Positions 1-64,000 of a DNA stretch of 64,000 nucleotides are shown piece after piece. The translations under genes were made by a program, and so were the position numbers. Source of the stretch: Verrucomicrobiota bacterium (GTDB lineage Bacteria > Verrucomicrobiota > Verrucomicrobiae > Limisphaerales > UBA11358); the NCBI GenBank assembly GCA_014860005.1, contig JACZKP010000156.1, forward strand, positions 17,880 through 81,879. Direction: 5' to 3'. Each line of letters begins with the position of its first letter. Position 1 is the first letter of the stretch. Below the pieces are notes generated by a model. It searched no databases. It was not told the origin of the DNA and was given only the letters and a program-made list of their open reading frames with translations.

Positions 1-1
1 G

Positions 2-277
2 TTTGTGCGGCGGTTCTGCCTGCATGTGCTGCCCGCGCGCTTCGTGAAAATCCGCCACTACGGCCTGTTGGGCAACCGGCAGAAGCAACTCCGGCTGACC
101 CACGCCCGGCAGTTGTTGGGCGCCGCGCTGCCGCCGGAGTCCCAGCCACTGCCGGAACTCCTGCACGCGGCGGCCACGCAACCTGCGGCGGCGTGCTGTC
201 CGTTTTGCCAGCGCCCCGGACTGGTGAAAGTGCGGGAAGTGCCGCCCCGCCCGGTGGCCTTGCTCGATTCGTCATGA
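2..277 (+). CDS. IS91-type transposase, C-terminal end (runs in from the left edge)
   Basis: Only the last 91 codons are in the window and the frame is open at the left edge. The visible stretch RRFCLHVLPARFVKIRHYG is the characteristic C-terminal block of IS91/IS801-type Y2 transposases, which move DNA by rolling-circle transposition. A Cys pair (CCPFC) near the C-terminus fits the small zinc-binding tail usual in the family. The gene ends in TGA at 275-277. A GC-rich perfect hairpin lies 180 bases downstream (459-478) and could belong to the element's end, but I cannot prove this. Whether the element is intact cannot be judged from this window. Confidence 0.8.
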   Translation, partial: FVRRFCLHVLPARFVKIRHYGLLGNRQKQLRLTHARQLLGAALPPESQPLPELLHAAATQPAAACCPFCQRPGLVKVREVPPRPVALLDSS

Positions 278-546
278 ACGCCCCGGCAACATTCCAGCAC
301 CACGCCCCGCTCAACGCGCTGCCCGGCGCGGGCCGGCGCGGTGTTGTCCGGGGTGGCGTCCCAGGCGGCAAAAGCCTCCGCAAGACTGTGCGGGCTCAGG
401 GCGAACCCCGGCCGCCTCACCGTGCCCGCCCGCGCCGCGGCTGTGCCCGGACGTTCGGCCCGGGCGTGGGCGCCCGGGAGGCGGTGGCACGGAATTACTT
501 TGCCCAGTAACTCGGACCGCCCAAGCTCAGCGGCTCAGTTCAACGG
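278..546. other. Non-coding stretch downstream of the IS91 gene
   Basis: No convincing gene. It is very GC-rich and several frames are open only because of composition. It holds one strong hairpin, stem CCCGGGCG/CGCCCGGG at 459-466 and 471-478 with a TGGG loop. IS91 elements carry palindromes at their ends, so this may be part of the origin end of the element (inference). Confidence 0.4.
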
Positions 547-623
547 CAGTGTATCCCGCAGCCCGCCGCTCCGGCCTCCCCACCAAAACCACGCTTGCTC
601 GCGGCGGCCTGCGGGATACACTG
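547..623. repeat. Palindromic REP/MITE-like repeat
   Basis: A 22-base arm at 547-568 (CAGTGTATCCCGCAGCCCGC...) is matched by its reverse complement at 602-623 with one mismatch, around a 33-base centre. This is the size and shape of a short non-autonomous palindromic element. It overlaps the 5' end of the following open frame, so it may have replaced the original start of that gene. Confidence 0.7.
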
Positions 624-1074
624 CTTCAAGATAGGCTGTATTGGTTTGGCCTACGTTCCCAGCAGGGAAATCGCGGCCATCTCTGCCGGGCCGCATGAAG
701 GCTTGTCCTTCCAGGTTCAGTTGCCCAAACGTTCGCATTCTTGGGAGATCGGGCTTTGGCCGTCCACGGGAGGAACGAACATCGGTGACCTTACTGGCAA
801 GCATCTCGTCGCAAAAGTCACCAACGCATCGGATCGAAAGCTCACGCTCTCACTAGGGGTCAGTTCGCCATTCGAGAGGGTGTTAATTGTGCCGTCAGGT
901 CAAACCGTTTTGGTTTGCGATGCCCCGATGGAATCTCTCGCTCAGATTACACGCTTGTTCGGGTGCGACACACATGAACACGGTGTTTCGTTCCAATTGA
1001 AACTCGAATTTCGTCCACCGGTGCAAATCCAAGAGCGGATAACCGTCCGTGCTCGCGGGCGCGACGCTTTGTAA
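595..1074 (+). CDS. Hypothetical protein, possibly 5'-truncated
   Basis: An open frame of 159 codons with no family I recognise. The first 10-15 codons lie inside a palindromic repeat (547-623), so the annotated N-terminus is probably not original. From about residue 25 on, the sequence looks like a real protein: alternating hydrophobic beta-strand-like segments such as KLTLSLGVSSPF and RVLIVPSGQTVLVC, and base composition less extreme than the upstream GC-rich DNA. No signal peptide or membrane segment is seen. It could be the remnant of a longer gene interrupted by the repeat. Confidence 0.4.
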   Translation: MLAAACGIHCFKIGCIGLAYVPSREIAAISAGPHEGLSFQVQLPKRSHSWEIGLWPSTGGTNIGDLTGKHLVAKVTNASDRKLTLSLGVSSPFERVLIVPSGQTVLVCDAPMESLAQITRLFGCDTHEHGVSFQLKLEFRPPVQIQERITVRARGRDAL

Positions 1075-1649
1075 AACGCCAACTGTCCCGCCAAAAGGTG
1101 TGAAGGAATCTAGCGGCGCTCAGGCCGCGCCGGAGCAAGTCGGCCACCCGCGCCTGTGCCGCCGGTCGGCCTGTCACATCGGCTGCTAAAGACTCCGCCT
1201 GACGGCGGGCCAACCGGGAATTAGTGGCCCTCGCCGACTCGCGCCAGAAGCTCTCGCCGGTTCGGGTGCGTTGGTTGCAATCGTGGCGGCTCTGGTACTC
1301 TGCGTCCCGGCCCTACACCACCTTTTGCGGCCGGCGCCAGCGCGAGGCCAAGGCGCATCCTGCATTCGTCATCGTGTTGCACACTTTTAGACAGCATACT
1401 TGCTCGAGCTGGAATCGTAAGGGTTATGGGCGGATGACCGGATTGGCATCGTAGTTTGTGGCTGAATGACCAAGCTCGGATCGTACGCTTGCGACACGTC
1501 CGAGCGTTTTCACCGCTTCCAAGGGGTTCGGGATTATTCACCGCACCGGCGGCGTACGGCTACGCCGCCAGTGGTGGGTTGTGTTCCCGTGAGCAGGACG
1601 CAAAACCGCTTGCGCTCCCCTGCCCCGCTGCTAATGCTCTTGCCAGGTT
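1075..1649. other. Intergenic region upstream of aspC
   Basis: No gene I can support. A short frame around 1190-1390 encodes a hydrophobic run (ALVAIVAALVLCVPALHHLL) without a credible start or a recognisable family, so it may be a decayed gene end. The rest is unstructured to my eye and presumably holds the aspC promoter. Confidence 0.35.
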
Positions 1650-2822
1650 ATGAACTACAAAATCTCGCAACGGGCTGCCTCCCTGACTCCTTCGTTGACG
1701 CTGGCGATTGACTCGAAGGCGAAGCAAATGAAAGCAGAAGGACACGACGTCGTCGGATTCGGTGTCGGCGAGCCGGACTTCGACACCCCGCAACATATAA
1801 AGGACGCCGCAGCCAAGGCGTTGGCGGCCGGCTTCACCAAATACACCCCGGCCGCGGGCATTCCCGAATTGCGCCAGGCCATTGCCGACAAACACAAACG
1901 CGAGAACGGCCTGAACTACAAGCCGTCGCAAATCATCGTTTCCTGCGGCGGCAAACATTCCTGTTACAACGTCTTCATGGCCACCTGCGAGGCGGGCGAT
2001 GAGGTCATCATCCCGGCGCCTTACTGGCTGAGTTATCCCGAGATGGTGAAGCTCGCCGGTGCCACGCCGGTGATCGTGGAAACGACCGACCAGACGGAAT
2101 TCAAGATCACGCCCGCGCAATTGCTCGCCGCGCTCACGCCGCGCACGCGCATCTTTCTGCTCAATTCACCCAGCAACCCGACCGGCAGCGTTTATACGCC
2201 CGGGGAAATCAAGGCCCTCGGCGACATCTGCATCGAGAAAGGTGTGCTGATCATGAGCGATGAGATTTACGAGCATCTGCTCTATGACGGCGCGGTTCAC
2301 CAGAGTGTCGCGAGTTTTTCCCAGCAGCATTACGAACACACCATTCTCGTTCACGGCTTTGCCAAGGCTTGGAGCATGACGGGCTGGCGCCTGGGCTGGA
2401 CGGCTGCGCCAGAGCCTATTGTCAAAGCGATGGACGCCATCCAGAGTCACAGCACGAGCAATCCAACTTCGTTTGCGCAAAAGGGCGGCGTCGTGGCGCT
2501 GACCGGACCGCAGGATCACCTGCCGCAGTGGCTCGCCGAATTCAACCGCCGCCGCGGCTATGCTCATCAGAAACTCAACAGCATCCCCGGCCTCACTTGC
2601 GTGAATGCGAAGGGCGCGTTCTACCTGTTTCCCAACATCTCGCGCACCGGCCTCAAGTCCACGGAGTTTTGCGCCCGCTTGCTCGAAGCGGAAAAAGTCG
2701 CCGCCGTGCCCGGCATCGCTTTTGGTGCGGATGATTACATCCGGCTAAGCTACGCCACCAGCATGGCGAATCTGGAAAAGGGTTGTGAACGGATCGAGAA
2801 ATTCTGCAAGAGCTTGATTTGA
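1650..2822 (+). CDS. aspC: Aspartate aminotransferase (class I PLP-dependent)
   Basis: A 390-residue fold-type I aminotransferase that interconverts aspartate/2-oxoglutarate and oxaloacetate/glutamate in the cytosol. The N-terminal block GVGEPDFDTP, the NSPSNPTG loop at 172-179 and the PLP-lysine block GFAKAWSMTGWRLGW with Lys239 are typical of the Thermus-type (Ib) aspartate aminotransferase group. IRLSYATS near the C-terminus supplies the conserved carboxylate-binding Arg. Length is normal for the family. The ATG is preceded by CAGG at short spacing. It is a monocistronic plus-strand gene facing the end of the minus-strand secretion operon. Prephenate aminotransferase activity is an alternative known in this subgroup and cannot be excluded from sequence. 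Confidence 0.9.
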   Translation: MNYKISQRAASLTPSLTLAIDSKAKQMKAEGHDVVGFGVGEPDFDTPQHIKDAAAKALAAGFTKYTPAAGIPELRQAIADKHKRENGLNYKPSQIIVSCGGKHSCYNVFMATCEAGDEVIIPAPYWLSYPEMVKLAGATPVIVETTDQTEFKITPAQLLAALTPRTRIFLLNSPSNPTGSVYTPGEIKALGDICIEKGVLIMSDEIYEHLLYDGAVHQSVASFSQQHYEHTILVHGFAKAWSMTGWRLGWTAAPEPIVKAMDAIQSHSTSNPTSFAQKGGVVALTGPQDHLPQWLAEFNRRRGYAHQKLNSIPGLTCVNAKGAFYLFPNISRTGLKSTEFCARLLEAEKVAAVPGIAFGADDYIRLSYATSMANLEKGCERIEKFCKSLI

Positions 2823-2843
2823 CCCCGCACCACTACACCGGGT

Positions 2844-4217
2844 TCAAGCGGACTCCACCTCGAAACCCAGTTCACGAAACCGCTGCAACTTGTAGATCAG
2901 CGCCCGCCGGCTGATCCCGAGGGCCAAAGCGGTTTCGGTTCGGTTGTGATGGTGTTGGCGCAACGCCTGAAAAATGGCCTGCCGTTCAACCTCCTCCAGG
3001 CGCAAAGCTTCTGCGGGTTCCAAGGCGGCGGTTTGCGGAGATGTGGCGCGCACCCGGTTGGGAAGGTGATCGGGCACGATGAGTTCGCCGCGCGAAAGCA
3101 ACGCGGCGCGTTCCATGGCGTTGCGCAGTTCGCGGACGTTGCCCGGCCAGGGATAGCGTTTGAGACAATCCGCCACCCCCGAGGAAAAGCGGGCCTGGCC
3201 CTGCGTGAACTCCTCAATGAAGGCATTGGCAATCGGCAGGATGTCTTCCGGGCGTTCGCGCAGCGGCGGGAGGTTGAGTTCGACGACATTCAAGCGGTAG
3301 AACAAGTCTTCACGAAACCGGCCCGCCTTCACCGCTTCTTCCAGATCGCAGTTGGTGGCCGCCAGCATCCGGGCGTTGGTGTGCAGTTCCTTGTTGGAAC
3401 CGACACGATGAAAAGTGCCGTTCTGGGTAACGCGCAGCAGTTTGGCCTGAAGCGGCGGCGACATATCGGCGATTTCGTCCAGAAAAATGGTGCCGTCGTT
3501 GGCTTGCTCAAAGCGGCCCATACGCTGTGCCACGGCGCCGGTGAACGCGCCCTTCTCGTGGCCAAACAATTCACTTTCCAGCAGCGTTTCAGGGATGGCG
3601 GCGCAGTTCACTTTGACCAGCGGCCCGGCCGAACGCGCGCTCCAGGCGTGAATGGCATCCGCCAACACTTCCTTGCCCACACCACTCTCGCCGGTGATGA
3701 GCACGCGGCTTTCGGAATTGGCAATCAACGAAGCGTCGTTGAAGACCGCCCGCATGAGCGGACTTTCGCAAACGACGTGCGGCGGCAACGGTTTGTCGGG
3801 GGCAATTCGGCGCGGGACGGATTTGGCCAGACCCGTGGCCTGCTGAACGGAGATGAGCAGTTCGTCCAGGTCAATGGGCTTGCTAAGGTAATTCAGCGCG
3901 CCATCGCGCATAGCGCCCACGGCTTCGCGCACATCGGCATAGGCAGTGACCAGCAGCACCGGCAGAACGGCATGTTGCTCGCGCGCGCGCCGCAGCGTTT
4001 CCAACCCCGACAGTCCCGGCATGCGCACGTCGGAAATCATCATGCTGATCTCCTGCGTGCGGAGAACTTCGAGCGCCTGTTCGCCGGAGGAAACGGGGAC
4101 GATGTCGAAGCCCTGGCTTTTGAGAAAGGAAAGTAACAGGCTGCGCTGGCTGGCATCGTCATCCACGATCAGGATGCGGGGCGGTTTCACACCGTTCTTG
4201 CGAATTGCGGGCGGCAC
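2844..4217 (-). CDS. NtrC-type sigma-54 response regulator
   Basis: 457 residues in the standard order: receiver domain (about 14-130) with phosphoacceptor Asp63 in ISDVRMPG; sigma-54 AAA+ domain with Walker A GESGVGK at 176-182, the sigma-54 contact loop GAFTGA at 223-228 and Walker B Asp-Glu at 247-248; and a C-terminal Fis-type helix-turn-helix (about 425-450, ALGISRRALIYKLQRF). It should activate sigma-54 promoters when phosphorylated by the histidine kinase encoded just upstream (18-nt gap). It is the last gene of the long secretion operon, which suggests control of secretion or pilus genes, although the target promoters are not visible. Close relatives are called ZraR, AtoC or HydG; the specific name cannot be assigned. 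Confidence 0.9.
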   Translation of the reverse strand: MPPAIRKNGVKPPRILIVDDDASQRSLLLSFLKSQGFDIVPVSSGEQALEVLRTQEISMMISDVRMPGLSGLETLRRAREQHAVLPVLLVTAYADVREAVGAMRDGALNYLSKPIDLDELLISVQQATGLAKSVPRRIAPDKPLPPHVVCESPLMRAVFNDASLIANSESRVLITGESGVGKEVLADAIHAWSARSAGPLVKVNCAAIPETLLESELFGHEKGAFTGAVAQRMGRFEQANDGTIFLDEIADMSPPLQAKLLRVTQNGTFHRVGSNKELHTNARMLAATNCDLEEAVKAGRFREDLFYRLNVVELNLPPLRERPEDILPIANAFIEEFTQGQARFSSGVADCLKRYPWPGNVRELRNAMERAALLSRGELIVPDHLPNRVRATSPQTAALEPAEALRLEEVERQAIFQALRQHHHNRTETALALGISRRALIYKLQRFRELGFEVESA

Positions 4218-4235
4218 GCGGCCACTGTAGCCCGT

Positions 4236-5738
4236 TCAAGCCACGGATTTCAAGTGAGTGATGCGGAAGATTGCGCCGCGCGGTTCGTTGGCGCGACATT
4301 CGATGGCCCAACCGTGGGCCAGCACAATCTGGTGAACCACGGCCAAGCCCAAGCCGGTGCCCTTCTCCTGCGTGGTAACATACGGTTTGAAAATCTCCGC
4401 GCGGCGTTCCGGCGGAACGCCGGGTCCGTTATCGCGCACCTCCAGCACCGCCTCCACGCCGTTTGACTTGGTCGCGGCGATTTCGATTAACCCACCCCGC
4501 GGCACGGCCTGAATCGCATTGAGCAACAGGTTGAAGAGCACCTGCCGGAGCATTTGTTCATCCGCCTCAATTGTAAGCGGCTCACCTTTGACCTGGAACT
4601 GGATGCCCTTTTCTTCCAGGTCGTAATTCAAAGCCCGCGCGACTTCACCCACCACCGCGCCCAGCGCCACGGCGGAGCGGCGGACTTCGCGCGGGCGCGA
4701 GTAGTTGATGAACTCATTTAACTGCGCGGTGACACGGTCAGTTTCCTCGATGATCTCTCCTGTCTTCAGGCGGATTTCGTTGGGCACATCTTCGCGTCGC
4801 GAAATCATGTGGGCCAGTCCGCGCACGATGTTCAGCGGGTTGCGGGTTTCGTGCGCCAAACCGGCGGCGGCGAGATTCATTTCCTTGAGATGCAGATTTT
4901 GCTGACTGGCCAGCGCGAGGCGAACTTCCAGTTCAGAAGTTCGCGTCAGATTCCGCCAAGCCACGGCAAACCCCAGCACCGAAACAGTGGCGAGGATGCC
5001 GATGAGGGAACGCAACCAAAGGTCTTGCTGACAATCCGCGCGCATGGCCTGGGTGGACATGACAATCACAAAGCTATGCACCCCCTGCTTTTGGATCATT
5101 GCGCGAAAGTCCTCCTCAGTCATCCACGGCGGACGGCCAAACCGGGGGCGACCGCCGCCACCATCACCACGCCGACCGAAACGGTTGGTGGAAGAACCCT
5201 CAGATTGCATATCCGGCGGCGGGCCGCGCCGGCCGGGTGGCTCGCGGTCGAAATCAGGCGGCGGCGGACGGTTTGTGTCCGAAGACCGGCCAAAGCCCTG
5301 TCGTGAAAAGACGATTGGCGGGTTCGTACGTTCCGGTTCCCATGCGAGGTCGGCGCCCAGGTCCACAAGATTCATGACGGTTACGATCCCATCGCCCCAA
5401 TGCACGGCGGGGCGCACTTCGAGTCTGGGGATGGAATAGGCGGGAGCGCCTGCGGAAGCCACGACATCGCCGGCAGCGTTCAACATTACCACGCTGTTCA
5501 GTTCGCCGGGATTGACCAGTTCAGCCAAAGCCGATTCGAGCCGTTCCTTGGAGATCAATCCGAAATGCCGTTGGGAGCGCAGCACGACGCCGCAGGTGGT
5601 GGAGATGTCCCGCGCACGGTCCAGCAGCGCGGCCAGGGCGGATTGACGCACGCGCAGATGCTCAGCCACCTGCCAGGCGATGATCAGCGCCCAGACGGCC
5701 AGCAACACCCCATATACCAATCGTCCGCGCAGGCTCAT
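4236..5738 (-). CDS. Membrane sensor histidine kinase (NtrB/ZraS-like)
   Basis: 500 residues. Membrane segments at about 7-24 and 242-261 bracket a periplasmic sensor of about 215 residues. The HisKA box has the phospho-His at 296 (GLAHETRNPLN), followed by a HATPase domain with DNGPGVP and KGTGLGLAVVHQIV. The sensor contains an unusual low-complexity Pro/Gly/Arg-rich stretch (about 148-205) just before the second membrane segment. It pairs with the NtrC-type regulator 18 nt downstream. It lies 37 nt after the secretin gene, at the tail of the secretion operon, so it may monitor envelope or secretion state (inference). Confidence 0.88.
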   Translation of the reverse strand: MSLRGRLVYGVLLAVWALIIAWQVAEHLRVRQSALAALLDRARDISTTCGVVLRSQRHFGLISKERLESALAELVNPGELNSVVMLNAAGDVVASAGAPAYSIPRLEVRPAVHWGDGIVTVMNLVDLGADLAWEPERTNPPIVFSRQGFGRSSDTNRPPPPDFDREPPGRRGPPPDMQSEGSSTNRFGRRGDGGGGRPRFGRPPWMTEEDFRAMIQKQGVHSFVIVMSTQAMRADCQQDLWLRSLIGILATVSVLGFAVAWRNLTRTSELEVRLALASQQNLHLKEMNLAAAGLAHETRNPLNIVRGLAHMISRREDVPNEIRLKTGEIIEETDRVTAQLNEFINYSRPREVRRSAVALGAVVGEVARALNYDLEEKGIQFQVKGEPLTIEADEQMLRQVLFNLLLNAIQAVPRGGLIEIAATKSNGVEAVLEVRDNGPGVPPERRAEIFKPYVTTQEKGTGLGLAVVHQIVLAHGWAIECRANEPRGAIFRITHLKSVA

Positions 5739-5775
5739 GACTTTCGGAAGTTAGCGTGAATGCGACGGCCACCGC

Positions 5776-6966
5776 TCATTCTCTGAAAGTAGGCGGCGCA
5801 TGACTGGGGCTGGGTGGCTGAGCGGGGTTGTCCTGGCCTGCCGGAGCGATGTCGAGATACCGGTTGATTTCTGCTTCGCTAAAAGCCTTGCGCGAGATCT
5901 CCGCCTTGTTCCGCTCGCTGTCGGTGTGCGCCGACATCTCGGTGGGACGGTTGATAATGTAGGGCGTCATGAAAATGAGCAGTTCCTTCTTTTCATCGGC
6001 CGTCTTCTTGTGCTTGAACAGCAGACCCAGCAACGGGATATCACCCAAGATTGGCACTTTTTGCTCCGTCTTCGTCTTCACATTCTGCATCAACCCGCCG
6101 ATGACCACCGTCTGGCCATCGGGTACGACGACCACGGTGTCTGCCGAACGGATGTTGATGATCGGGGCGGAAGGGCTGCCGGCGTTATTTGTGCCGCCCG
6201 TGGCGAAACTGACGGTCGAATCGGAAACAGAGGAAATTTCCGGGGAAACAATCATTTCCACCATGCCGTCGGAGGTGATGAAGGGCGTCACCGTCAAAAT
6301 GATGCCGACACTCTGATAAGTTATGGCGTTGCGCTGATTGCCGAAGCTGTCGAAGGTCACCCCCGAAATGAGGGGCACCTGCTGACCGATGGTGATGGTC
6401 GCTTGCTGATTGTTGCGCGCGAGAATGGAGGGGCGGGAGAGAATCTCGGTCTTGCCCGCACTGGCCAGCGCGGCGATCGTGATGTCGAGGTCCTTGCCCA
6501 ACAAGGTGTAAATTCCGCCAGAAGTGGCGAGATCGAAGGCGGTGGTGGCGGAGTTTTGCAGCCCGTCCGGCGTATTGATTGCACTAACCTTGCTGCCGGA
6601 AATTCTGTGGCGGTAGGTGCCATCCACGCCAATATCTGTGCCTTTCAAATGGGTAGCCTCCATGAACACGCACTTGATGAGCACCTGCGGCGCCGGTCGG
6701 TCCAGTTCACGCACAACCTCCTGGATGTGGGCGGCGGTGTCCTCGTCAGACACGATGATCACGCTGCGCGTCTCCGGATCATAAGTGATGCGCGCCTGAC
6801 CGATGTCGGTGCTGCTCGGGTACGCGGTGGCGGCCCGCGCTGTCCCAGTACGAGCAGCCGCCCCCTGCTGGGCCAGTAGCCCGGCTGGCACCAGGAAACC
6901 GCCCGCCACCAGCCAGCAAACAAGTTGTTTGAGACTTTCGCTTCTGAAGCAATTGTTTTGTCGCAT
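5776..6966 (-). CDS. gspD: Secretin pore protein (C-terminal half of a split GspD/PilQ)
   Basis: 396 residues from the ATG at 6966, preferred over an upstream in-frame start at 7023 because AAGGGGAAATC precedes it and because the longer version would overlap the upstream gene. A signal peptide (QLVCWLVAGGFLVPAGLLAQ) is followed by a short N-domain-like module (about 45-90) and the secretin barrel, including VPLISG, the GQTVVIGGLMQ region and the VPILGDIPLLGLLF signature. It would form the outer-membrane gate. It lacks the multiple N domains of an ordinary GspD; these are on the separate upstream gene (6992-8779). Together the two proteins add up to one full secretin. Confidence 0.87.
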   Translation of the reverse strand: MRQNNCFRSESLKQLVCWLVAGGFLVPAGLLAQQGAAARTGTARAATAYPSSTDIGQARITYDPETRSVIIVSDEDTAAHIQEVVRELDRPAPQVLIKCVFMEATHLKGTDIGVDGTYRHRISGSKVSAINTPDGLQNSATTAFDLATSGGIYTLLGKDLDITIAALASAGKTEILSRPSILARNNQQATITIGQQVPLISGVTFDSFGNQRNAITYQSVGIILTVTPFITSDGMVEMIVSPEISSVSDSTVSFATGGTNNAGSPSAPIINIRSADTVVVVPDGQTVVIGGLMQNVKTKTEQKVPILGDIPLLGLLFKHKKTADEKKELLIFMTPYIINRPTEMSAHTDSERNKAEISRKAFSEAEINRYLDIAPAGQDNPAQPPSPSHAPPTFRE

Positions 6967-6991
6967 ATTCTGATTTCCCCTTGGCCCGATT

Positions 6992-8779
6992 TCAACGGCC
7001 CGTCCGTGTATTGCCGGTACCAAAACCGGTATTGAGGCCGCCCGTCGTGTTACGGTTCTGGAGATTGTTTTGCTGCCGGGTGTTCAACTGGCTGCCGGTC
7101 TGGCGGGTCGTGTTACGGTTGCGATTGACGTTGCTGTTGTTATCCGTGGCAATGACACTCTGCAATTGCTCCACAACTTCCTGCGGATCCCGGTTCTCCA
7201 CCTTGATGACGGTGACCTTCATCTTGCGCGAAGGATCGGAATCCAATTGCTCCACGATGTCCGCAATCTGCGCCATCAAGTTCTGCGCGGCGCTCACAAT
7301 CACCGACCCGGTTCGCGGGTCGGGAACGGCCGTGACCTTTGTCTGCCGCACCTGGCGTGAGTTTTGATCGGTGGTCGTGCCACGATTGTTGGCCATACCG
7401 CCAAGCCCGAAGGGGAAACCGCGTCCCCCCTGGCCACGGTTGCTCTGCTGGGTGGTCGGGTCCGGAAACAGGCTGGTCAGGAGATCGGCCGTTTCCTGCG
7501 GGTCCGCATGGCGCAACCGGAACAACCGCAAATCCATTATGTCATCCACGTCCACATCCATCTGGCTCACCAATTCCACGACCAGAAGCATTTGTTCCTC
7601 CGAGGCGCTCACGACCAGCGAGTTGCTGCGGTCGTCGGCCACCGCGACCACACGCGGCGCAGCCACGCGACCTGCTTGACTGCTGGCGGCATTGTTGTCG
7701 CCACGCCGGGGATCGCCCCCCCCGGGGAATCCGCCGCCGAAGAAGCCGCGAAAGCCGCCCTGCTGCCCCCCGCGGTTGCTGCCCGTATCCGTTTGAAACA
7801 ACTGCGTCACGACCTGCGCCAGCGCGGTCGCATCCGAATACACCAGCGGAAACACCTTCAACGACGAGGAACTCACGCTGGCCGTGTCGAGCGCCTTCAC
7901 CAACTGCACCATGCGGCGAATGTTCGCGCGCGTGTCGGTGATGACGATGGCATTGGCCCCCTGGTTCGGCGTCATGGAAGTGCCGGTGGGCATCAATGGC
8001 TGGAGTGATTGGATCAACTGATTGGCTTCGACGTTGCTGATATAAACGATTTGCGTGACCATGTCCTTGGTAGGCGGGATGTTCGTGTAGCTGTTGCCGG
8101 GAACGCCCGCGATGATTTCGGTGTTGGTCGCATCCACGACATAAATATTCAACAGATTTCCCTCGACGGTGGCAGCGTACCCACTGGACATCAGCGACGT
8201 ATTCAGCAAGCGAATGGCTTCAGTGCGGTTCACGGGTTGGTTGGACCAGACCGTCACGGTGCCTTTAAGGTCCACCTTGGAGTTCGCACTGATGACAAAG
8301 CCGGCGGCGTCGCTCAGGTAATCCAGCACCAGGCTGAGGGGCGCGTTGCGGAAGTTCAGGCGCAAACCGCTCGCGCCATTCGCGGGTTGATTGGCGGAGG
8401 TAGCCGCCAGCAGCGAACCCAGCGAAAGCGCATTGCTCGAAGAACCCATGGTACCGCGCGTGCCCTGACCACGAATTGAGCGCGGTCCTCGCGAATCCTG
8501 GGTTTCAAGGTTTTCGCCCGGCGACAGGTTTGTGCCCTGCATCGCCTGCTGGGCTTCAAGCGCGGCCCGGACCAATTCGGCCACGGCTTCCTCGGAGAAG
8601 CCATTGGTGCCATTCCCGTTTTGCGCCAGGAGTTGTTGCACGATTTCCGCGGGTTCCGGAATGGGCGACTCTTGCTCGTCATTCCCCGGCGCCACGGGTG
8701 GTTGGGTTTGCGCAACGAGCGCGAAGCTCACGGTTATGGCCATGAGGGTAAGGATTGTTTTGAGCATGTGTGTTTTCAT
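6992..8779 (-). CDS. Secretin N-domain protein (N-terminal half of a split GspD)
   Basis: 595 residues with a signal peptide (TILTLMAITVSFALVAQ) and no secretin barrel. From about residue 140 an STN/N0-like module (LRLNFRNAPLSLVLDYLS) is followed by repeated KH-like secretin N1-N3 modules; their recognisable ends include NAIVITDTRANIRRMVQLV, RSNSLVVSASEEQMLLVVEL and GSVIVSAAQNLMAQIADIV. Gly/Asn/Gln-rich linkers separate them, and the C-terminus is an Asn/Arg/Thr-rich tail. It should form the periplasmic vestibule that docks the inner-membrane platform, working with the pore protein encoded next. The start overlaps the stop of the PilP/GspC-like gene (ATGA), implying coupled translation. Confidence 0.82.
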   Translation of the reverse strand: MKTHMLKTILTLMAITVSFALVAQTQPPVAPGNDEQESPIPEPAEIVQQLLAQNGNGTNGFSEEAVAELVRAALEAQQAMQGTNLSPGENLETQDSRGPRSIRGQGTRGTMGSSSNALSLGSLLAATSANQPANGASGLRLNFRNAPLSLVLDYLSDAAGFVISANSKVDLKGTVTVWSNQPVNRTEAIRLLNTSLMSSGYAATVEGNLLNIYVVDATNTEIIAGVPGNSYTNIPPTKDMVTQIVYISNVEANQLIQSLQPLMPTGTSMTPNQGANAIVITDTRANIRRMVQLVKALDTASVSSSSLKVFPLVYSDATALAQVVTQLFQTDTGSNRGGQQGGFRGFFGGGFPGGGDPRRGDNNAASSQAGRVAAPRVVAVADDRSNSLVVSASEEQMLLVVELVSQMDVDVDDIMDLRLFRLRHADPQETADLLTSLFPDPTTQQSNRGQGGRGFPFGLGGMANNRGTTTDQNSRQVRQTKVTAVPDPRTGSVIVSAAQNLMAQIADIVEQLDSDPSRKMKVTVIKVENRDPQEVVEQLQSVIATDNNSNVNRNRNTTRQTGSQLNTRQQNNLQNRNTTGGLNTGFGTGNTRTGR

Positions 8780-9516
8780 TGTGATTCTCTTTCTCGTCGT
8801 TCCATCAGGCGTTTAAGAATTTCGGCTTCGTCGGCGGAGGAAGTTGGGTTTGTGGCGGCCGGTGGGCGGCCGGATTCAGAACCGTCGCTGCGCCGAGAAC
8901 GGGACGCATCACCGCCTCGCTCCGAACGGCCGGAGCGATTGGCTGAATCACTGCTGGCGCTTGCGGCCAGGGCAATTCCACCGCGGGTTTCCGAAACCTG
9001 CCAGGCGCCCTCGTCCTCGCGGCGCATTTGCGAACCCACCGGCAATTCGATTTGCTTGCCATCGGCTTCGAGCTTCACACTGTTTGCCTGGATGTTCAGA
9101 AGCTTGTGGCCCGCAATAATGCCGTCGGCCTTCAAGACTTTGGTGAACTCGGACCGTGAACCTTCAAAAAACGCAAACGTTCCCTTCTCATAAGCCATCG
9201 TGCCGACCAGCGCAAAAGTCTCGACCGTGGTGGGACGACGCGTGGGGGTCGCGGGCCGCACCGTGCCGCCGGAACGGTTCGCGTTGAAAATGTTGCGCTC
9301 GGCGATGAGGCGGAAGGCGGCCTCGTCCAGCCGCGACGGAGCCGCTTCAACGCGCGGGGGCGCGGCGTTCGTGCTGGCCGGTCCATTCGTGGACTGCGCG
9401 GTAACGCTGAAGCCCATCGCCGCCAGCATCAGCGCGACCAAGAGCACCGGCCAAGTCTGACGTGGTGTGTTCACACCAGAACCATCGCACACTCTGCCTT
9501 TCGTGGGAATCTTCAT
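8776..9516 (-). CDS. GspC/PilP-like inner-membrane connector
   Basis: 246 residues from the ATG at 9516, which overlaps the preceding stop as ATGA; a longer frame to 9738 exists but would lie inside the upstream gene. One N-terminal membrane segment (WPVLLVALMLAAMGFSV) is followed by a linker and a small beta domain (about 85-165) that starts with AERNIFN and contains VGTMAYEKGTFAFFEG and IELPVGSQM, resembling the HR/PilP domain that links the inner-membrane platform to secretin N domains. The C-terminal 70 residues are Ser/Arg/Gly-rich and probably disordered. The family call rests on the domain pattern and its position between pilO/gspM and gspD. Confidence 0.68.
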   Translation of the reverse strand: MKIPTKGRVCDGSGVNTPRQTWPVLLVALMLAAMGFSVTAQSTNGPASTNAAPPRVEAAPSRLDEAAFRLIAERNIFNANRSGGTVRPATPTRRPTTVETFALVGTMAYEKGTFAFFEGSRSEFTKVLKADGIIAGHKLLNIQANSVKLEADGKQIELPVGSQMRREDEGAWQVSETRGGIALAASASSDSANRSGRSERGGDASRSRRSDGSESGRPPAATNPTSSADEAEILKRLMERRERESQ

Positions 9517-10055
9517 CTTGTGGTGCTCCGGGGCGGGTTCAGCAGCAAGCCGCTGACCTGAATGACCAGCGCGAGTTGCGAGCCGTCCACGTTGCGGGTC
9601 GTCAACTCCAGCGAATCCACCTTCACTCCCAGCGGATCGCGCTCGATTTGATACAGAAACTTTGCAATGGCCGCGAGGTTGCCGCCAACATCCGCGCGGC
9701 ATTGCAGCGTCTTGTAATCCTCCTGCGCCTCCTTCCACTGAGGCCGGATGGAGCTGACCGACACGCCCCCTTCCTTGGACCAGCGCTCAAAAGCCTTGAG
9801 CATTTGACCTTCGGCCTCGGACTTGGCGTCCGCCAGGGTGTTGGTGCGCATGCGCTCCCATTGCTCGCGCAAGACAGCTTCACGCTTGATCACTTCCGCA
9901 CCCTTGCGCACCTCTTCCTTGAGCTTCGCGATGCGGGCGGCCCGCTCTTTCCAGTTCTTCGTCAGCGGCGTGATCACCAGTTTGTCCGCCACAAGGAGAC
10001 CCACCGCCACGATGGCGAGGATGGCCAGCAATTGTTGTCGTTTGTTCAGGTTCAT
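9513..10055 (-). CDS. GspM/PilO-like platform protein
   Basis: 180 residues from the ATG at 10055 (ATGA overlap with the gene before it). One N-terminal membrane helix (QQLLAILAIVAVGLLVADKLV), a coiled-coil stretch (about 35-75) and a C-terminal ferredoxin-like domain (about 85-175) including LAAIAKFLYQIERDPLGV, which is the PilO/GspM pattern. It would assemble with the PilM/PilN-like and PilP-like proteins encoded on either side to form the inner-membrane platform under the secretin. Confidence 0.72.
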   Translation of the reverse strand: MNLNKRQQLLAILAIVAVGLLVADKLVITPLTKNWKERAARIAKLKEEVRKGAEVIKREAVLREQWERMRTNTLADAKSEAEGQMLKAFERWSKEGGVSVSSIRPQWKEAQEDYKTLQCRADVGGNLAAIAKFLYQIERDPLGVKVDSLELTTRNVDGSQLALVIQVSGLLLNPPRSTTR

Positions 10056-11503
10056 TGTCCGCCGGCTCCCACCCATTGAAAGTTAAAGGTGAACTCCAGC
10101 GGCGTGCTGCCGCGGGTCATCTCGATGTGAACGGCTGAAATCTCCTTCGTCCGGCGCAACTCATCGAGCACCTTGATGAGTGCCTCACGGTTGAGCGCCG
10201 TGCCGGAGCAGGTCACGCGGGCCGGCTCGCGCAGTTCGATGGTCTTGGCCGAAACCGCCCCGGTCTGCGGGAAGGCCTCCGTCATCCGCTTGAGGATGCT
10301 GAGGCTGCGCACCGAATCGTCATACCACGGCCGATATTGGCGGACCTGGTCGCGGATTTTGGTCAACTCGACCACGTTCGTTTCAATCTGCTTCCATTGG
10401 GATTCCCAGCGCCAGAGAATGATTTGCTGGACGAGAAACGCGATGCCGACCACGAGGACCAGCGCGCCCGCGGCGGTGCCGGCATAAACCAGCTTCCCGG
10501 ACGAATAACGATCGGAGAACTGTTTCCACGAGCTGACTTTGGGCGGCAGGAATTCCATCCCCGCCTGACCGGCCAGGCGACGCACCGCCACACTTAACGC
10601 GGGCGAAACCGCCGTGCCGGGCGGAAGTTTGATACCGCACTCACTCGCGGCATGGTCGCGCACGTGTTCGATCTTCAGCCCCAGCGAAGCCGCGCGCGCC
10701 TGAAGTCCCTCGGCCAGTTCCTGCGCCGTGTCGTTGCGGCCAAAAATCCGCAACCGCCGGACCGACTCGCGCAGTTCCGACTGCAACTGGCCCAGCGTAA
10801 TGCGAATTTCGCGGGCGACCAATTCCACTTGCAGTTCCCGCTCCGCGCCCGTCTGTTCAAACGCACCGTCCAGCGTCCGCAACACCGGCACGCCGCCCCC
10901 ATGCGAAATCTGCATGGCCAGCGTGGTTTCCCCCGGCAGCAACGCGATGACTCCATCCGCCGTTTCCTCATGCGCCGGCTGCAACGCCGTCAAACCGAGC
11001 GAGAAGGTCACAGGCCGCAACTGCGCCGCCTTCAGGACCGCTTCAAGCCGTGTGACGTGTTCGCGGGGAATCGCCACCAAGGTGGCCCAGGCCTCTCCCC
11101 CAGCCGTGCGGAAGCGCGAATTGGCGAGCAACAATTCCTCCGGGCCGTACGGAAATCCGCGCTCGGCCTCAAGTTGCAGGAAGTCGGCGATGTCCTCTTC
11201 GGGAATATCCGGCAACTTCAAGGTGAGGGTGAGCGCCCAGTTCAGCGGCAGACAGACGGCACACCAGCGCTCGCGGATGTGTTCGGCATCTAGCTGCTTC
11301 CGGATTTCGCGGCCCGCGAGTTCGATTTCCGCAGTCAAGGGATCCAGCGAGAGCGAAGCGGTGAAGGCATTCTTGACTTCGACCGAACCGTTCGTGCGCC
11401 GCACCTGCACGCCCTCCAACCGGCTGCCGTCAAAGGCCAGACCGAGCAGCGAACCGCCGGGCTGCCGGGAGAACAGTTTGTCCATGTTTTTCAAATCAAT
11501 CAT
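10052..11503 (-). CDS. GspL-like protein (PilM-PilN fusion)
   Basis: 483 residues from the ATG at 11503; a second ATG at 11485 is possible and neither has a good ribosome site. The first 330 residues are an actin-like PilM/GspL cytoplasmic domain (LLGLAFDGSRLEGVQV, CLPLNWALTLTLKLPD). A single membrane helix follows (KLVYAGTAAGALVLVVGIAF) and then a periplasmic PilN-like domain (SLSILKRMTEAFPQ...LIKVLDELRRT). This one-piece layout is GspL-like, whereas type IV pilus systems usually split it into PilM and PilN. It should recruit the GspE ATPase to the platform. A 234-nt gap separates it from gspK, unusually large for this operon. Confidence 0.75.
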   Translation of the reverse strand: MIDLKNMDKLFSRQPGGSLLGLAFDGSRLEGVQVRRTNGSVEVKNAFTASLSLDPLTAEIELAGREIRKQLDAEHIRERWCAVCLPLNWALTLTLKLPDIPEEDIADFLQLEAERGFPYGPEELLLANSRFRTAGGEAWATLVAIPREHVTRLEAVLKAAQLRPVTFSLGLTALQPAHEETADGVIALLPGETTLAMQISHGGGVPVLRTLDGAFEQTGAERELQVELVAREIRITLGQLQSELRESVRRLRIFGRNDTAQELAEGLQARAASLGLKIEHVRDHAASECGIKLPPGTAVSPALSVAVRRLAGQAGMEFLPPKVSSWKQFSDRYSSGKLVYAGTAAGALVLVVGIAFLVQQIILWRWESQWKQIETNVVELTKIRDQVRQYRPWYDDSVRSLSILKRMTEAFPQTGAVSAKTIELREPARVTCSGTALNREALIKVLDELRRTKEISAVHIEMTRGSTPLEFTFNFQWVGAGGQ

Positions 11504-11737
11504 TGGATGATCGTGAAAGGTTCGGCGGCGGGTCCATTCGATCAGAATGGGAGATACGCCCGCCGGCATCATGCATTCCAGGGGCTTGCGCCGTGCTGGG
11601 CCGCAGTTGGCCGCAGATCATTCCGCGAGAAGGATGATGACCGGGGACGATCACCCTATCCCGGCCGACGGGAGCGGAGTCAAAGTTGAGAGCCGGCAGC
11701 GCCTGCCACTGTTTGAATTTTGCTTTGGTGATCATTC

Positions 11738-13141
11738 TCATCGCGCCTCCTTTAGGGCCGCCAGCAGTTCGGTGCGCGTGTCTTGTCCCAGCGCCCATCC
11801 CAAGTGGGTGAGGTCCTGCCGGTGCAGCACAATGGGCGCGTCTTCACTCGTATCGAAGACAAACCGCACGCGCTGATAGCCACGATGGTGGCGGCCCACC
11901 GCCGCGATGTCCGCCGTGAACTGGTAACTGCGCGTCGTGATGAACGGGCCGGCCTGAATCGCAAGACTGTCCTCCCCGATGGCCTCCGCCACCCAGGCGA
12001 CGCTGGTCAGCGCCGAAGGATTGGACTCGCGATAGGCCACCAGTTGCGCTGCGTAGTCCAGCCCGATGCCCGGAACACATTCCAGCACGTACTGGCTCGC
12101 GGTATTCACATTCACCAACCCGTCGGTGAAACTGTTGGTGGCCGTCGTAAGCGTCTCAGCTACTTGAGCAAACTCCTCCTCGGTCATGCCGCTGCGCACG
12201 TAAAATTCCAGCAGGCTTCCCACCGGGGTGTAAGTAGCGCCACCGCCTTGGCCGCCCTGTCCTCCTTGCCCACCTTGCCCACCTTGCCCACCTGTGCCGC
12301 CGGTCACACGCAGTTGCTCCATGATCTCATCCGTGCGCGAAGAACTGAGCACTTCTTCCAAGTAGGCACGTAATTCCTGGGGACTGTTGGCATTTGTACC
12401 AGCAGTGGGTTCGCGACTGTACACCGTGAAATACTCCAGCAAACCGGGATCCAATCGGCCATCCCGATTGTCATAGGGCGGTGACTCGTCCGCGTCATTC
12501 TCGTTGGGATCCAGAATGCCATTGAGATTCGCGTCTTCGCCGTAAAGAATTTCCATGGTCATGCCCGCAACGAGGCGCAGTTCTTCAACGGTCTCGAACG
12601 CCGCGTTCTTAGTTTTGTACGGCCGCGTCATGCGGGCGTAAGTTTCGTCCTCGGCCCCATCCGTGGAGATGTCGCTGTCCTCATCCCGCCAGTCCATGAT
12701 GGCAGCGGCAATTTGCGGCGTCATCCCCGGCAGATACTGAATCAATTCCGCCGTGAGCCACGGCGCGTTCAGATTGAGCTTGGCCGCTTCATCCACAAAG
12801 CCGTACGCCGGGCGCGCGAAATTGATCCCCCAATCATTTGTATCGCGGCCAATCACCCAGAACAGCGCCTCCCCCACGGGGACAGCTTCGCAGGGAAATT
12901 CCACCGGACTGAGCATCTCGCCGGGATACGCCACGGTCGCCAGCAAATTGCTGACGTAACGCGCCGCACCGTCAATGGCTTGACCCGCCTCGATGGCGGC
13001 GACGCGGTTGTCGGCGGCGCGCAATTCGAGCCGCATGGCGTGCGCGAAATACAGCGTGAGCGCCACTAGGCCAAACGCAATCCAGAGGACGATGATCAGC
13101 AGCGAACCGGATTCCCGGGAGTTCTGTGCGCGGAGATTCAT
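11738..13141 (-). CDS. gspK: GspK-like minor pseudopilin
   Basis: 467 residues. The N-terminus has a hydrophobic segment after a short leader (SGSLLIIVLWIAFGLVALTLYF), as in GspK, which caps the pseudopilus tip and lacks the conserved Glu5 of other pseudopilins. The helical SAM-like domains of T2SSK follow, with LNLNAPWLTAELI and a helix-hairpin-helix-like LVNVNTASQYVLECVPGIG. Acidic loops (DANLNGILDPNE and DNRDGRLD, about 190-225) look like Ca2+-binding sites. A Gly-Gly-Gln tandem run (about 280-298) separates the two halves. The start overlaps the gspJ stop as ATGA. Confidence 0.8.
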   Translation of the reverse strand: MNLRAQNSRESGSLLIIVLWIAFGLVALTLYFAHAMRLELRAADNRVAAIEAGQAIDGAARYVSNLLATVAYPGEMLSPVEFPCEAVPVGEALFWVIGRDTNDWGINFARPAYGFVDEAAKLNLNAPWLTAELIQYLPGMTPQIAAAIMDWRDEDSDISTDGAEDETYARMTRPYKTKNAAFETVEELRLVAGMTMEILYGEDANLNGILDPNENDADESPPYDNRDGRLDPGLLEYFTVYSREPTAGTNANSPQELRAYLEEVLSSSRTDEIMEQLRVTGGTGGQGGQGGQGGQGGQGGGATYTPVGSLLEFYVRSGMTEEEFAQVAETLTTATNSFTDGLVNVNTASQYVLECVPGIGLDYAAQLVAYRESNPSALTSVAWVAEAIGEDSLAIQAGPFITTRSYQFTADIAAVGRHHRGYQRVRFVFDTSEDAPIVLHRQDLTHLGWALGQDTRTELLAALKEAR

Positions 13142-13980
13142 TGCTCACCTCCGCTGACTTCGCTGCTTGTATTGGTCCGCGCCAGCACCAGTACCGGCAC
13201 AATCAGTTCCACCGGCGCGGGGATGCCGAGGGATTGGTTCTCGTGGTAAAGCTGCAATTGCAGTTTCAACGCACGCGGCACGTTGTTCGTCAAGCCGGTG
13301 GCTGAATCCGCCTGCGTCGAATCCCAGGTGTCGCGCCAGGCGTTGCCGTCGAAATACTGGAAGGCGATGGTTTCCACACCGCTCATCAAGAACTGGTCTT
13401 CCGTTTCATCCTGCATCACCGGGAGGAGATTCCGCGCCACAGATCGGAAGAGGTCCAGCCCGGGGGTGTCGTTGGTGGGCGTTTCCAGATAATACGATAC
13501 ACGCTGGATTTCGCCCCAGGGTGCGTTGTCATCCACGATGCCCACCGCGGTATAAAACTGCGGCCCACTCTGGCGCGTCATGCTACCCGCCAAGCCGGAG
13601 GCTGTGGTAATGCTGGGCGTGCTCTGCAACGCACCGGAAAGCGGGCCGCCGGGAGGAACGAGATTAGCCAGGTCGCGCTTGATGACGGCAAGTGTTTGTT
13701 GAAGTGGCAGCGACCGTTCGATGGCTTCGGTCGTCCGGGCGTGCAATTTGAACGCGCTGAAGAAAACAACCTGAATGGCACCCAGCACAATGGCGAAGAC
13801 CAGCACCGCCAGGAGCAGTTCCAGCAAAGTGAAACCGGTGCGGGAAGGTCCGAGACGCGAAGGCCGAATTCCGAAATCAACCCGAAGCCGGAGGTACGAA
13901 GTCAAAATCCCTGGGCTGCCGATTCGGTTTTCGACCTTCGGAATTCCATCGGATTTCAGATTTCGCTTTTCGGATTTCAT
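13138..13980 (-). CDS. gspJ: GspJ-like minor pseudopilin
   Basis: 280 residues from the ATG at 13980, joined to the gspI stop as TAATG. The prepilin site is SRTG/FTLLELL, followed by the usual hydrophobic helix with Glu at +5. The leader is unusually long, about 48 residues instead of about 6-20, and its first part is encoded by the GATTTCGGATTTC-type repeat also found in the gspG leader. The globular part (IKRDLANLVPPGG, YYLETP, FQYFDGNAW) fits GspJ. It would be trimmed by the prepilin peptidase, which is not encoded in this window, and join the pseudopilus tip with GspI and GspK. Confidence 0.8.
   Translation of the reverse strand: MKSEKRNLKSDGIPKVENRIGSPGILTSYLRLRVDFGIRPSRLGPSRTGFTLLELLLAVLVFAIVLGAIQVVFFSAFKLHARTTEAIERSLPLQQTLAVIKRDLANLVPPGGPLSGALQSTPSITTASGLAGSMTRQSGPQFYTAVGIVDDNAPWGEIQRVSYYLETPTNDTPGLDLFRSVARNLLPVMQDETEDQFLMSGVETIAFQYFDGNAWRDTWDSTQADSATGLTNNVPRALKLQLQLYHENQSLGIPAPVELIVPVLVLARTNTSSEVSGGEQ
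13941..13978. repeat. GGATTTC-type repeat inside the gspJ leader
   Basis: Imperfect repeats of GGATTTCAGATTTCG and CGGATTTC overlap the first 13 codons of gspJ. The same units occur in the gspG leader (15443-15477). In this orientation they encode Lys/Ser/Glu/Arg/Asn-rich peptide, which a prepilin leader tolerates because it is cut off. Confidence 0.6.
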
Positions 13981-14387
13981 TACTGTGACGCATCCACCAG
14001 CGTGCTGATTTGCAGGTCGTAATCCTGCCCCTGCACCGGCACGCTTACCACCACCGTGACGAGCCGCATGGCGCCGTCCTCGCTCCACGGTTCGGAAAGC
14101 AACCGCCAGTTGTAGGTCTGCCAACCTTCCTCAATTGTGCCCTGCTGCGACGCCGATTGCCACTGGCCCGTTACGATCAGTTCGTTCAACTTGTTTTCCG
14201 CCAGTCGCGCCGCGACCGCTTTGCGTTCACTCACCGAACCGGCGCGGCTGGCGATGCGCAGGCCCTGCACCGCCACCGGAATCACGATGGCCATGAACAC
14301 CAGCGCGGCGAGCACTTCGGCCAGCGTGAAGCCGGCGCAGGCGCGCTTAACGGCGCGCGTTGGTCGGATTGCTGGTTTGAATTTCAT
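13980..14387 (-). CDS. gspI: GspI-like minor pseudopilin
   Basis: 135 residues. The prepilin cleavage motif CAG/FTLAEVLAALVFM has Glu at +5 and a 19-residue basic leader. Length and the C-terminal pattern (NKLNELIV, VVVSVPVQGQDYDLQI) fit GspI. The start lies 41 nt inside the end of gspH. No other Met precedes the cleavage site, so the overlap appears genuine. Confidence 0.8.
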   Translation of the reverse strand: MKFKPAIRPTRAVKRACAGFTLAEVLAALVFMAIVIPVAVQGLRIASRAGSVSERKAVAARLAENKLNELIVTGQWQSASQQGTIEEGWQTYNWRLLSEPWSEDGAMRLVTVVVSVPVQGQDYDLQISTLVDASQ

Positions 14388-14901
14388 AGCTCAAGCGATT
14401 GCGGCGTTGCGTGACCCGAATCTCAGCATCTTTGCCCTGGCGGAACACCACCGTTTCGGGGCTGCTCAGGCTGGCGAAGCCGTCCGGATTGAAGCGCATG
14501 GTGTGCAATCCGTCCGTGGTGAGTTTCTCGTTCCTGTACAAACTTGCCTCGCCCGCCAGCACCGCCTCGGGCGAAAGCAGCACTTCGATCTCCAATCCTT
14601 CGTCCACGGAGAATTCCTCCGCCTGGGTGTCTTCCTCGACGAAGGAGGGATCCGCGTTTAATCCGTAAGTGCGCTGCCCGGTGTCAAACCACAGCACCAT
14701 CGGCACGCCTTCGGACACGGCGCGTTGCTGCGCGTGGCGCGTCAGCGCCAGAAACCGGTGCGCCTCCGAATCGAGGGTGCGACCGCGAAAGAAGCGCGAT
14801 AACGACGGCGCGGAAACTGCCAGCACCGTGGCGAGCAATGCCATGACAAGGATCAACTCGATCAAAGTGAAGGCGCCCCGGCTTGTCCGGCGGGTGGCCA
14901 T
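14347..14901 (-). CDS. gspH: GspH-like minor pseudopilin
   Basis: 184 residues from the ATG at 14901, chosen because it leaves a short basic leader (MATRRTSRGA) before FTLIELILVMALLATVLA. An in-frame GTG at 15021 would close the gap to gspG but give a 50-residue leader. The residue before the cut is Ala in a Gly-Ala pair, a variation prepilin peptidases accept. The body (LDSEAHRFLALTRHAQQRAVSEG, then a beta domain ending in RRNRLSYEIQ) is GspH/FimT-like. Confidence 0.77.
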   Translation of the reverse strand: MATRRTSRGAFTLIELILVMALLATVLAVSAPSLSRFFRGRTLDSEAHRFLALTRHAQQRAVSEGVPMVLWFDTGQRTYGLNADPSFVEEDTQAEEFSVDEGLEIEVLLSPEAVLAGEASLYRNEKLTTDGLHTMRFNPDGFASLSSPETVVFRQGKDAEIRVTQRRNRLSYEIQTSNPTNARR

Positions 14902-15023
14902 CCTGGCCGCAGCGGCTGTGAGCGCGATTAAACCGCGCGGACACCGCACGCTCGCCGGGCAATTGCGGCCGCTGCGGCCAAGATGGCCGCGCGCCACTTG
15001 AGTTGTTGCGCTAATCGTCACAG

Positions 15024-15485
15024 CTATCGGCTTTGCTGCCAGTTGTTGATGTCGTCTTCCGTGCCTTCACGTCCGTCGAAGCCCATGGACGACAGGTCAT
15101 AAGAGTTGGGGTTGTTCCTGCCCGGACATTCGTAAAGGTAGGCCCGGCCCCATGGATCGAGCGGAATGCCGCCTTTCTCTTCAAGATACGGCCCGCGCCA
15201 GTTCTGCGCCTCATTCGGCGGCTGAATCAGCATCAACAAACCGTCCTTGCCCTTCGGGTAATAGCCATTGTCCACCTCGAACGCACTCAACGCCGTGCTG
15301 AACGCCGCAATTTGCGTTTTGGCCGCAGTCTGGCGCGCCTGCTCGCCACGGTTGGCAAACTTGGGCACCACGATAGCCGCGAGGATGCCCAGAATCACCA
15401 GCACCAAAAGCAGTTCAATCAACGTGAAGCCGGCCTGGCGACGATTTCGGATTTCAGATTTCGGATTTCGGATTTGAGTTTTCAT
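15024..15485 (-). CDS. gspG: Major pseudopilin GspG
   Basis: 153 residues from the ATG at 15485, 23 nt after gspF. Cleavage site RQAG/FTLIELLLVLVILGILAAIVVP with Glu at +5, then the T2SSG core: FSTALSAFEVDNGYYP, GPYLEEKGGIPLDPWG and YDLSSMGFDGREGTEDDI, including the acidic loop that binds Ca2+ in GspG. It is the main subunit of the pseudopilus. The 19-residue leader is encoded by a direct repeat (15443-15477) that gives a KSEIRN-type sequence. Confidence 0.92.
   Translation of the reverse strand: MKTQIRNPKSEIRNRRQAGFTLIELLLVLVILGILAAIVVPKFANRGEQARQTAAKTQIAAFSTALSAFEVDNGYYPKGKDGLLMLIQPPNEAQNWRGPYLEEKGGIPLDPWGRAYLYECPGRNNPNSYDLSSMGFDGREGTEDDINNWQQSR
15443..15477. repeat. GATTTCGGATTTC direct repeat encoding the gspG leader
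   Basis: About three tandem units of GGATTTC/AGATTTCGG occupy codons 4-15 of gspG, immediately upstream of the cleavage site. A related array is in the gspJ leader (13941-13978). Confidence 0.7.
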
Positions 15486-15508
15486 GATTTGAAAAGCGGT
15501 TGGACAAA

Positions 15509-16807
15509 TTACTTGATGTGATCCTGCAACGTGAAAATCGGGATGACCATGCCGATGAAAATTGTGCCGATGAATGCCGCGATGAAGAACAACATCAACG
15601 GTTCGGTCATCGCGACGGCGGTCTTGAGTTGCCGGTCCAAGTCGCCTTCCGTCACGTTGGCGATGCGGACGAGTTCGGCATCGAGCTTGCCACTCTCCTC
15701 GGCCACGGAAATCATTTCGAGCACCGACCCGGGAAACAACGCGCGACATTCTCCCAGGCTCGTGCCCAGCGCCTTGCCTTCCTTTACGCGCTCAATCGAG
15801 TTGGCCACCGCGTCCACCAGAATTTGGTTGCCGATGGAGCGCCGCGCGACATTTAACCCATTGATCAACGGCACCCCCGCACCCAACAGCGTGCCGAGCA
15901 TGCGGCAGAAGCGCGACATGGCGAATTGCGCAACGAGGCTGCCGATGACCGGCGTGCGGAGAATCAAACCTTCCCAGGCGCGCCGACCCACCGGTGAAAC
16001 GATCCAGGCGCGAGCCAGTAGAATCGCAATGACGGCCACCACGGCGACGAGCAATCCATACGAGCGCACCACGTCACTCACGCCCACGATGATCTGAGTC
16101 AGGATGGGCAGTTCGGCCCCAAAGCCGCTGAAAAGCGTTTGGAATCTAGGGATAAAGTACACCATCAGAAAAACCACCACGCCCAACGCCAGCACGAGCA
16201 GGATGGCGGGATAAAGCAGTGCCGCCATCACCTTGCCGCGCATTTCCTTTTCGCGCGCTTGAAAGTCCGCGATTTGACTGAGCACCAAGTCCAGGAAACC
16301 GCCCGTTTCACCCGCCTCAACCATCGCGGTATAAACCCGCGGAAAGGTTTCCGGCGATTTGCTCATCGCGTCCGCCAGCGACATGCCGTCCACCACAAGA
16401 TCGTGAACTTCCTTCCATTTGGCTTTGGCGACTGGATTTCCCGCTTCCCGCTGGAGAATCACCAGCGCACGGCTCAAGGGCACACCCGCCGCCAGCAAAC
16501 TGGAAAGCAGACGGGTGAAGTTCTCGAGCAAGCGGGCGGAGATTCGTCCCGAGCCGAAAGAAGGTTTCAGGCCGGGTTCAGCAGCGGCGGTTTCGCCCGC
16601 GGTCGCGCCGTCGCCTGTATTTCCCGTGGAAGTGTTAGCCGTTCCCACGAGTGATTTGCGCTTTCCGTTCAAGCCTTCCCGCAATGTGATGGGGCGCAGA
16701 CTCTGGCTTTCCATGAGGCGAAATGCTTCGCCACGCCCGCCGGCCTCGATCTGCCCTTCGGTGATTCTGCCGTCCGCGGCGACTGCCTTGTAGCGAAAGG
16801 TAGGCAT
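15509..16807 (-). CDS. gspF: GspF inner-membrane platform protein
   Basis: 432 residues from the ATG at 16807 (MPTFRYKAV, the standard GspF/PilC start); the longer frame to 16846 runs into a repeat. Two T2SSF domains carry the conserved LSRALVILQREAGNP and VPLINGLNVARRSIGN. Three membrane segments are visible (ALLYPAILLVLALGVVVFLM, YGLLVAVVAVIAILLA and MLFFIAAFIGTIFIGMVIPI). It is the polytopic platform protein that couples the GspE ATPase to pseudopilus assembly. Confidence 0.92.
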   Translation of the reverse strand: MPTFRYKAVAADGRITEGQIEAGGRGEAFRLMESQSLRPITLREGLNGKRKSLVGTANTSTGNTGDGATAGETAAAEPGLKPSFGSGRISARLLENFTRLLSSLLAAGVPLSRALVILQREAGNPVAKAKWKEVHDLVVDGMSLADAMSKSPETFPRVYTAMVEAGETGGFLDLVLSQIADFQAREKEMRGKVMAALLYPAILLVLALGVVVFLMVYFIPRFQTLFSGFGAELPILTQIIVGVSDVVRSYGLLVAVVAVIAILLARAWIVSPVGRRAWEGLILRTPVIGSLVAQFAMSRFCRMLGTLLGAGVPLINGLNVARRSIGNQILVDAVANSIERVKEGKALGTSLGECRALFPGSVLEMISVAEESGKLDAELVRIANVTEGDLDRQLKTAVAMTEPLMLFFIAAFIGTIFIGMVIPIFTLQDHIK

Positions 16808-16812
16808 GGTTA

Positions 16813-16928
16813 ATGAGGAAAACATCCAACATCCAGCAGCGAACATCGAACATCCAAAGCACCGACCTCGCCGCCATTGGGCGTCGGGCGTTGACTGTTG
16901 GCGGTTGGCTGTTTCATTGCCTTCGATG
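16813..16928. repeat. AACATCCAACATCGAACATCC-type repeat between gspE and gspF
   Basis: The 121-nt gap between gspE and gspF contains direct repeats of an AACATCVA unit (16823-16853) followed by a TTGGCGGTTGGCTGTTT-like stretch. I see no gene in it. It is a simple-repeat spacer within an otherwise tight operon, and may be recent. Confidence 0.55.
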
Positions 16929-18692
16929 TCAAGGTCGCTTCAGCGCAATGCTGTGCGGTGCGCTTTGTTCCGCTTCGTCGGCGGCTTGGTCCATCGCCAG
17001 GGAAACTTCCTTGGCGGTCGTCACGCTCAAGACTTCGTCCACTGTGGTAACGCCGAGGCGCACCAATCGCCAGCCGTCTTCGGCCAGGGTTTTCATGCCG
17101 GCGCGGCGCGCGGCGTCGCGAACCTGATCGCTCGAGGCGTTGCGTAACACAAGTTGACGGATTTCGTTGTCTGAATCCATCCACTCGAAGATGGCACGCC
17201 GGCCGTAGAAACCCGTGTTGCGACATTCACGGCAGCCGACGGATTTGTAAATGGTTGTGTCCGCGGGAATGCCCAGTCGCACTTTAAGCGCCTGGGCGGT
17301 GGGTGAATCGTCCACCTGTTTGCAGCGGGCGCATAACACCCGCACCAACCGCTGAGCGAGCACGGCTTCCAGGGAGGAAGCCACCAGATAAGGTTCCACG
17401 CCCATGTCCACCAACCGCGTAACCGCACCTGGCGCGTCGTTGGTGTGCAGGGTGGAAAAAACGAGATGACCGGTCAGGGACGATTGCACGGCGATCTGCG
17501 CGGTTTCCTTGTCGCGAATCTCACCGACGAGAATCACGTCTGGATCGTGGCGCAATATCGAGCGCAGTCCGCGGGCGAACGTCAGACCGGCCTTCTCGGA
17601 AACCTGAATCTGATTGACGCCCTTGAGTTGATACTCGACCGGGTCTTCAATCGTAATGATCTTGCGGACGGAATCATTGATCTCGTTAAGCGCGGTGTAA
17701 AGCGTTGAGGTTTTGCCGCTGCCCGTCGGGCCTGTGACAAGGACAATGCCGTGCGGTAGTTCGAGGACATGCTGAAAGCACTTATATTCGCGCGGGTCCA
17801 TGCCCAACTCGCCCATGCCCATCAGCGTGGCGTTCTGCCGCAACAAACGCATGACCACCGCTTCGCCATGCAGCATCGGAATGACGGAAACGCGGATGTC
17901 CACTTCACTCGCATCAATTCGGATTTTGATGCGGCCATCCTGCGGCAGGCGTTTCTCAGCGATGTTGAGATGACTGAGGATTTTTACGCGCGAAACGATG
18001 GCGGGTTGGAATCGTTTCAACTGTCCCGGCACAGGCACGTCCTGCAACACGCCGTCAATGCGGTAACGAATGCGGAATTCGTCCTCAAATGGCTCCAGGT
18101 GAATATCCGACGCGCGCAACTCGATGGCGTCGCGCAGGACCTGGTTGACGAAACGGATGATCGAGGCGTCCTCTGCCGCGCTGTCGAGGTCGGTGTCCTC
18201 TAGTTTATCCTCGTCCACCACCTGGAAAGGCGTCTCCTCCTCCAACGAGCCGATGGTGTCTGCGCCGACGCCCAAGCGCTTCTTCATTTCGCGCTGGATG
18301 GCTTCGGCGGGAGCCAACACGGGTTTGAGGCGCAGGCCGGTCAGCGTCTTGAGTGAATCCAAACCCTGCGTGGCAAAGAGCCGGCTGGTGGCGACCTCGA
18401 CGGTGCCGTTCGTGCGCCGCAGTGGCAGCAACTCCTCCTTGAGCAGGACGCGCGCGGGGAACAGGGAGAGCAGTTCGCGGTCTGGCTCGACGTCGTCGAG
18501 CGTAGTGTAAGCGAGGCCGTACTCGCCAGCCAGCCAGCGGAGGACGTCCTCCTCAGTATTGAAGGAGGTCTTGCCACCGCTGGCCGTCTGCCGTCCCAAG
18601 GTCTCCGCGTCGAGCGCGGACAATTGCCGTGCGGCAACCATCCGCTCGAGCAGCGGCGTCAAGGACGGGTTTTGCGTTACGGTCTCGCTCAC
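16929..18692 (-). CDS. gspE: GspE/PilB-type secretion ATPase
   Basis: 587 residues. An N-terminal MshEN-like domain (about 10-150) precedes the AAA-type motor, with Walker A GPTGSGKTST at 321-330, the Asp box ITIEDPVEYQ, Walker B ILVGEIRDKETA and the His box STLHTNDAPGA. A four-Cys zinc site (CARC ... CREC, about 450-485) is present, as in GspE/PilB. The hexameric ATPase powers pseudopilus assembly. It begins the core secretion genes and is followed by gspF. The 33-nt gap to the upstream secreted protein suggests a common transcript. Confidence 0.93.
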   Translation of the reverse strand: MSETVTQNPSLTPLLERMVAARQLSALDAETLGRQTASGGKTSFNTEEDVLRWLAGEYGLAYTTLDDVEPDRELLSLFPARVLLKEELLPLRRTNGTVEVATSRLFATQGLDSLKTLTGLRLKPVLAPAEAIQREMKKRLGVGADTIGSLEEETPFQVVDEDKLEDTDLDSAAEDASIIRFVNQVLRDAIELRASDIHLEPFEDEFRIRYRIDGVLQDVPVPGQLKRFQPAIVSRVKILSHLNIAEKRLPQDGRIKIRIDASEVDIRVSVIPMLHGEAVVMRLLRQNATLMGMGELGMDPREYKCFQHVLELPHGIVLVTGPTGSGKTSTLYTALNEINDSVRKIITIEDPVEYQLKGVNQIQVSEKAGLTFARGLRSILRHDPDVILVGEIRDKETAQIAVQSSLTGHLVFSTLHTNDAPGAVTRLVDMGVEPYLVASSLEAVLAQRLVRVLCARCKQVDDSPTAQALKVRLGIPADTTIYKSVGCRECRNTGFYGRRAIFEWMDSDNEIRQLVLRNASSDQVRDAARRAGMKTLAEDGWRLVRLGVTTVDEVLSVTTAKEVSLAMDQAADEAEQSAPHSIALKRP

Positions 18693-18725
18693 GACTTGAG
18701 ATCTTGCGGGTTAACGAGTCAGGAT

Positions 18726-19292
18726 TCAGTTGATCAGACCCATCATGACAGCGACCGCCTCTTGCTGAACCGAAAGGACTTTCTGGAGGTCAGCCTGGGC
18801 CGATTCCAAAGCCACCTGACGGGCTTTGCGGGAATCGCGATACTTCTGCATAGCGGACTTCAACTCAGCCGCGGACGCCTTAGAGTCAATGGCCTTCCGC
18901 AAGGCTTCGGCTTCCACGTTCGGCTCACCGCCGCGGAATCCGCCGCGCCGCTCCTGATCGCCACCGCGATTGGGTTCGTTATCACCGCCGGGCCGCCCCC
19001 CGCGCATGAACCCTGCGCCGCCGCCGAACCCGACCTGTCGGCGGGCGTCCATGACTTTGGTAACGCGATCTGAAATAATTTTCCATTCAGCGTCATCGGT
19101 CACGGCCATCTGGTTGCGAATGCCTTCCAGCATGCGCTGCTGCATTTCGGCGGGGTCGAAGTTGCCGCCGCCGCCCGGTCCTCGGCGACCCTGCCCTTGT
19201 CCACGTTGATTGTCCTGCGCCATGAGACTGCCAGTGCTCGCGATCATGCCGACGGCCAGACCGGCCATTACCAACCATTGATTGACTTTCAT
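18726..19292 (-). CDS. Small secreted Gly/Arg-rich protein, first gene of the secretion operon
   Basis: 188 residues with a clear signal peptide (WLVMAGLAVGMIASTGSLMAQ). A Gly/Arg/Gln-rich run (about 28-45) and a second one (about 95-125) flank a helical segment (AEMQQRMLEGIRNQMAVTDDAEWKII), and the C-terminal 60 residues are helical (ALRKAID...QADLQKVLSVQQEAV). The helical parts recall small periplasmic proteins of the CpxP/Spy type, but no LTxxQ motif is seen, so the family is unassigned. A strong ribosome site (AGGAG) precedes the ATG. It could be secreted by, or act in, the system encoded behind it. Confidence 0.75.
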   Translation of the reverse strand: MKVNQWLVMAGLAVGMIASTGSLMAQDNQRGQGQGRRGPGGGGNFDPAEMQQRMLEGIRNQMAVTDDAEWKIISDRVTKVMDARRQVGFGGGAGFMRGGRPGGDNEPNRGGDQERRGGFRGGEPNVEAEALRKAIDSKASAAELKSAMQKYRDSRKARQVALESAQADLQKVLSVQQEAVAVMMGLIN

Positions 19293-19616
19293 TTGTTTGT
19301 TCTCCTGCTGCGGTTGTTACTGTGTTTGTTTTATTGGGACAGAGCCGCACATCAGCGACTCTGAATGTTTGACGAGTTTCCTATCGCACGCAACATGCCA
19401 ACGTGAAAAAGCGATGATTGCGAGGTCTTTACCCGCCGCAACGCGCAGATATTGCTCAACTCAACCATTTCATCTGCGCAGATTTTGCGCGGCATCCGTT
19501 TAGTTTGTGCGAGGTCATTCGGAGTTCTCCGGCTATAGGATTCGGGCTGGCTGAAAATAGAATGGAACCCAAATTTTCTGCGTGCTTTTTCGCGACAAGT
19601 CTTCTAACAGAACAGC
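19293..19616. promoter_or_regulatory. Divergent promoter region of the secretion operon and the cvpA-like gene
   Basis: The 324 bp between two divergent starts must hold both promoters. It is relatively AT-rich for this window. I see the AGGAG ribosome site for the minus-strand gene just inside it, but no motif I can defend as a -35/-10 pair or a sigma-54 site. Confidence 0.4.
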
Positions 19617-20831
19617 ATGACAATATGGCTTCTGGCAATCGTGTTGTTGGCGTCGCTCGCGGGCCTGGGTTACCGGCAAGGCGCCATTCGCGTAGCATTC
19701 TCCCTGGTCGGCATCATCATCGCGGCCATGCTGGCGGTGCCGTTGGGTAAATTCGTCATGCCAGCCCTCAAAGCGCTCGGCGTGGCAAATCCGGTTCTGC
19801 TGTGGGCGCTCCCACCGTTTGTCGTGTTTGTCGTGGTGCTCGCGGCCTTCAAGATCGGGGCACTCACCGTGCATCAAAAAGTGGATGTTTATTACAAATA
19901 CAAAGCGGGCGACTTGCGACTGGCGCTTTTTGAACGCCTCAATGCCCGGCTGGGTTTGTGTCTCGGCCTGGTCAACGGGTTGGTCTATCTGATCCTGCTA
20001 TCCTTTGTCATTCATGCCTTCAGCTATTGGACGGTACAAGTGGCCACCTCCGATGAAGATCCGCGCGGGATGCGGATTCTAAACCGCTTGGGGCGGGATC
20101 TGCAAAGCACCGGGATGTCGCGCGTAGCCGGCGCGGTGTCTTCCCTGCCTGACGATTATTACGAGACGGCGGACCTGACGGGATTGATTTATCAGAACCC
20201 GCTCACCGAAGCACGGCTGTCGCGGTATCCGGGCTTCATCTCGCTCGGACTGCGACCCGATTTCCAGGCGCTGGGTCAGGACGAAGCCTTCAAAAACATG
20301 CGTCTCACTCAGACCTCCATGCGGCAGGTCATGGCCCATCCGACCGTCGAGCCAATTGTGAAAGACCCGGCCACGCTCCGTCTCATCTGGGACACGCTCA
20401 AACCAGACTTGAAGGATGTGGAAAAGTTTCTCCGCGAAGGCAAGTCGGACAATTATACGGAAGAGATTCTTGGCCGATGGCAGTTTGATGTCGGCGCCTC
20501 CGCGGCGGCGTACCGAAGGTCGCGACCGACGCTTCCCGCGGCTGAGGTTCAGAAGTTCCGGCGCTTCCTGGCAGATCGCTATGCCCGGACCACCCTGATT
20601 GCCGGCCCGGACCATCAGATGGTAATTCGCAATCTTCCGCAACTCCAGCAACAGCCTAACCAGCCTCCAACTGCCGAACTGCAAACGCTTGAGGGCAAGT
20701 GGCAGAAAACCAACGGCGATTACGAATTTGATTTGGCCGGTGGCACGGACCGACGAACGGCGCGAATTGAAAGTGGACGGTTGGTTATGTCCGGCGACAA
20801 CATCGCCATCGTGCTTATGAAGGAAGATTGA
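19617..20831 (+). CDS. CvpA-family membrane protein with a long C-terminal extension
   Basis: 404 residues. Four membrane segments in the first 135 residues (ILAIVLLASLAGLGYRQG, VAFSLVGIIIAAMLAVPLG, VLLWALPPFVVFVVVLAAF and LGLVNGLVYLILLSFVIHA) match the CvpA/colicin V production fold. The remaining 270 residues are soluble, with helical segments and an apparent small beta domain at the end (LEGKWQKTNGDYEFDLAGG). CvpA proteins are about 160-200 residues, so the extension is lineage-specific. The function of CvpA is not settled; it is linked to envelope and division homeostasis in proteobacteria. Confidence 0.72.
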   Translation: MTIWLLAIVLLASLAGLGYRQGAIRVAFSLVGIIIAAMLAVPLGKFVMPALKALGVANPVLLWALPPFVVFVVVLAAFKIGALTVHQKVDVYYKYKAGDLRLALFERLNARLGLCLGLVNGLVYLILLSFVIHAFSYWTVQVATSDEDPRGMRILNRLGRDLQSTGMSRVAGAVSSLPDDYYETADLTGLIYQNPLTEARLSRYPGFISLGLRPDFQALGQDEAFKNMRLTQTSMRQVMAHPTVEPIVKDPATLRLIWDTLKPDLKDVEKFLREGKSDNYTEEILGRWQFDVGASAAAYRRSRPTLPAAEVQKFRRFLADRYARTTLIAGPDHQMVIRNLPQLQQQPNQPPTAELQTLEGKWQKTNGDYEFDLAGGTDRRTARIESGRLVMSGDNIAIVLMKED

Positions 20832-20891
20832 AGCGCGCGATGGCTTGCGTGCGTGAGCCGACCCCGACCAACTCGAAGCACCGCAACAGAA

Positions 20892-21389
20892 TCAGCGACT
20901 TCCAAAAGGCTCGCTGGCTCGCATTGGTGGAAAATGCGGGATTCTGTCGAATAATGAACCTTCGAGGGGAATGAGGCTGTTCGAGATGGAGTTCGACCCT
21001 ATCACCTCGCCAAGTTGACTGTTGTTTGCGGCAAAAGCCGAAACCGGCCGGGCGGTCGCCGAGTTGTCAGGTTCAATCCCCAGATTCCAAAGTGAATGGT
21101 TGTTTGGCGCCGGATTTGTATCCATGAAGACGACGCCAGCCATGAGCAGGGCACAAATACCGCCACCCAAAGCCGCTGGCACCAATGGACGGTCGCCAAA
21201 CCGACTCAGCAATCTCTCCAGCCACGAAGCGACTTGCAAACCGCCAACCACGCCTCCCGGGTCCCCAGCATTAATGCGGGCAAGGACCTGCCCGGAGAAA
21301 TCGCTGAAATATCGCGGCGGCGGTTGTTCGTAGCGCTTTAGTTTGAGTAATCGCTGGAGCGAATCGAAGTTTTCCCGTTCGTCATTCAT
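20892..21389 (-). CDS. Putative membrane anti-sigma factor
   Basis: 165 residues from the ATG at 21389, two bases after the sigma-factor stop. A soluble N-terminal 70 residues (FDSLQRLLKLKRYEQPPPRYF) precede one membrane helix (LVPAALGGGICALLMAGVVFM) and a short periplasmic tail. Position and topology fit a regulator that holds the upstream ECF sigma factor. The zinc anti-sigma motif HxxxCxxC is absent, so the function is inferred from context only. Confidence 0.6.
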   Translation of the reverse strand: MNDERENFDSLQRLLKLKRYEQPPPRYFSDFSGQVLARINAGDPGGVVGGLQVASWLERLLSRFGDRPLVPAALGGGICALLMAGVVFMDTNPAPNNHSLWNLGIEPDNSATARPVSAFAANNSQLGEVIGSNSISNSLIPLEGSLFDRIPHFPPMRASEPFGSR

Positions 21390-21391
21390 AG

Positions 21392-22060
21392 TCACTTCAA
21401 ATAGTCTGCCAGTAGCGCCTGCAATTGTTGCCGTGCATAGAACAATCTCGACCGCACAGTGCCGATGTTGCAATCCATGATTTCCGCGATCTCGTCGTGC
21501 GGCAATCCCTGCACATCATGCAACGTGACCACCAATCTATGTGAATCCGACAGTTTCTGCATGGCCTCGTTCAATTTCTCCTGCAACTCGGCCAAGTTCA
21601 CTTCGCGCCGCGGTGTCCGCTCAGAAACCAGTGCCACCAGGTCGGGATCGTGCTCCGCATTGAAGTCCAGATCATTCAGGCTCAGGTGAACCCGGTTTTT
21701 CCGCTGTTTAAGAAAATTGATCGTCTTGTTGACCGCGATGCGGTAAATCCAAGTGTAGAAGCTCGACCCGCCTTTGAAAGACTTGAGCGCCTGGTAGCCC
21801 TTGATAAATGTCTCCTGAGCCAGATCGTTCGCATCCTCGTGGTTCGAGGTCATGTGATAGATCGTCGCGTAAATGCGCTCCTGATAGCGCCGGACCAGAT
21901 CATCATACGCTCCCATGTCGCCTTGCCGAGCCCGTCGCACCAGGGATTGCTCTTCCGTGACTTCCTCCGCGACGCCAGTCTTCACTACATGCGGGGTCGG
22001 CAACGGCTCTGAAGTGCTTTCCGTAGCCGGTTCGGTCATAAGAGCAGTATTAAGGTTCAT
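21392..22060 (-). CDS. ECF RNA polymerase sigma factor (RpoE-like)
   Basis: 222 residues. Sigma region 2 (YDDLVRRYQERIYATIYHMT, then DANDLAQETFIKGYQAL and FYTWIYRIAVN) and region 4 (SHRLVVTLHDVQGLPHDEIAEIM, then IGTVRSRLFYARQQL) are complete. A 35-residue Thr/Glu/Pro-rich tail precedes region 2. The start overlaps the stop of the polyprenyl synthase (ATGA) and a membrane protein follows 2 nt later, so synthase, sigma and presumed anti-sigma are co-expressed. It probably governs an envelope response (inference). Confidence 0.9.
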   Translation of the reverse strand: MNLNTALMTEPATESTSEPLPTPHVVKTGVAEEVTEEQSLVRRARQGDMGAYDDLVRRYQERIYATIYHMTSNHEDANDLAQETFIKGYQALKSFKGGSSFYTWIYRIAVNKTINFLKQRKNRVHLSLNDLDFNAEHDPDLVALVSERTPRREVNLAELQEKLNEAMQKLSDSHRLVVTLHDVQGLPHDEIAEIMDCNIGTVRSRLFYARQQLQALLADYLK

Positions 22061-23103
22061 TCTGACAAAGCAGCCGTCTGACGCGACAGATAATCAGTCA
22101 CCCCTAACAACCCGGCACGCCCGTTTGACTCGGGCAGTGTGAGGAGAATTTGACGCGCCTGCCCTAAGTACCGTTCAATTATTTCCAGCGTAGGCCCCAA
22201 GGTTTCGTACTGTGCCAGCAGTTCACTGACCCGCGGCAGCGAACCGGGCTGCCATTTCTGCACCAACTGCTCCAGTTTGACGCGATCGGCTGCGCTGGCC
22301 CGCTCCCAGGCCAGCAGGACCGGAAATGTCAGTTTGCCCTTCGCCAGATCGGTACCCAACGATTTCCCCGCCTTGGCTTCCGTGCCAAATAAATCCACGC
22401 AATCGTCATACACCTGATAGGCGGTTCCGAACGCCATGCCAAACTGACGCAGCGTGTTCCGCTCAGCAGGCGTGGCGTCGCTCAACACCGCGGCCAGCTC
22501 GCAGGACAACGCGAACAACTCGGCGGTCTTCATCTCGAGCACGCGAAAATACTCGCGGCGCGAACGATCGAAATTGCGCCGATGCTGTGTCTGCAGGATC
22601 TCGCCGGAACAGACGGTGTTGGTGGCCTTGGCTACTGCGCGGCATATTTCGGGAGTTGGAAAACTCGCTGCCAGCACCAAGGCCTGGGCAAACAGGCAGT
22701 CGCCAAAAAGCACGGCGATTTCATTGCCCCAGTTCGCGGCCAGGGTCAGTTGACCTCGGCGAATCTCAGCCTCGTCCATCACGTCGTCATGCACCAGCGT
22801 GGCCAGATGCACCATTTCGATGATGGCAGCCACCGTGACGTGGGAATCATTGAGTTGGCCAAGGGATTTGGCCGCGAGCGCCACCAGCGTGGGACGCAGA
22901 TGTTTGCCATTGCCGTTCAACGCGTATTCGGCGTATTGGGCGATATTGGGGTCAAACTCGTTGACTTGTCGGGCAAGGCGATGACTAACTGCATCAAGAA
23001 ATGGCTCGACCGGTTCCACGATTTGCTTCCAGGAACCGACCAGGACGACAGGAGGAACTGCGGGGCCCGCCACCCCTCCCGCTTTTGATGCAGTAGCCAG
23101 CAT
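22057..23103 (-). CDS. ispB: Trans-polyprenyl diphosphate synthase
   Basis: 348 residues. The first Asp-rich motif DDVMD is at 106-110 within LVHDDVMDEAEIRRG, and the second is YDDCVD followed by GKSLGTDLAKGKLTFPVLLA. These are the Mg2+/allylic diphosphate sites of long-chain (C35-C45) prenyl synthases that make the side chain of quinones. Chain length cannot be read with confidence, so octaprenyl (ispB) or heptaprenyl synthase are both possible. It is the first gene of a three-gene run with an ECF sigma factor and membrane protein. Confidence 0.85.
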   Translation of the reverse strand: MLATASKAGGVAGPAVPPVVLVGSWKQIVEPVEPFLDAVSHRLARQVNEFDPNIAQYAEYALNGNGKHLRPTLVALAAKSLGQLNDSHVTVAAIIEMVHLATLVHDDVMDEAEIRRGQLTLAANWGNEIAVLFGDCLFAQALVLAASFPTPEICRAVAKATNTVCSGEILQTQHRRNFDRSRREYFRVLEMKTAELFALSCELAAVLSDATPAERNTLRQFGMAFGTAYQVYDDCVDLFGTEAKAGKSLGTDLAKGKLTFPVLLAWERASAADRVKLEQLVQKWQPGSLPRVSELLAQYETLGPTLEIIERYLGQARQILLTLPESNGRAGLLGVTDYLSRQTAALSE

Positions 23104-23248
23104 GTGCTCAGAAATGTAGGGTTGCGCGCCAGCCTAGTCAAACTTGTTGTGCCCCTCACGGCGGGAATCCGTCGGGAAAATCCCAATCCCAAAGTCAGGC
23201 GGCAAAAATCTCCGTTCTCGTTTGCTCGGACTCCGCTATCTTTCCGGC

Positions 23249-25786
23249 GTGTCAGCGCTTGATTCACAATTGGCCGACCACCCGGTGCTCAACCGGGTTG
23301 CCGTCCCCGACCTCTGGCAGCAACAGGCGGTGGCGGCTTTACGCGACGGCAAGAATGTTGTCGTGCAGTCTCCCACGGGCGCGGGTAAGACGATGATCTT
23401 CGAGCTGTGGTCAAATGCCGGCAAACCGCGCGGGCAGGCCATTTACACCGTGCCCACCCGGGCGTTGGCCAATGACAAACTCGCCGAATGGCGGGCGCGC
23501 GGTTGGGATGTTGGCATCGCCACTGGCGACCTGGTGGAGAACCTCGGGGCGCCGATTCTCGTGGCAACCCTTGAAACGCAGAAGAACCGGCTCATTGCTG
23601 GCGATGGGCCGGCCCTGCTGGTCGTGGATGAATACCAGATGCTCAGCGATGCGGATCGCGGACTGAATTACGAATTGGCCCTGGCCCTGGCGCCGGCCCA
23701 CACCCAGTTGCTGCTCCTGAGCGGCAGCGTCTCGAATCCCCACCACGTCGTTCAGTGGCTCATGCGACTTGGCCGCAAAGCCGTTTTGATCCGCCATGAA
23801 CAACGGCCCGTTCCGCAGGAAGAGGTTCATGCGAACAACCTGAACTACCACGTTCCGTCAGACATTCGCGGTTACTGGCCGCGCTTGGTCGCCAAGGCAC
23901 TGGCGGACGACCTCGGGCCAATCCTCATTTTTGCCCCGCGCCGCCAGGCGGCGGAAAGCATGGCCGCCGATCTTGCGCGTCAGTTGCCTACGCCTCATCC
24001 GCTGCAACTCAGCATTGAGCAGAAGCAAATCGTCGGAGATCACCTTGCGCGCCTCCTGAAAAGCCGCATCACATACCATCACAGCGGTCTGAGCTATGCC
24101 GCCCGCGCCGGCGTCATCGAGCCCCTCGCCAAGGCCGGACAACTCCGCATCGTGGTGGCTACGATGGGGTTGGCCGCCGGAATCAATTTTTCCCTCCGCA
24201 GCGTTGCCCTTGCCGGTGAATCCTATCGCCGCGACGCCATCGAACAACCATTGCGGGCGGATGAGATTCTCCAGATGTTTGGCCGCGCCGGCCGCCGTGG
24301 CCTCGACGAAACCGGCTTCGTGCTTATCACGGCGAATGAAATCCGGTTGCTCGACGCGCGGCCAGGTCATTTGTCCCGCAGTGTCGCCGTGGATTGGAGC
24401 GCGTTGCTGGGTCTGATGGCCACTGCCGCCGAGCAGGGCCGCGATCCGTTTACCGAAGCCGTACGCGCCCAGGAACGTTTATTCACCACGAAACCGATCT
24501 TCCTCGGCGTGGAGGAGTCCCTGAAGCATCCCGAGACGCCGTGTGGACTCAAGACCGATGCCGAACGCGCCCGCCACGTCCGCAAGCGCCAGCGCGAATT
24601 GCTGAACAGCCGCGGCGAGTGGGAGACGTATCCAGCATTGGTGGAAAAGCCGTTGAAGGAGATTCTTATCCTGGATCGCACTGAGCGTGGTCTTTTCCCC
24701 AACGAAAAGCAGCCGGGAGGGAACGAAGATCAACCACAGCCCTCATTTCGTTCCATCCTCACCGAGCAAGCCGCCTTGGAGAAAGTCGGCACGGGGATGT
24801 TGGTCGGATTGGAACAACTGGCGAATGGATGCAAAATCTACGGGCGCGCTTCCACCGTCGCAGATGTGTTAAACGCCGATCGGATAATCATCGCCAAATG
24901 GGTGCGGCGATTGACTAATTGGAACGGACGCCAGGCGGAATTGTCGGTCTGGAACGAAAACATCGTACCGCTGCTTGAACAAAAACTGGCCGCACAAAGA
25001 ACTCCGGTCGTGAGATTCGTGAGACAACCACGACGCATCCTCGCCTACACCAGCCTTGCCGAACTCACGATGCGCGTGCCGGTGGACAAATTCGGGCTTC
25101 CGCTGTGGCGACCGACGGAGCGTGAAGTTCTACCCTACGATTGTGCGCGCTGTTCACTCGTGGAAACCTGCAAAAAGCTATCCGCCGCCACCGGCTCGGC
25201 CCTGCTTTGGCGACGATTGCGCCTGGTGGATGAAAAAGGATATCCAACCCTGCGCGGACGCGTGGTCAGCTTCTTTTCCCAAGGCGACGGACTCGCCATT
25301 GCCGTCGCGCTGGAGGACGAGCGCTATCCAGTGGATGAACTGGTTTACGACATTGCCAATCTCGACGCTGGCTTTCGCTTCTGCGGGGATGAGAACCGCT
25401 GGGGGGGACGACTGGCGATGGTTTGTCACGAGGCGTTTGGGCTTCTCAGCGTTCCCGGCTATCTCGAAAACGGCGTGCCGCCCAAATACGGGGCCGGCGC
25501 GGAATTGGTCGTCGCCTCCGTCCACCAGAACCCTGCGAACAAACACGGCTGGGTAACTGATCTGCTCGGAGCGGGCGATATTGACCGCGCGATCATTGAA
25601 TGGCGCAGCCGGCTGCGGCAGTTGACCCACGCGCCGGAACTCGACTGGCCTCGCTGGCGGGCGTTTCAAGCCATGGCCAAAGGAATTCTCAACGAAACCG
25701 AATCCCCCACCCTCACCGAATTGCCACCGCTTGAATACAACCAGACGCGGCGCGTGGACCACCGTTTGATTCTGCGGCGGCATTGA
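23249..25786 (+). CDS. SF2 Ski2-like DNA/RNA helicase with a DEYQ box
   Basis: 845 residues from the GTG at 23249; the frame is open back to a TTG at 23144, but those codons do not look like protein. Motif I SPTGAGKT is at 41-48; motif II is DEYQ at 127-130 instead of the usual DEVH/DExH; motif VI is [10 protein letters not shown]. The long C-terminal half carries a short Cys cluster ([10 protein letters not shown], near 25141-25170) and no domain I can name. The overall layout is Ski2/RecQ-like. It may act in RNA or DNA metabolism; it is convergent with pnp and shares its terminator. Confidence 0.78.
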
Positions 25787-25794
25787 AAAACAAC

Positions 25795-25821
25795 AAAGGC
25801 GAGCCGTTGCCGGCTCGCCTT
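25795..25821 (-). terminator. Rho-independent terminator of pnp
   Basis: A perfect 10-bp stem (AAGGCGAGCC/GGCTCGCCTT) with a 6-nt loop sits between the convergent stops of the helicase gene and pnp. On the minus strand the stem is followed by TTTGTTGTTTTTC, a T-rich tail, so it should end the rpsO-pnp transcript. On the plus strand the tail is weak. Confidence 0.85.
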
Positions 25822-25838
25822 GAATTCGTTCGGTCAGC

Positions 25839-28007
25839 TCATTCCTGCGGCGGCTTCTCAGCTTCGCCGCTCGTCGGCGCTTCGCCGCTCATTTGCTTGT
25901 CGCGGTCTTCCATGGCGGCCTTGCGGGACAGACGCACGCGCCCCTTTTCATCCACGCCCAGGCATTTCACCCAGATTTCATCGCCCATCTTGACGATGTC
26001 CTCGGTCTTCTTCACGCGGAAGTTGGCGAGTTCACTGATGTGAACGAGGCCGTCCTTGCCCGGGAGAAATTCCACGAAGCAGCCGAATTCCTTGATCGTG
26101 ACAACCTTGCCCCGGTAAATCCGGCCAATCTCCGCCTCGGCGGTCATGCCCTCGATTGCATCCCGCGCGATATTCATGCCTTCTGCAGATACGGAGAAGA
26201 TGTTCACCGTGCCATCATCTTCAATGTCAATTTCGCAGCCGGATTCTTCGACCAGCCGCTTGATGTTCTTGCCGCCGGGGCCGATCAGTGCGCCGATCTT
26301 TTCGGGATTGATCTTCACGGTGACGATGCGCGGCGCGTACTTGCTGAGCTCCTTGCGCGGTTCGGCCAGCGTCTTCGCCATTTCACCGAGAATATGCAGG
26401 CGCGCCACCCGGGCCTTCTCAATTGCCTCGGTCATCAGCGTGTGCGGCAGGCCGCGCAGCTTGAGATCCAACTGAAACCCGGTGATGCCCTTCTCTGTGC
26501 CGGCGATCTTGCAGTCCATGTCGCAGTAATGATCTTCCCAGCCGATGATGTCGGTCAGGAGTTGGTACCGCGAAATCTTCCGCTCGGCGTCGTTCTCCGC
26601 GCAAATGCCAACGCTGATGCCTGCCACGGGCCGCAGCAACGGCACTCCGGCGTCCATGAGCGCCAGCGAACCGCCGCAGACACTCGCCATCGAGGTCGAG
26701 CCGTTCGATTCCATGATCTCGCTGGTGACGCGAACTGTGTAGGGATAATCCTTCTTGGGGAGCATCGGCTCAATCGAGCGTTCGGCGAGGGCGCCGTGAC
26801 CGATTTCGCGTCGGCCCGGCCCCATGATGCGACCGGTTTCACCGACCGAGAAGTTCGGGAAGTTGTAATGGAGCAGGAATTTCTTCTCATTCTCGCCGCC
26901 GGTGTAGGAATCGAATTCCTGGGTATCATCACCCGTTCCGAGGGTGGCGAGGGTAAGAGCCTGAGTTTCACCGCGGGCAAACAACGCCGAACCGTGAGCG
27001 CGCGGCAGGATGCCTACTTCGCTCGTAATCGGGCGAACCGTGTTGAAATCACGGCCATCCAACCGTTTGCCATTATCCAGAATCAAGCTGCGAACCGCTT
27101 CCTTCTGGATGTAGTAAAACGCGTCCTTGATGACGAAATCTGTGACTATCTCTGCGCCGAATTTCTCCACGAGCTTGGCGCCCACTTCATCTTGAATGGC
27201 CTTGCAGGCGGCTTCGCGAGCGAGCTTGCCGGGCGTCAAAAGCGCCGGGACGAAGCGATCGCCTGCCAGGTTCTTGGCTTCCTGCAGGACATCGTCGGGA
27301 GCAACGTTGAGTTTAATCTGGCGTTTGGGTTTGCCAACCTTGGCCACCAGTTCTTTTTGCGCGGCGATCAACGGCTCACAGCACTCCTGGCCAAACTTGA
27401 GCGCGGCGTTGAAATCGGCCTCGCTGATTTCCTGGGCCGAACCTTCATACATCACGATGTCGGTGGCGTTCCCAACGTAAACCAGGTCGAGATCGCTCTC
27501 GGCCATTTCGGCGTGCGTTGGGTTGGCGATGAATTTGCCACCCACCCGGCCCACGCGCACGGCACCCAGCGGGCCATCCCACGGAATGTCGCTGACCATG
27601 AGCGCGGCGCTGGCGCCGACGATGCTGAGAATGTCCGGATCGTTCTCGCCGTCGGCGCTGAGCACGACGGTCTGCACCTGGACTTCGTTATACCAACCCT
27701 TCGGGAACAGGGGGCGAATGGGCCGATCCGTGAGGCGGCAGGTGAGAATCTCCTTTTCGGTCGGACGGCCTTCCCGTTTGAAGTAGCCGCCTGGAAATTT
27801 CCCAGCCGCCGCTGCTTTCTCCCGGTAATCCACCGTGAGCGGGAAAAAATCCAAGCCTTCTTTGGCCTTGGTAGCCGCCACGGCGGCTACGATGACAATG
27901 GTTTCACCGAGTTGAACGGTGACGGCGCCGTCGGCCTGTTTGGCGAGTTTGCCGGTTTCAATGAGGATCTGTTTGTCGCCCACTTGGACGGTTAGTTTCT
28001 CTGGCAT
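25839..28007 (-). CDS. pnp: Polyribonucleotide nucleotidyltransferase (PNPase)
   Basis: 722 residues from the ATG at 28007. Two RNase PH domains ([15 protein letters not shown] and [20 protein letters not shown] in the first; [17 protein letters not shown] and [17 protein letters not shown] in the second), a KH domain ([16 protein letters not shown]) and a C-terminal S1 domain ([20 protein letters not shown]). It degrades RNA 3' to 5' by phosphorolysis. It lies directly downstream of rpsO, the conserved bacterial order. A strong hairpin in the leader (28048-28083) may serve the kind of RNase III/PNPase autoregulation known in E. coli. Confidence 0.96.
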
Positions 28008-28047
28008 AGATGCTGACTTTGAGGTTGATCCGCTGCCTCCGAGTAAC

Positions 28048-28083
28048 TTCAGTGAAGCCCGGGAAGTATCGGGATTCACTGAA
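28048..28083 (-). promoter_or_regulatory. Hairpin in the rpsO-pnp intergenic leader
   Basis: A 14-bp stem with one mismatch (TTCAGTGAAGCCCG against CGGGATTCACTGAA) and an 8-nt loop lies 41 nt upstream of the pnp ATG. No T-run follows on the minus strand, so it is not a classical terminator. Its place matches the RNase III-processed stem loop of the E. coli rpsO-pnp leader (inference by analogy). Confidence 0.6.
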
Positions 28084-28224
28084 ATCGCCCAGGGGCAACG
28101 GATTTTTCATGCGCGATTAGTTGGTTCCGAAACGGGACCGCTCGCGAATTGCGGCCCAATTCCTTTGAGGTCGGAAGGCAGCGCCGCGAAATGACTGCGG
28201 ACGCACCCCACCTTCCGGAAAATC

Positions 28225-28482
28225 TTAGTGACGAAGCTTGAGCTTCTTGGTAATGGCCTGGTAACGGCTGACGTCCGTATCGTGCAAATAGTCAAGCAAA
28301 CGGCGACGCTGGCCCACCATCATCAACAGGCCGCGCCGGGAACTGTGGTCCATCTTGTTCATCTGCAAGTGACCGGTCAGGTGGTTGATTCGTTCGGTGA
28401 GCAAGGCAATCTGCACGTCCGCCGACCCGGTGTCCTTCTCGTGCAGCTTGAAATCGTCAATCGTCTTTGTTTTGGCTTCCAT
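28225..28482 (-). CDS. rpsO: 30S ribosomal protein S15
   Basis: 85 residues from the ATG at 28482, chosen over an in-frame ATG at 28500 because GGAA precedes it and the resulting N-terminus aligns with S15. Signature blocks: [40 protein letters not shown] and [14 protein letters not shown]. It binds the central domain of 16S rRNA early in small-subunit assembly. It is followed by pnp, as in most bacteria. Confidence 0.97.
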
Positions 28483-28620
28483 ACTTTTTGTTGATTCCAT
28501 GTGAATAAGACGCGAAATCGTAAGTATGCGCGAAGCGGGTGTAAAGCTATTTCCTCCGCTGATTTGGTCCTCTCGCACTCCGCAGTGTGCCTTTGGACCG
28601 CCTTGAATGTACGAAATGAG

Positions 28621-28665
28621 ATTCCCTGTCGGATTTCAGACCCCGGCGGCGATATACTTTTGAAC
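28621..28665 (+). promoter_or_regulatory. Shared promoter-like element, copy 1
   Basis: ATTCCCTGTCGGATTT at 28621-28636, then GATATAC near 28651, ending 2 nt before the next gene's GTG context. The same TGTCSGATTT core sits at nearly the same distance upstream of the paralogous gene at 30474 and of the gene stub at 32219. The -35/-10-like spacing suggests an ECF-type promoter, possibly autoregulatory. Confidence 0.5.
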
Positions 28666-30234
28666 GTGAACGAAACCGCAACCATCAGTGACCGGCAATT
28701 TCTCGCCCGTTACGCCCGTGACCGCGCCGAAGATGCTTTTGCGGAACTCGTTCGCCGCCATGTTAATCTCGTCCATTCCGCCGCGCTCCGGCAGGTTCGT
28801 TCCCCGCAACTCGCCGAGGAAGTCGCCCAATCCGTCTTCACCGACCTCGCCCGCAATGCACACCGCCTCGCGCGTGGCGGCGATGCCCCATCGCTTGGAA
28901 GCCTGACGCCGTGGCTCTATCAAGTCACCCGCCGCACGGCCATTGATGTCGTGCGTCGCGAAGCCCGCCGCCAATTGCGCGAACAAATCGCCACCGAGAT
29001 GAATGCCATTAGCGCCACGACTGCCGACTGGACGCACATCGAACCGCTGCTCGACGAAGCCATGTCCGCACTCGACGACACCGACCGCACCGCCGTTCTG
29101 CTCCGCTATTTTGAGAACAAAACCCTGCGCGAAGTCGGCCAGCAACTCGGCACGTCCGACGACGCGGCGCAAAAACGCGTGAGCCGCGCGGTGGAGCGTT
29201 TGCGTGAATTCTTCGCCAAACGCGGCGTTACGGTCGGCGCGAGCGGACTCGCGGTTGTCATCTCCGCCAATGCCGTCCAGGCTGCGCCGGTTGGATTGGC
29301 CGTAACAATTTTCACCGCCGCCGCGCTTGCGGGAACAACTGTCGCCGTCACCACAATCGCCACTGCCACCAAAGCCATCGCCATGACTACCCTGCAAAAA
29401 ACCGTCGTTACCACCACCGTTGCCGTCCTGGCCGGAGTCGGTATTTACGAAGCCCGCCAAGCCGCTCACTTGCGTGCCCGGATTACAGCGATCCAGCAAG
29501 AACCGAGGTCGCTGCCCGGGTCGTCCAACGATGCCGCCCTCTCGGCCCTTCAGGAGAAGATTGACCTGCTCGCGGCTCAGAACGCCGACCTCGCCGGTGC
29601 GCTCGCCCTAGCCAACACCGACCGAGCCCGACTCGCAACGGAGCGAGAACAGGCCAAGCGCGCCGCCGCGCTGTACAAGGAACTGGGTGACCTGGCAAAT
29701 CCCAAAGACACGAATCCCACCAATGCGTATCCCACAGAGAGGCACGTCTGGGTCGGATGGGGCAGGTTTGGCCGGATGGGAGCGCTCTCGAAGGAGGGTA
29801 ATGCCAAGCTTTCGCCGGAGGAAAAATCCGCGCTCGAAGCGGCGCAGATGAAGATACTGGAGGAACTTCCCCATCTGGTAAAGGCCACGAAACAGTTCGC
29901 TGCCGCCAAGTCGTCCAGCCTGGAGCGGCCTGAGGCCCGGGAAACGGACGAGATGATGGACATGGTTACATGCCTGCTCTATGGCGCGCTGAATCTGGAT
30001 GAGCAGCAGTTCTATCAGGTGTATGGCGTGATGCAGAAACTTGGAGAGGAGGCCAAACTCAAAGGCGTCTCGAAGGAGAATCCTGAAGCCGCGGAGGCGA
30101 TCAAACAGTTTGTGGAAGAGTGGAAGGCGGAGACGCAGACACTGCTAACGCCAGAACAAGCTCGGATATTCGCGGAAGTCGTGACTCACTTTCAGGTCGA
30201 ACCCGGAAATTTTGGCTTCAATTTCAGTTTTTGA
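28666..30234 (+). CDS. ECF sigma factor fused to a membrane and coiled-coil extension (paralog 1)
   Basis: 522 residues from the GTG at 28666, chosen because the second paralog starts the same way just after the same upstream element. Sigma region 2 (DAFAELVRRHVNLVHSAALR, then AEEVAQSVFTDLARNA and LTPWLYQVTRRTAIDVVRRE) and region 4 (DDTDRTAVLLRYFENKTLRE, then DDAAQKRVSRAVERLREFF) occupy about 1-185. Two hydrophobic helices follow (VGLAVTIFTAAALAGTTVAV and VVTTTVAVLAGVGIYEA), then a coiled coil and a 200-residue C-terminal domain rich in helices. One protein may thus combine sigma and its own membrane regulator. It is a close paralog of the gene at 30474. Confidence 0.85.
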   Translation: MNETATISDRQFLARYARDRAEDAFAELVRRHVNLVHSAALRQVRSPQLAEEVAQSVFTDLARNAHRLARGGDAPSLGSLTPWLYQVTRRTAIDVVRREARRQLREQIATEMNAISATTADWTHIEPLLDEAMSALDDTDRTAVLLRYFENKTLREVGQQLGTSDDAAQKRVSRAVERLREFFAKRGVTVGASGLAVVISANAVQAAPVGLAVTIFTAAALAGTTVAVTTIATATKAIAMTTLQKTVVTTTVAVLAGVGIYEARQAAHLRARITAIQQEPRSLPGSSNDAALSALQEKIDLLAAQNADLAGALALANTDRARLATEREQAKRAAALYKELGDLANPKDTNPTNAYPTERHVWVGWGRFGRMGALSKEGNAKLSPEEKSALEAAQMKILEELPHLVKATKQFAAAKSSSLERPEARETDEMMDMVTCLLYGALNLDEQQFYQVYGVMQKLGEEAKLKGVSKENPEAAEAIKQFVEEWKAETQTLLTPEQARIFAEVVTHFQVEPGNFGFNFSF

Positions 30235-30282
30235 GGAGAAGCCAAGAAGAACCAAGGAAGAAAAAATTGGTGTTCGCTCGTC

Positions 30283-30410
30283 TGCCGTAGAGCCGCGGCT
30301 TCCAGCCCAGCGGAACAACCTCACGCAAACCCAAGCCGCTTGAAACTTCCGTGAGTCCTCAAACACACTTACGCCATTCCCGGGCGGCGGGACTTGCGCA
30401 CTCTACGGCA
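30283..30410. repeat. Inverted-repeat spacer between the two sigma genes
   Basis: TGCCGTAGAG at 30283-30292 is matched by CTCTACGGCA at 30401-30410, bounding a 128-bp stretch containing GCCGCGGCTTCCAGCCCAGC. A related GAGGCTTCCAGCCCGTCGG occurs at 32322-32340. This looks like another short palindromic repeat family. No gene lies in the gap 30235-30473. Confidence 0.5.
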
Positions 30411-30431
30411 AGCCGGGAGGCTCGCCGCTAC

Positions 30432-30473
30432 ATTCCCTGTCCGATTTGGGCGGCAGCGGCTACTCTAGGGTGA
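30432..30473 (+). promoter_or_regulatory. Shared promoter-like element, copy 2
   Basis: ATTCCCTGTCCGATTT at 30432-30447 followed by GGCTACTC near 30458 and the GTG at 30474. It differs from copy 1 at one base in the first 16. Confidence 0.5.
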
Positions 30474-32123
30474 GTGAACGATCAGACCGACACCCAAATG
30501 CTGCGTGCCTACGCTGAACACCGCTCCGAACCGGCGTTCGCGGAACTGGTGCGCCGCCATGTGGATTTCGTCTATTCCGCCGCCCGACGCATGGTGTGCG
30601 ATTCGCATCTCGCTCAAGACGTGACCCAAGCCGTGTTCGTCGCGCTCGCGAGGAACGCGGCCCAGCTTACCGATCGTCAGGTGCTGTCCGGTTGGTTGCA
30701 TCGCACCGCGCAAAACATCGCGGCGCAAACCGTCCGCTCCGAGGTGCGCCGTCGCGCCCGCGAACAGGAAGCCGCTGCCATGAACGAACTCCTTTCTGCC
30801 GAACCCGACATAGTTTGGGAACACATCGCCCCGCACCTCGATGCCGCATTGGGAGAACTGAACGAGGGGGACCGCGATGCGTTGTTGCTGCGCTACTTCG
30901 AATGCAAGTCCGCCCGCGAGATGGCGCAAATCCTCGGCCTCACCGACGAAGCCGCGCAAAAGCGTGTGAGCCGCGCCGTGGATCGCTTGCGTGAATTCTT
31001 CTCCAAACGCGGCGTCACGGTCGGTGCAAGCGGACTCGCGGTCGTCATCTCCGCCAATGCCGTGCAAGCCGCACCGGCAAGCCTGATGCTCACAATTTCC
31101 ACCGCTGCCGTGTTGACCGGTACAACCCTCACCACCACCGCAACTGTCACCGCCACGAAAGCCATTGCCATGACTGCACTTCAGAAAACCATCGTTACCG
31201 CCACCATCGCCGTCCTGGCCGGGGCGGGAATCTACGAAGCCCGCCAAGCCTCGCAATTGCGCGACGAAGTGCAATCGCTCCAGCAGCAAAAAGCGCCGTT
31301 GACCGAACAAATTCGGAAGTTCGAACAAGAACAGGAGGAGGCTGCACGGCAGCTTGCGGCCTTACGCGACGATAACGAACGCCTGAACCGCAATACTGCC
31401 GAACTGTTGAGGCTGCGCGGCGAAGTGGCCCGGTTGCGGAACGAAATACGCGAATTGGCCGAGACTGCTGGCAAGAAGACTGATCCGGCAGAGAGCTTGA
31501 TGCTCGAAGGCATCAGGTGGCTGCCTGAATGGAAGGATGCGGGACTGGCTTCACCAGAGGCAACGCTTGAAACTTATTTTTGGGCGCAAGCCAATGGCAA
31601 TGTTGACAGACTTAAGGAGTTGATGGTTTTCGATCGTGGCACCAACATTGTGCCGGTTTCTGATCTCTATGCAAAAAGGGAAGCTCGCCAGGATGGAGAC
31701 ACTTGGAGGGCGGCAACTATAGGGGGCGTACGCATCCACAGGAAATTCGTTACAAGCGTTCTGGACGCGGATCGCGCCTCCTTTGAGGTCGAATACATGG
31801 GACCTGGGTTTGAGGGAGGCAGAAAGGTGTCTCCCAACGTGATCGTGGATGCAAAGGTCATACCGGTTGACCCTGCCAACCCACCGACGTGGAGTCCAAC
31901 AGGTAGCCCTATATTTGACCTCGTGCGGGTGGACGGTCAGTGGAAGATTGACCGCAGAGAATCTCTGGTGCGAATGACGATTGACGACGAAGATTCAGAG
32001 GCAATGGCCAAAATGATGATGCAAATGGACCCGGAAACGCTTGAGAAGCTAAAGGCTAACCCCCAACTTCCGGCAAAGACGCTGCGGGCGTACGAGGAAC
32101 TAAAGGCCAAAAGCGCGCAATAA
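30474..32123 (+). CDS. ECF sigma factor fused to a membrane and coiled-coil extension (paralog 2)
   Basis: 549 residues from the GTG at 30474. Sigma region 2 (PAFAELVRRHVDFVYSAARR, then AQDVTQAVFVALARNA and LSGWLHRTAQNIAAQTVRSE) and region 4 (EGDRDALLLRYFECKSAREM, then EAAQKRVSRAVDRLREFF). The junction VTVGASGLAVVISANAVQAA is identical to paralog 1, then two hydrophobic helices, a long coiled coil (about 255-345, LRDEVQSLQQQKAPLTEQI) and a C-terminal domain different from paralog 1. So the sigma/membrane core was duplicated and the output or sensor end was exchanged or diverged. Confidence 0.85.
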   Translation: MNDQTDTQMLRAYAEHRSEPAFAELVRRHVDFVYSAARRMVCDSHLAQDVTQAVFVALARNAAQLTDRQVLSGWLHRTAQNIAAQTVRSEVRRRAREQEAAAMNELLSAEPDIVWEHIAPHLDAALGELNEGDRDALLLRYFECKSAREMAQILGLTDEAAQKRVSRAVDRLREFFSKRGVTVGASGLAVVISANAVQAAPASLMLTISTAAVLTGTTLTTTATVTATKAIAMTALQKTIVTATIAVLAGAGIYEARQASQLRDEVQSLQQQKAPLTEQIRKFEQEQEEAARQLAALRDDNERLNRNTAELLRLRGEVARLRNEIRELAETAGKKTDPAESLMLEGIRWLPEWKDAGLASPEATLETYFWAQANGNVDRLKELMVFDRGTNIVPVSDLYAKREARQDGDTWRAATIGGVRIHRKFVTSVLDADRASFEVEYMGPGFEGGRKVSPNVIVDAKVIPVDPANPPTWSPTGSPIFDLVRVDGQWKIDRRESLVRMTIDDEDSEAMAKMMMQMDPETLEKLKANPQLPAKTLRAYEELKAKSAQ

Positions 32124-32182
32124 CCGGTGGTCTGCACAGCAGCGGCGCTCGCGCCCTCCAAGGCAGATCCGGACGCCACAAT

Positions 32183-32317
32183 TGTCGGATTTCACCTGTA
32201 GTAGGTAGTATCCAATGCGTGAACGACCAAAACGATCCACAACTATATCGTGCCGACTCAACTCACCGCTTCGTCTCGGCGTTCCCCGTAGCGGCAGGCG
32301 TCCGCGCCTGCCGGTGA
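32183..32317 (+). pseudogene. 5' stub of a third ECF sigma paralog with its promoter element
   Basis: TGTCGGATTT at 32183-32192 and GTAGTATCC near 32205 repeat the upstream element of the two intact paralogs at the same distance. The GTG at 32219 opens with MNDQNDPQLYRADSTHR, close to MNDQTDTQMLRAYAEHR of paralog 2. After about 17-22 codons the similarity is lost in a CCGCGCCTGCCGG-type repeat and the frame stops at 32315-32317. It is the broken end of a third family member. Confidence 0.65.
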
Positions 32318-32349
32318 GCCGAGGCTTCCAGCCCGTCGGCCCCGACGCC

Positions 32350-33507
32350 TCACTTCGATTCCATGCGGAGGTTCATGCCCGTCTTCATGGTCATTTTCTG
32401 TTTCTGACCGCCCATGTCCATGCTCAACGACATCTCGGTTTGCGCCTGCATGGTCGCCAGCAACGGCATGAGTTGCGCAAGGTCCACGGTCATGTTGCCG
32501 GTGCCGGTGCCGGTCATTTTGGTGACATCAAGTTTCATCTGCGGCATGGCCGGGTTTTGGATTTTTTGATTCGCGGCGGTTTGAGCAATGGTTACCGCCG
32601 TGTTGAGACGGTTGCCCTCTATTGAAAGCAGTTCGTAGGTCGCCGTCTGATTGATCGTCATGCCCTGCGACTTGAGCGGCTGCCGGACTTCCCATTTGGC
32701 GCCGACGCCCACGGCCTCCTCGGGCAAATGCACCGCGATGTTCGACCAGGTTTCCTGCATCTGGGCCAGGGACTGGCGCATTTGCGGGTCGGCATCCGGT
32801 GGCACCACTAACTCCGATTCCTTGTTGAAGCCGCGATTGGACATGGTGGCGGTATTGGTAATCCCTTGCACCCCGCCAAGCGACGCCTTCATGGCTTCCA
32901 CGACTTGCGGCATGGCGTCGGGATCATCGGCCACGCTGACGTCTCCCAAGGTGATTTCATAAGTGATATCGCCTTCGGAGGAAACCGTTTTCACGGTCAC
33001 GTCCATGGGCATGATGATTCCCGGCATCTTCATTGGCTGGCCGAGGCCCATGTCCATCTCCATTTTCAAGGTCGTCGTCACGGTCTGGCGGGCGCCGGGT
33101 TCGGGCTGAAGCCGCAGCGCTCTGCGCGGTTCCGTCCCGGCGGACAGCAACTTCACCGGCGAGGATGACGCTGCCGTGGAGGTTTTGGCTTCAGTGGGAG
33201 TTACAGTAACAACCGGCTGGGAGAGCGTGGCGATTTTGTCCGCCAGGTAGTTTAGGCGATAGGAAACCACTTTGACATTCCAGGTGGGATGCCGCTGCTT
33301 GAAATTCACCAACGCACTGTGAGCCTCCTGGTATTTGGCTTTCGCCGCCTCGCGCTCGCCGGCTTTGTTAAGCGTATCCGCCTGGTCCATTTGCTCGTGA
33401 ATGCGCAGATACCGGGTCTCGGCGTCATCCGCCCACGCCGGGGCCAGGGCCAGGAGGAGGATGAAGATAATCGCCGCAGCGCGGGTTGGATAACCATTCA
33501 AGTTCAT
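32350..33507 (-). CDS. Secreted protein with an N-terminal helical repeat, DUF6263-like
   Basis: 385 residues from the ATG at 33507. Signal peptide (AAAIIFILLLALAPAWA), a helical segment (about 25-85, YLRIHEQMDQADTLNKAGE) resembling TPR-like leaders common in Verrucomicrobia, then a beta-rich Met-rich domain (about 120-385) with alternating strands such as MDVTVKTVSSEGDITYEITL and KMEMDMGLGQPM. Its C-terminal pattern resembles the uncharacterised DUF6263 group; I cannot give a function. The first 2 nt of this gene overlap the divergent gene at 33506. Confidence 0.62.
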   Translation of the reverse strand: MNLNGYPTRAAAIIFILLLALAPAWADDAETRYLRIHEQMDQADTLNKAGEREAAKAKYQEAHSALVNFKQRHPTWNVKVVSYRLNYLADKIATLSQPVVTVTPTEAKTSTAASSSPVKLLSAGTEPRRALRLQPEPGARQTVTTTLKMEMDMGLGQPMKMPGIIMPMDVTVKTVSSEGDITYEITLGDVSVADDPDAMPQVVEAMKASLGGVQGITNTATMSNRGFNKESELVVPPDADPQMRQSLAQMQETWSNIAVHLPEEAVGVGAKWEVRQPLKSQGMTINQTATYELLSIEGNRLNTAVTIAQTAANQKIQNPAMPQMKLDVTKMTGTGTGNMTVDLAQLMPLLATMQAQTEMSLSMDMGGQKQKMTMKTGMNLRMESK

Positions 33508-34129
33508 GCGGCGAAATCTATTCAGCCACGGAATGGCGTCAAACCAAAAGCAGGTGGTCACGGAAAATGCGCGGCACGAAAGCGCGAACGTTCCGGTCTG
33601 GCTCACCCTCACCCATCTGTTGACGCTCGGCTTGGTGGTCGCCTTTGCGCATCATCCCGACGTGTTCTTTGGCGTGTTGGTGTTGTTCCTCGGCCTCGTC
33701 ACCGCCACGCACAAACACCAGGACGATCTCAAACTCCGCGAAGGCTTGTTGGTCGGATTCTTTCTGGCCGGACTCGTCACGCTGGGTTCGCTCCAAGCCT
33801 ACTGGCTCAAGCCGTTGCTCGCGCAGCTCAACGGCGGGGCGTTGTTCTTTGGCGCCACGGCCCTGACCTCCATCACCGACAACGCCGCGCTCACGTATCT
33901 CGGCTCCATGGTGGAAGGCATATCGGACGAGCTCAAATACGCGCTGGTGGCCGGCGCGGTAACCGGCGGAGGCTTGACGGTCATTGCCAATGCCCCGAAC
34001 CCGGCGGGGGTGGGTATTTTGCAGGGCGCAAAAGTATTTGCCGGCGAAGGCATCAGTCCGCTGGGTTTGTTGCTCGGCGCCCTGCTGCCAACTGCCGTCT
34101 CCGTGGTGTTCTTTTGGTTCCTGCGCTGA
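33506..34129 (+). CDS. C-terminal half of a PF07399-type Na+/H+ antiporter (truncated)
   Basis: 207 residues. From about residue 30 the sequence (VPVWLTLTHLLTLGLVVAFA, then LFFGATALTSITDNAALTYL and GGGLTVIANAPNPAGVGIL) is the C-terminal part of the putative Na+/H+ antiporter family, with about five membrane helices and the conserved Ser-Ile-Thr-Asp-Asn-Ala stretch. Family members are about 400-450 residues, and the N-terminal half is absent: upstream DNA is occupied by the divergent secreted-protein gene. It is probably a non-functional remnant. Confidence 0.65.
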   Translation: MRRNLFSHGMASNQKQVVTENARHESANVPVWLTLTHLLTLGLVVAFAHHPDVFFGVLVLFLGLVTATHKHQDDLKLREGLLVGFFLAGLVTLGSLQAYWLKPLLAQLNGGALFFGATALTSITDNAALTYLGSMVEGISDELKYALVAGAVTGGGLTVIANAPNPAGVGILQGAKVFAGEGISPLGLLLGALLPTAVSVVFFWFLR

Positions 34130-34326
34130 TCGCGTCGGCAGCTTGCCTCAGTAGAACCGCGACCGGCCAACAGCCGCAAAGCGGAATTGCAGCGGCCGGG
34201 CAATGACCCGCAAACCAACCCATCTGAACCGTAGGTGGTTGCTGCGGCGTGCAAGTGAATTCAGGCATGAGTTGAGCCAGTGAATTCAAAATGGCGCAGA
34301 CTTCCCTGACCTTGTAGCCTCTGTCC

Positions 34327-35832
34327 ATGCTGCTGACGCTAACGACAACGCACCGTCCAGCCACGGACCTTGGCTACTTGCTCCGCAAGAATCCGGGGCG
34401 TCCGCAGTCATTCGAGCTTTCGTTCGGCAAAGCGCATGTCTTTTATCCCGAAGCCACGTCTGAGCGATGCACGGTTGCATTGCTCGTTGAAGTTGATCCG
34501 GTCGGTCTGGTGCGAAATCGCCGTGGGCCATCGGGCGAAGGCGGTGCGCTTGAGCAATACGTCAATGATCGTCCTTACGCCGCCTCATCCTTCTTGAGCG
34601 TGGCTCTCGCCGATGTTTTCGGCAGTGCTCTCTCTGGCAAAAGCAAAGAGCGTCCTGAGCTTGCCGACACGCCGTTGCCGCTGTCGGTGACTTTCTCCGC
34701 GCTGCCATGCCGTGGCGGGGAGGAGTTTTTGCGGAAACTTTTTGAACCGCTGGGCTACACCTTGTCTGCGCGCCGGTTGCCGCTGGATGAGAAGTTTTCT
34801 GACTGGGGAGAAAGCTCCTATTTCCAGGTCGAATTGAATGCGCGGCTGCCGTTGCAGCAGCTTCTATCTCATCTGTACGTGCTCGTGCCGGTGCTGGACA
34901 ACGACAAGCACTATTGGGTGAGCGATGACGAGGTGAACAAACTCCTGCGCCATGGTGAAGGCTGGCTGGCAGCGCATCCTGAACGCGAAGCCATCACTCG
35001 CCGCTACCTCAAGCATCAGCGCAGCCTGGTGGACGATGCGCTGGCCCGGCTCGTGGGTGAAGACGAACCGAATCCCCATGCCGTGGCCGAAACGCGCGAC
35101 GGTGAGGAAGCGGCGCTGGAAGCCTCACTTTGTAGCAGCCGAGGTAACGAGGCTCAAACTTCTCCACAACCAGGTCAGAGCCTCCTCACGTCGGCTGCAA
35201 CGGAGGAAAGGCAAATGACGCTTAACGAACAGCGCCTCGGCTCGGTGCTGGCCGCGTTGAAAAGTACGAGCGCTGCTCGCGTCCTGGACCTGGGCTGTGG
35301 TGAAGGCCGCTTGCTTCAGGCTTTGCTCAAGGAAAAGCAGTTCACTGAAATTGTCGGCATGGACGTGTCGCACCGCGCGCTCGAAATCGCCCATGACCGT
35401 TTGCACTACGACCGCCTTCCGCCGGTTCAGAAGGAACGTCTGCGCTTTCTGCACGGCTCGCTTATTTACCGCGACCAGCGTCTCGCTGGCTTCGATGCCG
35501 CCGCCGTAGTGGAAGTGATTGAACACCTTGATGCCGCGCGACTGGCTGCGTTTGAGCGTGTTCTGTTCGAGTGCGCCAAACCAAAGCACATCGTCATCAC
35601 GACACCCAACCGCGAATACAACGTGAAATGGGAAACACTGCCCGCCGGCAAGTTTCGTCATCGCGACCATCGCTTCGAATGGACGCGCGTGGAGTTTCAG
35701 GAATGGGCCAAAGGTGTTGCCGAACGCTTCGGCTACAACGTGCGCTTCCTGCCCGTCGGCCCGGATGATCCGGCGGTTGGCTCACCAACGCAGATGGGCG
35801 TGTTTGAGCAGGCACAACGAAGCACAGCGTAA
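34327..35832 (+). CDS. hen1: Bacterial Hen1: RNA 3'-terminal ribose 2'-O-methyltransferase
   Basis: 501 residues. The N-terminal domain (about 1-240, MLLTLTTTHRPATDLGYLLR, YYxx-type strands) is the bacterial-specific half that activates the Pnkp ligase. The C-terminal methyltransferase (about 300-495) has the SAM loop VLDLGCGEGRLL and metal-binding EVIEH at 396-400 with HRDH at 445-448, the catalytic set of Hen1. It 2'-O-methylates the 3' end of cleaved RNA before ligation so that the repaired site resists re-cutting. The linker between halves (about 269-292) is encoded by a palindromic repeat. First gene of a three-gene operon with a HEPN protein and pnkp. Confidence 0.93.
   Translation: MLLTLTTTHRPATDLGYLLRKNPGRPQSFELSFGKAHVFYPEATSERCTVALLVEVDPVGLVRNRRGPSGEGGALEQYVNDRPYAASSFLSVALADVFGSALSGKSKERPELADTPLPLSVTFSALPCRGGEEFLRKLFEPLGYTLSARRLPLDEKFSDWGESSYFQVELNARLPLQQLLSHLYVLVPVLDNDKHYWVSDDEVNKLLRHGEGWLAAHPEREAITRRYLKHQRSLVDDALARLVGEDEPNPHAVAETRDGEEAALEASLCSSRGNEAQTSPQPGQSLLTSAATEERQMTLNEQRLGSVLAALKSTSAARVLDLGCGEGRLLQALLKEKQFTEIVGMDVSHRALEIAHDRLHYDRLPPVQKERLRFLHGSLIYRDQRLAGFDAAAVVEVIEHLDAARLAAFERVLFECAKPKHIVITTPNREYNVKWETLPAGKFRHRDHRFEWTRVEFQEWAKGVAERFGYNVRFLPVGPDDPAVGSPTQMGVFEQAQRSTA
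35132..35201 (+). repeat. Palindromic element, family A, copy 1 (inside hen1)
   Basis: 70 bp. Left arm GTAGCAGCCGAGGTAACGAG and right arm CCTCCTCACGTCGGCTGCAA form near-perfect inverted arms. It is inserted without breaking the frame and encodes about 24 residues of the linker between the two Hen1 domains. It is read in a different codon phase from the two copies in pnkp. Confidence 0.88.
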
Positions 35833-35835
35833 CCA

Positions 35836-37212
35836 ATGGAGCGTCATCAATCATTGCTCGAAAGTCATTGCAGGCGTCAGCTAAATGAGCCGCTTGAAAG
35901 CATTGAACTTACGAGGATGGGAATGCCTCCAGTTAAGTGGACTGGCAAATTAACGAGCAGACTTGATGGACAAATCGTCATAGTGCTTGAAACCAATACA
36001 AGATTGTGGGGTCTCCTTGACGATGGTGAATCCGGCGTCATCGTGCCCAACGAACGCTTGTTTTGTCTCGAGGCCCGCACGGCCAAAGGAATGCGCATGC
36101 AAGCAGTTGGCATTTACCCATCTGCTCCCCATATCAGCCTCAACTACGCCAAACTCCAGTTTGTGCCTCAAGAGATTACACTTTGGTCTGAAACAGCCTT
36201 GCCTGACTCGCCTTGGGTGACCGGTGCGATAACAAGATTTGACGAGAATGGCGCGTGCCGGAACTCCGAGCGCATCGCATGGCCGCCGGTGTTTGGCAGC
36301 GAAGCTACATGGCATGAGTGGTACTGTCTTCAGTTTGATCAGACGTCATTCGGCTTGTCCAAGAAGAGAGATGATTTTTGCCGGTTTGCCGTTTGGACCG
36401 ACACACAGCCAAGGCACGAGACATTGTTCGCTCAGGCGGAGGCATTTCTTTACGCGCTCGGTTTCCGAATCGGACAACGCGTCAATTGGTTAGCTTACAC
36501 TCGTGTGAAAAGCGGGCGGCTTGAGACAATTTTGGCGAAGCCAATTCCGCCACGTTCCGCCACACAACATTCACCGCTTCCTTCAGACATCGGAGATGAT
36601 GACGAGGAAACCTTGCTTCGTCGTGCTTACGAATTCTTTCTCCTGGAGAAGAACTACCCGGTCATTAACCAGCTTGGAATGTTTTGGGACGCCACAGATA
36701 ACTTTCTTCCCGTTCAGTCGCTCGTTGCTGCAACAGTGATTGAAGGTTTGGCCGACTTCATCAAACAAAGCACCCAAGATTCCGAAGCAGAAGAACGGTT
36801 TGCGCGCTTCAAGGATCAACTGAACGCGCATCTGATACGGAACGCCCGCGATCTGGTTGTCACAGATGGTGCGAAGAAGGATTGCGCTTTTCTCACGAAA
36901 ATCCGTAAAGTGGTTCAGTCAACACAACTGCTTTCGCTTTCAGAAAAAGTCAGGCTAGCTGCTCAGATAGCCAAGATTCCGTTGCAAGGAACTGAAGTAA
37001 GAGCGTGGAACAAGATGCGAAATCGCATTGCCCATGGCGATTTTTCACCTGGCCCGCTTTCAACAAGCCTGGTTCAGATTCAAAGCCAACAACTGGATTG
37101 CGCGGCGAATATCATCAACAAACTGGTTTTAGGTCTAATCGGCTATGGAGGGGTATTTACAGACTTCAGTTCTCCGGGTTGGCCAGCACGCTCTTTTGTG
37201 AGGACTGTATGA
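35836..37212 (+). CDS. HEPN-domain putative ribonuclease (ApeA-like) in the RNA repair operon
   Basis: 458 residues. The first 230 are beta-rich (KLTSRLDGQIVIVLETN, GVIVPNERLFCLEARTAKG) and recall the N-terminal domain of ApeA-type defence proteins. The C-terminal about 170 residues are helical and contain WNKMRNRIAHGDF, where Arg395 and His400 form the R-x4-H motif of HEPN ribonucleases. It starts 3 nt after hen1 and its stop overlaps the pnkp start as ATGA, so it is co-translated with both repair enzymes. It is not one of the classic Hen1-Pnkp operon genes. A non-nuclease HEPN role, such as RNA binding or scaffolding, is possible. No toxin or phage-specific sequence is seen. Confidence 0.7.
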   Translation: MERHQSLLESHCRRQLNEPLESIELTRMGMPPVKWTGKLTSRLDGQIVIVLETNTRLWGLLDDGESGVIVPNERLFCLEARTAKGMRMQAVGIYPSAPHISLNYAKLQFVPQEITLWSETALPDSPWVTGAITRFDENGACRNSERIAWPPVFGSEATWHEWYCLQFDQTSFGLSKKRDDFCRFAVWTDTQPRHETLFAQAEAFLYALGFRIGQRVNWLAYTRVKSGRLETILAKPIPPRSATQHSPLPSDIGDDDEETLLRRAYEFFLLEKNYPVINQLGMFWDATDNFLPVQSLVAATVIEGLADFIKQSTQDSEAEERFARFKDQLNAHLIRNARDLVVTDGAKKDCAFLTKIRKVVQSTQLLSLSEKVRLAAQIAKIPLQGTEVRAWNKMRNRIAHGDFSPGPLSTSLVQIQSQQLDCAANIINKLVLGLIGYGGVFTDFSSPGWPARSFVRTV

Positions 37213-39938
37213 CTTTCACCATCCCAGAACTTTCCTTCGTCGTGCTGATCGGCGTGTCCGGTTCGGGCAAGAGCACGTTTGCGCGGAAGCATTTCAAGCC
37301 AACGGAGATTTTGTCCTCCGATGCGTGTCGCGGGCTGGTGTCGGACGATGAGAACAGCCAAGCGGCGACGAAAGACGCTTTTGAACTGCTTCACTTCATC
37401 GCTCGCAAGCGGCTCGCGGCGGGAAAGCTGACGGTGGTGGACGCGACGAACGTGCAGCCGGAATCGCGCAAGCCGCTCGTGGGGATCGCCCGCGAGTTCC
37501 ATTGTCTGCCGGTGGCCATCGTGCTCGATGTGCCGGAGCGCGTGGCGCATGACCGCAACAAGATGCGCCCCGACCGTGATTTCGGCCCTCATGTCATTCG
37601 CCAGCAATCGCAACAGTTGCACCGCTCATTGCGTGGGCTGGAACGCGAGGGATTCCGCCACGTCCATGTCCTCAAGTCATTGGAGGAAATCGAAGCCGCC
37701 GTCATCGAGCGTCAGCCGTTGTGGAATAATTTGAAGCACGAGCACGGGCCGTTCGACATCATCGGCGATGTGCATGGGTGTTTCGATGAGCTTGTGGAGT
37801 TGCTGGGAAAGCTGGGATACGTAGCCGCCGAGGTAACGAGGCGGACGGGGAGCGAGGAATTTGTCAAAGCGGAGGAATCTACCTCCTCACGTCGGTGGCT
37901 ACATCCAGATGGCCGCAAGCTGGTGTTCGTCGGCGACTTGGTGGATCGCGGGCCGAAAGTTCCGCAAGTGCTCAAGCTGGTGATGAATACCGGGGCCAGC
38001 GGCGCGGCGTTGTGTGTGCCGGGCAACCATGACGTGAAGCTAATGCGCAAATTGCGCGGGCGTGACGTTCAGATCACGCATGGTCTCGCGGAATCTTTGG
38101 CGCAACTCGCCGACGAGCCGGAGGATTTCCGCAAACGCGTTGCGGAATTCATTGATGACCTGGTGAGTCATTACGTTCTCGACGACGGCAAACTGGTCGT
38201 TGCCCACGCGGGCATGAAGGAATCCATGCAAGGGCGCGGCTCCGGTGCGGTGCGCGAGTTCGCTTTGTTTGGCGAAACGACCGGTGAGACGGATGAGTTT
38301 GGTCTGCCCGTGCGCTACAACTGGGCTGCCGAATATCGCGGCGCGGCGACGGTCGTGTATGGACACACGCCTGTGCCTGAACCGGAGTGGTTGAACCGCA
38401 CCATCAACATTGATACCGGCTGCGTCTTCGGCGGGAAACTCACGGCGCTGCGTTATCCAGAGAAGGAACTCGTTTCGGTCGCGGCTCGACAGGTTTACGC
38501 GACGCCGGCGAAACCATTCCCGGTAGCAGCCGAGGTAACGAGGCTCATTTCTAACGCTTCAGGAGATGAAAGTCAGAGCCTCCTCACGTCGGCTGCTACG
38601 GGATTGACGGCACAGCAGCAGAACGACGATTTGCTCGACCTCGCCGACGTGACGGGCAAGCGCATCGTCAGCACGCGATTGCGTGGCAACGTGACTATCC
38701 GCGAGGAGAACTCCATCGCCGCGCTGGAAGTGATGAGCCGTTTCGCCGCGAATCCCAAGTGGCTGATTTATCTTCCGCCCACGATGTCGCCGAGTGAGAC
38801 AAGTCAAGCGCCCGGATTACTGGAGCATCCGGCGGAAGCATTCGCTTACTTTCGCCATGCCGGTGTGCCGCACGTTGTCTGCGAGGAAAAACACATGGGT
38901 TCGCGCGCCGTGGTGATTATCTGTCGCGACGAAGATGCTGCACGAAAAACTTTCGGCGTGACTGGCGAAGGCATCGGCATTTGCTACACACGCACGGGTC
39001 GAAGGTTTTTCGACAATACGACTTTGGAAGTGGAATTCCTTGAGCGCGTCCGTGCCGCCGCTACCGCCGCCGGGTTTTGGGACGAGTTCAAAACCGACTG
39101 GCTCTGCCTCGACTGCGAGTTGATGCCGTGGTCAGCGAAGGCACAAGAGCTGGTGAAGCAGCAATACGCCGCCGTCGGTGCATCCGCACAGGCGACGCTT
39201 GCGGCTGAAGTCGCCGTGCTGAAACAGACCGCCGGGCGCGGACTTGATGTCAATGAGTTACTCGCGCATACAACCGCGCGCCGCCAGATGGTGAGCGACT
39301 ACATCGAAGTTTATCGCCGCTACTGCTGGCCGGTGAACTCGGTCAACGATCTGAAGCTCGCGCCGTTTCACCTGCTCGCCACGGAAGGAAAAGTTCATAC
39401 GGACAAACCGCATGACTGGCACATGCAAACTTTGGCTCGCCTGGAAGATGGAGCGCCGCTCTCCGAGCCGGCGCGTGACGGTGGGATTGCGAATCGCGCC
39501 GGGTCGGAGACCGGCGCTCCGGCAAAGAGCATTCTCATCGCAACGCCGTTCCGTATGATTGACGTGACCAATCCCGAAAGTGAAGCCGAAGGCATTCGTT
39601 GGTGGGAGGAACTGACCGGGCGCGGCGGCGAAGGCATGGTTGTGAAGCCGTTGGAGTTCATCGCCAAGAGCCGGCGTGGACTCGTGCAACCGGCGGTGAA
39701 GTGTCGTGGCCGTGAATATCTCCGCATCATCTACGGCCCGGAATACACCGCGGCAGAAAATCTCGAACGCCTCCGGGCGCGCGGCCTTTCTACAAAACGG
39801 TCGCTGGCGCTGCGTGAATTTGCTCTCGGCATCGAATCACTCGAAAGGTTTGTTCGGAAAGAGCCCTTGCGTCGCGTGCATGAAGCGGTCTTTGGCGTGC
39901 TGGCGTTGGAAAGCGAACCCGTGGATCCACGGCTATAA
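37209..39938 (+). CDS. pnkp: Polynucleotide kinase-phosphatase-ligase Pnkp (RNA repair)
   Basis: 909 residues from the ATG at 37209, inside the preceding stop (ATGA). Kinase: P-loop GVSGSGKST at 15-23. Phosphatase: DIIGDVHGC at 183-191, GDLVDRG at 242-248 and GNHD at 275-278. Ligase: adenylated Lys561 in EEKHMGSRA, followed by typical nucleotidyltransferase blocks. It heals and seals broken RNA together with Hen1. It is longer than the about 870 residues of the Clostridium protein because three palindromic repeats are inserted in frame (about 205-231, 439-464 and 748-771), which add about 77 residues in loops or linkers. None of them touches a catalytic motif. Confidence 0.95.
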   Translation: MTFTIPELSFVVLIGVSGSGKSTFARKHFKPTEILSSDACRGLVSDDENSQAATKDAFELLHFIARKRLAAGKLTVVDATNVQPESRKPLVGIAREFHCLPVAIVLDVPERVAHDRNKMRPDRDFGPHVIRQQSQQLHRSLRGLEREGFRHVHVLKSLEEIEAAVIERQPLWNNLKHEHGPFDIIGDVHGCFDELVELLGKLGYVAAEVTRRTGSEEFVKAEESTSSRRWLHPDGRKLVFVGDLVDRGPKVPQVLKLVMNTGASGAALCVPGNHDVKLMRKLRGRDVQITHGLAESLAQLADEPEDFRKRVAEFIDDLVSHYVLDDGKLVVAHAGMKESMQGRGSGAVREFALFGETTGETDEFGLPVRYNWAAEYRGAATVVYGHTPVPEPEWLNRTINIDTGCVFGGKLTALRYPEKELVSVAARQVYATPAKPFPVAAEVTRLISNASGDESQSLLTSAATGLTAQQQNDDLLDLADVTGKRIVSTRLRGNVTIREENSIAALEVMSRFAANPKWLIYLPPTMSPSETSQAPGLLEHPAEAFAYFRHAGVPHVVCEEKHMGSRAVVIICRDEDAARKTFGVTGEGIGICYTRTGRRFFDNTTLEVEFLERVRAAATAAGFWDEFKTDWLCLDCELMPWSAKAQELVKQQYAAVGASAQATLAAEVAVLKQTAGRGLDVNELLAHTTARRQMVSDYIEVYRRYCWPVNSVNDLKLAPFHLLATEGKVHTDKPHDWHMQTLARLEDGAPLSEPARDGGIANRAGSETGAPAKSILIATPFRMIDVTNPESEAEGIRWWEELTGRGGEGMVVKPLEFIAKSRRGLVQPAVKCRGREYLRIIYGPEYTAAENLERLRARGLSTKRSLALREFALGIESLERFVRKEPLRRVHEAVFGVLALESEPVDPRL
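37821..37902 (+). repeat. Palindromic element, family A, copy 2 (inside pnkp)
   Basis: 82 bp, bounded by GTAGCCGCCGAGGTAACGAG and CCTCCTCACGTCGGTGGCTA. It encodes residues 205-231, a loop between the first two metal-binding motifs of the phosphatase domain. Confidence 0.88.
38523..38599 (+). repeat. Palindromic element, family A, copy 3 (inside pnkp)
   Basis: 77 bp, bounded by GTAGCAGCCGAGGTAACGAG and CCTCCTCACGTCGGCTGCTA. It encodes residues 439-464, the linker between the phosphatase and ligase domains. Same orientation and codon phase as copy 2. Confidence 0.9.
39450..39520 (+). repeat. Palindromic element, family B, copy 1 (inside pnkp)
   Basis: 71 bp. Arms of 26 bases at 39450-39475 and 39495-39520 (GGAGCGCCG... 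against ...CGGCGCTCC) match as reverse complements with two mismatches. It encodes residues 748-771 in a loop of the ligase domain. A second copy lies between genes at 61192-61264. Confidence 0.85.
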
Positions 39939-40073
39939 ATTTCCGGGCGCACGGAGTTACGACCGCCGGATTCCGAATCCTGTCAAAGTGTTGTCCCGCT
40001 TCTGAAGCCCGCGTTATTCCGCTTACGGTTGGGCCGGGAACCGCCGACGCACGGCGACCTACGAAGCGGCTCA

Positions 40074-42593
40074 TCACTCATAAAGAAACGTTGCGCTGGC
40101 CGTGGTGTCCTTATCCGTCACCACCCGCACCCAGTAAGCCGAAAACGCATTGGGAAAACGGTGGGTGACACTGCGGCCGCTTTTCACGGCGAAGGCACGG
40201 TAGGTGCGCCATTGACCCGTGCCGCTGATGTCCACCTCCACGCGCATGATCGTGGGCGACGAACCCGCGTTGAAGAGGGTCACGCGCTTGCAGTCGTAGC
40301 CAGTCATCAGATACGGATCGGAGGGAACGCCCGCCTGAACTGCCGTATTCTTCCACGGGCCGCCCGTGCCGCGGGGTTTGCCGAATTGCCACAAGTCATC
40401 CACGGTCCCAGCCCACACGATGCACTGGCCATCATCAGAGCGGATGAGATGCGGGTTGCCCACGGGTGCGTCCACGGAAATGCCGGTAAGCACCATCAGG
40501 CCGCGATAGGAGCAGTAGTCCATGATGCGGCGGTTGTGCGTGGTGATGGGACAAATCCTGGCGAAGCCGCCGGCGTTCTCGGCGGGCAATTCGTAAAACG
40601 TGCCGTGGGCATTGAACAAATCGCGCTCGGTGCAAACTTCGCGATCCACGCGCCCGCCGCCGAACACGCCGGGTTGATCAAAGGCGGGATCGCCCTTGGG
40701 CAGCCGCCAGCGTTTGCCGTCGTCATCCACAAAAAGCACAGAAGCCTGATCCACCTGCAACACGCCGGCCGGGATGGCGACATTCGACTTGAGCCACGCG
40801 TGCGCCGCCGGATCGTCCACGCGGCGGAGTTTCAAGTCAGCATCCATTTCGTAATAACCCGCAACGGTGACTTGCCCGCCGTCGGCACGCAGACCAGCCA
40901 CCGCCAACGTACGCAAGTTGTCGCCGCGGGCGCGAATCAATCCGCCTGTGATCCGTTCGTCCGCTGGCTGGGCGATGCCGTTGAACTTGTCGTCTGCTTT
41001 CACACCGCGCCGATCTACGTTGCGAAACTGGAAAAATGCGGTGGCCTTCGCGCAATCGCGGTCGGTTCGCACCCGCACCCAAACACCCCGCTCCCTCGAC
41101 GGAAATTGAACCCACTCATAGCCACGCGCCGGGACGGTGACTTCGCGAAGCTTGGTCCACGCTCCCCTGCCCTTCCGGTCCACCTCAAAAGTGAACTTCA
41201 CCGGAGCATCGGTGTCATGCGTCAGATGCACCCCGCGCTGCGTGAAACCGGAAAGAAGGAAGGCGTCGGAAGCCTCATTGGCTGTCACCGGTTCGTCCAG
41301 CCACACGGCGCCCCGACCCAGCGGAACGCCGAATTCATCCAGCGCGTCCGGCTCCACGAACCACAGATTGGACTGTGACTGGCCGGGTCCGGCGAGCTTG
41401 CCCTTCGCGGCTCGCCTATTCAGAAATTCATTCTTCGCGGTATCGTCGCAGCCGAACACGATGCGATCCCGCCAGCGGCAAAAATCACCGATCACCTTGA
41501 GATAGGTCGAGCGGGGTGCGAGGCCCGCAGAGTTCGCCGCAGAAAAGGTTTTCGGAAATCGCCAGAACATGCCGTGCATCGTCATCAACAGATCATCCTC
41601 GCCGATGTCGCGGATGCGCGGCCACTCAGTGTTCCAGCCGTGCGCGCCATCGTAGCAATGGCTGGCTTTGGGCAGGCGATAGGCGTGCCATGAACCTCCG
41701 TCCAGCACCGCCAGAATGAGCGACCGATGATCCCAGCCGATGGACCAAACGGGATCCTGATCGGGATTACGATTACCTTGCAGCCCGCCGGGGCCGGTGA
41801 CTTCGGTGAATTGATTGCGCCGCACGAGCTGCCAGTCGCCCTCGCCGCGCCACTCGGCGAGCGCGCCACTGGGTGTGGTCGGGTCCGTTCGCGCCGCCGG
41901 GCCGTGTTCGCCATTGTTGGCGTAAACCACGCGGCCCTGTCCCGAGTAGAGTCCTTTGCCGTGGTAGCCGGGCAGTTGCGAACTGACGGTGGCCGGACGT
42001 CTTTCATTGGTGCGACCGGGCGGATGCACATGGCCGTCCTTGATTAGCCCGGTGACTTCGAGGGAATGGACATTCACTTCGTAAAGGCCCTCCTCCATGG
42101 TGGCAAAGTAAATCTTGTTCGTCGGGTCGGACAAGTGCCGCGCGTTGCCCGTGAGGCGACCCGGCATGTTCGTCGGCGAAATCACCCGCACGCAGCGCTG
42201 CGCGTCAATCAAGTATGGACCGATCACCAACTGCTGCGACTCGGCGTGGATCATCCGGTTCGCGTGCGTGCCGCCGACACTCTCCGGCCGGATGATTTGC
42301 TCAAGTGCCGGCGTGATTTCATAAAGCCGGTCCGTCGAGCCATACGGCGAATGTGGCCCATAAGTGATGGCCCAGAGACGATCCGCCCACGGAACGACTG
42401 CGCCGGTGCCGCACTCGCCGTCGTCATTGAACATGGCAAGGTGCGGGTAAATGCCGGAAAGACTGGGCGGCAAATCGGCGGCGGACACGGGTTCGCGAGC
42501 GGCACCGAGGGCAAATAGTCCGATGACGAGCAGCAGGCATTGAGGCAGTTTTGGTTTCACGGCGGGCGATGGTGGAAGTTTCAATTTAATCAA
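40074..42593 (-). CDS. Large secreted beta-propeller-like protein
   Basis: 839 residues. Signal peptide (CLLLVIGLFALGAAREPVSA). The body shows repeated WD/NHL-like strand patterns (LWAITYGPHSPYGSTDRLYE, KIYFATMEEGLYEVNV, VWSIGWDHRSLILAVLDGG, RIVFGCDDTAKNEFLN) without enzyme motifs I recognise. C-terminal 330 residues contain jelly-roll-like strands (VKFTFEVDRKGRGAWTKL, VWVRVRTDRDCAKATAFFQF). Proteins of this type are common next to sulfatases in Verrucomicrobia and Planctomycetes. I do not assign a substrate. It converges with pnkp (135-nt gap). Confidence 0.68.
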   Translation of the reverse strand: MIKLKLPPSPAVKPKLPQCLLLVIGLFALGAAREPVSAADLPPSLSGIYPHLAMFNDDGECGTGAVVPWADRLWAITYGPHSPYGSTDRLYEITPALEQIIRPESVGGTHANRMIHAESQQLVIGPYLIDAQRCVRVISPTNMPGRLTGNARHLSDPTNKIYFATMEEGLYEVNVHSLEVTGLIKDGHVHPPGRTNERRPATVSSQLPGYHGKGLYSGQGRVVYANNGEHGPAARTDPTTPSGALAEWRGEGDWQLVRRNQFTEVTGPGGLQGNRNPDQDPVWSIGWDHRSLILAVLDGGSWHAYRLPKASHCYDGAHGWNTEWPRIRDIGEDDLLMTMHGMFWRFPKTFSAANSAGLAPRSTYLKVIGDFCRWRDRIVFGCDDTAKNEFLNRRAAKGKLAGPGQSQSNLWFVEPDALDEFGVPLGRGAVWLDEPVTANEASDAFLLSGFTQRGVHLTHDTDAPVKFTFEVDRKGRGAWTKLREVTVPARGYEWVQFPSRERGVWVRVRTDRDCAKATAFFQFRNVDRRGVKADDKFNGIAQPADERITGGLIRARGDNLRTLAVAGLRADGGQVTVAGYYEMDADLKLRRVDDPAAHAWLKSNVAIPAGVLQVDQASVLFVDDDGKRWRLPKGDPAFDQPGVFGGGRVDREVCTERDLFNAHGTFYELPAENAGGFARICPITTHNRRIMDYCSYRGLMVLTGISVDAPVGNPHLIRSDDGQCIVWAGTVDDLWQFGKPRGTGGPWKNTAVQAGVPSDPYLMTGYDCKRVTLFNAGSSPTIMRVEVDISGTGQWRTYRAFAVKSGRSVTHRFPNAFSAYWVRVVTDKDTTASATFLYE

Positions 42594-42606
42594 GAGTCCC
42601 GAGCGT

Positions 42607-44106
42607 TTACTTGGCCGGTTCGACGGGCCGTGTGATCAGGCTTGCGGGGTTTCCGTTGCGCAATGCCGAATTTTTCTCGTCACCAATCTGTCTGGGTGCG
42701 TAAAGCTCCTGCAGGCGGGCATGTTCGCGGGTCAGCATCGGATCATCCGGCCAGCGCTGCGACATCTCGCCAAGCAATTCGCGGAGTTCCGTGACGTCCC
42801 CGGCTTTGGCAGTCAACTGGAACAAGGCCTCGTAAGCCGGGCGCACTTCGGTTAGGCAGCCAATCAACATCCGCCAGGCTTTTTTGGCGTGCTCCACTTC
42901 ATGGGCCTTCTCGGCGTAGCGCGCCAACCAATGAAGCTGGTCAGGCTTTCGTTCGGCGGAGAATAGAGCGCGCCGCCAGTGGATGGCCGCGGAGGGCGCT
43001 TTGCCCAGCTTCGTCGCGCAACGGGCGCGGAACGCTTCCAAATAAACCGTCTCCAGCGGAACCCGGTAGTGATCCAGAATAACATCAAGCTCCTCCCAGC
43101 GCCCCAACGAAGCAAGCGCGTCGGCGTGTGGGAGAAACAATTCGCGACGTTGTAGCGCGGTGTTCAAAGGAAGCACAACAAGCGTTCGCGCGAATTCTTC
43201 CTGCTGATTGAGCCAAACGGCAAATAAGTTAAGCACCGCCGGATCGCTGACTGTATCGCACTCATCCACTGCGTGAGCCAGGATTTCCCCGCGCCGCTCC
43301 GGCGACAACAGGATGCGTTGTTCAAGGATCAGGAGTTGTTGGCTGATTCCCGTTAGCGGATGCTTCTCCAGTCGTGAGATAAGTTCGCGACGCTGCTCCG
43401 GTGACAACTCTGGTCGCCGCGCCAGGAATTCCAATGCCTCAAGTCCTAACGGGCTGTCCTCGCGTGCGATGGCCCAGACATCGTTTCGCGCTTCAGCCTG
43501 CTTGTCGGCTTCAGGCGAATCATACCGGAGGCTGGCGAGGAAGAGTTGATACTGCCGGTTACCGGGGTCATGCAAACGAGCGCGGGTGGCGTAATGAACC
43601 GTTTGCGCCTTGTCCCCCACCGCAGCGGAGAATTGGGACGCCAGCCAAAGATGAACCGGTTCATGGGGCGAATCCTCCAGCAGTTGCCGCAGATCACCAA
43701 TGGCCAGATGTGGCGAGCCAAGGCGGATGGCCAGCTCCACAAACGTGCGTCGGTCTTGAACGGTGGCATGACCAGCGGCGCTGAGTTGACGCCACAACTG
43801 GAGCGCCGTGACGTTGGTGGCCTGGGACAAAGTTCGGGCCAGGGCGCGCATCGCTGCCGGTTCGGCGGGCTTGAGCAACAAGGCAGCTTGCGCTTTCTCA
43901 GCGGCCTGTGCCCAGCGATCTTCGCGAATCAATTGCTCCGCCTGCGCAGCCAATTGTAGCGCCCGCCAGCCTTTGAACGCTTCATACGCAGGACGTGCCG
44001 CAAGAAGTCCCGCGATGAGCAGCGTCACTGTGAAGCTCCAGAGCATGGCCAGTCGCCAACGTCGCCTGCGGCGTTCAGCAATCATCGGGTTGGGACTCGC
44101 AGCCAT
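42607..44106 (-). CDS. Membrane-anchored TPR-repeat protein
   Basis: 499 residues from the ATG at 44106; an in-frame start at 44139 is also open. A basic N-terminus, one membrane helix (AMLWSFTVTLLIAGLLAARP) and then about 430 residues of helical TPR-like repeats (ALQLAAQAEQLIREDRWAQA, TRARLHDPGNRQYQLFLASL, AERKPDQLHWLARYAEKAHE). Such proteins scaffold protein complexes; no partner is evident. It lies 13 nt upstream of the propeller gene and is probably co-transcribed with it. Confidence 0.7.
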   Translation of the reverse strand: MAASPNPMIAERRRRRWRLAMLWSFTVTLLIAGLLAARPAYEAFKGWRALQLAAQAEQLIREDRWAQAAEKAQAALLLKPAEPAAMRALARTLSQATNVTALQLWRQLSAAGHATVQDRRTFVELAIRLGSPHLAIGDLRQLLEDSPHEPVHLWLASQFSAAVGDKAQTVHYATRARLHDPGNRQYQLFLASLRYDSPEADKQAEARNDVWAIAREDSPLGLEALEFLARRPELSPEQRRELISRLEKHPLTGISQQLLILEQRILLSPERRGEILAHAVDECDTVSDPAVLNLFAVWLNQQEEFARTLVVLPLNTALQRRELFLPHADALASLGRWEELDVILDHYRVPLETVYLEAFRARCATKLGKAPSAAIHWRRALFSAERKPDQLHWLARYAEKAHEVEHAKKAWRMLIGCLTEVRPAYEALFQLTAKAGDVTELRELLGEMSQRWPDDPMLTREHARLQELYAPRQIGDEKNSALRNGNPASLITRPVEPAK

Positions 44107-44350
44107 CGTGCTTATCGTTCGGGCCTGAGCATGGCACAACGACGGAGATGATTGAACAATTTTCCTCGCTTGGACCGCGGCTTCAATTTTGTCGGGCGGG
44201 GCGGATTGGATTTAGGGCGATTGACGGTGAAATTTAGCACCAGGAACGACGCGGGATTTGCCAGGGGCGCAGTGTCAGATTGGGTTGAGGCTTTGCCGTG
44301 CGAATAGATTCGGCGTGGACATCCTTGGCGGGGTGCTCTAAAACCGGAAC

Positions 44351-44734
44351 ATGAGTCTTTACCGCGTCACGCCGTTTCTGGATGGCAATTTCAACTGGGA
44401 CGATGAGATACAACTAAAGACGCAGACTGCGGCGGAACAAAAGGACAGATTGCTGAGGAGCTTTTTCATCGGTATGGGAGGTGCGTTTCTAACTGCGCTT
44501 ACTTTTGGTTTACTGCGACTTTTCCCGCTCAGGTTTGCCGGCCTGACCATTTTTCTGGGCTGTTGGGTGCCCTCGATGATTAAAGTGTTGAGCGACCCTT
44601 CACGTGAGCCACGCGCCCGCTGTGGTGAACGAATGAATCGCGGGTGGAAACCCACGGATGATGATCGCGGCGCAGAATATCTGATCGGCGATTCAGGCCG
44701 TCGCAACTTTTACACCTTCAGGTTTTGCAGCTGA
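44351..44734 (+). CDS. Small membrane protein of unknown function
   Basis: 127 residues with one hydrophobic hairpin (IGMGGAFLTALTFGLLRLF, LRFAGLTIFLGCWVPSMI) between charged ends. No recognised family. It is 23 nt upstream of the first sulfatase and on the same strand. The preceding 244 bp (44107-44350) contain nothing else I can support. Confidence 0.5.
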   Translation: MSLYRVTPFLDGNFNWDDEIQLKTQTAAEQKDRLLRSFFIGMGGAFLTALTFGLLRLFPLRFAGLTIFLGCWVPSMIKVLSDPSREPRARCGERMNRGWKPTDDDRGAEYLIGDSGRRNFYTFRFCS

Positions 44735-44757
44735 TTCCGCTGCCCTAATATAATCTC

Positions 44758-46335
44758 ATGTTTCCCTTCAACACCCGTCTCCTATTGCTCTCCGCACTCG
44801 GCTGCTTCGGGAGTATTACTCACGGCGCGGAAGCGGCGCGCCCCAACATTTTGTTCGCCGTCGCAGATGATTGGGGTCGCCACGCGGGCGCGTATGGCAC
44901 GCGCTGGATTCGCACACCGGGCTTCGACCGTGTCGCAAGCGAAGGCTTGCTCTTCAATCATGCGTACACCCCAAACGCCAAGTGCGCTCCGTCGCGCGCC
45001 ATAATTCTGACCGGACGACATTCCTGGCAGCTTGAGGCGGCGGGCAACCACATGGCGTATTTCCCGGCGAAATTCAAAAGCTATCCCGAAGCGCTGGCGC
45101 AAAACGGGTACTTTATCGGCACCACTGGCAAGGGCTGGGGACCGGGCGTAGCCACCAACGCAAACGGGAAAGCTCGCGAGATTTGCGGTCAACGCTTCAA
45201 CGCGCGCCAATCCCCGCCGCCGACCAAGGGCATTTCCAACAATGATTACGCTGCCAACTTCACGGATTTTCTCGCCGCTGCGCCGTCAGGCAAACCGTGG
45301 TGTTTTTGGTTCGGTGCGCTCGAACCGCATCGGCCTTACGAATTCGGTTCGGGCACCGCCAAGGGCGGCAAGCAACTCGCGGACGTGGATCGGGTGCCCG
45401 CGTATTGGCCGGACCACGACACGGTGCGTCAGGACATGCTCGATTACGCCTTTGAGGTCGGGCATGTGGACCAGCACCTCGTCCGTATGTTGGATGAACT
45501 CCACAAGCGCGGGCTGAGCGACAACACGCTCGTGGTCGTCACTTCCGATCATGGAATGCCCTTCCCGCGTGTAAAGGGTCAGGCGTATCTCGACGCCAAC
45601 CGTGTCCCACTGGCCATCTGCTGGCCCAAGGGCATTCGTAGTCCTGGGCGAACCATTGATGATTTCGTGGACTTCACTGATCTTGCGCCCACCTTTCTCG
45701 ATGTCGCCGGGGTGAAGTGGGCCGACAGCGGCATGGCCCCGGCGACCGGGCGCAGTTGGCAGGACATTTTCCAGAGTCGCAAATCCGGTCGTGTGATTAC
45801 CGCACGGGATCATGTGCTAATCGGCAAGGAACGACATGACGTAGGCCGTCCCAACGACGCGGGCTATCCGATTCGCGGATTGGTGAAGGACAGTTTTCTC
45901 TACCTGCAAAACTTTGAACCTTCACGCTGGCCGGCCGGCAATCCGGAAACCGGCTACCTCAACTGTGACGGCAGTCCGACCAAAACCCTGATCCTCGAAC
46001 GGCGCCGACAAAATCCCGCCGACCAATTCTGGGCATTGAACTTCGGCCGGCGTCCCGGCGAGGAACTCTACGATTTGCGAACTGATCCCGATTGTGTTCA
46101 CAATCTTGCCACCGATCCGGCACAGCAACGACGTCGCGCCCGGATGCAGCGCGAGATGACAGCTAAATTGAAGGCGCAAGGCGATCCGCGCATGTTTGGC
46201 AACGGTGAAGTCTTTGATCGTTACCCAATTGCCACGGAAGCGAACCGGCATTTCCACCAACGCTTCACCGCCGGTGAGGAAGTGAAGGCCGGCTGGGTCA
46301 ATGAATCCGACTTCGAATCACAACCACTGGACTGA
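44758..46335 (+). CDS. Secreted S1-family sulfatase (heparan N-sulfatase-like)
   Basis: 525 residues with a signal peptide ([19 protein letters not shown]). Metal site DDWGRH at 37-42 and the formylglycine motif CAPSR at 76-80, whose Cys must be oxidised by a sulfatase-maturing enzyme not found in this window. [21 protein letters not shown] and the C-terminal region ([17 protein letters not shown]) are typical of S1_8-like sulfatases. It removes sulfate from a polysaccharide or glycosaminoglycan in the periplasm or outside the cell. It is followed 17 nt later by a second sulfatase. Confidence 0.9.
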
Positions 46336-46352
46336 TTCTTCTCCACGCAACC

Positions 46353-47981
46353 ATGAAAACATTCCACGTCCTCTTAGCGATGCTGGTGGCAATTCCCATT
46401 CAAACGAAGGCTGGGGAAGCGCAACGTCCGAACATCCTGTTCGCCTTCGCCGATGACTGGGGCCGGCACGCCAGCGCTTACGCCGAACTCGACGGCCCGG
46501 GCAGCATGAACGACGTCATCCGCACGCCGAACTTTGATCGCGTGGCCCGCGAAGGGGTGTTGTTTCGCCGTGCATTTGTCAGCGCGCCCTCCTGCACACC
46601 GTGTCGTAGTGCCATTCTTTCCGGTCAACATTTCTGGCGCACCGGACGCGGCGCGATTCTGCGTGGCGCGATTTGGGAAGGATCGAATCCTTCGTATCCG
46701 CTTCTGCTCAAGGAAGCCGGCTACCACATCGGCAAATCCTACAAAGTTTGGAGTCCGGGCACGCCTGCGGATGCACCTTACGGCGGGCAAACGCACGCTT
46801 ATCAAAAAGCCGGCGGCCGCATCAATCAGTTCTCCCAAAACGTCACCTCGATGGTGAAACAGGGGAAATCACTGGAAGCCGCCAAGGAGGAAATCTACGA
46901 CGAAGTGACGGACAATTTTGCCGCATTTCTTGCTGACCGCAAACCGGGACAGCCGTTCTGTTACTGGTTCGGTCCCACGCAGACGCACCGCAAATGGGTC
47001 AAGGGGTCGGGCAAAGCGCTTTGGGGAATAGATCCCGACGCGCTGAAAGGAAAGCTGCCGCCGTTCCTACCCGACGTGCCGGAAGTGCGTGAAGACCTCG
47101 CGGATTATTTTGGCGAAGCGCAATCCTTCGACGCCGCGTTGGGCCGGTTGCTCGCGAAGCTGGAGGCTGTAGGTGAACTGGACAACACCCTCATCGTGGT
47201 GAGCGGCGATCACGGCGCGCCTGGGTTTCCGCACGGCAAATGCAACCTGTATGATTTCGGCGCGAGTGTGCCCCTGGCCATTCGCGGCGCGGGCACCAAG
47301 GGCGGCCGGGTGGTGGAAGACTTGATCACCCTGCCCGATCTGGCGCCGACGTTCCTCGAACTGGGCGGCGTCAAACCGCCGGACGTGATGACCGGTCGCA
47401 GCCTTGTCGGTCTTTTGAAATCGTCTCAGGGCGGCAAGGTGGATTCCACCCGTACTGCGGCGTTTATCGGACGTGAGCGTCATGTGGAGAATGCCCGCGC
47501 TGATTTTCTGCCCTATCCGCAACGCGCCATCCGCACGCACGATTTTCTCTACATCATCAACTTCAAGCCGGACCGTTACCCCATTGGTGACCCGTACCGG
47601 CTCGATGGTCCGAATCCGCCAAGCGCGGAGGAATTGACCGAAGAGACGCGCGTGACGCTGCCCGATGAAGACGCTGGGCCAACGAAGGCGTGGCTGGTCG
47701 GCCAGCGGAATCATCCGCAGTGGAAGGCGTATTTCGATCGTGCCTACGGCAAACGGCCGCGTGAGGAACTTTACGATCTCAAGAATGATCCGCATCAGGT
47801 CAAGAATGTTGCAGCCGATGCAAAGTTCACAAAGGTGCGCGCGGAACTGGAACAACGCCTGATGGCAGAGTTGAAGCGTACCAATGACCCGCGCCTGGTG
47901 GATGATGGCCGTTTCTTTGAAACCCCGCCGATGGCCGGGCCGACCTCCGACGGAGTGCCGCGCAAGAATATCAAGCAATGA
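46353..47981 (+). CDS. Secreted S1-family sulfatase (paralog)
   Basis: 542 residues, signal peptide [20 protein letters not shown]. Metal site ADDWGRH at 33-39. The catalytic motif is CTPCR at 81-85, with Cys where Ser is usual, a variant that still fits the C-x-P-x-R core. [15 protein letters not shown] and [18 protein letters not shown] support the family. It is only moderately similar to the upstream sulfatase, so it may act on a different sulfate position of the same polymer. Confidence 0.9.
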
Positions 47982-48124
47982 TCCAGGCAATCATTCACTT
48001 GATCAGTCAGAATTACCGCTGAGGACCGCTCGCGCGCCAATAATTCTCGGCCAGCCAACAAGTCGAAGACATGCTTGTGCTTTCCAGCCGATGTTGTGAT
48101 CGGACCAATTGGCTCAAGCAAGCG

Positions 48125-51100
48125 TCACGGCGAGAGTCGAATGCTCGTCACCCCGTAGTTATCAAGCGGAAGCCAGAGCGCTCGCGCCGGATTAGCATCA
48201 GCGTGATCGAGATTGAGGTACAGGCAACCTGCCGTCGGACCTTCGCCGACCTGGCGCAGGGCCGCAGGATCGGATCGGTCAAACACCACCACGCGGGACC
48301 AATCCACTTGCGCGGCCAGCAGGCCCGGGAACGATACGAGGTCGGAGGCCGCGCCCGGCAACTTCACGCTTCCCAGTTTCGTGAACTTGCCCACGTTCGA
48401 TAGAGTCCAGGTTTCAAGTTCCGGCGGAATGGCGTCAGTCGTGTAGTAGCCTGACGCACGCCCCAGGAAGACATTCGTTCCGCTCACCAGCACCGGATGC
48501 GGGTAAACGTTGGAGAGAGAAAGCGAATCCACCAGATGCGCCGCCACGCCGTCATACGCGCTGGCCGCGAGGGCTGCGTGGCCGGAGTAGTAATCCGACG
48601 AGGTGCGATGAAATCCGAGGGTGTAGAGCAACGCGCCGTGGTGCGAGATGCCCTGCAACGTGCCGGGCAGGCTCACGGGCTTGCGCACGGTCGGATGGCG
48701 CGCATCGGCATAATCCACGACATCGAGAAACGATCGCTGATAACTCGTCGGCCAATCCACGACGATGCCGTAGGGATTGCCATTGGTTGTGGGAATCTCC
48801 ACAAACGCTTGATGACTCAGATAAACCCGACCGGCGGCGGTAAAGGGTTTGCTGAAGCTCCACCAACCATTGGCGGTGAGGTCCACTTCCGAGAGAAACG
48901 CGGGCGCGGCATCGTCGCTCACGTCAAAGGCGAGCAAACGTCCCCCACCGCTCGACTGCGGATAAGGCCAGAACCAGTCCCGCACAAGGCCAGGTCCGCC
49001 AAACCAATCCCACGGTCCCCACCACCAGAAATTGTTGCCGCCCCCAACCCAGACCAGCAGGCCGGGTTTTGGCCAGACCGGTTCGAGTTCGCTGTTCCAA
49101 CCAAGCTGGGTGGTAGCGACGGCCGTTTCGCCGAGAACGGTCAGCGCGGGAAGATTCGACAGATCCACCACCGTGAGCCAGAGCGTCGGTGGCGGCGGCG
49201 AATTCGTTGTGTCATCCGAAAGGATCAATCCGCCAGCAATCGCCTGCGCGAGATAGAGGCGGTTATCACGCACCGTGGCGCCCGCAATCGGCGCGTTAGT
49301 GAGTGTGAGCGTAGTGAGGACGGTATCCGGTTGGCCAGCCGGCGCGACGCGCACGATGGGTTGGGTGATCAGCGTGGTGCGCCAGTAATCCAGGCTATAA
49401 ACGTTCCCATAGTTGCCTGTTGTAATCTCGATCAAATAATCGCCCGCGATGAAAACGCGGTTGATGGGCCACGCGAGTTCCAGGCGGCCGGTGAGTTCCG
49501 GGTGGTCGCGATCCGTGGCATCCACGCTGAGTAATTCGACGCCCGAGAGGGACACCACGCGGTCACGGTGCAACGTAGCCCGGCGCGGCGCAAAATCATG
49601 CTCGATGATGCCGCGCGCGGTGAGTGAATCCACACCCAGGTCAATCAACTGCACCCAGGCTTGCCAACCGTTGGTCGTGTAACCCTGAACCGGCAGCAGA
49701 ATCAAACCGGCTTCCTCAAGGACGGTAAAAGCTTTCTCGTCGCGGTTGGCTTCACTGGAAGAATAGTGGCTGCCAATCGGCACCCGGCTCAATAGCGACG
49801 GCTGGCTCGGATCAGAGACATCGAACAGTGACACCGTGGTGAGATTGGTTTCGATGCCCACGGCCACCAGTTGATCGCCGCGCGGATGAATATAGGTGGA
49901 CCAGCCGGGCACTTCGAGTTCACCGGAAACCATTGGATTCGCGGGATCGCTGAGGTCCACCACCCACAGCGGGTCAATTTGCAGAAAGGTGACGATGTAG
50001 GCGCGCGGGAAATCGAAGCGCGTGGCGAACAGGCGTTCGCCGTGGCCCACCGCCACTTCCCCCAGTTTGAGGTGAGTGTAGGGCGGAACTGTACGAGGAT
50101 CGGGCAGACGGAAAGTCTCCAGTTTGGTCAGGCGCGGATTGCTCGAAACTTCGGAGATCGCAGTGAAGATTCCGTCGGTCCAGTTCAGCTTGAATTTATC
50201 GTCAACCCGCCCGGCGGGCATAATGGTGTCATAAGCGCGCATCGTCCCCTCGGGCGCGGTGATGTCTATGACGTTCACGCGGGATTGCTGATAATTCGTC
50301 GGGTCTTGGGTGACGGCGAAAAAGAAAGTGTCCGTGGCGTTAATGACATTATTGTATCCCGAGTACCAGAGAGTCGAGCGCGCGACAGGCGAGTCCGGCT
50401 TGGCCAGGTCGAAGGACGAAACCTGCGTGCCCCATTCCCAGGTGCTGCCGCCGCTGCCGGCCACTGGACGCAGGGTTTGAGCAGCGACGTAAAGCGCGTC
50501 GCCCACCAACCGCGATTCGGTGATGGAGCCGCTCACGACCAGCTTCGCCGCGATGGAAGGGACGCCATCGGTCACAGCCACGATCAAGATCTCACTGTCG
50601 GGATAGCCATTGTTGCCGCCGCAAAGACCCTGGGTCAGTAGCACGACGTAGTTCGAGCGGAGCAGATACATCTGCTCCCCCGCAGCAGGCAGGCTCAAAG
50701 TGCCCCGCACCACCGCAGTCTCTGGATTGGTCACATCAATAATCTGAAGGCCGCGGTGCTGGTTGAAGAAATAGAGCGTATCGCCATCCAGGCGCCAGAT
50801 GTCCGATTCCACCACTTCGCGAGAGTTGGAGTCGGAATCGGTCGCTGTGCCGGGGCCAAAGAGAGTAAGTCCATCACGTACGCCCGAAGCCGGCTGCGGG
50901 GTGTACTCGTTCGTGCCCGTGTAAAAGAAGGACGGGAGTTCCTCGCTGGCATCCGCGCGAATCCGCAACACTGCAAACACGCCCGTGCGCGGCACGTCGA
51001 AGGTGATGACCCCGCCCTGCCCGCTCAAACGACGCACGGCAACCGGCACCCACGCCCCACTGCCCAGGGCATCGCGTGATTCCAGCGTAACGCGCACGTG

Positions 51101-51256
51101 CCCCGCCGGAACGCGCGCGGTGACGACCAGGTTCGTGTGCTCGACGTGGATTGACTCAATAACCGGCAAATCGGCCCGGACAAGCGTGGCGAAAACTGAG
51201 AGGACCAAGCTGCCGAGGAAACCCGGTTTCCAACAGAATGAGAAAGATGTTTTCAT
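48125..51256 (-). CDS. Large secreted beta-propeller-domain protein
   Basis: 1043 residues from the ATG at 51256, chosen because it opens a signal peptide (FLGSLVLSVFATLVRA); a longer frame to 51517 lies in repeat DNA. An N-terminal Ig/fibronectin-like region (about 25-90) is followed by long beta-propeller repeats of the PF09826 kind (LYFFNQHRGLQIIDVTNPET, VVDLSDPANPMVSGELEVPG, VSLFDVSDPSQPSLLSRVPI, LLAFDVSDDAAPAFLSEVDL). No catalytic site is seen. It faces the sulfatase pair across a 143-nt gap and may be a surface binding protein. Confidence 0.75.
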   Translation of the reverse strand: MKTSFSFCWKPGFLGSLVLSVFATLVRADLPVIESIHVEHTNLVVTARVPAGHVRVTLESRDALGSGAWVPVAVRRLSGQGGVITFDVPRTGVFAVLRIRADASEELPSFFYTGTNEYTPQPASGVRDGLTLFGPGTATDSDSNSREVVESDIWRLDGDTLYFFNQHRGLQIIDVTNPETAVVRGTLSLPAAGEQMYLLRSNYVVLLTQGLCGGNNGYPDSEILIVAVTDGVPSIAAKLVVSGSITESRLVGDALYVAAQTLRPVAGSGGSTWEWGTQVSSFDLAKPDSPVARSTLWYSGYNNVINATDTFFFAVTQDPTNYQQSRVNVIDITAPEGTMRAYDTIMPAGRVDDKFKLNWTDGIFTAISEVSSNPRLTKLETFRLPDPRTVPPYTHLKLGEVAVGHGERLFATRFDFPRAYIVTFLQIDPLWVVDLSDPANPMVSGELEVPGWSTYIHPRGDQLVAVGIETNLTTVSLFDVSDPSQPSLLSRVPIGSHYSSSEANRDEKAFTVLEEAGLILLPVQGYTTNGWQAWVQLIDLGVDSLTARGIIEHDFAPRRATLHRDRVVSLSGVELLSVDATDRDHPELTGRLELAWPINRVFIAGDYLIEITTGNYGNVYSLDYWRTTLITQPIVRVAPAGQPDTVLTTLTLTNAPIAGATVRDNRLYLAQAIAGGLILSDDTTNSPPPPTLWLTVVDLSNLPALTVLGETAVATTQLGWNSELEPVWPKPGLLVWVGGGNNFWWWGPWDWFGGPGLVRDWFWPYPQSSGGGRLLAFDVSDDAAPAFLSEVDLTANGWWSFSKPFTAAGRVYLSHQAFVEIPTTNGNPYGIVVDWPTSYQRSFLDVVDYADARHPTVRKPVSLPGTLQGISHHGALLYTLGFHRTSSDYYSGHAALAASAYDGVAAHLVDSLSLSNVYPHPVLVSGTNVFLGRASGYYTTDAIPPELETWTLSNVGKFTKLGSVKLPGAASDLVSFPGLLAAQVDWSRVVVFDRSDPAALRQVGEGPTAGCLYLNLDHADANPARALWLPLDNYGVTSIRLSP

Positions 51257-51718
51257 AGGTCCAGCCTGACTTGGCTGCATAGCTACAAAACTCCCGTTGC
51301 GCGTTGGCGTCAAGCAAAGATTCAGAGCAAAGTTTCGCAGGAACTCGGACAAGATTAAACGTCCCCGCCATGTGGCGCTCCGGTGGAGCAAGGGCAGTTG
51401 GGTGCCACGCCCGGCAACAATACCGAACCGATAGCCAGGCCACAGAAAACCGCAGCGCGGCAGAGCCGCAACCAATCCCACGCCGCCCGACTTAACGCAG
51501 AGGGTGCAGAGGTTCACGCAAAGGTCGCAAAGCGATTCACCTCTGCGTTAAAAACTCTTCTCAGAATTGCGCGATGGTGGGAGATAGCACCGCGAGATTC
51601 GCGGTTGCCAAACGATTTCCGGCATGGTCACAGCAACGCGACCTTCAGACTCTGACCGACCACGGCACAGTGGCATGAGCACGTCGTCGCCGGCTCCATC
51701 TACCATCCGTCCTGCACG
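51257..51718. other. Intergenic region with an inverted repeat
   Basis: 462 bp without a supported gene; it should contain the promoter of the propeller gene. It holds a perfect 12-bp inverted pair, TTAACGCAGAGG at 51492-51503 and CCTCTGCGTTAA at 51540-51551, around CGCAAAGG-like units. This is a type of simple intergenic repeat recurrent in this group of genomes. Confidence 0.55.
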
Positions 51719-53734
51719 TCAGCCTGCGTAGGAACGCAGATTCCACTCCTCGATCAATTCCTTGGGAATCTCCGCCAGAAAACGCGATGGTTGCTGGAGC
51801 GTGGCGCCGCTGTTGCCGTAACCGGCGCGCATCAACGGATAGCTCAGATAAAGCTCGTTGCGAGCGCGGGTGACGGCCACGTAAAACAGGCGGCGTTCCT
51901 CCTCGTCGCCATCATCGCTCTCGAGCGAACGCGCCGAGGGAAACAGTCCATCGCACAACATGATCACGAACACCACGTCAAATTCCAGTCCCTTGGCTTG
52001 GTGAATCGTGGAGAGGCGCACTTTCTCCGTGTCGTCCCCGGCAGCCGCGTCGCTCTCGGCCTCGACGTTGGTGAGCAACGCGAATTGCGCCAGGAAATCC
52101 TCCACGGAAGAGAACTGCTGCGAGAAAATGGCCAACTGTTTGAGTTCGTCGAGCCGCGAACGGTAATTGGCGAAGTTCGCCTTGAGATATTCGTCGTAGC
52201 CGGCTTCAATCACGAGTTGCAGCATTTTGGCGGCGCTGCGCCGGACTGGCGTGGCCTCAAGCTGCGCCATCGTGGCCACGAACTGCGCCCAGGCGGTGAC
52301 GGTCTTCCTGCCGACCTGACCGGCACACGACTGGAGCGCGGTGGCCAACGGATTGGGTTTGGCGTCCGGCCGATGCTGTTTTTCCTGAAAAGCTCTCCAT
52401 AACTTCTCCGCGCCCTTGCCGCCCACGCCGGGCAGCATTTGCACGAGGCGTTTGAACGCCAGTTCATCACGCGGATTCACCACCAGCTTGAGATACGCGG
52501 TGGCATCCTTGATGTGCGCCTGCTCGAAGAAGCGGATGCCGCTGGTGATGCTGAAAGGAATGTTGCGCCGCGTCAGCTCGAGCTGCAGTTCGAGCGCGTG
52601 GAAATGCGAGCGGTAGAGCACTGCCATGTGGTTTAATTCCCGGCCTTCCTCCCGCAACTGAAGCATGTGTTGTGCGACAAAAACCGCCTGCTCGGATGCG
52701 TCGCCACACGCCACCAGCACGGGCTTGGGACCGGCTTCACGCGCCGGGGCGAGTTCCTTGGCGAACTGATGAACGTTGGCGGCGATGGCGGCATTGGCCA
52801 CTTGCAGGATTTCCGGTGTGCTGCGGTAATTGGTTTCGATCTTGTAAACCTTCGCCTGTGGGTAGCGTTCCGGGAACTTGAGGATGTTCAGGAAATTGGC
52901 CCCGCGCCACGCGTAGATGCTTTGCGCGTCGTCACCCACCACCATGACGTTGTGATGTCGCGCAGCCAGCAAATCAATGAGGTCACTTTGCAGCTTGTTC
53001 GTGTCCTGATATTCGTCCACGAGAATAAACTGAAAGCGGCGTTGATAAAGTTCGCGAACTTCGGCCTGCTCTTGCAGCAGTTTGAGCCAGAGCACGAGCA
53101 AATCGTCAAAATCCATCACGTTCGCGGTGCGTTTGCGAGCGATGTAGCGCTGCTGAATGTCTGCGATCTGCGGCGCGAGCGAATCGAAGTAACCATATTC
53201 CGTCCCAAGAATCTCCGGGATGCTCTTGTGGGTGTTGACCGCCAGGGAAAAGATGTCGCCCAAGACTTCGGCCTTGGGAAAGCGCGTGGCCTTCATGTCT
53301 ATTTCCGACTCCGCCACACAGGTGGCAATCAGGTGCTTCGCGTCGTCGCGGTCCATGATGGTAAAATCGCGCTCGTAACCCAGCAAGGCGGCGTGCTGCC
53401 GGAGGACGCGATTGCCGATGGAGTGAAAAGTTCCGCCCCAAAGCGACGCCAGTTCGTGTCCCAGCAAATCCGCCACGCGGCGCATCATTTCACCCGCGGC
53501 TTTGTTGGTGAAGGTGAGCAACAGAATGCGATCGGGCGGGATGCCTTGTTCCAGCAGGTACGCCACGCGGTAAGTAAGGGTGCGCGTCTTGCCCGAGCCT
53601 GCGCCAGCAATTACCAACGCCGGCCCGGGCGGCGCCGTGACCGCCTGCAACTGCTGCCCGTTCAGTTCGCGCGCGTAATCAATCTGCAGATGAACAGCAG
53701 CCTGGAAGGGTTTGAGCACATAGTCACGCGACAT
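51719..53734 (-). CDS. UvrD/Rep-type ATP-dependent DNA helicase
   Basis: 671 residues, SF1A. Walker A AGAGSGKT at 43-50, LTFTNKAAGEMMRRV, motif II ILVDEYQDTNKLQ, VVGDDAQSIYAWRGA, TNYRSTPEIL, motif V STIHQAKGLEFDVVFV and motif VI YVAVTRARNELYLSYP. It unwinds DNA 3' to 5' in repair or replication restart. UvrD, PcrA and Rep cannot be told apart safely from sequence. The C-terminus is short, without the usual PcrA tail. Downstream neighbour of the HD protein gene (70 nt). Confidence 0.92.
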   Translation of the reverse strand: MSRDYVLKPFQAAVHLQIDYARELNGQQLQAVTAPPGPALVIAGAGSGKTRTLTYRVAYLLEQGIPPDRILLLTFTNKAAGEMMRRVADLLGHELASLWGGTFHSIGNRVLRQHAALLGYERDFTIMDRDDAKHLIATCVAESEIDMKATRFPKAEVLGDIFSLAVNTHKSIPEILGTEYGYFDSLAPQIADIQQRYIARKRTANVMDFDDLLVLWLKLLQEQAEVRELYQRRFQFILVDEYQDTNKLQSDLIDLLAARHHNVMVVGDDAQSIYAWRGANFLNILKFPERYPQAKVYKIETNYRSTPEILQVANAAIAANVHQFAKELAPAREAGPKPVLVACGDASEQAVFVAQHMLQLREEGRELNHMAVLYRSHFHALELQLELTRRNIPFSITSGIRFFEQAHIKDATAYLKLVVNPRDELAFKRLVQMLPGVGGKGAEKLWRAFQEKQHRPDAKPNPLATALQSCAGQVGRKTVTAWAQFVATMAQLEATPVRRSAAKMLQLVIEAGYDEYLKANFANYRSRLDELKQLAIFSQQFSSVEDFLAQFALLTNVEAESDAAAGDDTEKVRLSTIHQAKGLEFDVVFVIMLCDGLFPSARSLESDDGDEEERRLFYVAVTRARNELYLSYPLMRAGYGNSGATLQQPSRFLAEIPKELIEEWNLRSYAG

Positions 53735-53804
53735 GGGCGGAGGCTAAAGCGGAGGAAAACAAAATCCAAACACCAATCAGCAGTCCGTTGCATCGAATGG
53801 GAAA

Positions 53805-54656
53805 TCAGCCGTCCGCCAGTTGCCGTTTGATGCGCGCCATATTCGCCTCAATGCGCTCCAGGTATTCATTCGGCCCATCAGGATAGGGTTGATTGAGGAA
53901 ACGATAGAGGCCGCCGAATTCGGTGTTCAACTTTTTCAGAACGCAAGCCTCCCAAAACACGGGAGTGTTTTGCATCAAAGCTTCCACACTGTCGAACCGG
54001 GGAACCGAATGATCGCCCGGCGGCAAATCGCGAGTCGCCTCGGCGAACTCCGCGTATAGCGCGGGCAGCTTGTCCACGTAATCCGCCGCCGCCAACTGCC
54101 CGAGCAAATCCGCCGTGCCAACCGCGCAGCCGGCGATGCGCTCCTCCTCGCTACGGAAAGGAATACCCGTCACGGCGGCGTCAATGCCGGTGCAGCGGAT
54201 CATGTTTTGCACAGCCTGAATGTCGCCGGTCGGATACCCTTTCTGCGCCAGCAAGTTCGCGGCGAACTCCGCGCTGCGAGCGACATGAATCGCCGTGAAC
54301 TTGGCGCCCGTGCCTTCCGTATCCGTTCGCAGTTTCAAGTAGCCCGTGTCGTGCAGCAGGATCGCCAGAATGGCCAGTTGAAAGAAATGCTGATTCAGAG
54401 TCGGCTGTGCGCCTGCGAACTGTCTCCCCTGTAACATGCGGACCAGGCACAGCGTTCCCTGCAAGGTATGTTCAAGGTCGTGATAGCCGAGGTCTATGGC
54501 GTGATAAGGGTCGTACCGTCCGGTGAAGCACTCGAGGGTCCAGTGAAACACCCGCGGCACGAACGACGGGTCGGCATCCGGGCCGCTTGCCAGGAATGCG
54601 GTCTGCACGGCCGCCGCCACTGCGGCCGGATCGCGGGTGACCACCGTAGCCATCAT
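53805..54656 (-). CDS. HD-domain phosphohydrolase
   Basis: 283 residues. The metal motif is present as YHDLEH (His59, His63) and LLHDTGY (His102-Asp103), then a third His about residue 135 (AIHVARSAEFAANLL). This is an HD/PDEase-like fold of a c-di-GMP or cyclic nucleotide hydrolase type, or a general phosphohydrolase; the substrate is unknown. No membrane or sensor domain is attached. Confidence 0.72.
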   Translation of the reverse strand: MMATVVTRDPAAVAAAVQTAFLASGPDADPSFVPRVFHWTLECFTGRYDPYHAIDLGYHDLEHTLQGTLCLVRMLQGRQFAGAQPTLNQHFFQLAILAILLHDTGYLKLRTDTEGTGAKFTAIHVARSAEFAANLLAQKGYPTGDIQAVQNMIRCTGIDAAVTGIPFRSEEERIAGCAVGTADLLGQLAAADYVDKLPALYAEFAEATRDLPPGDHSVPRFDSVEALMQNTPVFWEACVLKKLNTEFGGLYRFLNQPYPDGPNEYLERIEANMARIKRQLADG

Positions 54657-54747
54657 GGTTGGAAAACTAGCGCGCTCTCGCGCTTAGCGCACGTTTTTTT
54701 GCTGGGCAGATCACACGACGGATGCCGAAGCTTTGAGGCGCGCGTTT

Positions 54748-55119
54748 TCAACCGTGGTCTGAGTCAAGCGAACGGAATTGAGAGAGCAGATGGTCCACGC
54801 CAGCGGGGTCCGCCGGCCCATGCTTTTTGGAAACGAAAACGCCGAGAATTGCGCCGTCATCGCGACGCACACAGTGGAGGATTGAGTGTTCATAAACCCA
54901 CGTCAGTCGGGTCGGCGGCATTCGTTGTGCGGTCAGCACTTGGAAGGTGTCAGCCACGGAACGCCAAGCCTGTTCCAGCGCGCTCAAGGGGAAATCCCTC
55001 GCGTCCAGGTCGCAAACAAAGGTCTGGTCGGCAAAGCGGATGCCGCGGACGAGGACCCCACGAATGGACGGGCTGTTGCGCAGCCATTCACTGATACTCT
55101 GTTTGGTTTCCTCGTTCAT
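54748..55119 (-). CDS. Roadblock/LC7-like small protein
   Basis: 123 residues from the ATG at 55119; a GTG at 55131 is also in frame. The alternating beta/alpha pattern (IRGVLVRGIRFADQTFVCDL, ALEQAWRSVADTFQVLTAQ, SILHCVRRDDGAILGVFVSK) resembles the roadblock fold that partners small GTPases and chemosensory regulators. It starts 13 nt after the stop of a REC-DUF4388 regulator whose own C-terminus also looks roadblock-like, so the two products probably act together. Family assignment is by fold pattern only. Confidence 0.55.
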   Translation of the reverse strand: MNEETKQSISEWLRNSPSIRGVLVRGIRFADQTFVCDLDARDFPLSALEQAWRSVADTFQVLTAQRMPPTRLTWVYEHSILHCVRRDDGAILGVFVSKKHGPADPAGVDHLLSQFRSLDSDHG

Positions 55120-55132
55120 GAGCCGATGCACT

Positions 55133-56302
55133 TCATGGCCAGTCAGGCGCTGGGACTGGTTCTTCCCCCGTCCGGGCTTTTACCAGTACGCCGCGTTCGG
55201 CCGAGATGATGACCACGGCACGCGAATCGCCACTTTGAATTTCGAGGCGGTCAAATTGTCCCAGCGGCAGGGTTTGCGCCAGGCGTTGAGCCCGCTGTGA
55301 AATGAACTCAAAGAAATTGACCCACAAATCCACATTCCGGCATTGCCATTCATGCAGCACTTCGCCTTGGGCCGAGCAAATCAACAGTTCCTCCACCCGC
55401 GGTCGTAAAACGGTAACGCCCGCTGGCGCGGCTTCGGGTATAGCCGCCGTTTCCGTCCCGGGCTGAAGGCTCGACGACTCCAGGGATGTTGCCCCGGTCT
55501 CCACCTCAACGAAGACCGGCGCCGCATCAAATGCACCAGGCGACACCGCAGGCGGGGAACCTTCGGGTGAAGAGGCGGAGTTGGACTCCATGGCTTCGTC
55601 GCGTTTGCGCGCCGCCTCCATGAGCAGGAATTCCCAAGGGCCAGAGATCGTCCGGGCGCGCGGCTCGGCAAAGGGCTTCAAATTGAACTGGCCACCCGTC
55701 AATCCCAGCATCTGGTTGAAGGCATCTTCACTCGACAACTCAGCGGCCTCCGCGTGAATAATCTGGCCGTTCTCGACATAAATCCGGCCCTGCACCTGCG
55801 CGTTGGAAATCTCCAGGATTGAGGAACTTCGCGCGAGACACTCCATCTGGAGAACATCCTGCAACCCGACGCGTCGCAGCACACCGCGAAATCCCTCCTC
55901 GGGTTTATATTTGAGCAGTTCGTTAAGGGCGCTGTACAGGCTTTCCCAACCTTCCTGGCTGTTGGGCTTCTCCAGAAAAAGCTCCACCCCGTTGCTCAAA
56001 CACGCCGCGCGGTAATTATCATTCGCAAACCCCGTCAGTACCACCTTCTGCACATTCGGATAACCACGGTTCAAGAGGGAAAGCATCTGGATGCCGTCCA
56101 TGACGCCCATTTGCACATCCAGTACGGCGAGGTCAATCGGGTGATCCTGAAGCACGGCAAACGCGCGGCTCGCACTCTCCGCTGTGGTAATCTCCCACCG
56201 ACCGCCGCTGTATAGCTCCATCAATTCCTTGAGGGTTTCAAGAAACTGTGGATCATCATCCACAAACAATACCCGGCGAGGTTCTTGGGTGACAGTGGCC
56301 AT
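55133..56302 (-). CDS. Response regulator with a DUF4388 domain
   Basis: 389 residues. A receiver domain (about 10-130) has the acidic triad VDDD at 15-18 and phospho-Asp62 in LDVQMGVMDG. A DUF4388/PATAN-like domain (about 135-235) contains LQDVLQMECLARSSSILEI, GRIYVENGQIIHAEA and FNQMLGLTGGQFNL. A Ser/Pro/Glu-rich linker and a roadblock-like C-terminal (DLWVNFFEFISQRAQRLAQ, LEIQSGDSRAVVIISAERG) follow. No DNA-binding domain. Such proteins signal through protein contacts, often in gliding, pilus or secretion control. No kinase is adjacent. Confidence 0.85.
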   Translation of the reverse strand: MATVTQEPRRVLFVDDDPQFLETLKELMELYSGGRWEITTAESASRAFAVLQDHPIDLAVLDVQMGVMDGIQMLSLLNRGYPNVQKVVLTGFANDNYRAACLSNGVELFLEKPNSQEGWESLYSALNELLKYKPEEGFRGVLRRVGLQDVLQMECLARSSSILEISNAQVQGRIYVENGQIIHAEAAELSSEDAFNQMLGLTGGQFNLKPFAEPRARTISGPWEFLLMEAARKRDEAMESNSASSPEGSPPAVSPGAFDAAPVFVEVETGATSLESSSLQPGTETAAIPEAAPAGVTVLRPRVEELLICSAQGEVLHEWQCRNVDLWVNFFEFISQRAQRLAQTLPLGQFDRLEIQSGDSRAVVIISAERGVLVKARTGEEPVPAPDWP

Positions 56303-56434
56303 GGGCAGGCGACTCAGTTGATAGATTTAGATTGCATACGACGGAACACATTGAGCTTCACCCTGCCCGAGAAGTGAAGCGAATTCATTGACGTCCCGTG
56401 CATTTCAACCCATGACCCCAAGCCGAGGATTGTG

Positions 56435-57832
56435 TCATCCCTTCACCAGACGCGTGCTTTCAGAGGCGAACACCTCGAGCGCCTGCCGGGCGGCGAGCCT
56501 TACCCACTGGCTTGAATCTTCGAGCGCCGCGTGCAGCAAGCTGAGGCAACTCGCCAACCGCAGTTGACCGATGGATTCAGCCGCCGCCAAACGCACTACT
56601 TCGTCGTGATCATGCATGAGGTCCTGGAGGATTTGGGCCACGGTGATCCCTTTCCGACCCACGTTGGCAGGCGCAGCCGCGACCCCGGTCACCATCGCAC
56701 TGCGACCGGTCAGCCGGCGCAACAAGTTGCTCGCTGCATATTGCACTCCCGGGTCGCGGTGCTGCAACGAGGCTTGGAGTTGGGGAATGAGCGCCTGCAC
56801 CCGCTCCAATCGTTCCCAATAAGAATCGAGCAAGGCCAACGCCCGTGCCGCCGCCTGCCGGACGCCTGCGTGCGCGTCCACCATGGCAAGCACCAGCTTT
56901 TCCACGACCGAATCGTCTCCCAACGAGGCTAGCGCGGCGGCGGCCTGCTGGCGGACCTCCTGATCTTGATCCTCCATCAGTGCTGCCACCGGCGCCAAAG
57001 CACGCCGGTCACCCAATCGCCCCAAAGATTCAACCGCCGCCGTCCGCACGTCCCATTCCCGGTCAGTCAGCAATTTGATCAGCGGTTCAACCGCCCGGGG
57101 ATCGCCCACCGCACCCAGCGCAGCAGCCAATGCGGCACGGACATTGTGATCGCGATCCTTGAGCGCGGCGATCAAGCCGGAGGCGGACTCAGGTCTGCCA
57201 AAACGTCCCAACGCACCAGCCACCGCCGAGCGCACCAGGGGATCACTGTCCTTCAGGGCAGCGAGCAGAGGTTTCAATCCTTCCGGCTCGCCGATTTCGC
57301 CCAGAACGTTCGCGGCAGCGACCCGCTGCTCGTAACTGCCAGTTTGGAGGACAGAGGTAAGCGGGCCGACGGCTGCGGCCCCACAGATTGCGGTACGCTG
57401 CCACTCACCCAAGGCCACCAGAAACTGGACCTCGTCATCCGGCGAATGGGGCTGCCAACCAAGTCCTTTGAGGGCGCGGGCGGCGTGGCATCGAACGCCA
57501 TGGCTGCCGTAGCGAAGGGAGTCCGCAATTGCTCTCACCGCTGTTGCGTCACCCGCCTTGCGGAGCGCCTGAATGGCTGCTTCCTGCACGGCTTCGGCGG
57601 GGTCTTTCAGGGCGGCGATTAACGCCTCCACCACGGCGGGTTCTTTTGCGCCTTTCAAGGCAAGCGCCGCCTCGGTCCGGATCGCTGCCTCGCGATCTTC
57701 CAAAGCGTGCAGCAGCATTTGGACGATGGAATCATCATCGAGTCCCCGCAGTTTGCGAACCGCCTGCAAACGTTTCTGAGGGGACTTGGAGTTCAGTTGA
57801 TGTTGCGTCAGCCAAAGCTTTGTCTTGATCAT
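56435..57832 (-). CDS. HEAT-repeat protein (PBS-lyase type repeats)
   Basis: 465 residues almost wholly built of 31-residue HEAT-like repeats: AIRTEAALALKGAKEPAVVE, VRSAVAGALGRFGRPESASG, VRAALAAALGAVGDPRAVEP, VRTAAVESLGRLGDRRALAP. No signal peptide or membrane segment, so a cytosolic scaffold. Proteins of this class bind partner proteins. The partner is unknown. Confidence 0.82.
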   Translation of the reverse strand: MIKTKLWLTQHQLNSKSPQKRLQAVRKLRGLDDDSIVQMLLHALEDREAAIRTEAALALKGAKEPAVVEALIAALKDPAEAVQEAAIQALRKAGDATAVRAIADSLRYGSHGVRCHAARALKGLGWQPHSPDDEVQFLVALGEWQRTAICGAAAVGPLTSVLQTGSYEQRVAAANVLGEIGEPEGLKPLLAALKDSDPLVRSAVAGALGRFGRPESASGLIAALKDRDHNVRAALAAALGAVGDPRAVEPLIKLLTDREWDVRTAAVESLGRLGDRRALAPVAALMEDQDQEVRQQAAAALASLGDDSVVEKLVLAMVDAHAGVRQAAARALALLDSYWERLERVQALIPQLQASLQHRDPGVQYAASNLLRRLTGRSAMVTGVAAAPANVGRKGITVAQILQDLMHDHDEVVRLAAAESIGQLRLASCLSLLHAALEDSSQWVRLAARQALEVFASESTRLVKG

Positions 57833-57934
57833 CTATTGCGTTGCACGCCTGCGTCATACATATAGCCAAAAACACTGCCGACGTCCAGCAGCGCGCCGGC
57901 ATTGCAGCAGTTCACACGCCCGACCTGTCTTGGA

Positions 57935-58357
57935 CTATCCGGGCAATAACGTGAGGCTGGGCGCACCTTTCGCATGCAGGGGATTCATCGTGAAACCAGT
58001 TACGTCCAACACGCCATGCCAGTTGTCCACCATATTGACAGTGCCTGCGACCTCCAGCCGCTCATGCACGGGTGCGTATTTCACCAGATTGCCGCGCGCG
58101 AGTTGGAACAGCACACCAGCCGGACGCAAGTGTTCCTTTTGCAGATGCACAAAGGCTCCGGCGAGTTGAATCAGTCCTTTGTAGAAATCGCCGTTAGGCC
58201 CGCGCCGGTCAGCCAGCCACAATTCCTCCAGCACATCGTGCGCCTCGTAGAAAAGCTGGCGGTTAAAACAGTCGAAGAATCCCAGATAGTGCGCATCCAG
58301 GTCCTGGCCATGGAAGGATTCAATGCGCTGTGCGATCTGACTGCTCTTTTTGCTCAC
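57935..58357 (-). CDS. DUF309 family protein
   Basis: 140 residues. The block FNRQLFYEAHDVLEELWL with following GLIQLAGAFVHLQK is the hallmark of the DUF309 family of small helical proteins with unknown biochemical role. It is divergent from parB. No other sign of function. Confidence 0.8.
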   Translation of the reverse strand: MSKKSSQIAQRIESFHGQDLDAHYLGFFDCFNRQLFYEAHDVLEELWLADRRGPNGDFYKGLIQLAGAFVHLQKEHLRPAGVLFQLARGNLVKYAPVHERLEVAGTVNMVDNWHGVLDVTGFTMNPLHAKGAPSLTLLPG

Positions 58358-58468
58358 GGCAGGAGGCTAGAATCTGGAGTCCGCTATCGAAAGTCCAAAG
58401 AACCCTTTGAAATGCGTATTGAATTGACTGAAATTGACAACTCCCCTGCCCTGCGACAGTCTGGCCGC

Positions 58469-59416
58469 ATGGCAAAACCAGCTTTGGGCCGTGGTCTAGG
58501 CGCGCTGATGGGTGGCACTCCAGTCATCTCCAATCCAGCGCCCACCGTCCATGTGGTGCCAACCAATCCCCCAACGTCACCGGCGATTTCTTCCCCGGAA
58601 TCACCCCAAACCGCCGACCGGGTGCTGCGCGTGCCGCTGGAACGAGTCCGCCCCTGTCCACTGCAGCCGCGCAAGGATTTTTCCACTGAGGCGCTCCGCG
58701 AACTCGCCGATTCGATCCAGGAGCAAGGCATCGTGCAGCCGCTCATTGTGCGCGAGCAGGGAGCGCATCTCGAACTCATCGCGGGCGAACGACGCTGGCG
58801 GGCGGCGCAACTCGTGGGGCTGACGGAAGTGCCGGTGATTGTGCGGCAGGCGGACGACCGCGCCGTGCTGGAGATGGCGCTGATCGAAAACCTGCAGCGG
58901 GAGAATCTCAATCCCGTCGAGGAAGCCCAAGGCTACGCGCAACTGGTGAGTCAGTTTCAACTGACGCAGGAGGAAGTGGCCGGCAAGGTGGGCAAGAGCC
59001 GCGCCGTCGTGGCCAACGCGTTGCGGCTGCTGAAATTGTCACCCACCATTCAGGGATTCATTCGCGAAGGCCGGCTTTCTGTGGGGCACGCCAAGGTCAT
59101 TCTGGGATTGAGCGATGAGCGTCAGCAGAAGTCCGCTGCCGAACGGATCATCAAGGAAGCGTTGAACGTGCGGCAAACCGAGGGACTGGTGGCCAAACTG
59201 CAAGCCCGCGAAGCGCATCGTTCCGTCAAACCCGGAGTCGTCACTCCCCTGCCCCGCGACGCGCAAGTGGCCGACTTGGAGAACCGGTTGCGCGAGCGCC
59301 TCGGCACCAAGGTCCAGTTGCGTTACGCACTGGGCAAGGGCGCCTTGGAGATTTCTTTTTTCAGCGATGCCGAACTGGAGCGCCTCCTGCAAATCCTCGG
59401 CGTGACTCCTGAGTGA
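58469..59416 (+). CDS. parB: Chromosome partitioning protein ParB
   Basis: 315 residues from the ATG at 58469 (MAKPALGRGLGALM, the typical start), although the frame is open upstream. GERRWRAA at 106-113 is the CTP/parS-loading box II and ENLQRENLNPVEEA at 140-153 follows. A helix-turn-helix (LTQEEVAGKVGKSRAVVANAL) is in place, and a C-terminal dimerisation region completes the protein. It spreads on parS sites to segregate the origin. No parA gene is next to it and I found no TGTTTCACGTGAAACA-like parS site in the window. Confidence 0.93.
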   Translation: MAKPALGRGLGALMGGTPVISNPAPTVHVVPTNPPTSPAISSPESPQTADRVLRVPLERVRPCPLQPRKDFSTEALRELADSIQEQGIVQPLIVREQGAHLELIAGERRWRAAQLVGLTEVPVIVRQADDRAVLEMALIENLQRENLNPVEEAQGYAQLVSQFQLTQEEVAGKVGKSRAVVANALRLLKLSPTIQGFIREGRLSVGHAKVILGLSDERQQKSAAERIIKEALNVRQTEGLVAKLQAREAHRSVKPGVVTPLPRDAQVADLENRLRERLGTKVQLRYALGKGALEISFFSDAELERLLQILGVTPE

Positions 59417-59459
59417 TTGCTCCGGGCCAACATTTCAGTTTCCGGGATTGAGAATCAAT

Positions 59460-60581
59460 ATGAACACACCTGAATTGCGCGCGAACTGCGCCAGCCAACT
59501 GCAAACCGCCGCCCACCGCGTCCCTGAACTCCAAGCCTTCATCGGCCTGGACGGATTCGTGGATGAAATCCTGCACGTGGTGGATAAACGCGAGTGCGCC
59601 GAGAAATATCAGCGCCTGCCGACCATCGCCAAGCTGGCGGATCGGCTTTCCGCCGCAGCCGGCCGGAGCACCAACATCGAACTCGTGAGCCAGCTCACCA
59701 AACTGGGCGGCAATGGTCCCATCATGGCCAACGCCATGGCCAGCTTCAGCGTGCGCGTTTCCTATCTGGGCATTCTCGGCTATCCCAATCTGCACCCGGT
59801 GTTCACGGATTTTGCCAAGCGGGCAGAAGTTCACTCCATCGCCGAACCGGGCTACACCGATGCGTTGGAGTTCGAGGACGGCAAAATCATGCTCGGCAAA
59901 CACCAATCGCTGAAGCAAATGAATTGGGAAAACATCCAGGCGCGCTTTGGCCGGGACAAGTTCAACGCCAACATTCAGGAGGCGGATTTTGTCGGCTTCG
60001 TGAACTGGACGATGCTGACCTACATGAACGACATCTGGTCGGCGATTCTGCGGGAGACCTGCCCCAACCTCACAGGGCCGCGCCGCAAATTGTTCATTGA
60101 CCTGGCGGACCCGGAGAAGCGCACGCACGAGGACATTCTGCGGGCGCTGGAATTGATCACCGCGTTTGAGCAGCACTTTGATGTCATCTTCGGACTGAAC
60201 GAAAAGGAATCGGTGGAAATCGGCCAGCATCTGGGGTTGGACACGAGCAATCATTCTCCGGAAGGTCTCACCGCTCTGGGCCGTTCGATTCGCGAACGGG
60301 TGCCCGTCAACACCATGGTGATTCACCCGACCGCTTATGCCGTGGCCGTCGGTCAGGGAGACGAGGCCATCGTTGAAGGACCGTTCACGCCCAAGCCGCT
60401 GATCACCACCGGCGCCGGCGATCATTTCAACGCGGGCTTTTGCCTGGGCAAACTCCTCGGTCTGGACAATGCCATGAGTCTGCTCACCGGCGTCACCACG
60501 AGCGGCTTTTACGTGCGCACGGCAAAAAGTCCGTCCGTGAGCGATCTGTTGGAAACCCTGCGGAACTGGCCGGCGAAATGA
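59460..60581 (+). CDS. PfkB-family carbohydrate kinase
   Basis: 373 residues from the ATG at 59460. GLDGFVDEI near the start, the Gly-rich GGNGPIMANAMA, and the ATP/catalytic block TTGAGDHFNAGF (base Asp in GAGD) are ribokinase/PfkB features. It should phosphorylate a sugar or nucleoside. The substrate cannot be read from the motifs. Its stop overlaps the deformylase start (ATGA). Confidence 0.82.
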   Translation: MNTPELRANCASQLQTAAHRVPELQAFIGLDGFVDEILHVVDKRECAEKYQRLPTIAKLADRLSAAAGRSTNIELVSQLTKLGGNGPIMANAMASFSVRVSYLGILGYPNLHPVFTDFAKRAEVHSIAEPGYTDALEFEDGKIMLGKHQSLKQMNWENIQARFGRDKFNANIQEADFVGFVNWTMLTYMNDIWSAILRETCPNLTGPRRKLFIDLADPEKRTHEDILRALELITAFEQHFDVIFGLNEKESVEIGQHLGLDTSNHSPEGLTALGRSIRERVPVNTMVIHPTAYAVAVGQGDEAIVEGPFTPKPLITTGAGDHFNAGFCLGKLLGLDNAMSLLTGVTTSGFYVRTAKSPSVSDLLETLRNWPAK

Positions 60582-61156
60582 TTTTAACCGTCGTCAAATA
60601 CGGTCACCCAGCCCTGCGCCAAAAAGGTGCGCGGATTGAATCCATTACTCCGGAACTCCGGCGGCTGGTGGCGGACATGTTTGAAACCATGTACGCCCAC
60701 AAAGGCGTGGGGCTGGCCGCCCAACAAGTGGGCCGCGCGCTTCAATTGACGGTCATTGACGTGCGGGGTATCACCGATCGTCCCTCCACGCTCGAACTGG
60801 ACGGCAAGCCGGCGGACGTGCCGGACTTCATGCCGCTCGTGCTCCTCAATCCGGAGATCCAGCCTGTCGGCGAGCGCGTGGCCGGGCCGGAGGGTTGCTT
60901 GAGTTTCCCGGAAATCTTCGCAGACATCACCCGGCCCGACCTGGTGGAGGTCAAAGCCCTGGACGAAAAAGGCAAACCCATTGCGTTTCGCGCCGGAGGA
61001 TTGCTTTCGCGGGCCGTGCAACACGAGGTGGATCACTTGAACGGGATTCTGTTCATTGACCGCATGGACAAGAAGACCAAGGAAGAACTCCGTCCTGACT
61101 TTGAAGCGTTGCAGCAAGCCACGAAAGCCGCCTTGCAACAATCAGCCGGGAAGTGA
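60578..61156 (+). CDS. def: Peptide deformylase
   Basis: 192 residues from the ATG at 60578 (ATGA overlap with the kinase stop). The three metal motifs are GVGLAAQQVG at 44-53, EGCLSFP with Cys107, and HEVDH with His149 and His153 around Glu150. It removes the formyl group from the N-terminal Met of new proteins. A slightly longer insertion (about 63-85, TDRPSTLELDGKPADVPDF) is in a loop between strands. Confidence 0.95.
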   Translation: MILTVVKYGHPALRQKGARIESITPELRRLVADMFETMYAHKGVGLAAQQVGRALQLTVIDVRGITDRPSTLELDGKPADVPDFMPLVLLNPEIQPVGERVAGPEGCLSFPEIFADITRPDLVEVKALDEKGKPIAFRAGGLLSRAVQHEVDHLNGILFIDRMDKKTKEELRPDFEALQQATKAALQQSAGK

Positions 61157-61191
61157 CTGACCTGACCCGGAGATTTCACACCCACCGCGAC

Positions 61192-61264
61192 GGAGCGCCC
61201 GTCTCCGACCCGGCGTGAACTTGCGTTTGCCTGCCAACCCGCCGGGTCGGGAGACCGGCGCTCC
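61192..61264. repeat. Palindromic element, family B, copy 2 (intergenic)
   Basis: 73 bp. GGAGCGCCCGTCTCCGACCC at the left and GGGTCGGGAGACCGGCGCTCC-like sequence at the right (61243-61264) form inverted arms around a less conserved centre. It is the same family as the copy inside pnkp (39450-39520). It lies just after def, and the rest of 61157-61452 shows no gene. Confidence 0.85.
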
Positions 61265-61452
61265 AATCGCGGTTCAGGGGTTCAAAGCGCGAACTTTGGT
61301 TGGGCGAATTCTTACCCTATGCAACCGCCTGTTCTTCAGGCTTGACCTGCCATTGCGTGAGAGTAGGGTCAACCACAACGACGGGGCAGGCCGGACTTTG
61401 GCTTCTGCCGCCGACTTGGTCCCATTAATCTGTCCAGCAAAAAGAACTGCTC

Positions 61453-61809
61453 ATGTCAACGGAGGTGCTAGTCGCCTTGATCGGCTTCGGCGGAGTGATC
61501 GTCGTCGCCTTGATCGGCTTCGGAGGAGTGATCGTCGGCGCAGTTGTTTCGATTGCAGGCCAATTCGCAGTTCACTGGTTGCAGGAACGTCCACGTCGAA
61601 AAGCAGACGAGGAAAGAAAGAAGCTGCTGACGAAGATGCTGAATCACCCCAAGGACACTTGGAGAAATCTCGATCGCTTGAAGCATGTGATTGGCGCTGA
61701 TGATGAGACGACCAAGAGACTGTTGCTTGAGTTGGGTGCTCGAGGCTCTGAGGACGGACAGAATCTTTGGGGATTACTCAGTCGGAATCCTTTCAAGGAT
61801 GAGCAATGA
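61453..61809 (+). CDS. Small membrane protein with a tandem 11-residue duplication
   Basis: 118 residues. The first hydrophobic segment contains VALIGFGGVIV twice in a row, encoded by a 33-bp tandem duplication (61471-61503 and 61504-61536, one base different). A second hydrophobic run (GAVVSIAGQFAVHWL) and a charged, helical tail follow. No known family. It is the first of four small same-strand genes that may be integron cassettes. Confidence 0.6.
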   Translation: MSTEVLVALIGFGGVIVVALIGFGGVIVGAVVSIAGQFAVHWLQERPRRKADEERKKLLTKMLNHPKDTWRNLDRLKHVIGADDETTKRLLLELGARGSEDGQNLWGLLSRNPFKDEQ

Positions 61810-61947
61810 ACAAAATGCCGAACAAGCAGATGCACAATCGCTGCCCCGAGTTGCAGTGCCCGAGTTGTTGGGATTTTCGAACTCTGGATTGGCAGCCAGA
61901 TCTCGTTTCCGGCGGCCGTCGCTCAACTTTTCGTTCGCCGTTACCAG
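61804..61947 (+). other. attC-like structured spacer 1
   Basis: Directly after the stop of the 61453 gene. Left boxes ATGAAC and CCGAAC (61818-61823) and right boxes CGTTCG (61932-61937) and GTTACC (61940-61945) can pair as the R/L boxes of an integron attC site. The inner part is imperfectly self-complementary. The next gene starts 17 nt later. Confidence 0.4.
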
Positions 61948-61963
61948 CCCACGCCCCAACAAT

Positions 61964-62218
61964 ATGAGCCCAGAAAAAACCAAGCAGGTTTCCGTATCGA
62001 TTACGGAAGTCACTCACATCAGCGGGAAGACGACCAAAATCGTCATCGTCATCGACGAAAAGAAGGTTACGATCACCGTGCCGGTGGAGATCAAGGCATT
62101 CTTCGACTCCCAGTTCTCGCGGCCAAATCCAAGCGCCCTTCAGAAGAAGAAGTACGCGACCGTCATGAACCTCATGAAGGCGGCATATTTGCAGGGGCGA
62201 GCCGACGCGAAAGAGTAA
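61964..62218 (+). CDS. Small hypothetical protein, candidate cassette gene
   Basis: 84 residues from the ATG at 61964; the frame is open upstream but those codons overlap the spacer. A beta-rich first half (KQVSVSITEVTHISGKTTKI, VIDEKKVTITVPVEIKAFF) and a helical end (YATVMNLMKAAYLQGRADA). No family recognised. Not secreted. Confidence 0.55.
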   Translation: MSPEKTKQVSVSITEVTHISGKTTKIVIVIDEKKVTITVPVEIKAFFDSQFSRPNPSALQKKKYATVMNLMKAAYLQGRADAKE

Positions 62219-62325
62219 CATATCGGTTAATCAGCCGGACCAGCGAACGGGAGCCCCCCGATTCCCTGAGAGACAAATCGCATGTCATCGGCGGCTGTCT
62301 CCCGTCGCTGACGTTTGCGTTAGGT
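62213..62325 (+). other. attC-like structured spacer 2
   Basis: Begins at the stop codon of the previous gene (GAGTAAC, 62213-62219) and ends in GTTAGGT (62319-62325), which fits the GTTRRRY recombination core. CAGCGAACGGGAG and CTCCCGTCGCTG inside can form a stem with one bulged base, as attC stems do. The PDZ gene starts 37 nt after it. Confidence 0.5.
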
Positions 62326-62362
62326 GTCAAACGCGCAGGTTAACATCCAACCCTTAACGACG

Positions 62363-62971
62363 ATGCACACAAAGACATTCGCCCTTATTCCGTTACTGGT
62401 TTTCTTGGGGCTGACAGGCTGCACGACCACATACGACAAGCCCGGAGCGACAGATGATGATTTCCAGAGAGACTTGATGCTCGCAGAGGGATACGCAGCT
62501 TCCCAAATTCAGAACGCAACCGTGATGCCCGCGCAAAACGGCTTGGAGGCTTTGGGACGAGGGATTGCAGTTCCTATGATGAAGCGTCGGATGATAAACG
62601 ACCAAATGAAAAAGTTGGGATGGGAAAAGCAAAGCAAGGGAAAGCGCGTGTCAGAGCCGATGTACGATCCGACTCCATCTTCGAATGGAACAGGTGGACT
62701 GGGAGCAATAATTGATCCCCGCCCCTACGGACTTTTAGTACTAAATGTCGCTGTTGACGGACCAGCCAGTAAATTCGGCCTGCGGCCAGGGGACACAATT
62801 ACGGAAATCGATGGGGTTCAAACTGCTGGGATTTCCCTCGAGCAAGCACTAGATAAATTGCGAGGTGCTGTGGGCACGAGCATTTCGTTAACCTTGTGTC
62901 GTGCCGGTGGTGCCACGAAACAGGTGAAGGTCATCAGAGAGGATACGAGCCGTTTACGCTATTCGAAGTAG
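62363..62971 (+). CDS. Lipoprotein with a PDZ domain
   Basis: 202 residues from the ATG at 62363. A lipoprotein signal peptide with lipobox LTGC, a helical middle (about 40-100) and a C-terminal PDZ domain (about 120-195) with GPASKFGLRPGDTITEIDG. No protease domain is attached. It could bind C-termini of envelope proteins. It is the longest of the four small genes in this segment. Confidence 0.7.
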   Translation: MHTKTFALIPLLVFLGLTGCTTTYDKPGATDDDFQRDLMLAEGYAASQIQNATVMPAQNGLEALGRGIAVPMMKRRMINDQMKKLGWEKQSKGKRVSEPMYDPTPSSNGTGGLGAIIDPRPYGLLVLNVAVDGPASKFGLRPGDTITEIDGVQTAGISLEQALDKLRGAVGTSISLTLCRAGGATKQVKVIREDTSRLRYSK

Positions 62972-63024
62972 CAATATGAACTGCACCGACGAATCGTTAC
63001 TTTTGGATGTTTGAGGGGACCACC

Positions 63025-63092
63025 ACCTAACCTCCAAGCATGGATTTGACCGACTGAGCGCAGCGAAGGAGCGTCAAAGTTATGCGTTAACC
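63025..63092 (+). other. attC-like structured spacer 3
   Basis: 68 bp. ACCTAAC at the left (63025-63031) is a perfect RYYYAAC box and GTTAACC at the right (63086-63092) nearly fits GTTRRRY. GCATGGATTTGACC and GCGTCAAAGTTATGC between them can pair as L boxes. Size is within the usual attC range. No gene starts directly after it; 63093-63287 holds only a further hairpin. Confidence 0.5.
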
Positions 63093-63212
63093 GAGGTGCT
63101 GTAGCGCTGCCGTTCCGCTGGGCAGTTGGACCGTTCGGATAATTGGGCTTCCGAAGCCTGCCACCACATGGTTGCCCCAATTTATGATTTGCCTTATCAC
63201 GCATCGTGATGT

Positions 63213-63267
63213 CAGCGACGGTTGCAGCCGACCGGGCATTCCCGGCGGCGGTCGCTGGTAGTTCGCC
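63213..63267 (+). other. attC-like structured spacer 4
   Basis: CAGCGAC (63213-63219) pairs with GTCGCTG (63251-63257), with an inner CCGGG/CCCGG, followed by GTTCGCC (63261-63267). Gene start is 21 nt downstream. It lacks a clean GTTRRRY box, so it is weaker than spacers 2 and 3. Confidence 0.3.
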
Positions 63268-63287
63268 ATAAACGCTGCGTGACGCTC

Positions 63288-63650
63288 ATGAACTCAAAAG
63301 CGAAGGTCATTCTCGATCGCATCAAACATCTTGAAGACGCGATCGCCAAGGGACGGGAGTATCTGGAAAGCGGAAAGCACCCAAGCTGGCATGGGTTTCG
63401 ACCTTTGTTTGTGAACAAAGTAAGGGACGGCAAAGTGCTGCCTCCGCACAAGGATTGGGTGGAGAATGTGTTTCTTCCCCATCAAGAAAAGTCACTAAGA
63501 AAGGCCCACAAGTCACTGGAAAGGCTGACTTCGATTCGCAAGAGACCAGCGAGCACATCAGTGGACGCCCACCGCGGACCTCCGCTGGTAAACGGACCTT
63601 GCGATCAGCCATTGCGCGGTAAAGTACGTTCCCAGTACGAGCAACCGTGA
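63288..63650 (+). CDS. Small hypothetical protein, C-terminus probably altered
   Basis: 120 residues from the ATG at 63288. The first 90 residues look like a real helical protein (VILDRIKHLEDAIAKGREYL, FLPHQEKSLRKAHKSLERL). The last 30 codons run antisense across a YhhN-family remnant (63558-63740), so the original end has probably been lost to the rearrangement there. No family recognised. Confidence 0.45.
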   Translation: MNSKAKVILDRIKHLEDAIAKGREYLESGKHPSWHGFRPLFVNKVRDGKVLPPHKDWVENVFLPHQEKSLRKAHKSLERLTSIRKRPASTSVDAHRGPPLVNGPCDQPLRGKVRSQYEQP

Positions 63651-63740
63651 CGCCGGCAGATCCCAGCCAAAGCGGTTGATCGCCAGCAGCGTATCGGAAA
63701 CAACAAATAGACCCGCACCAATGGCCGCGGCCGTGCTGCG
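63558..63740 (-). pseudogene. YhhN-family (lysoplasmalogenase-like) gene remnant
   Basis: On the minus strand, 60 codons encode GAGLFVVSDTLLAINRFG and LLVLGTYFTAQWLIARSV and end in TGA at 63558. This is the C-terminal part of the YhhN/TMEM86 membrane family, including the Ser-Asp and Asn-Arg-Phe stretch. Its 5' part ends abruptly where a transposase fragment begins on the other strand at about 63740. Confidence 0.75.
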
Positions 63741-64000
63741 AAATCATGCCGGGTAACACCAGTGACAAAACCACGCTGCGGCACTTCCTCCACAAGATCG
63801 AAGCGCAGTACGGCAAGGCCCATCGCATCTGGATCATGGACCGCGGCATCCCCACCGACGACGTCCTGGCCGAAATGCGCGCCAGCGATCCGCCCGTGTC
63901 CTATCTGGTCGGCGCCCCGCGCGCCCGGTGCAAACAATTTCAAGCGGAGTTCGAAAAGATTCCCTGGCAAACACTGCGCGACACCCACGAAGTCAAACTC
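63740..64000 (+). CDS. IS1634/IS4-type transposase, 5'-truncated (runs off the right edge)
   Basis: In-frame residues EIMPGNTSDKTTLRHFL, IWIMDRGIPTDDVLAEMRA and SYLVGAPRARCKQF match the central part of IS1634-type DDE transposases (the Asp of MDRG being catalytic). The protein should have several hundred residues before this point, but upstream DNA is the YhhN remnant on the other strand. The only ATG in frame is at 63746. The frame is open at the window end, so only the truncation on the left is certain. Confidence 0.8.

What the first reader, a model, noticed from the sequence alone, without database searches (positions are those of the whole stretch)
34327..39938. HEPN-type putative ribonuclease embedded between hen1 and pnkp
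The bacterial RNA repair pair Hen1-Pnkp is normally two genes. Here a 458-residue protein with an R-x4-H motif (Arg395, His400) in a C-terminal HEPN-like domain and an ApeA-like beta-rich N-terminus is placed between them, 3 nt after hen1 and overlapping pnkp as ATGA. A putative RNA-cutting, defence-type nuclease encoded with the enzymes that methylate and reseal cut RNA suggests a self-limiting system: RNA is cut on infection or stress and later repaired and protected. Alternatively the HEPN protein only delivers RNA to the repair complex.
Basis: partly seen in the sequence, partly recalled or inferred. Interest (0 to 1): 0.88.

Follow-up and report, generated by a model that had tools for sequence, protein, structure and literature searches.

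The report
RNA-cutting gene inside RNA-repair operon
A bacterial gene that looks like an RNA-cutting defence enzyme sits between the two genes whose enzymes mend and protect cut RNA, which may be a self-repairing defence or simply a recently acquired passenger.

The parts
34327..35832 (+). hen1: 3'-terminal RNA ribose 2'-O-methyltransferase with N-terminal Hen1_L domain, 501 aa
   Evidence: TIGR04074 722.5 bits (cut-off 340), Pfam Hen1_L 4.9e-116; DLGCGEG 321-327 and E..EH 396-400 present (roles recalled)
35836..37212 (+). orfX: putative HEPN endoribonuclease, 458 aa, beta-rich N-terminal part plus helical C-terminal HEPN-like domain; low GC (50.3%, GC3 51.0%)
   Evidence: ORF; relatives P0002-P0010, L116, L117, L118, L124; model pLDDT 79, pTM 0.77; GC
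35836..36579 (+). orfX residues 1-248: beta-rich N-terminal part, possible sensor or RNA-binding region, fold not identified
36580..37209 (+). orfX residues 249-458: HEPN-like helical domain
36742..36744 (+). codon of Glu303, invariant acidic residue N-terminal to the motif, in predicted helix 291-311
   Evidence: 14 of 14 rows; an acidic helix-2 residue is described for HEPN in PMC3710099, equivalence not tested
37018..37035 (+). codons of R395-N-R-I-A-H400, the putative HEPN catalytic motif Rx4H
   Evidence: R and H invariant in 14 of 14 rows; residue after R polar in 13 of 14
37209..37212 (+). ATGA overlap of orfX stop and pnkp start
   Evidence: sequence
37209..39938 (+). pnkp: polynucleotide kinase-phosphatase-ligase, 909 aa
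   Evidence: TIGR04075 1422.5 bits (cut-off 750); Pfam PNKP_ligase 1.4e-181, AAA_33, Metallophos; GVSGSGKS, GDVHG, GDLVDRG, GNHD, EKHMGSR present (roles recalled)

Best explanation
OrfX is a catalytically competent HEPN endoribonuclease of an uncharacterised defence-type family: a beta-rich N-terminal sensor or regulatory part plus a C-terminal HEPN domain. It entered a hen1-pnkp RNA-repair operon as cargo, using a slot between the two genes that other lineages fill with different genes. There it is transcribed and translationally coupled with them. When activated (infection or damage; trigger unknown) it would cut host or invader RNA, leaving 2',3'-cyclic phosphate and 5'-OH ends. Pnkp would heal and reseal these ends and Hen1 would 2'-O-methylate the repaired junction, so that the mended RNA resists a second cut and the cell can recover. 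Supported: gene order, identities of Hen1 and Pnkp, motif invariance, HEPN-like fold (moderate strength), foreign composition, variable slot. Inferred: RNase activity, its chemistry here, co-transcription, the trigger and target, and above all that the cuts are repaired by the neighbours.
Confidence: 0.41

Rival explanations
1. Passive cargo: orfX is an active HEPN defence RNase that landed in a variable slot of the hen1-pnkp operon and works on its own; the neighbourhood only gives it a promoter.
For: No orfX in 75 other hen1-pnkp pairs; relatives with other neighbours; foreign GC; the slot takes HEAT, AAA_14-DUF4143, DUF5677 and other genes in other lineages; relatives L001 and L002 show partial copies of the pnkp start around inserted genes.
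Against: Precise in-operon placement with translational coupling, and the known match between metal-independent RNase products and Pnkp-Hen1 substrates, would be a coincidence; the two largest other cargo groups (RlaP in 9 and Thg1 in 5 of the 75 loci, one locus with both) are themselves RNA-repair-type enzymes.
Confidence: 0.37
2. RNA-binding adaptor: the HEPN domain is not a nuclease here but brings damaged RNA to Hen1-Pnkp.
For: HEPN domains without the motif are thought to bind RNA (PMC3710099, passages).
Against: R395, H400 and E303 are invariant in 14 of 14 members, including ones without hen1-pnkp nearby; HEPNs regarded as inactive lack the motif.
Confidence: 0.08
3. RNA maturation: OrfX makes defined 3' ends that Hen1 then methylates, stabilising specific small RNAs rather than acting in defence.
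For: Adjacency to a 3'-terminal ribose methyltransferase.
Against: Sparse distribution (nine relatives besides the window's own protein in searches of 5.8 billion sequences that scored about 8000 candidates each) and defence-type neighbours of relatives do not fit a housekeeping processing role.
Confidence: 0.05
4. Not HEPN: an unrelated helical domain with a coincidental Rx4H.
Against: Exact Rx4H invariance, with an invariant Glu, at identities under 20%, and HEPN-type proteins filling ranks 1-8.
Confidence: 0.09

Closest known systems
Bacterial Pnkp-Hen1 RNA repair operon (TIGR04074 + TIGR04075)
   Same: Both enzymes present, motifs intact, hen1 upstream of pnkp as in the 75 sampled pairs
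   Different: A third, HEPN-type gene lies between them; in other loci the slot is empty or holds RlaP, Thg1 or other genes
HEPN toxins HepT / HEPN of MNT-HEPN toxin-antitoxin pairs (6m6w, 5yep, 8xeh, 7ae6)
   Same: Helical domain arrangement; Rx4H motif (recalled for these structures)
   Different: OrfX has an extra 248-residue beta-rich N-terminal part and no nucleotidyltransferase antitoxin gene beside it
Single-protein abortive-infection HEPN proteins (ApeA, AbiJ, AbiF/AbiD types; ApeA architecture recalled)
   Same: N-terminal part plus C-terminal HEPN, apparently without a dedicated antitoxin
   Different: No sequence match to such a profile in Pfam or PADLOC; ApeA likeness unsupported
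PrrC anticodon nuclease versus phage T4 Pnkp/Rnl1 (PrrC side recalled; T4 repair in PMC4411300, passages)
   Same: A HEPN-type RNA cut answered by end-healing and ligation
   Different: There repair is the phage's counter-defence; here cutter and mender would be in one host operon
CoCoNuT systems with HEPN effectors and RtcR-like regulators (PMC11090510, passages)
   Same: Proposed link of HEPN cutting with an RNA-repair circuit
   Different: McrBC-type GTPase system and RtcAB, no Hen1/Pnkp in the passages seen

Membership tests
HEPN superfamily | Conserved Rx4-6H motif | tested here: met
   R395 and H400 invariant in 14 of 14 rows of A6; the other R-x4-H of orfX (240-245) is not
HEPN superfamily | Polar residue (mostly N, D, H) directly after the Arg | tested here: met
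   N, S, D or H in 13 of 14 rows, Pro in L118; rule from PMC3710099
[quoted passage not shown]
   predicted helix 137-152 of the C-terminal model ends with R147...H152 (orfX 395-400), then loop, then helix 162-186; a prediction, and helix numbering against a solved HEPN was not checked residue by residue
HEPN superfamily | Acidic residue in helix 2, typically Ex3[KR] | tested here: inconclusive
   E303 invariant in 14 of 14, Ex3[KR] in 6 of 14 and not in orfX itself (EGLAD); several helices lie between it and the motif helix, so equivalence to HEPN helix 2 is not shown
HEPN superfamily | HEPN fold by structure comparison | tested here: inconclusive
HEPN superfamily | Match to a HEPN profile over its curated cut-off | tested here: not met
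   HEPN_RiboL-PSP E 0.25, 11.7 bits against 28.4; best relative 21.5 bits. The superfamily is diverse, so this lowers but does not exclude membership
HEPN superfamily | Metal-independent endoribonuclease activity | not testable with these tools
   needs biochemistry
ApeA | Match to ApeA N-terminal or HEPN profiles | tested here: inconclusive
   no such match in Pfam or PADLOC for orfX (E up to 5) or for any of 10 members; presence of ApeA models in these libraries is recalled, not checked
MNT-HEPN toxin-antitoxin | Adjacent MNT nucleotidyltransferase antitoxin gene | tested here: not met
   immediate neighbours are hen1 and pnkp
Pnkp-Hen1 RNA repair operon | hen1 and pnkp equivalogs together on one strand | tested here: met
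   TIGR04074 722 bits, TIGR04075 1422 bits, both + strand
Pnkp-Hen1 RNA repair operon | Catalytic motifs of both enzymes present | tested here: met
   motif list; assignment of roles recalled

The most novel reading that the evidence does not exclude
A self-immunising RNA restriction system: one operon encodes the RNase, the end-healing ligase and the methyltransferase that blocks re-cutting. Each self RNA is then cut at most once, healed and 2'-O-methylated at the cut site, so the defence pauses the cell and is cleared without a protein antitoxin. This would be an RNA-level counterpart of restriction-modification, assembled by dropping a HEPN cassette into a repair operon.
Probability: 0.25. 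Interest if true: 0.88.

Novelty: new variant of a known kind. Interest (0 to 1): 0.6.

Why it matters
The in vivo RNA substrates of Pnkp-Hen1 are described as unknown (PMC4411300, passages). An RNase encoded inside the operon is a direct candidate source and makes the question testable with three genes. It would also suggest that a toxin can be tamed by repair and methylation of its target instead of by an antitoxin. Even if orfX is only cargo, the hen1-pnkp junction is shown here as a slot with varying content, and the invariant motif marks out a HEPN-like family, unnamed in the libraries searched, that also occurs beside restriction-like and reverse-transcriptase genes.

Tried and rejected
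ApeA: no profile match. Known defence, phage and NCBI families for orfX: none; a single relative hits a CARF_HEPN model at 0.0048. Solved relatives by sequence: none for orfX; the family profile hits only 9x2o at E 0.44. Plasmid and phage records by tblastn: no match. Genome and viral contigs scanned with A2: 63 and 23 pattern hits, none a relative. Foldseek, whole protein in PDB and viral libraries and C-terminal domain in PDB: no match below E 1e-3. The N-terminal part gives weak PilZ/Hcp/tail-tube-like matches, not interpreted.

Rows dropped: weak tblastn hits of family members in L051 (36 residues, E 0.031) and L036 (85 residues, E 0.015) lie outside the hen1-pnkp gap; a 41-residue match in G346, a 94-residue match with three stops in G478 and a 72-residue match at a contig edge in G657 were not counted as relatives. 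Genome searches with 0 matches had no positive control and are not used as proof of absence. E-values for G516 and G600 are inflated because both rows were in the query alignment.

Co-location of relatives with hen1: longest-contig lengths of the best 120 of 8000 Hen1 hits (some rows give none) were compared by eye with those of the nine orfX relatives; none agreed. Weak evidence, since only 120 were shown. The P0012 cluster may contain the window's own Hen1, so nothing is said about orfX there.

Literature: searches. No listed title or shown start of an abstract describes a HEPN gene within a hen1-pnkp operon. The lists were cut (for example 20 of 28, 20 of 64, 12 of 56), and passages were read in only five papers (PMC3710099, PMC4411300, PMC11090510, PMC11208441, PMC13405049). 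Burroughs and Aravind 2016 (doi 10.1093/nar/gkw722, recalled as a key survey of RNA-repair operons) is not held. The arrangement may therefore be in print.

Full report
OBSERVATION. Three same-strand genes lie at 34327-39938: hen1 (501 aa), orfX (458 aa) and pnkp (909 aa from its ATG at 37209). Three bases separate hen1 and orfX; orfX and pnkp overlap as ATGA. Hen1 and Pnkp are clear equivalogs (722 and 1422 bits against cut-offs 340 and 750) and carry the expected motifs (roles recalled). The promoter/terminator scan found no + strand promoter match between hen1 and pnkp and one weak 5-pair hairpin inside orfX; overall numbers were no higher than in shuffled sequence. This suits one transcript but is not proof.

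ORFX FAMILY. orfX matches no family above cut-off in Pfam, NCBIfam or PADLOC, and no PDB sequence. Among 5.8 billion proteins, two searches (each scoring about 8000 candidates) give ten proteins: P0001, which is the window's own, and nine relatives. Whole-genome searches added members with readable context: G674 (29% identity, full length, E 3.3e-45), G600 and G516 (E 1e-4 and 0.007; local tblastn E 1e-8 and 3e-5), all from a draw of 293 genomes of the order of G002 in which 4 matched, and G667 (E 2.4e-30 with profile A5) from 49 genomes of the family of G674 in which 3 matched, G674 itself among them. A draw of 387 genomes of the phylum with A2 gave only one 41-residue match, and draws of 384 (class) and 235 (order) gave no new member.

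SLOT BETWEEN hen1 AND pnkp. From the gap stretches, including those of the five loci without hen1, 71 ORFs of 90 aa or more were taken; 57 of the 71 were scanned together in Pfam (RlaP 13, Thg1C 5, Thg1 4, AAA_33 3, Zeta_toxin 3, HEAT_2 2). BLAST clusters give RlaP-like ORFs in 10 loci (9 of the 75), Thg1-like in 5 and an AAA_33 kinase-like group in 3 (some members by BLAST only, and the L054 Thg1-like ORF is a 93-aa piece). Thus 13 of the 33 gaps hold RlaP or Thg1. Other cargo: a HEAT protein and an AAA_14-DUF4143 ATPase (L001); two RlaP genes plus a 407-aa reverse-strand ORF and a 152-aa ORF (L002); a 506-aa protein with DUF5677 starting two bases after hen1 (L045). In several other gaps only short ORFs were found (for example L004, L005, L007), and in L032 and L049 none. 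orfX-family members: none by profile; by tblastn only two short weak hits outside the gap. In Verrucomicrobiota, Hen1 over cut-off occurs in 7 of 387 genomes. One of these loci is L002 again; the other six (L082-L087) are not among the 80 and show no orfX (L086 ends before pnkp, so five show the junction). So 'normally two genes' is only partly right, and orfX is a rare occupant.

SIGNS OF INSERTION. orfX has GC 0.503 and GC3 0.510 against 0.592/0.649 (hen1) and 0.597/0.691 (pnkp), below each of 34 mechanically chosen reference ORFs of 200 aa or more in the window (lowest 0.517/0.546); orfX itself was not in that set because it overlaps the longer pnkp frame. In L001 about 95 nt of the pnkp start occur twice (83%) around the ATPase gene, in L002 three times (84-88%) around two ORFs. 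In a scan of 81 sequences (80 loci and the window) no other such copy was found; seven loci show a second, shorter match of 17-24 residues around the P-loop. This suggests, but does not prove, that genes enter this junction together with a pnkp start; the window itself shows no such copy.

CONTEXT OF RELATIVES. L116 (G674): the homologue overlaps by ATGA a 210-aa ORF with a weak Mrr_cat match (E 0.0067). L124 (G667): the homologue follows, with ATGA overlap, an N6_N4_Mtase plus Mrr_cat gene. L117 (G600): it lies after a gene read as a type I HsdS by eye (no profile run on it) and before a reverse transcriptase of type RT_UG19 (4.4e-127), with a PDC-S13 gene two genes upstream. L118 (G516): no defence neighbour recognised by eye; its neighbours were not run against profiles. 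hen1 or pnkp were not found in any of these stretches of 12-18 kb (tblastn). The contexts of P0002-P0010 were not readable. The family thus looks like defence cargo that can do without Hen1-Pnkp, perhaps held in check by its own N-terminal part (inference).

MECHANISM. [quoted passage not shown] Pnkp-Hen1 repairs ribotoxin-cut RNA, and Hen1 methylates the 2'-OH responsible for cleavage so that the repaired RNA resists the same ribotoxin (PMC4411300). An RNase in the same operon is thus chemically matched to its neighbours. Shown here: order, Hen1/Pnkp identities, conservation, composition, slot. Inferred: activity, target, trigger, repair coupling. I give active HEPN about 0.85, acquisition as cargo about 0.8, functional coupling about 0.4.

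NOVELTY. HEPN RNases and Hen1-Pnkp operons are known kinds, and Pfam already names RlaP as an RNA-repair family; the HEPN gene inside hen1-pnkp is a new variant as far as the listings show. PMC3710099 has no occurrence of Hen1, Pnkp or RNA repair in its main text, and the one occurrence of HEPN in PMC4411300 is in its reference list. The survey I recall as most relevant could not be read.

Noticed in passing
window 35132-35203, 38523-38601 and 37821-37842: A 70-80 nt palindromic element with core GTAGCAGCCGAGGTAACGAGGC lies within the open frames of hen1 and pnkp (two long copies, one short match). It folds strongly as RNA (z -6.5 and -6.3), its core occurs nowhere else in the window, and it has many copies in some Verrucomicrobiota (122 matches in G001, 24 in G002, 11 in G674, 0 in four of ten genomes; reversed-pattern control 0). 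A REP- or RPE-like element that tolerates insertion into coding sequence.
   Followed up: partly
L001 5996-6090 / 7329-7421; L002 4684-4765 / 6000-6095 / 6812-6907: Partial copies of the first 75-95 nt of pnkp flank inserted genes between hen1 and pnkp (83-88% identity): the pnkp 5' end may be a recurrent integration or recombination point.
   Followed up: partly
L045 1521-3041: A different large protein (506 aa, DUF5677 in its C-terminal part) starts two bases after hen1 in a Planctomycetota genome; it may be another toxin-like occupant of the same slot.
   Followed up: no
L117 5880-8057 and 8003-9373 (minus strand): A reverse transcriptase close to RT_UG19 (PADLOC 4.4e-127) directly follows an orfX-family gene in what looks like a type I restriction locus; the two may form a pair.
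   Followed up: no
L124 6025-8978: A DNA methylase with an Mrr_cat-like C-terminus overlaps by ATGA a 480-aa orfX-family protein: a candidate two-gene modification plus HEPN system.
   Followed up: no
L118 8882: The palindromic core (up to 3 mismatches) also lies about 30 nt after the end of the orfX-family gene of G516; probably chance given its copy number in such genomes.
   Followed up: no
L074 5986-7023: A separate 345-aa metallophosphatase gene precedes pnkp between hen1 and pnkp.
   Followed up: no
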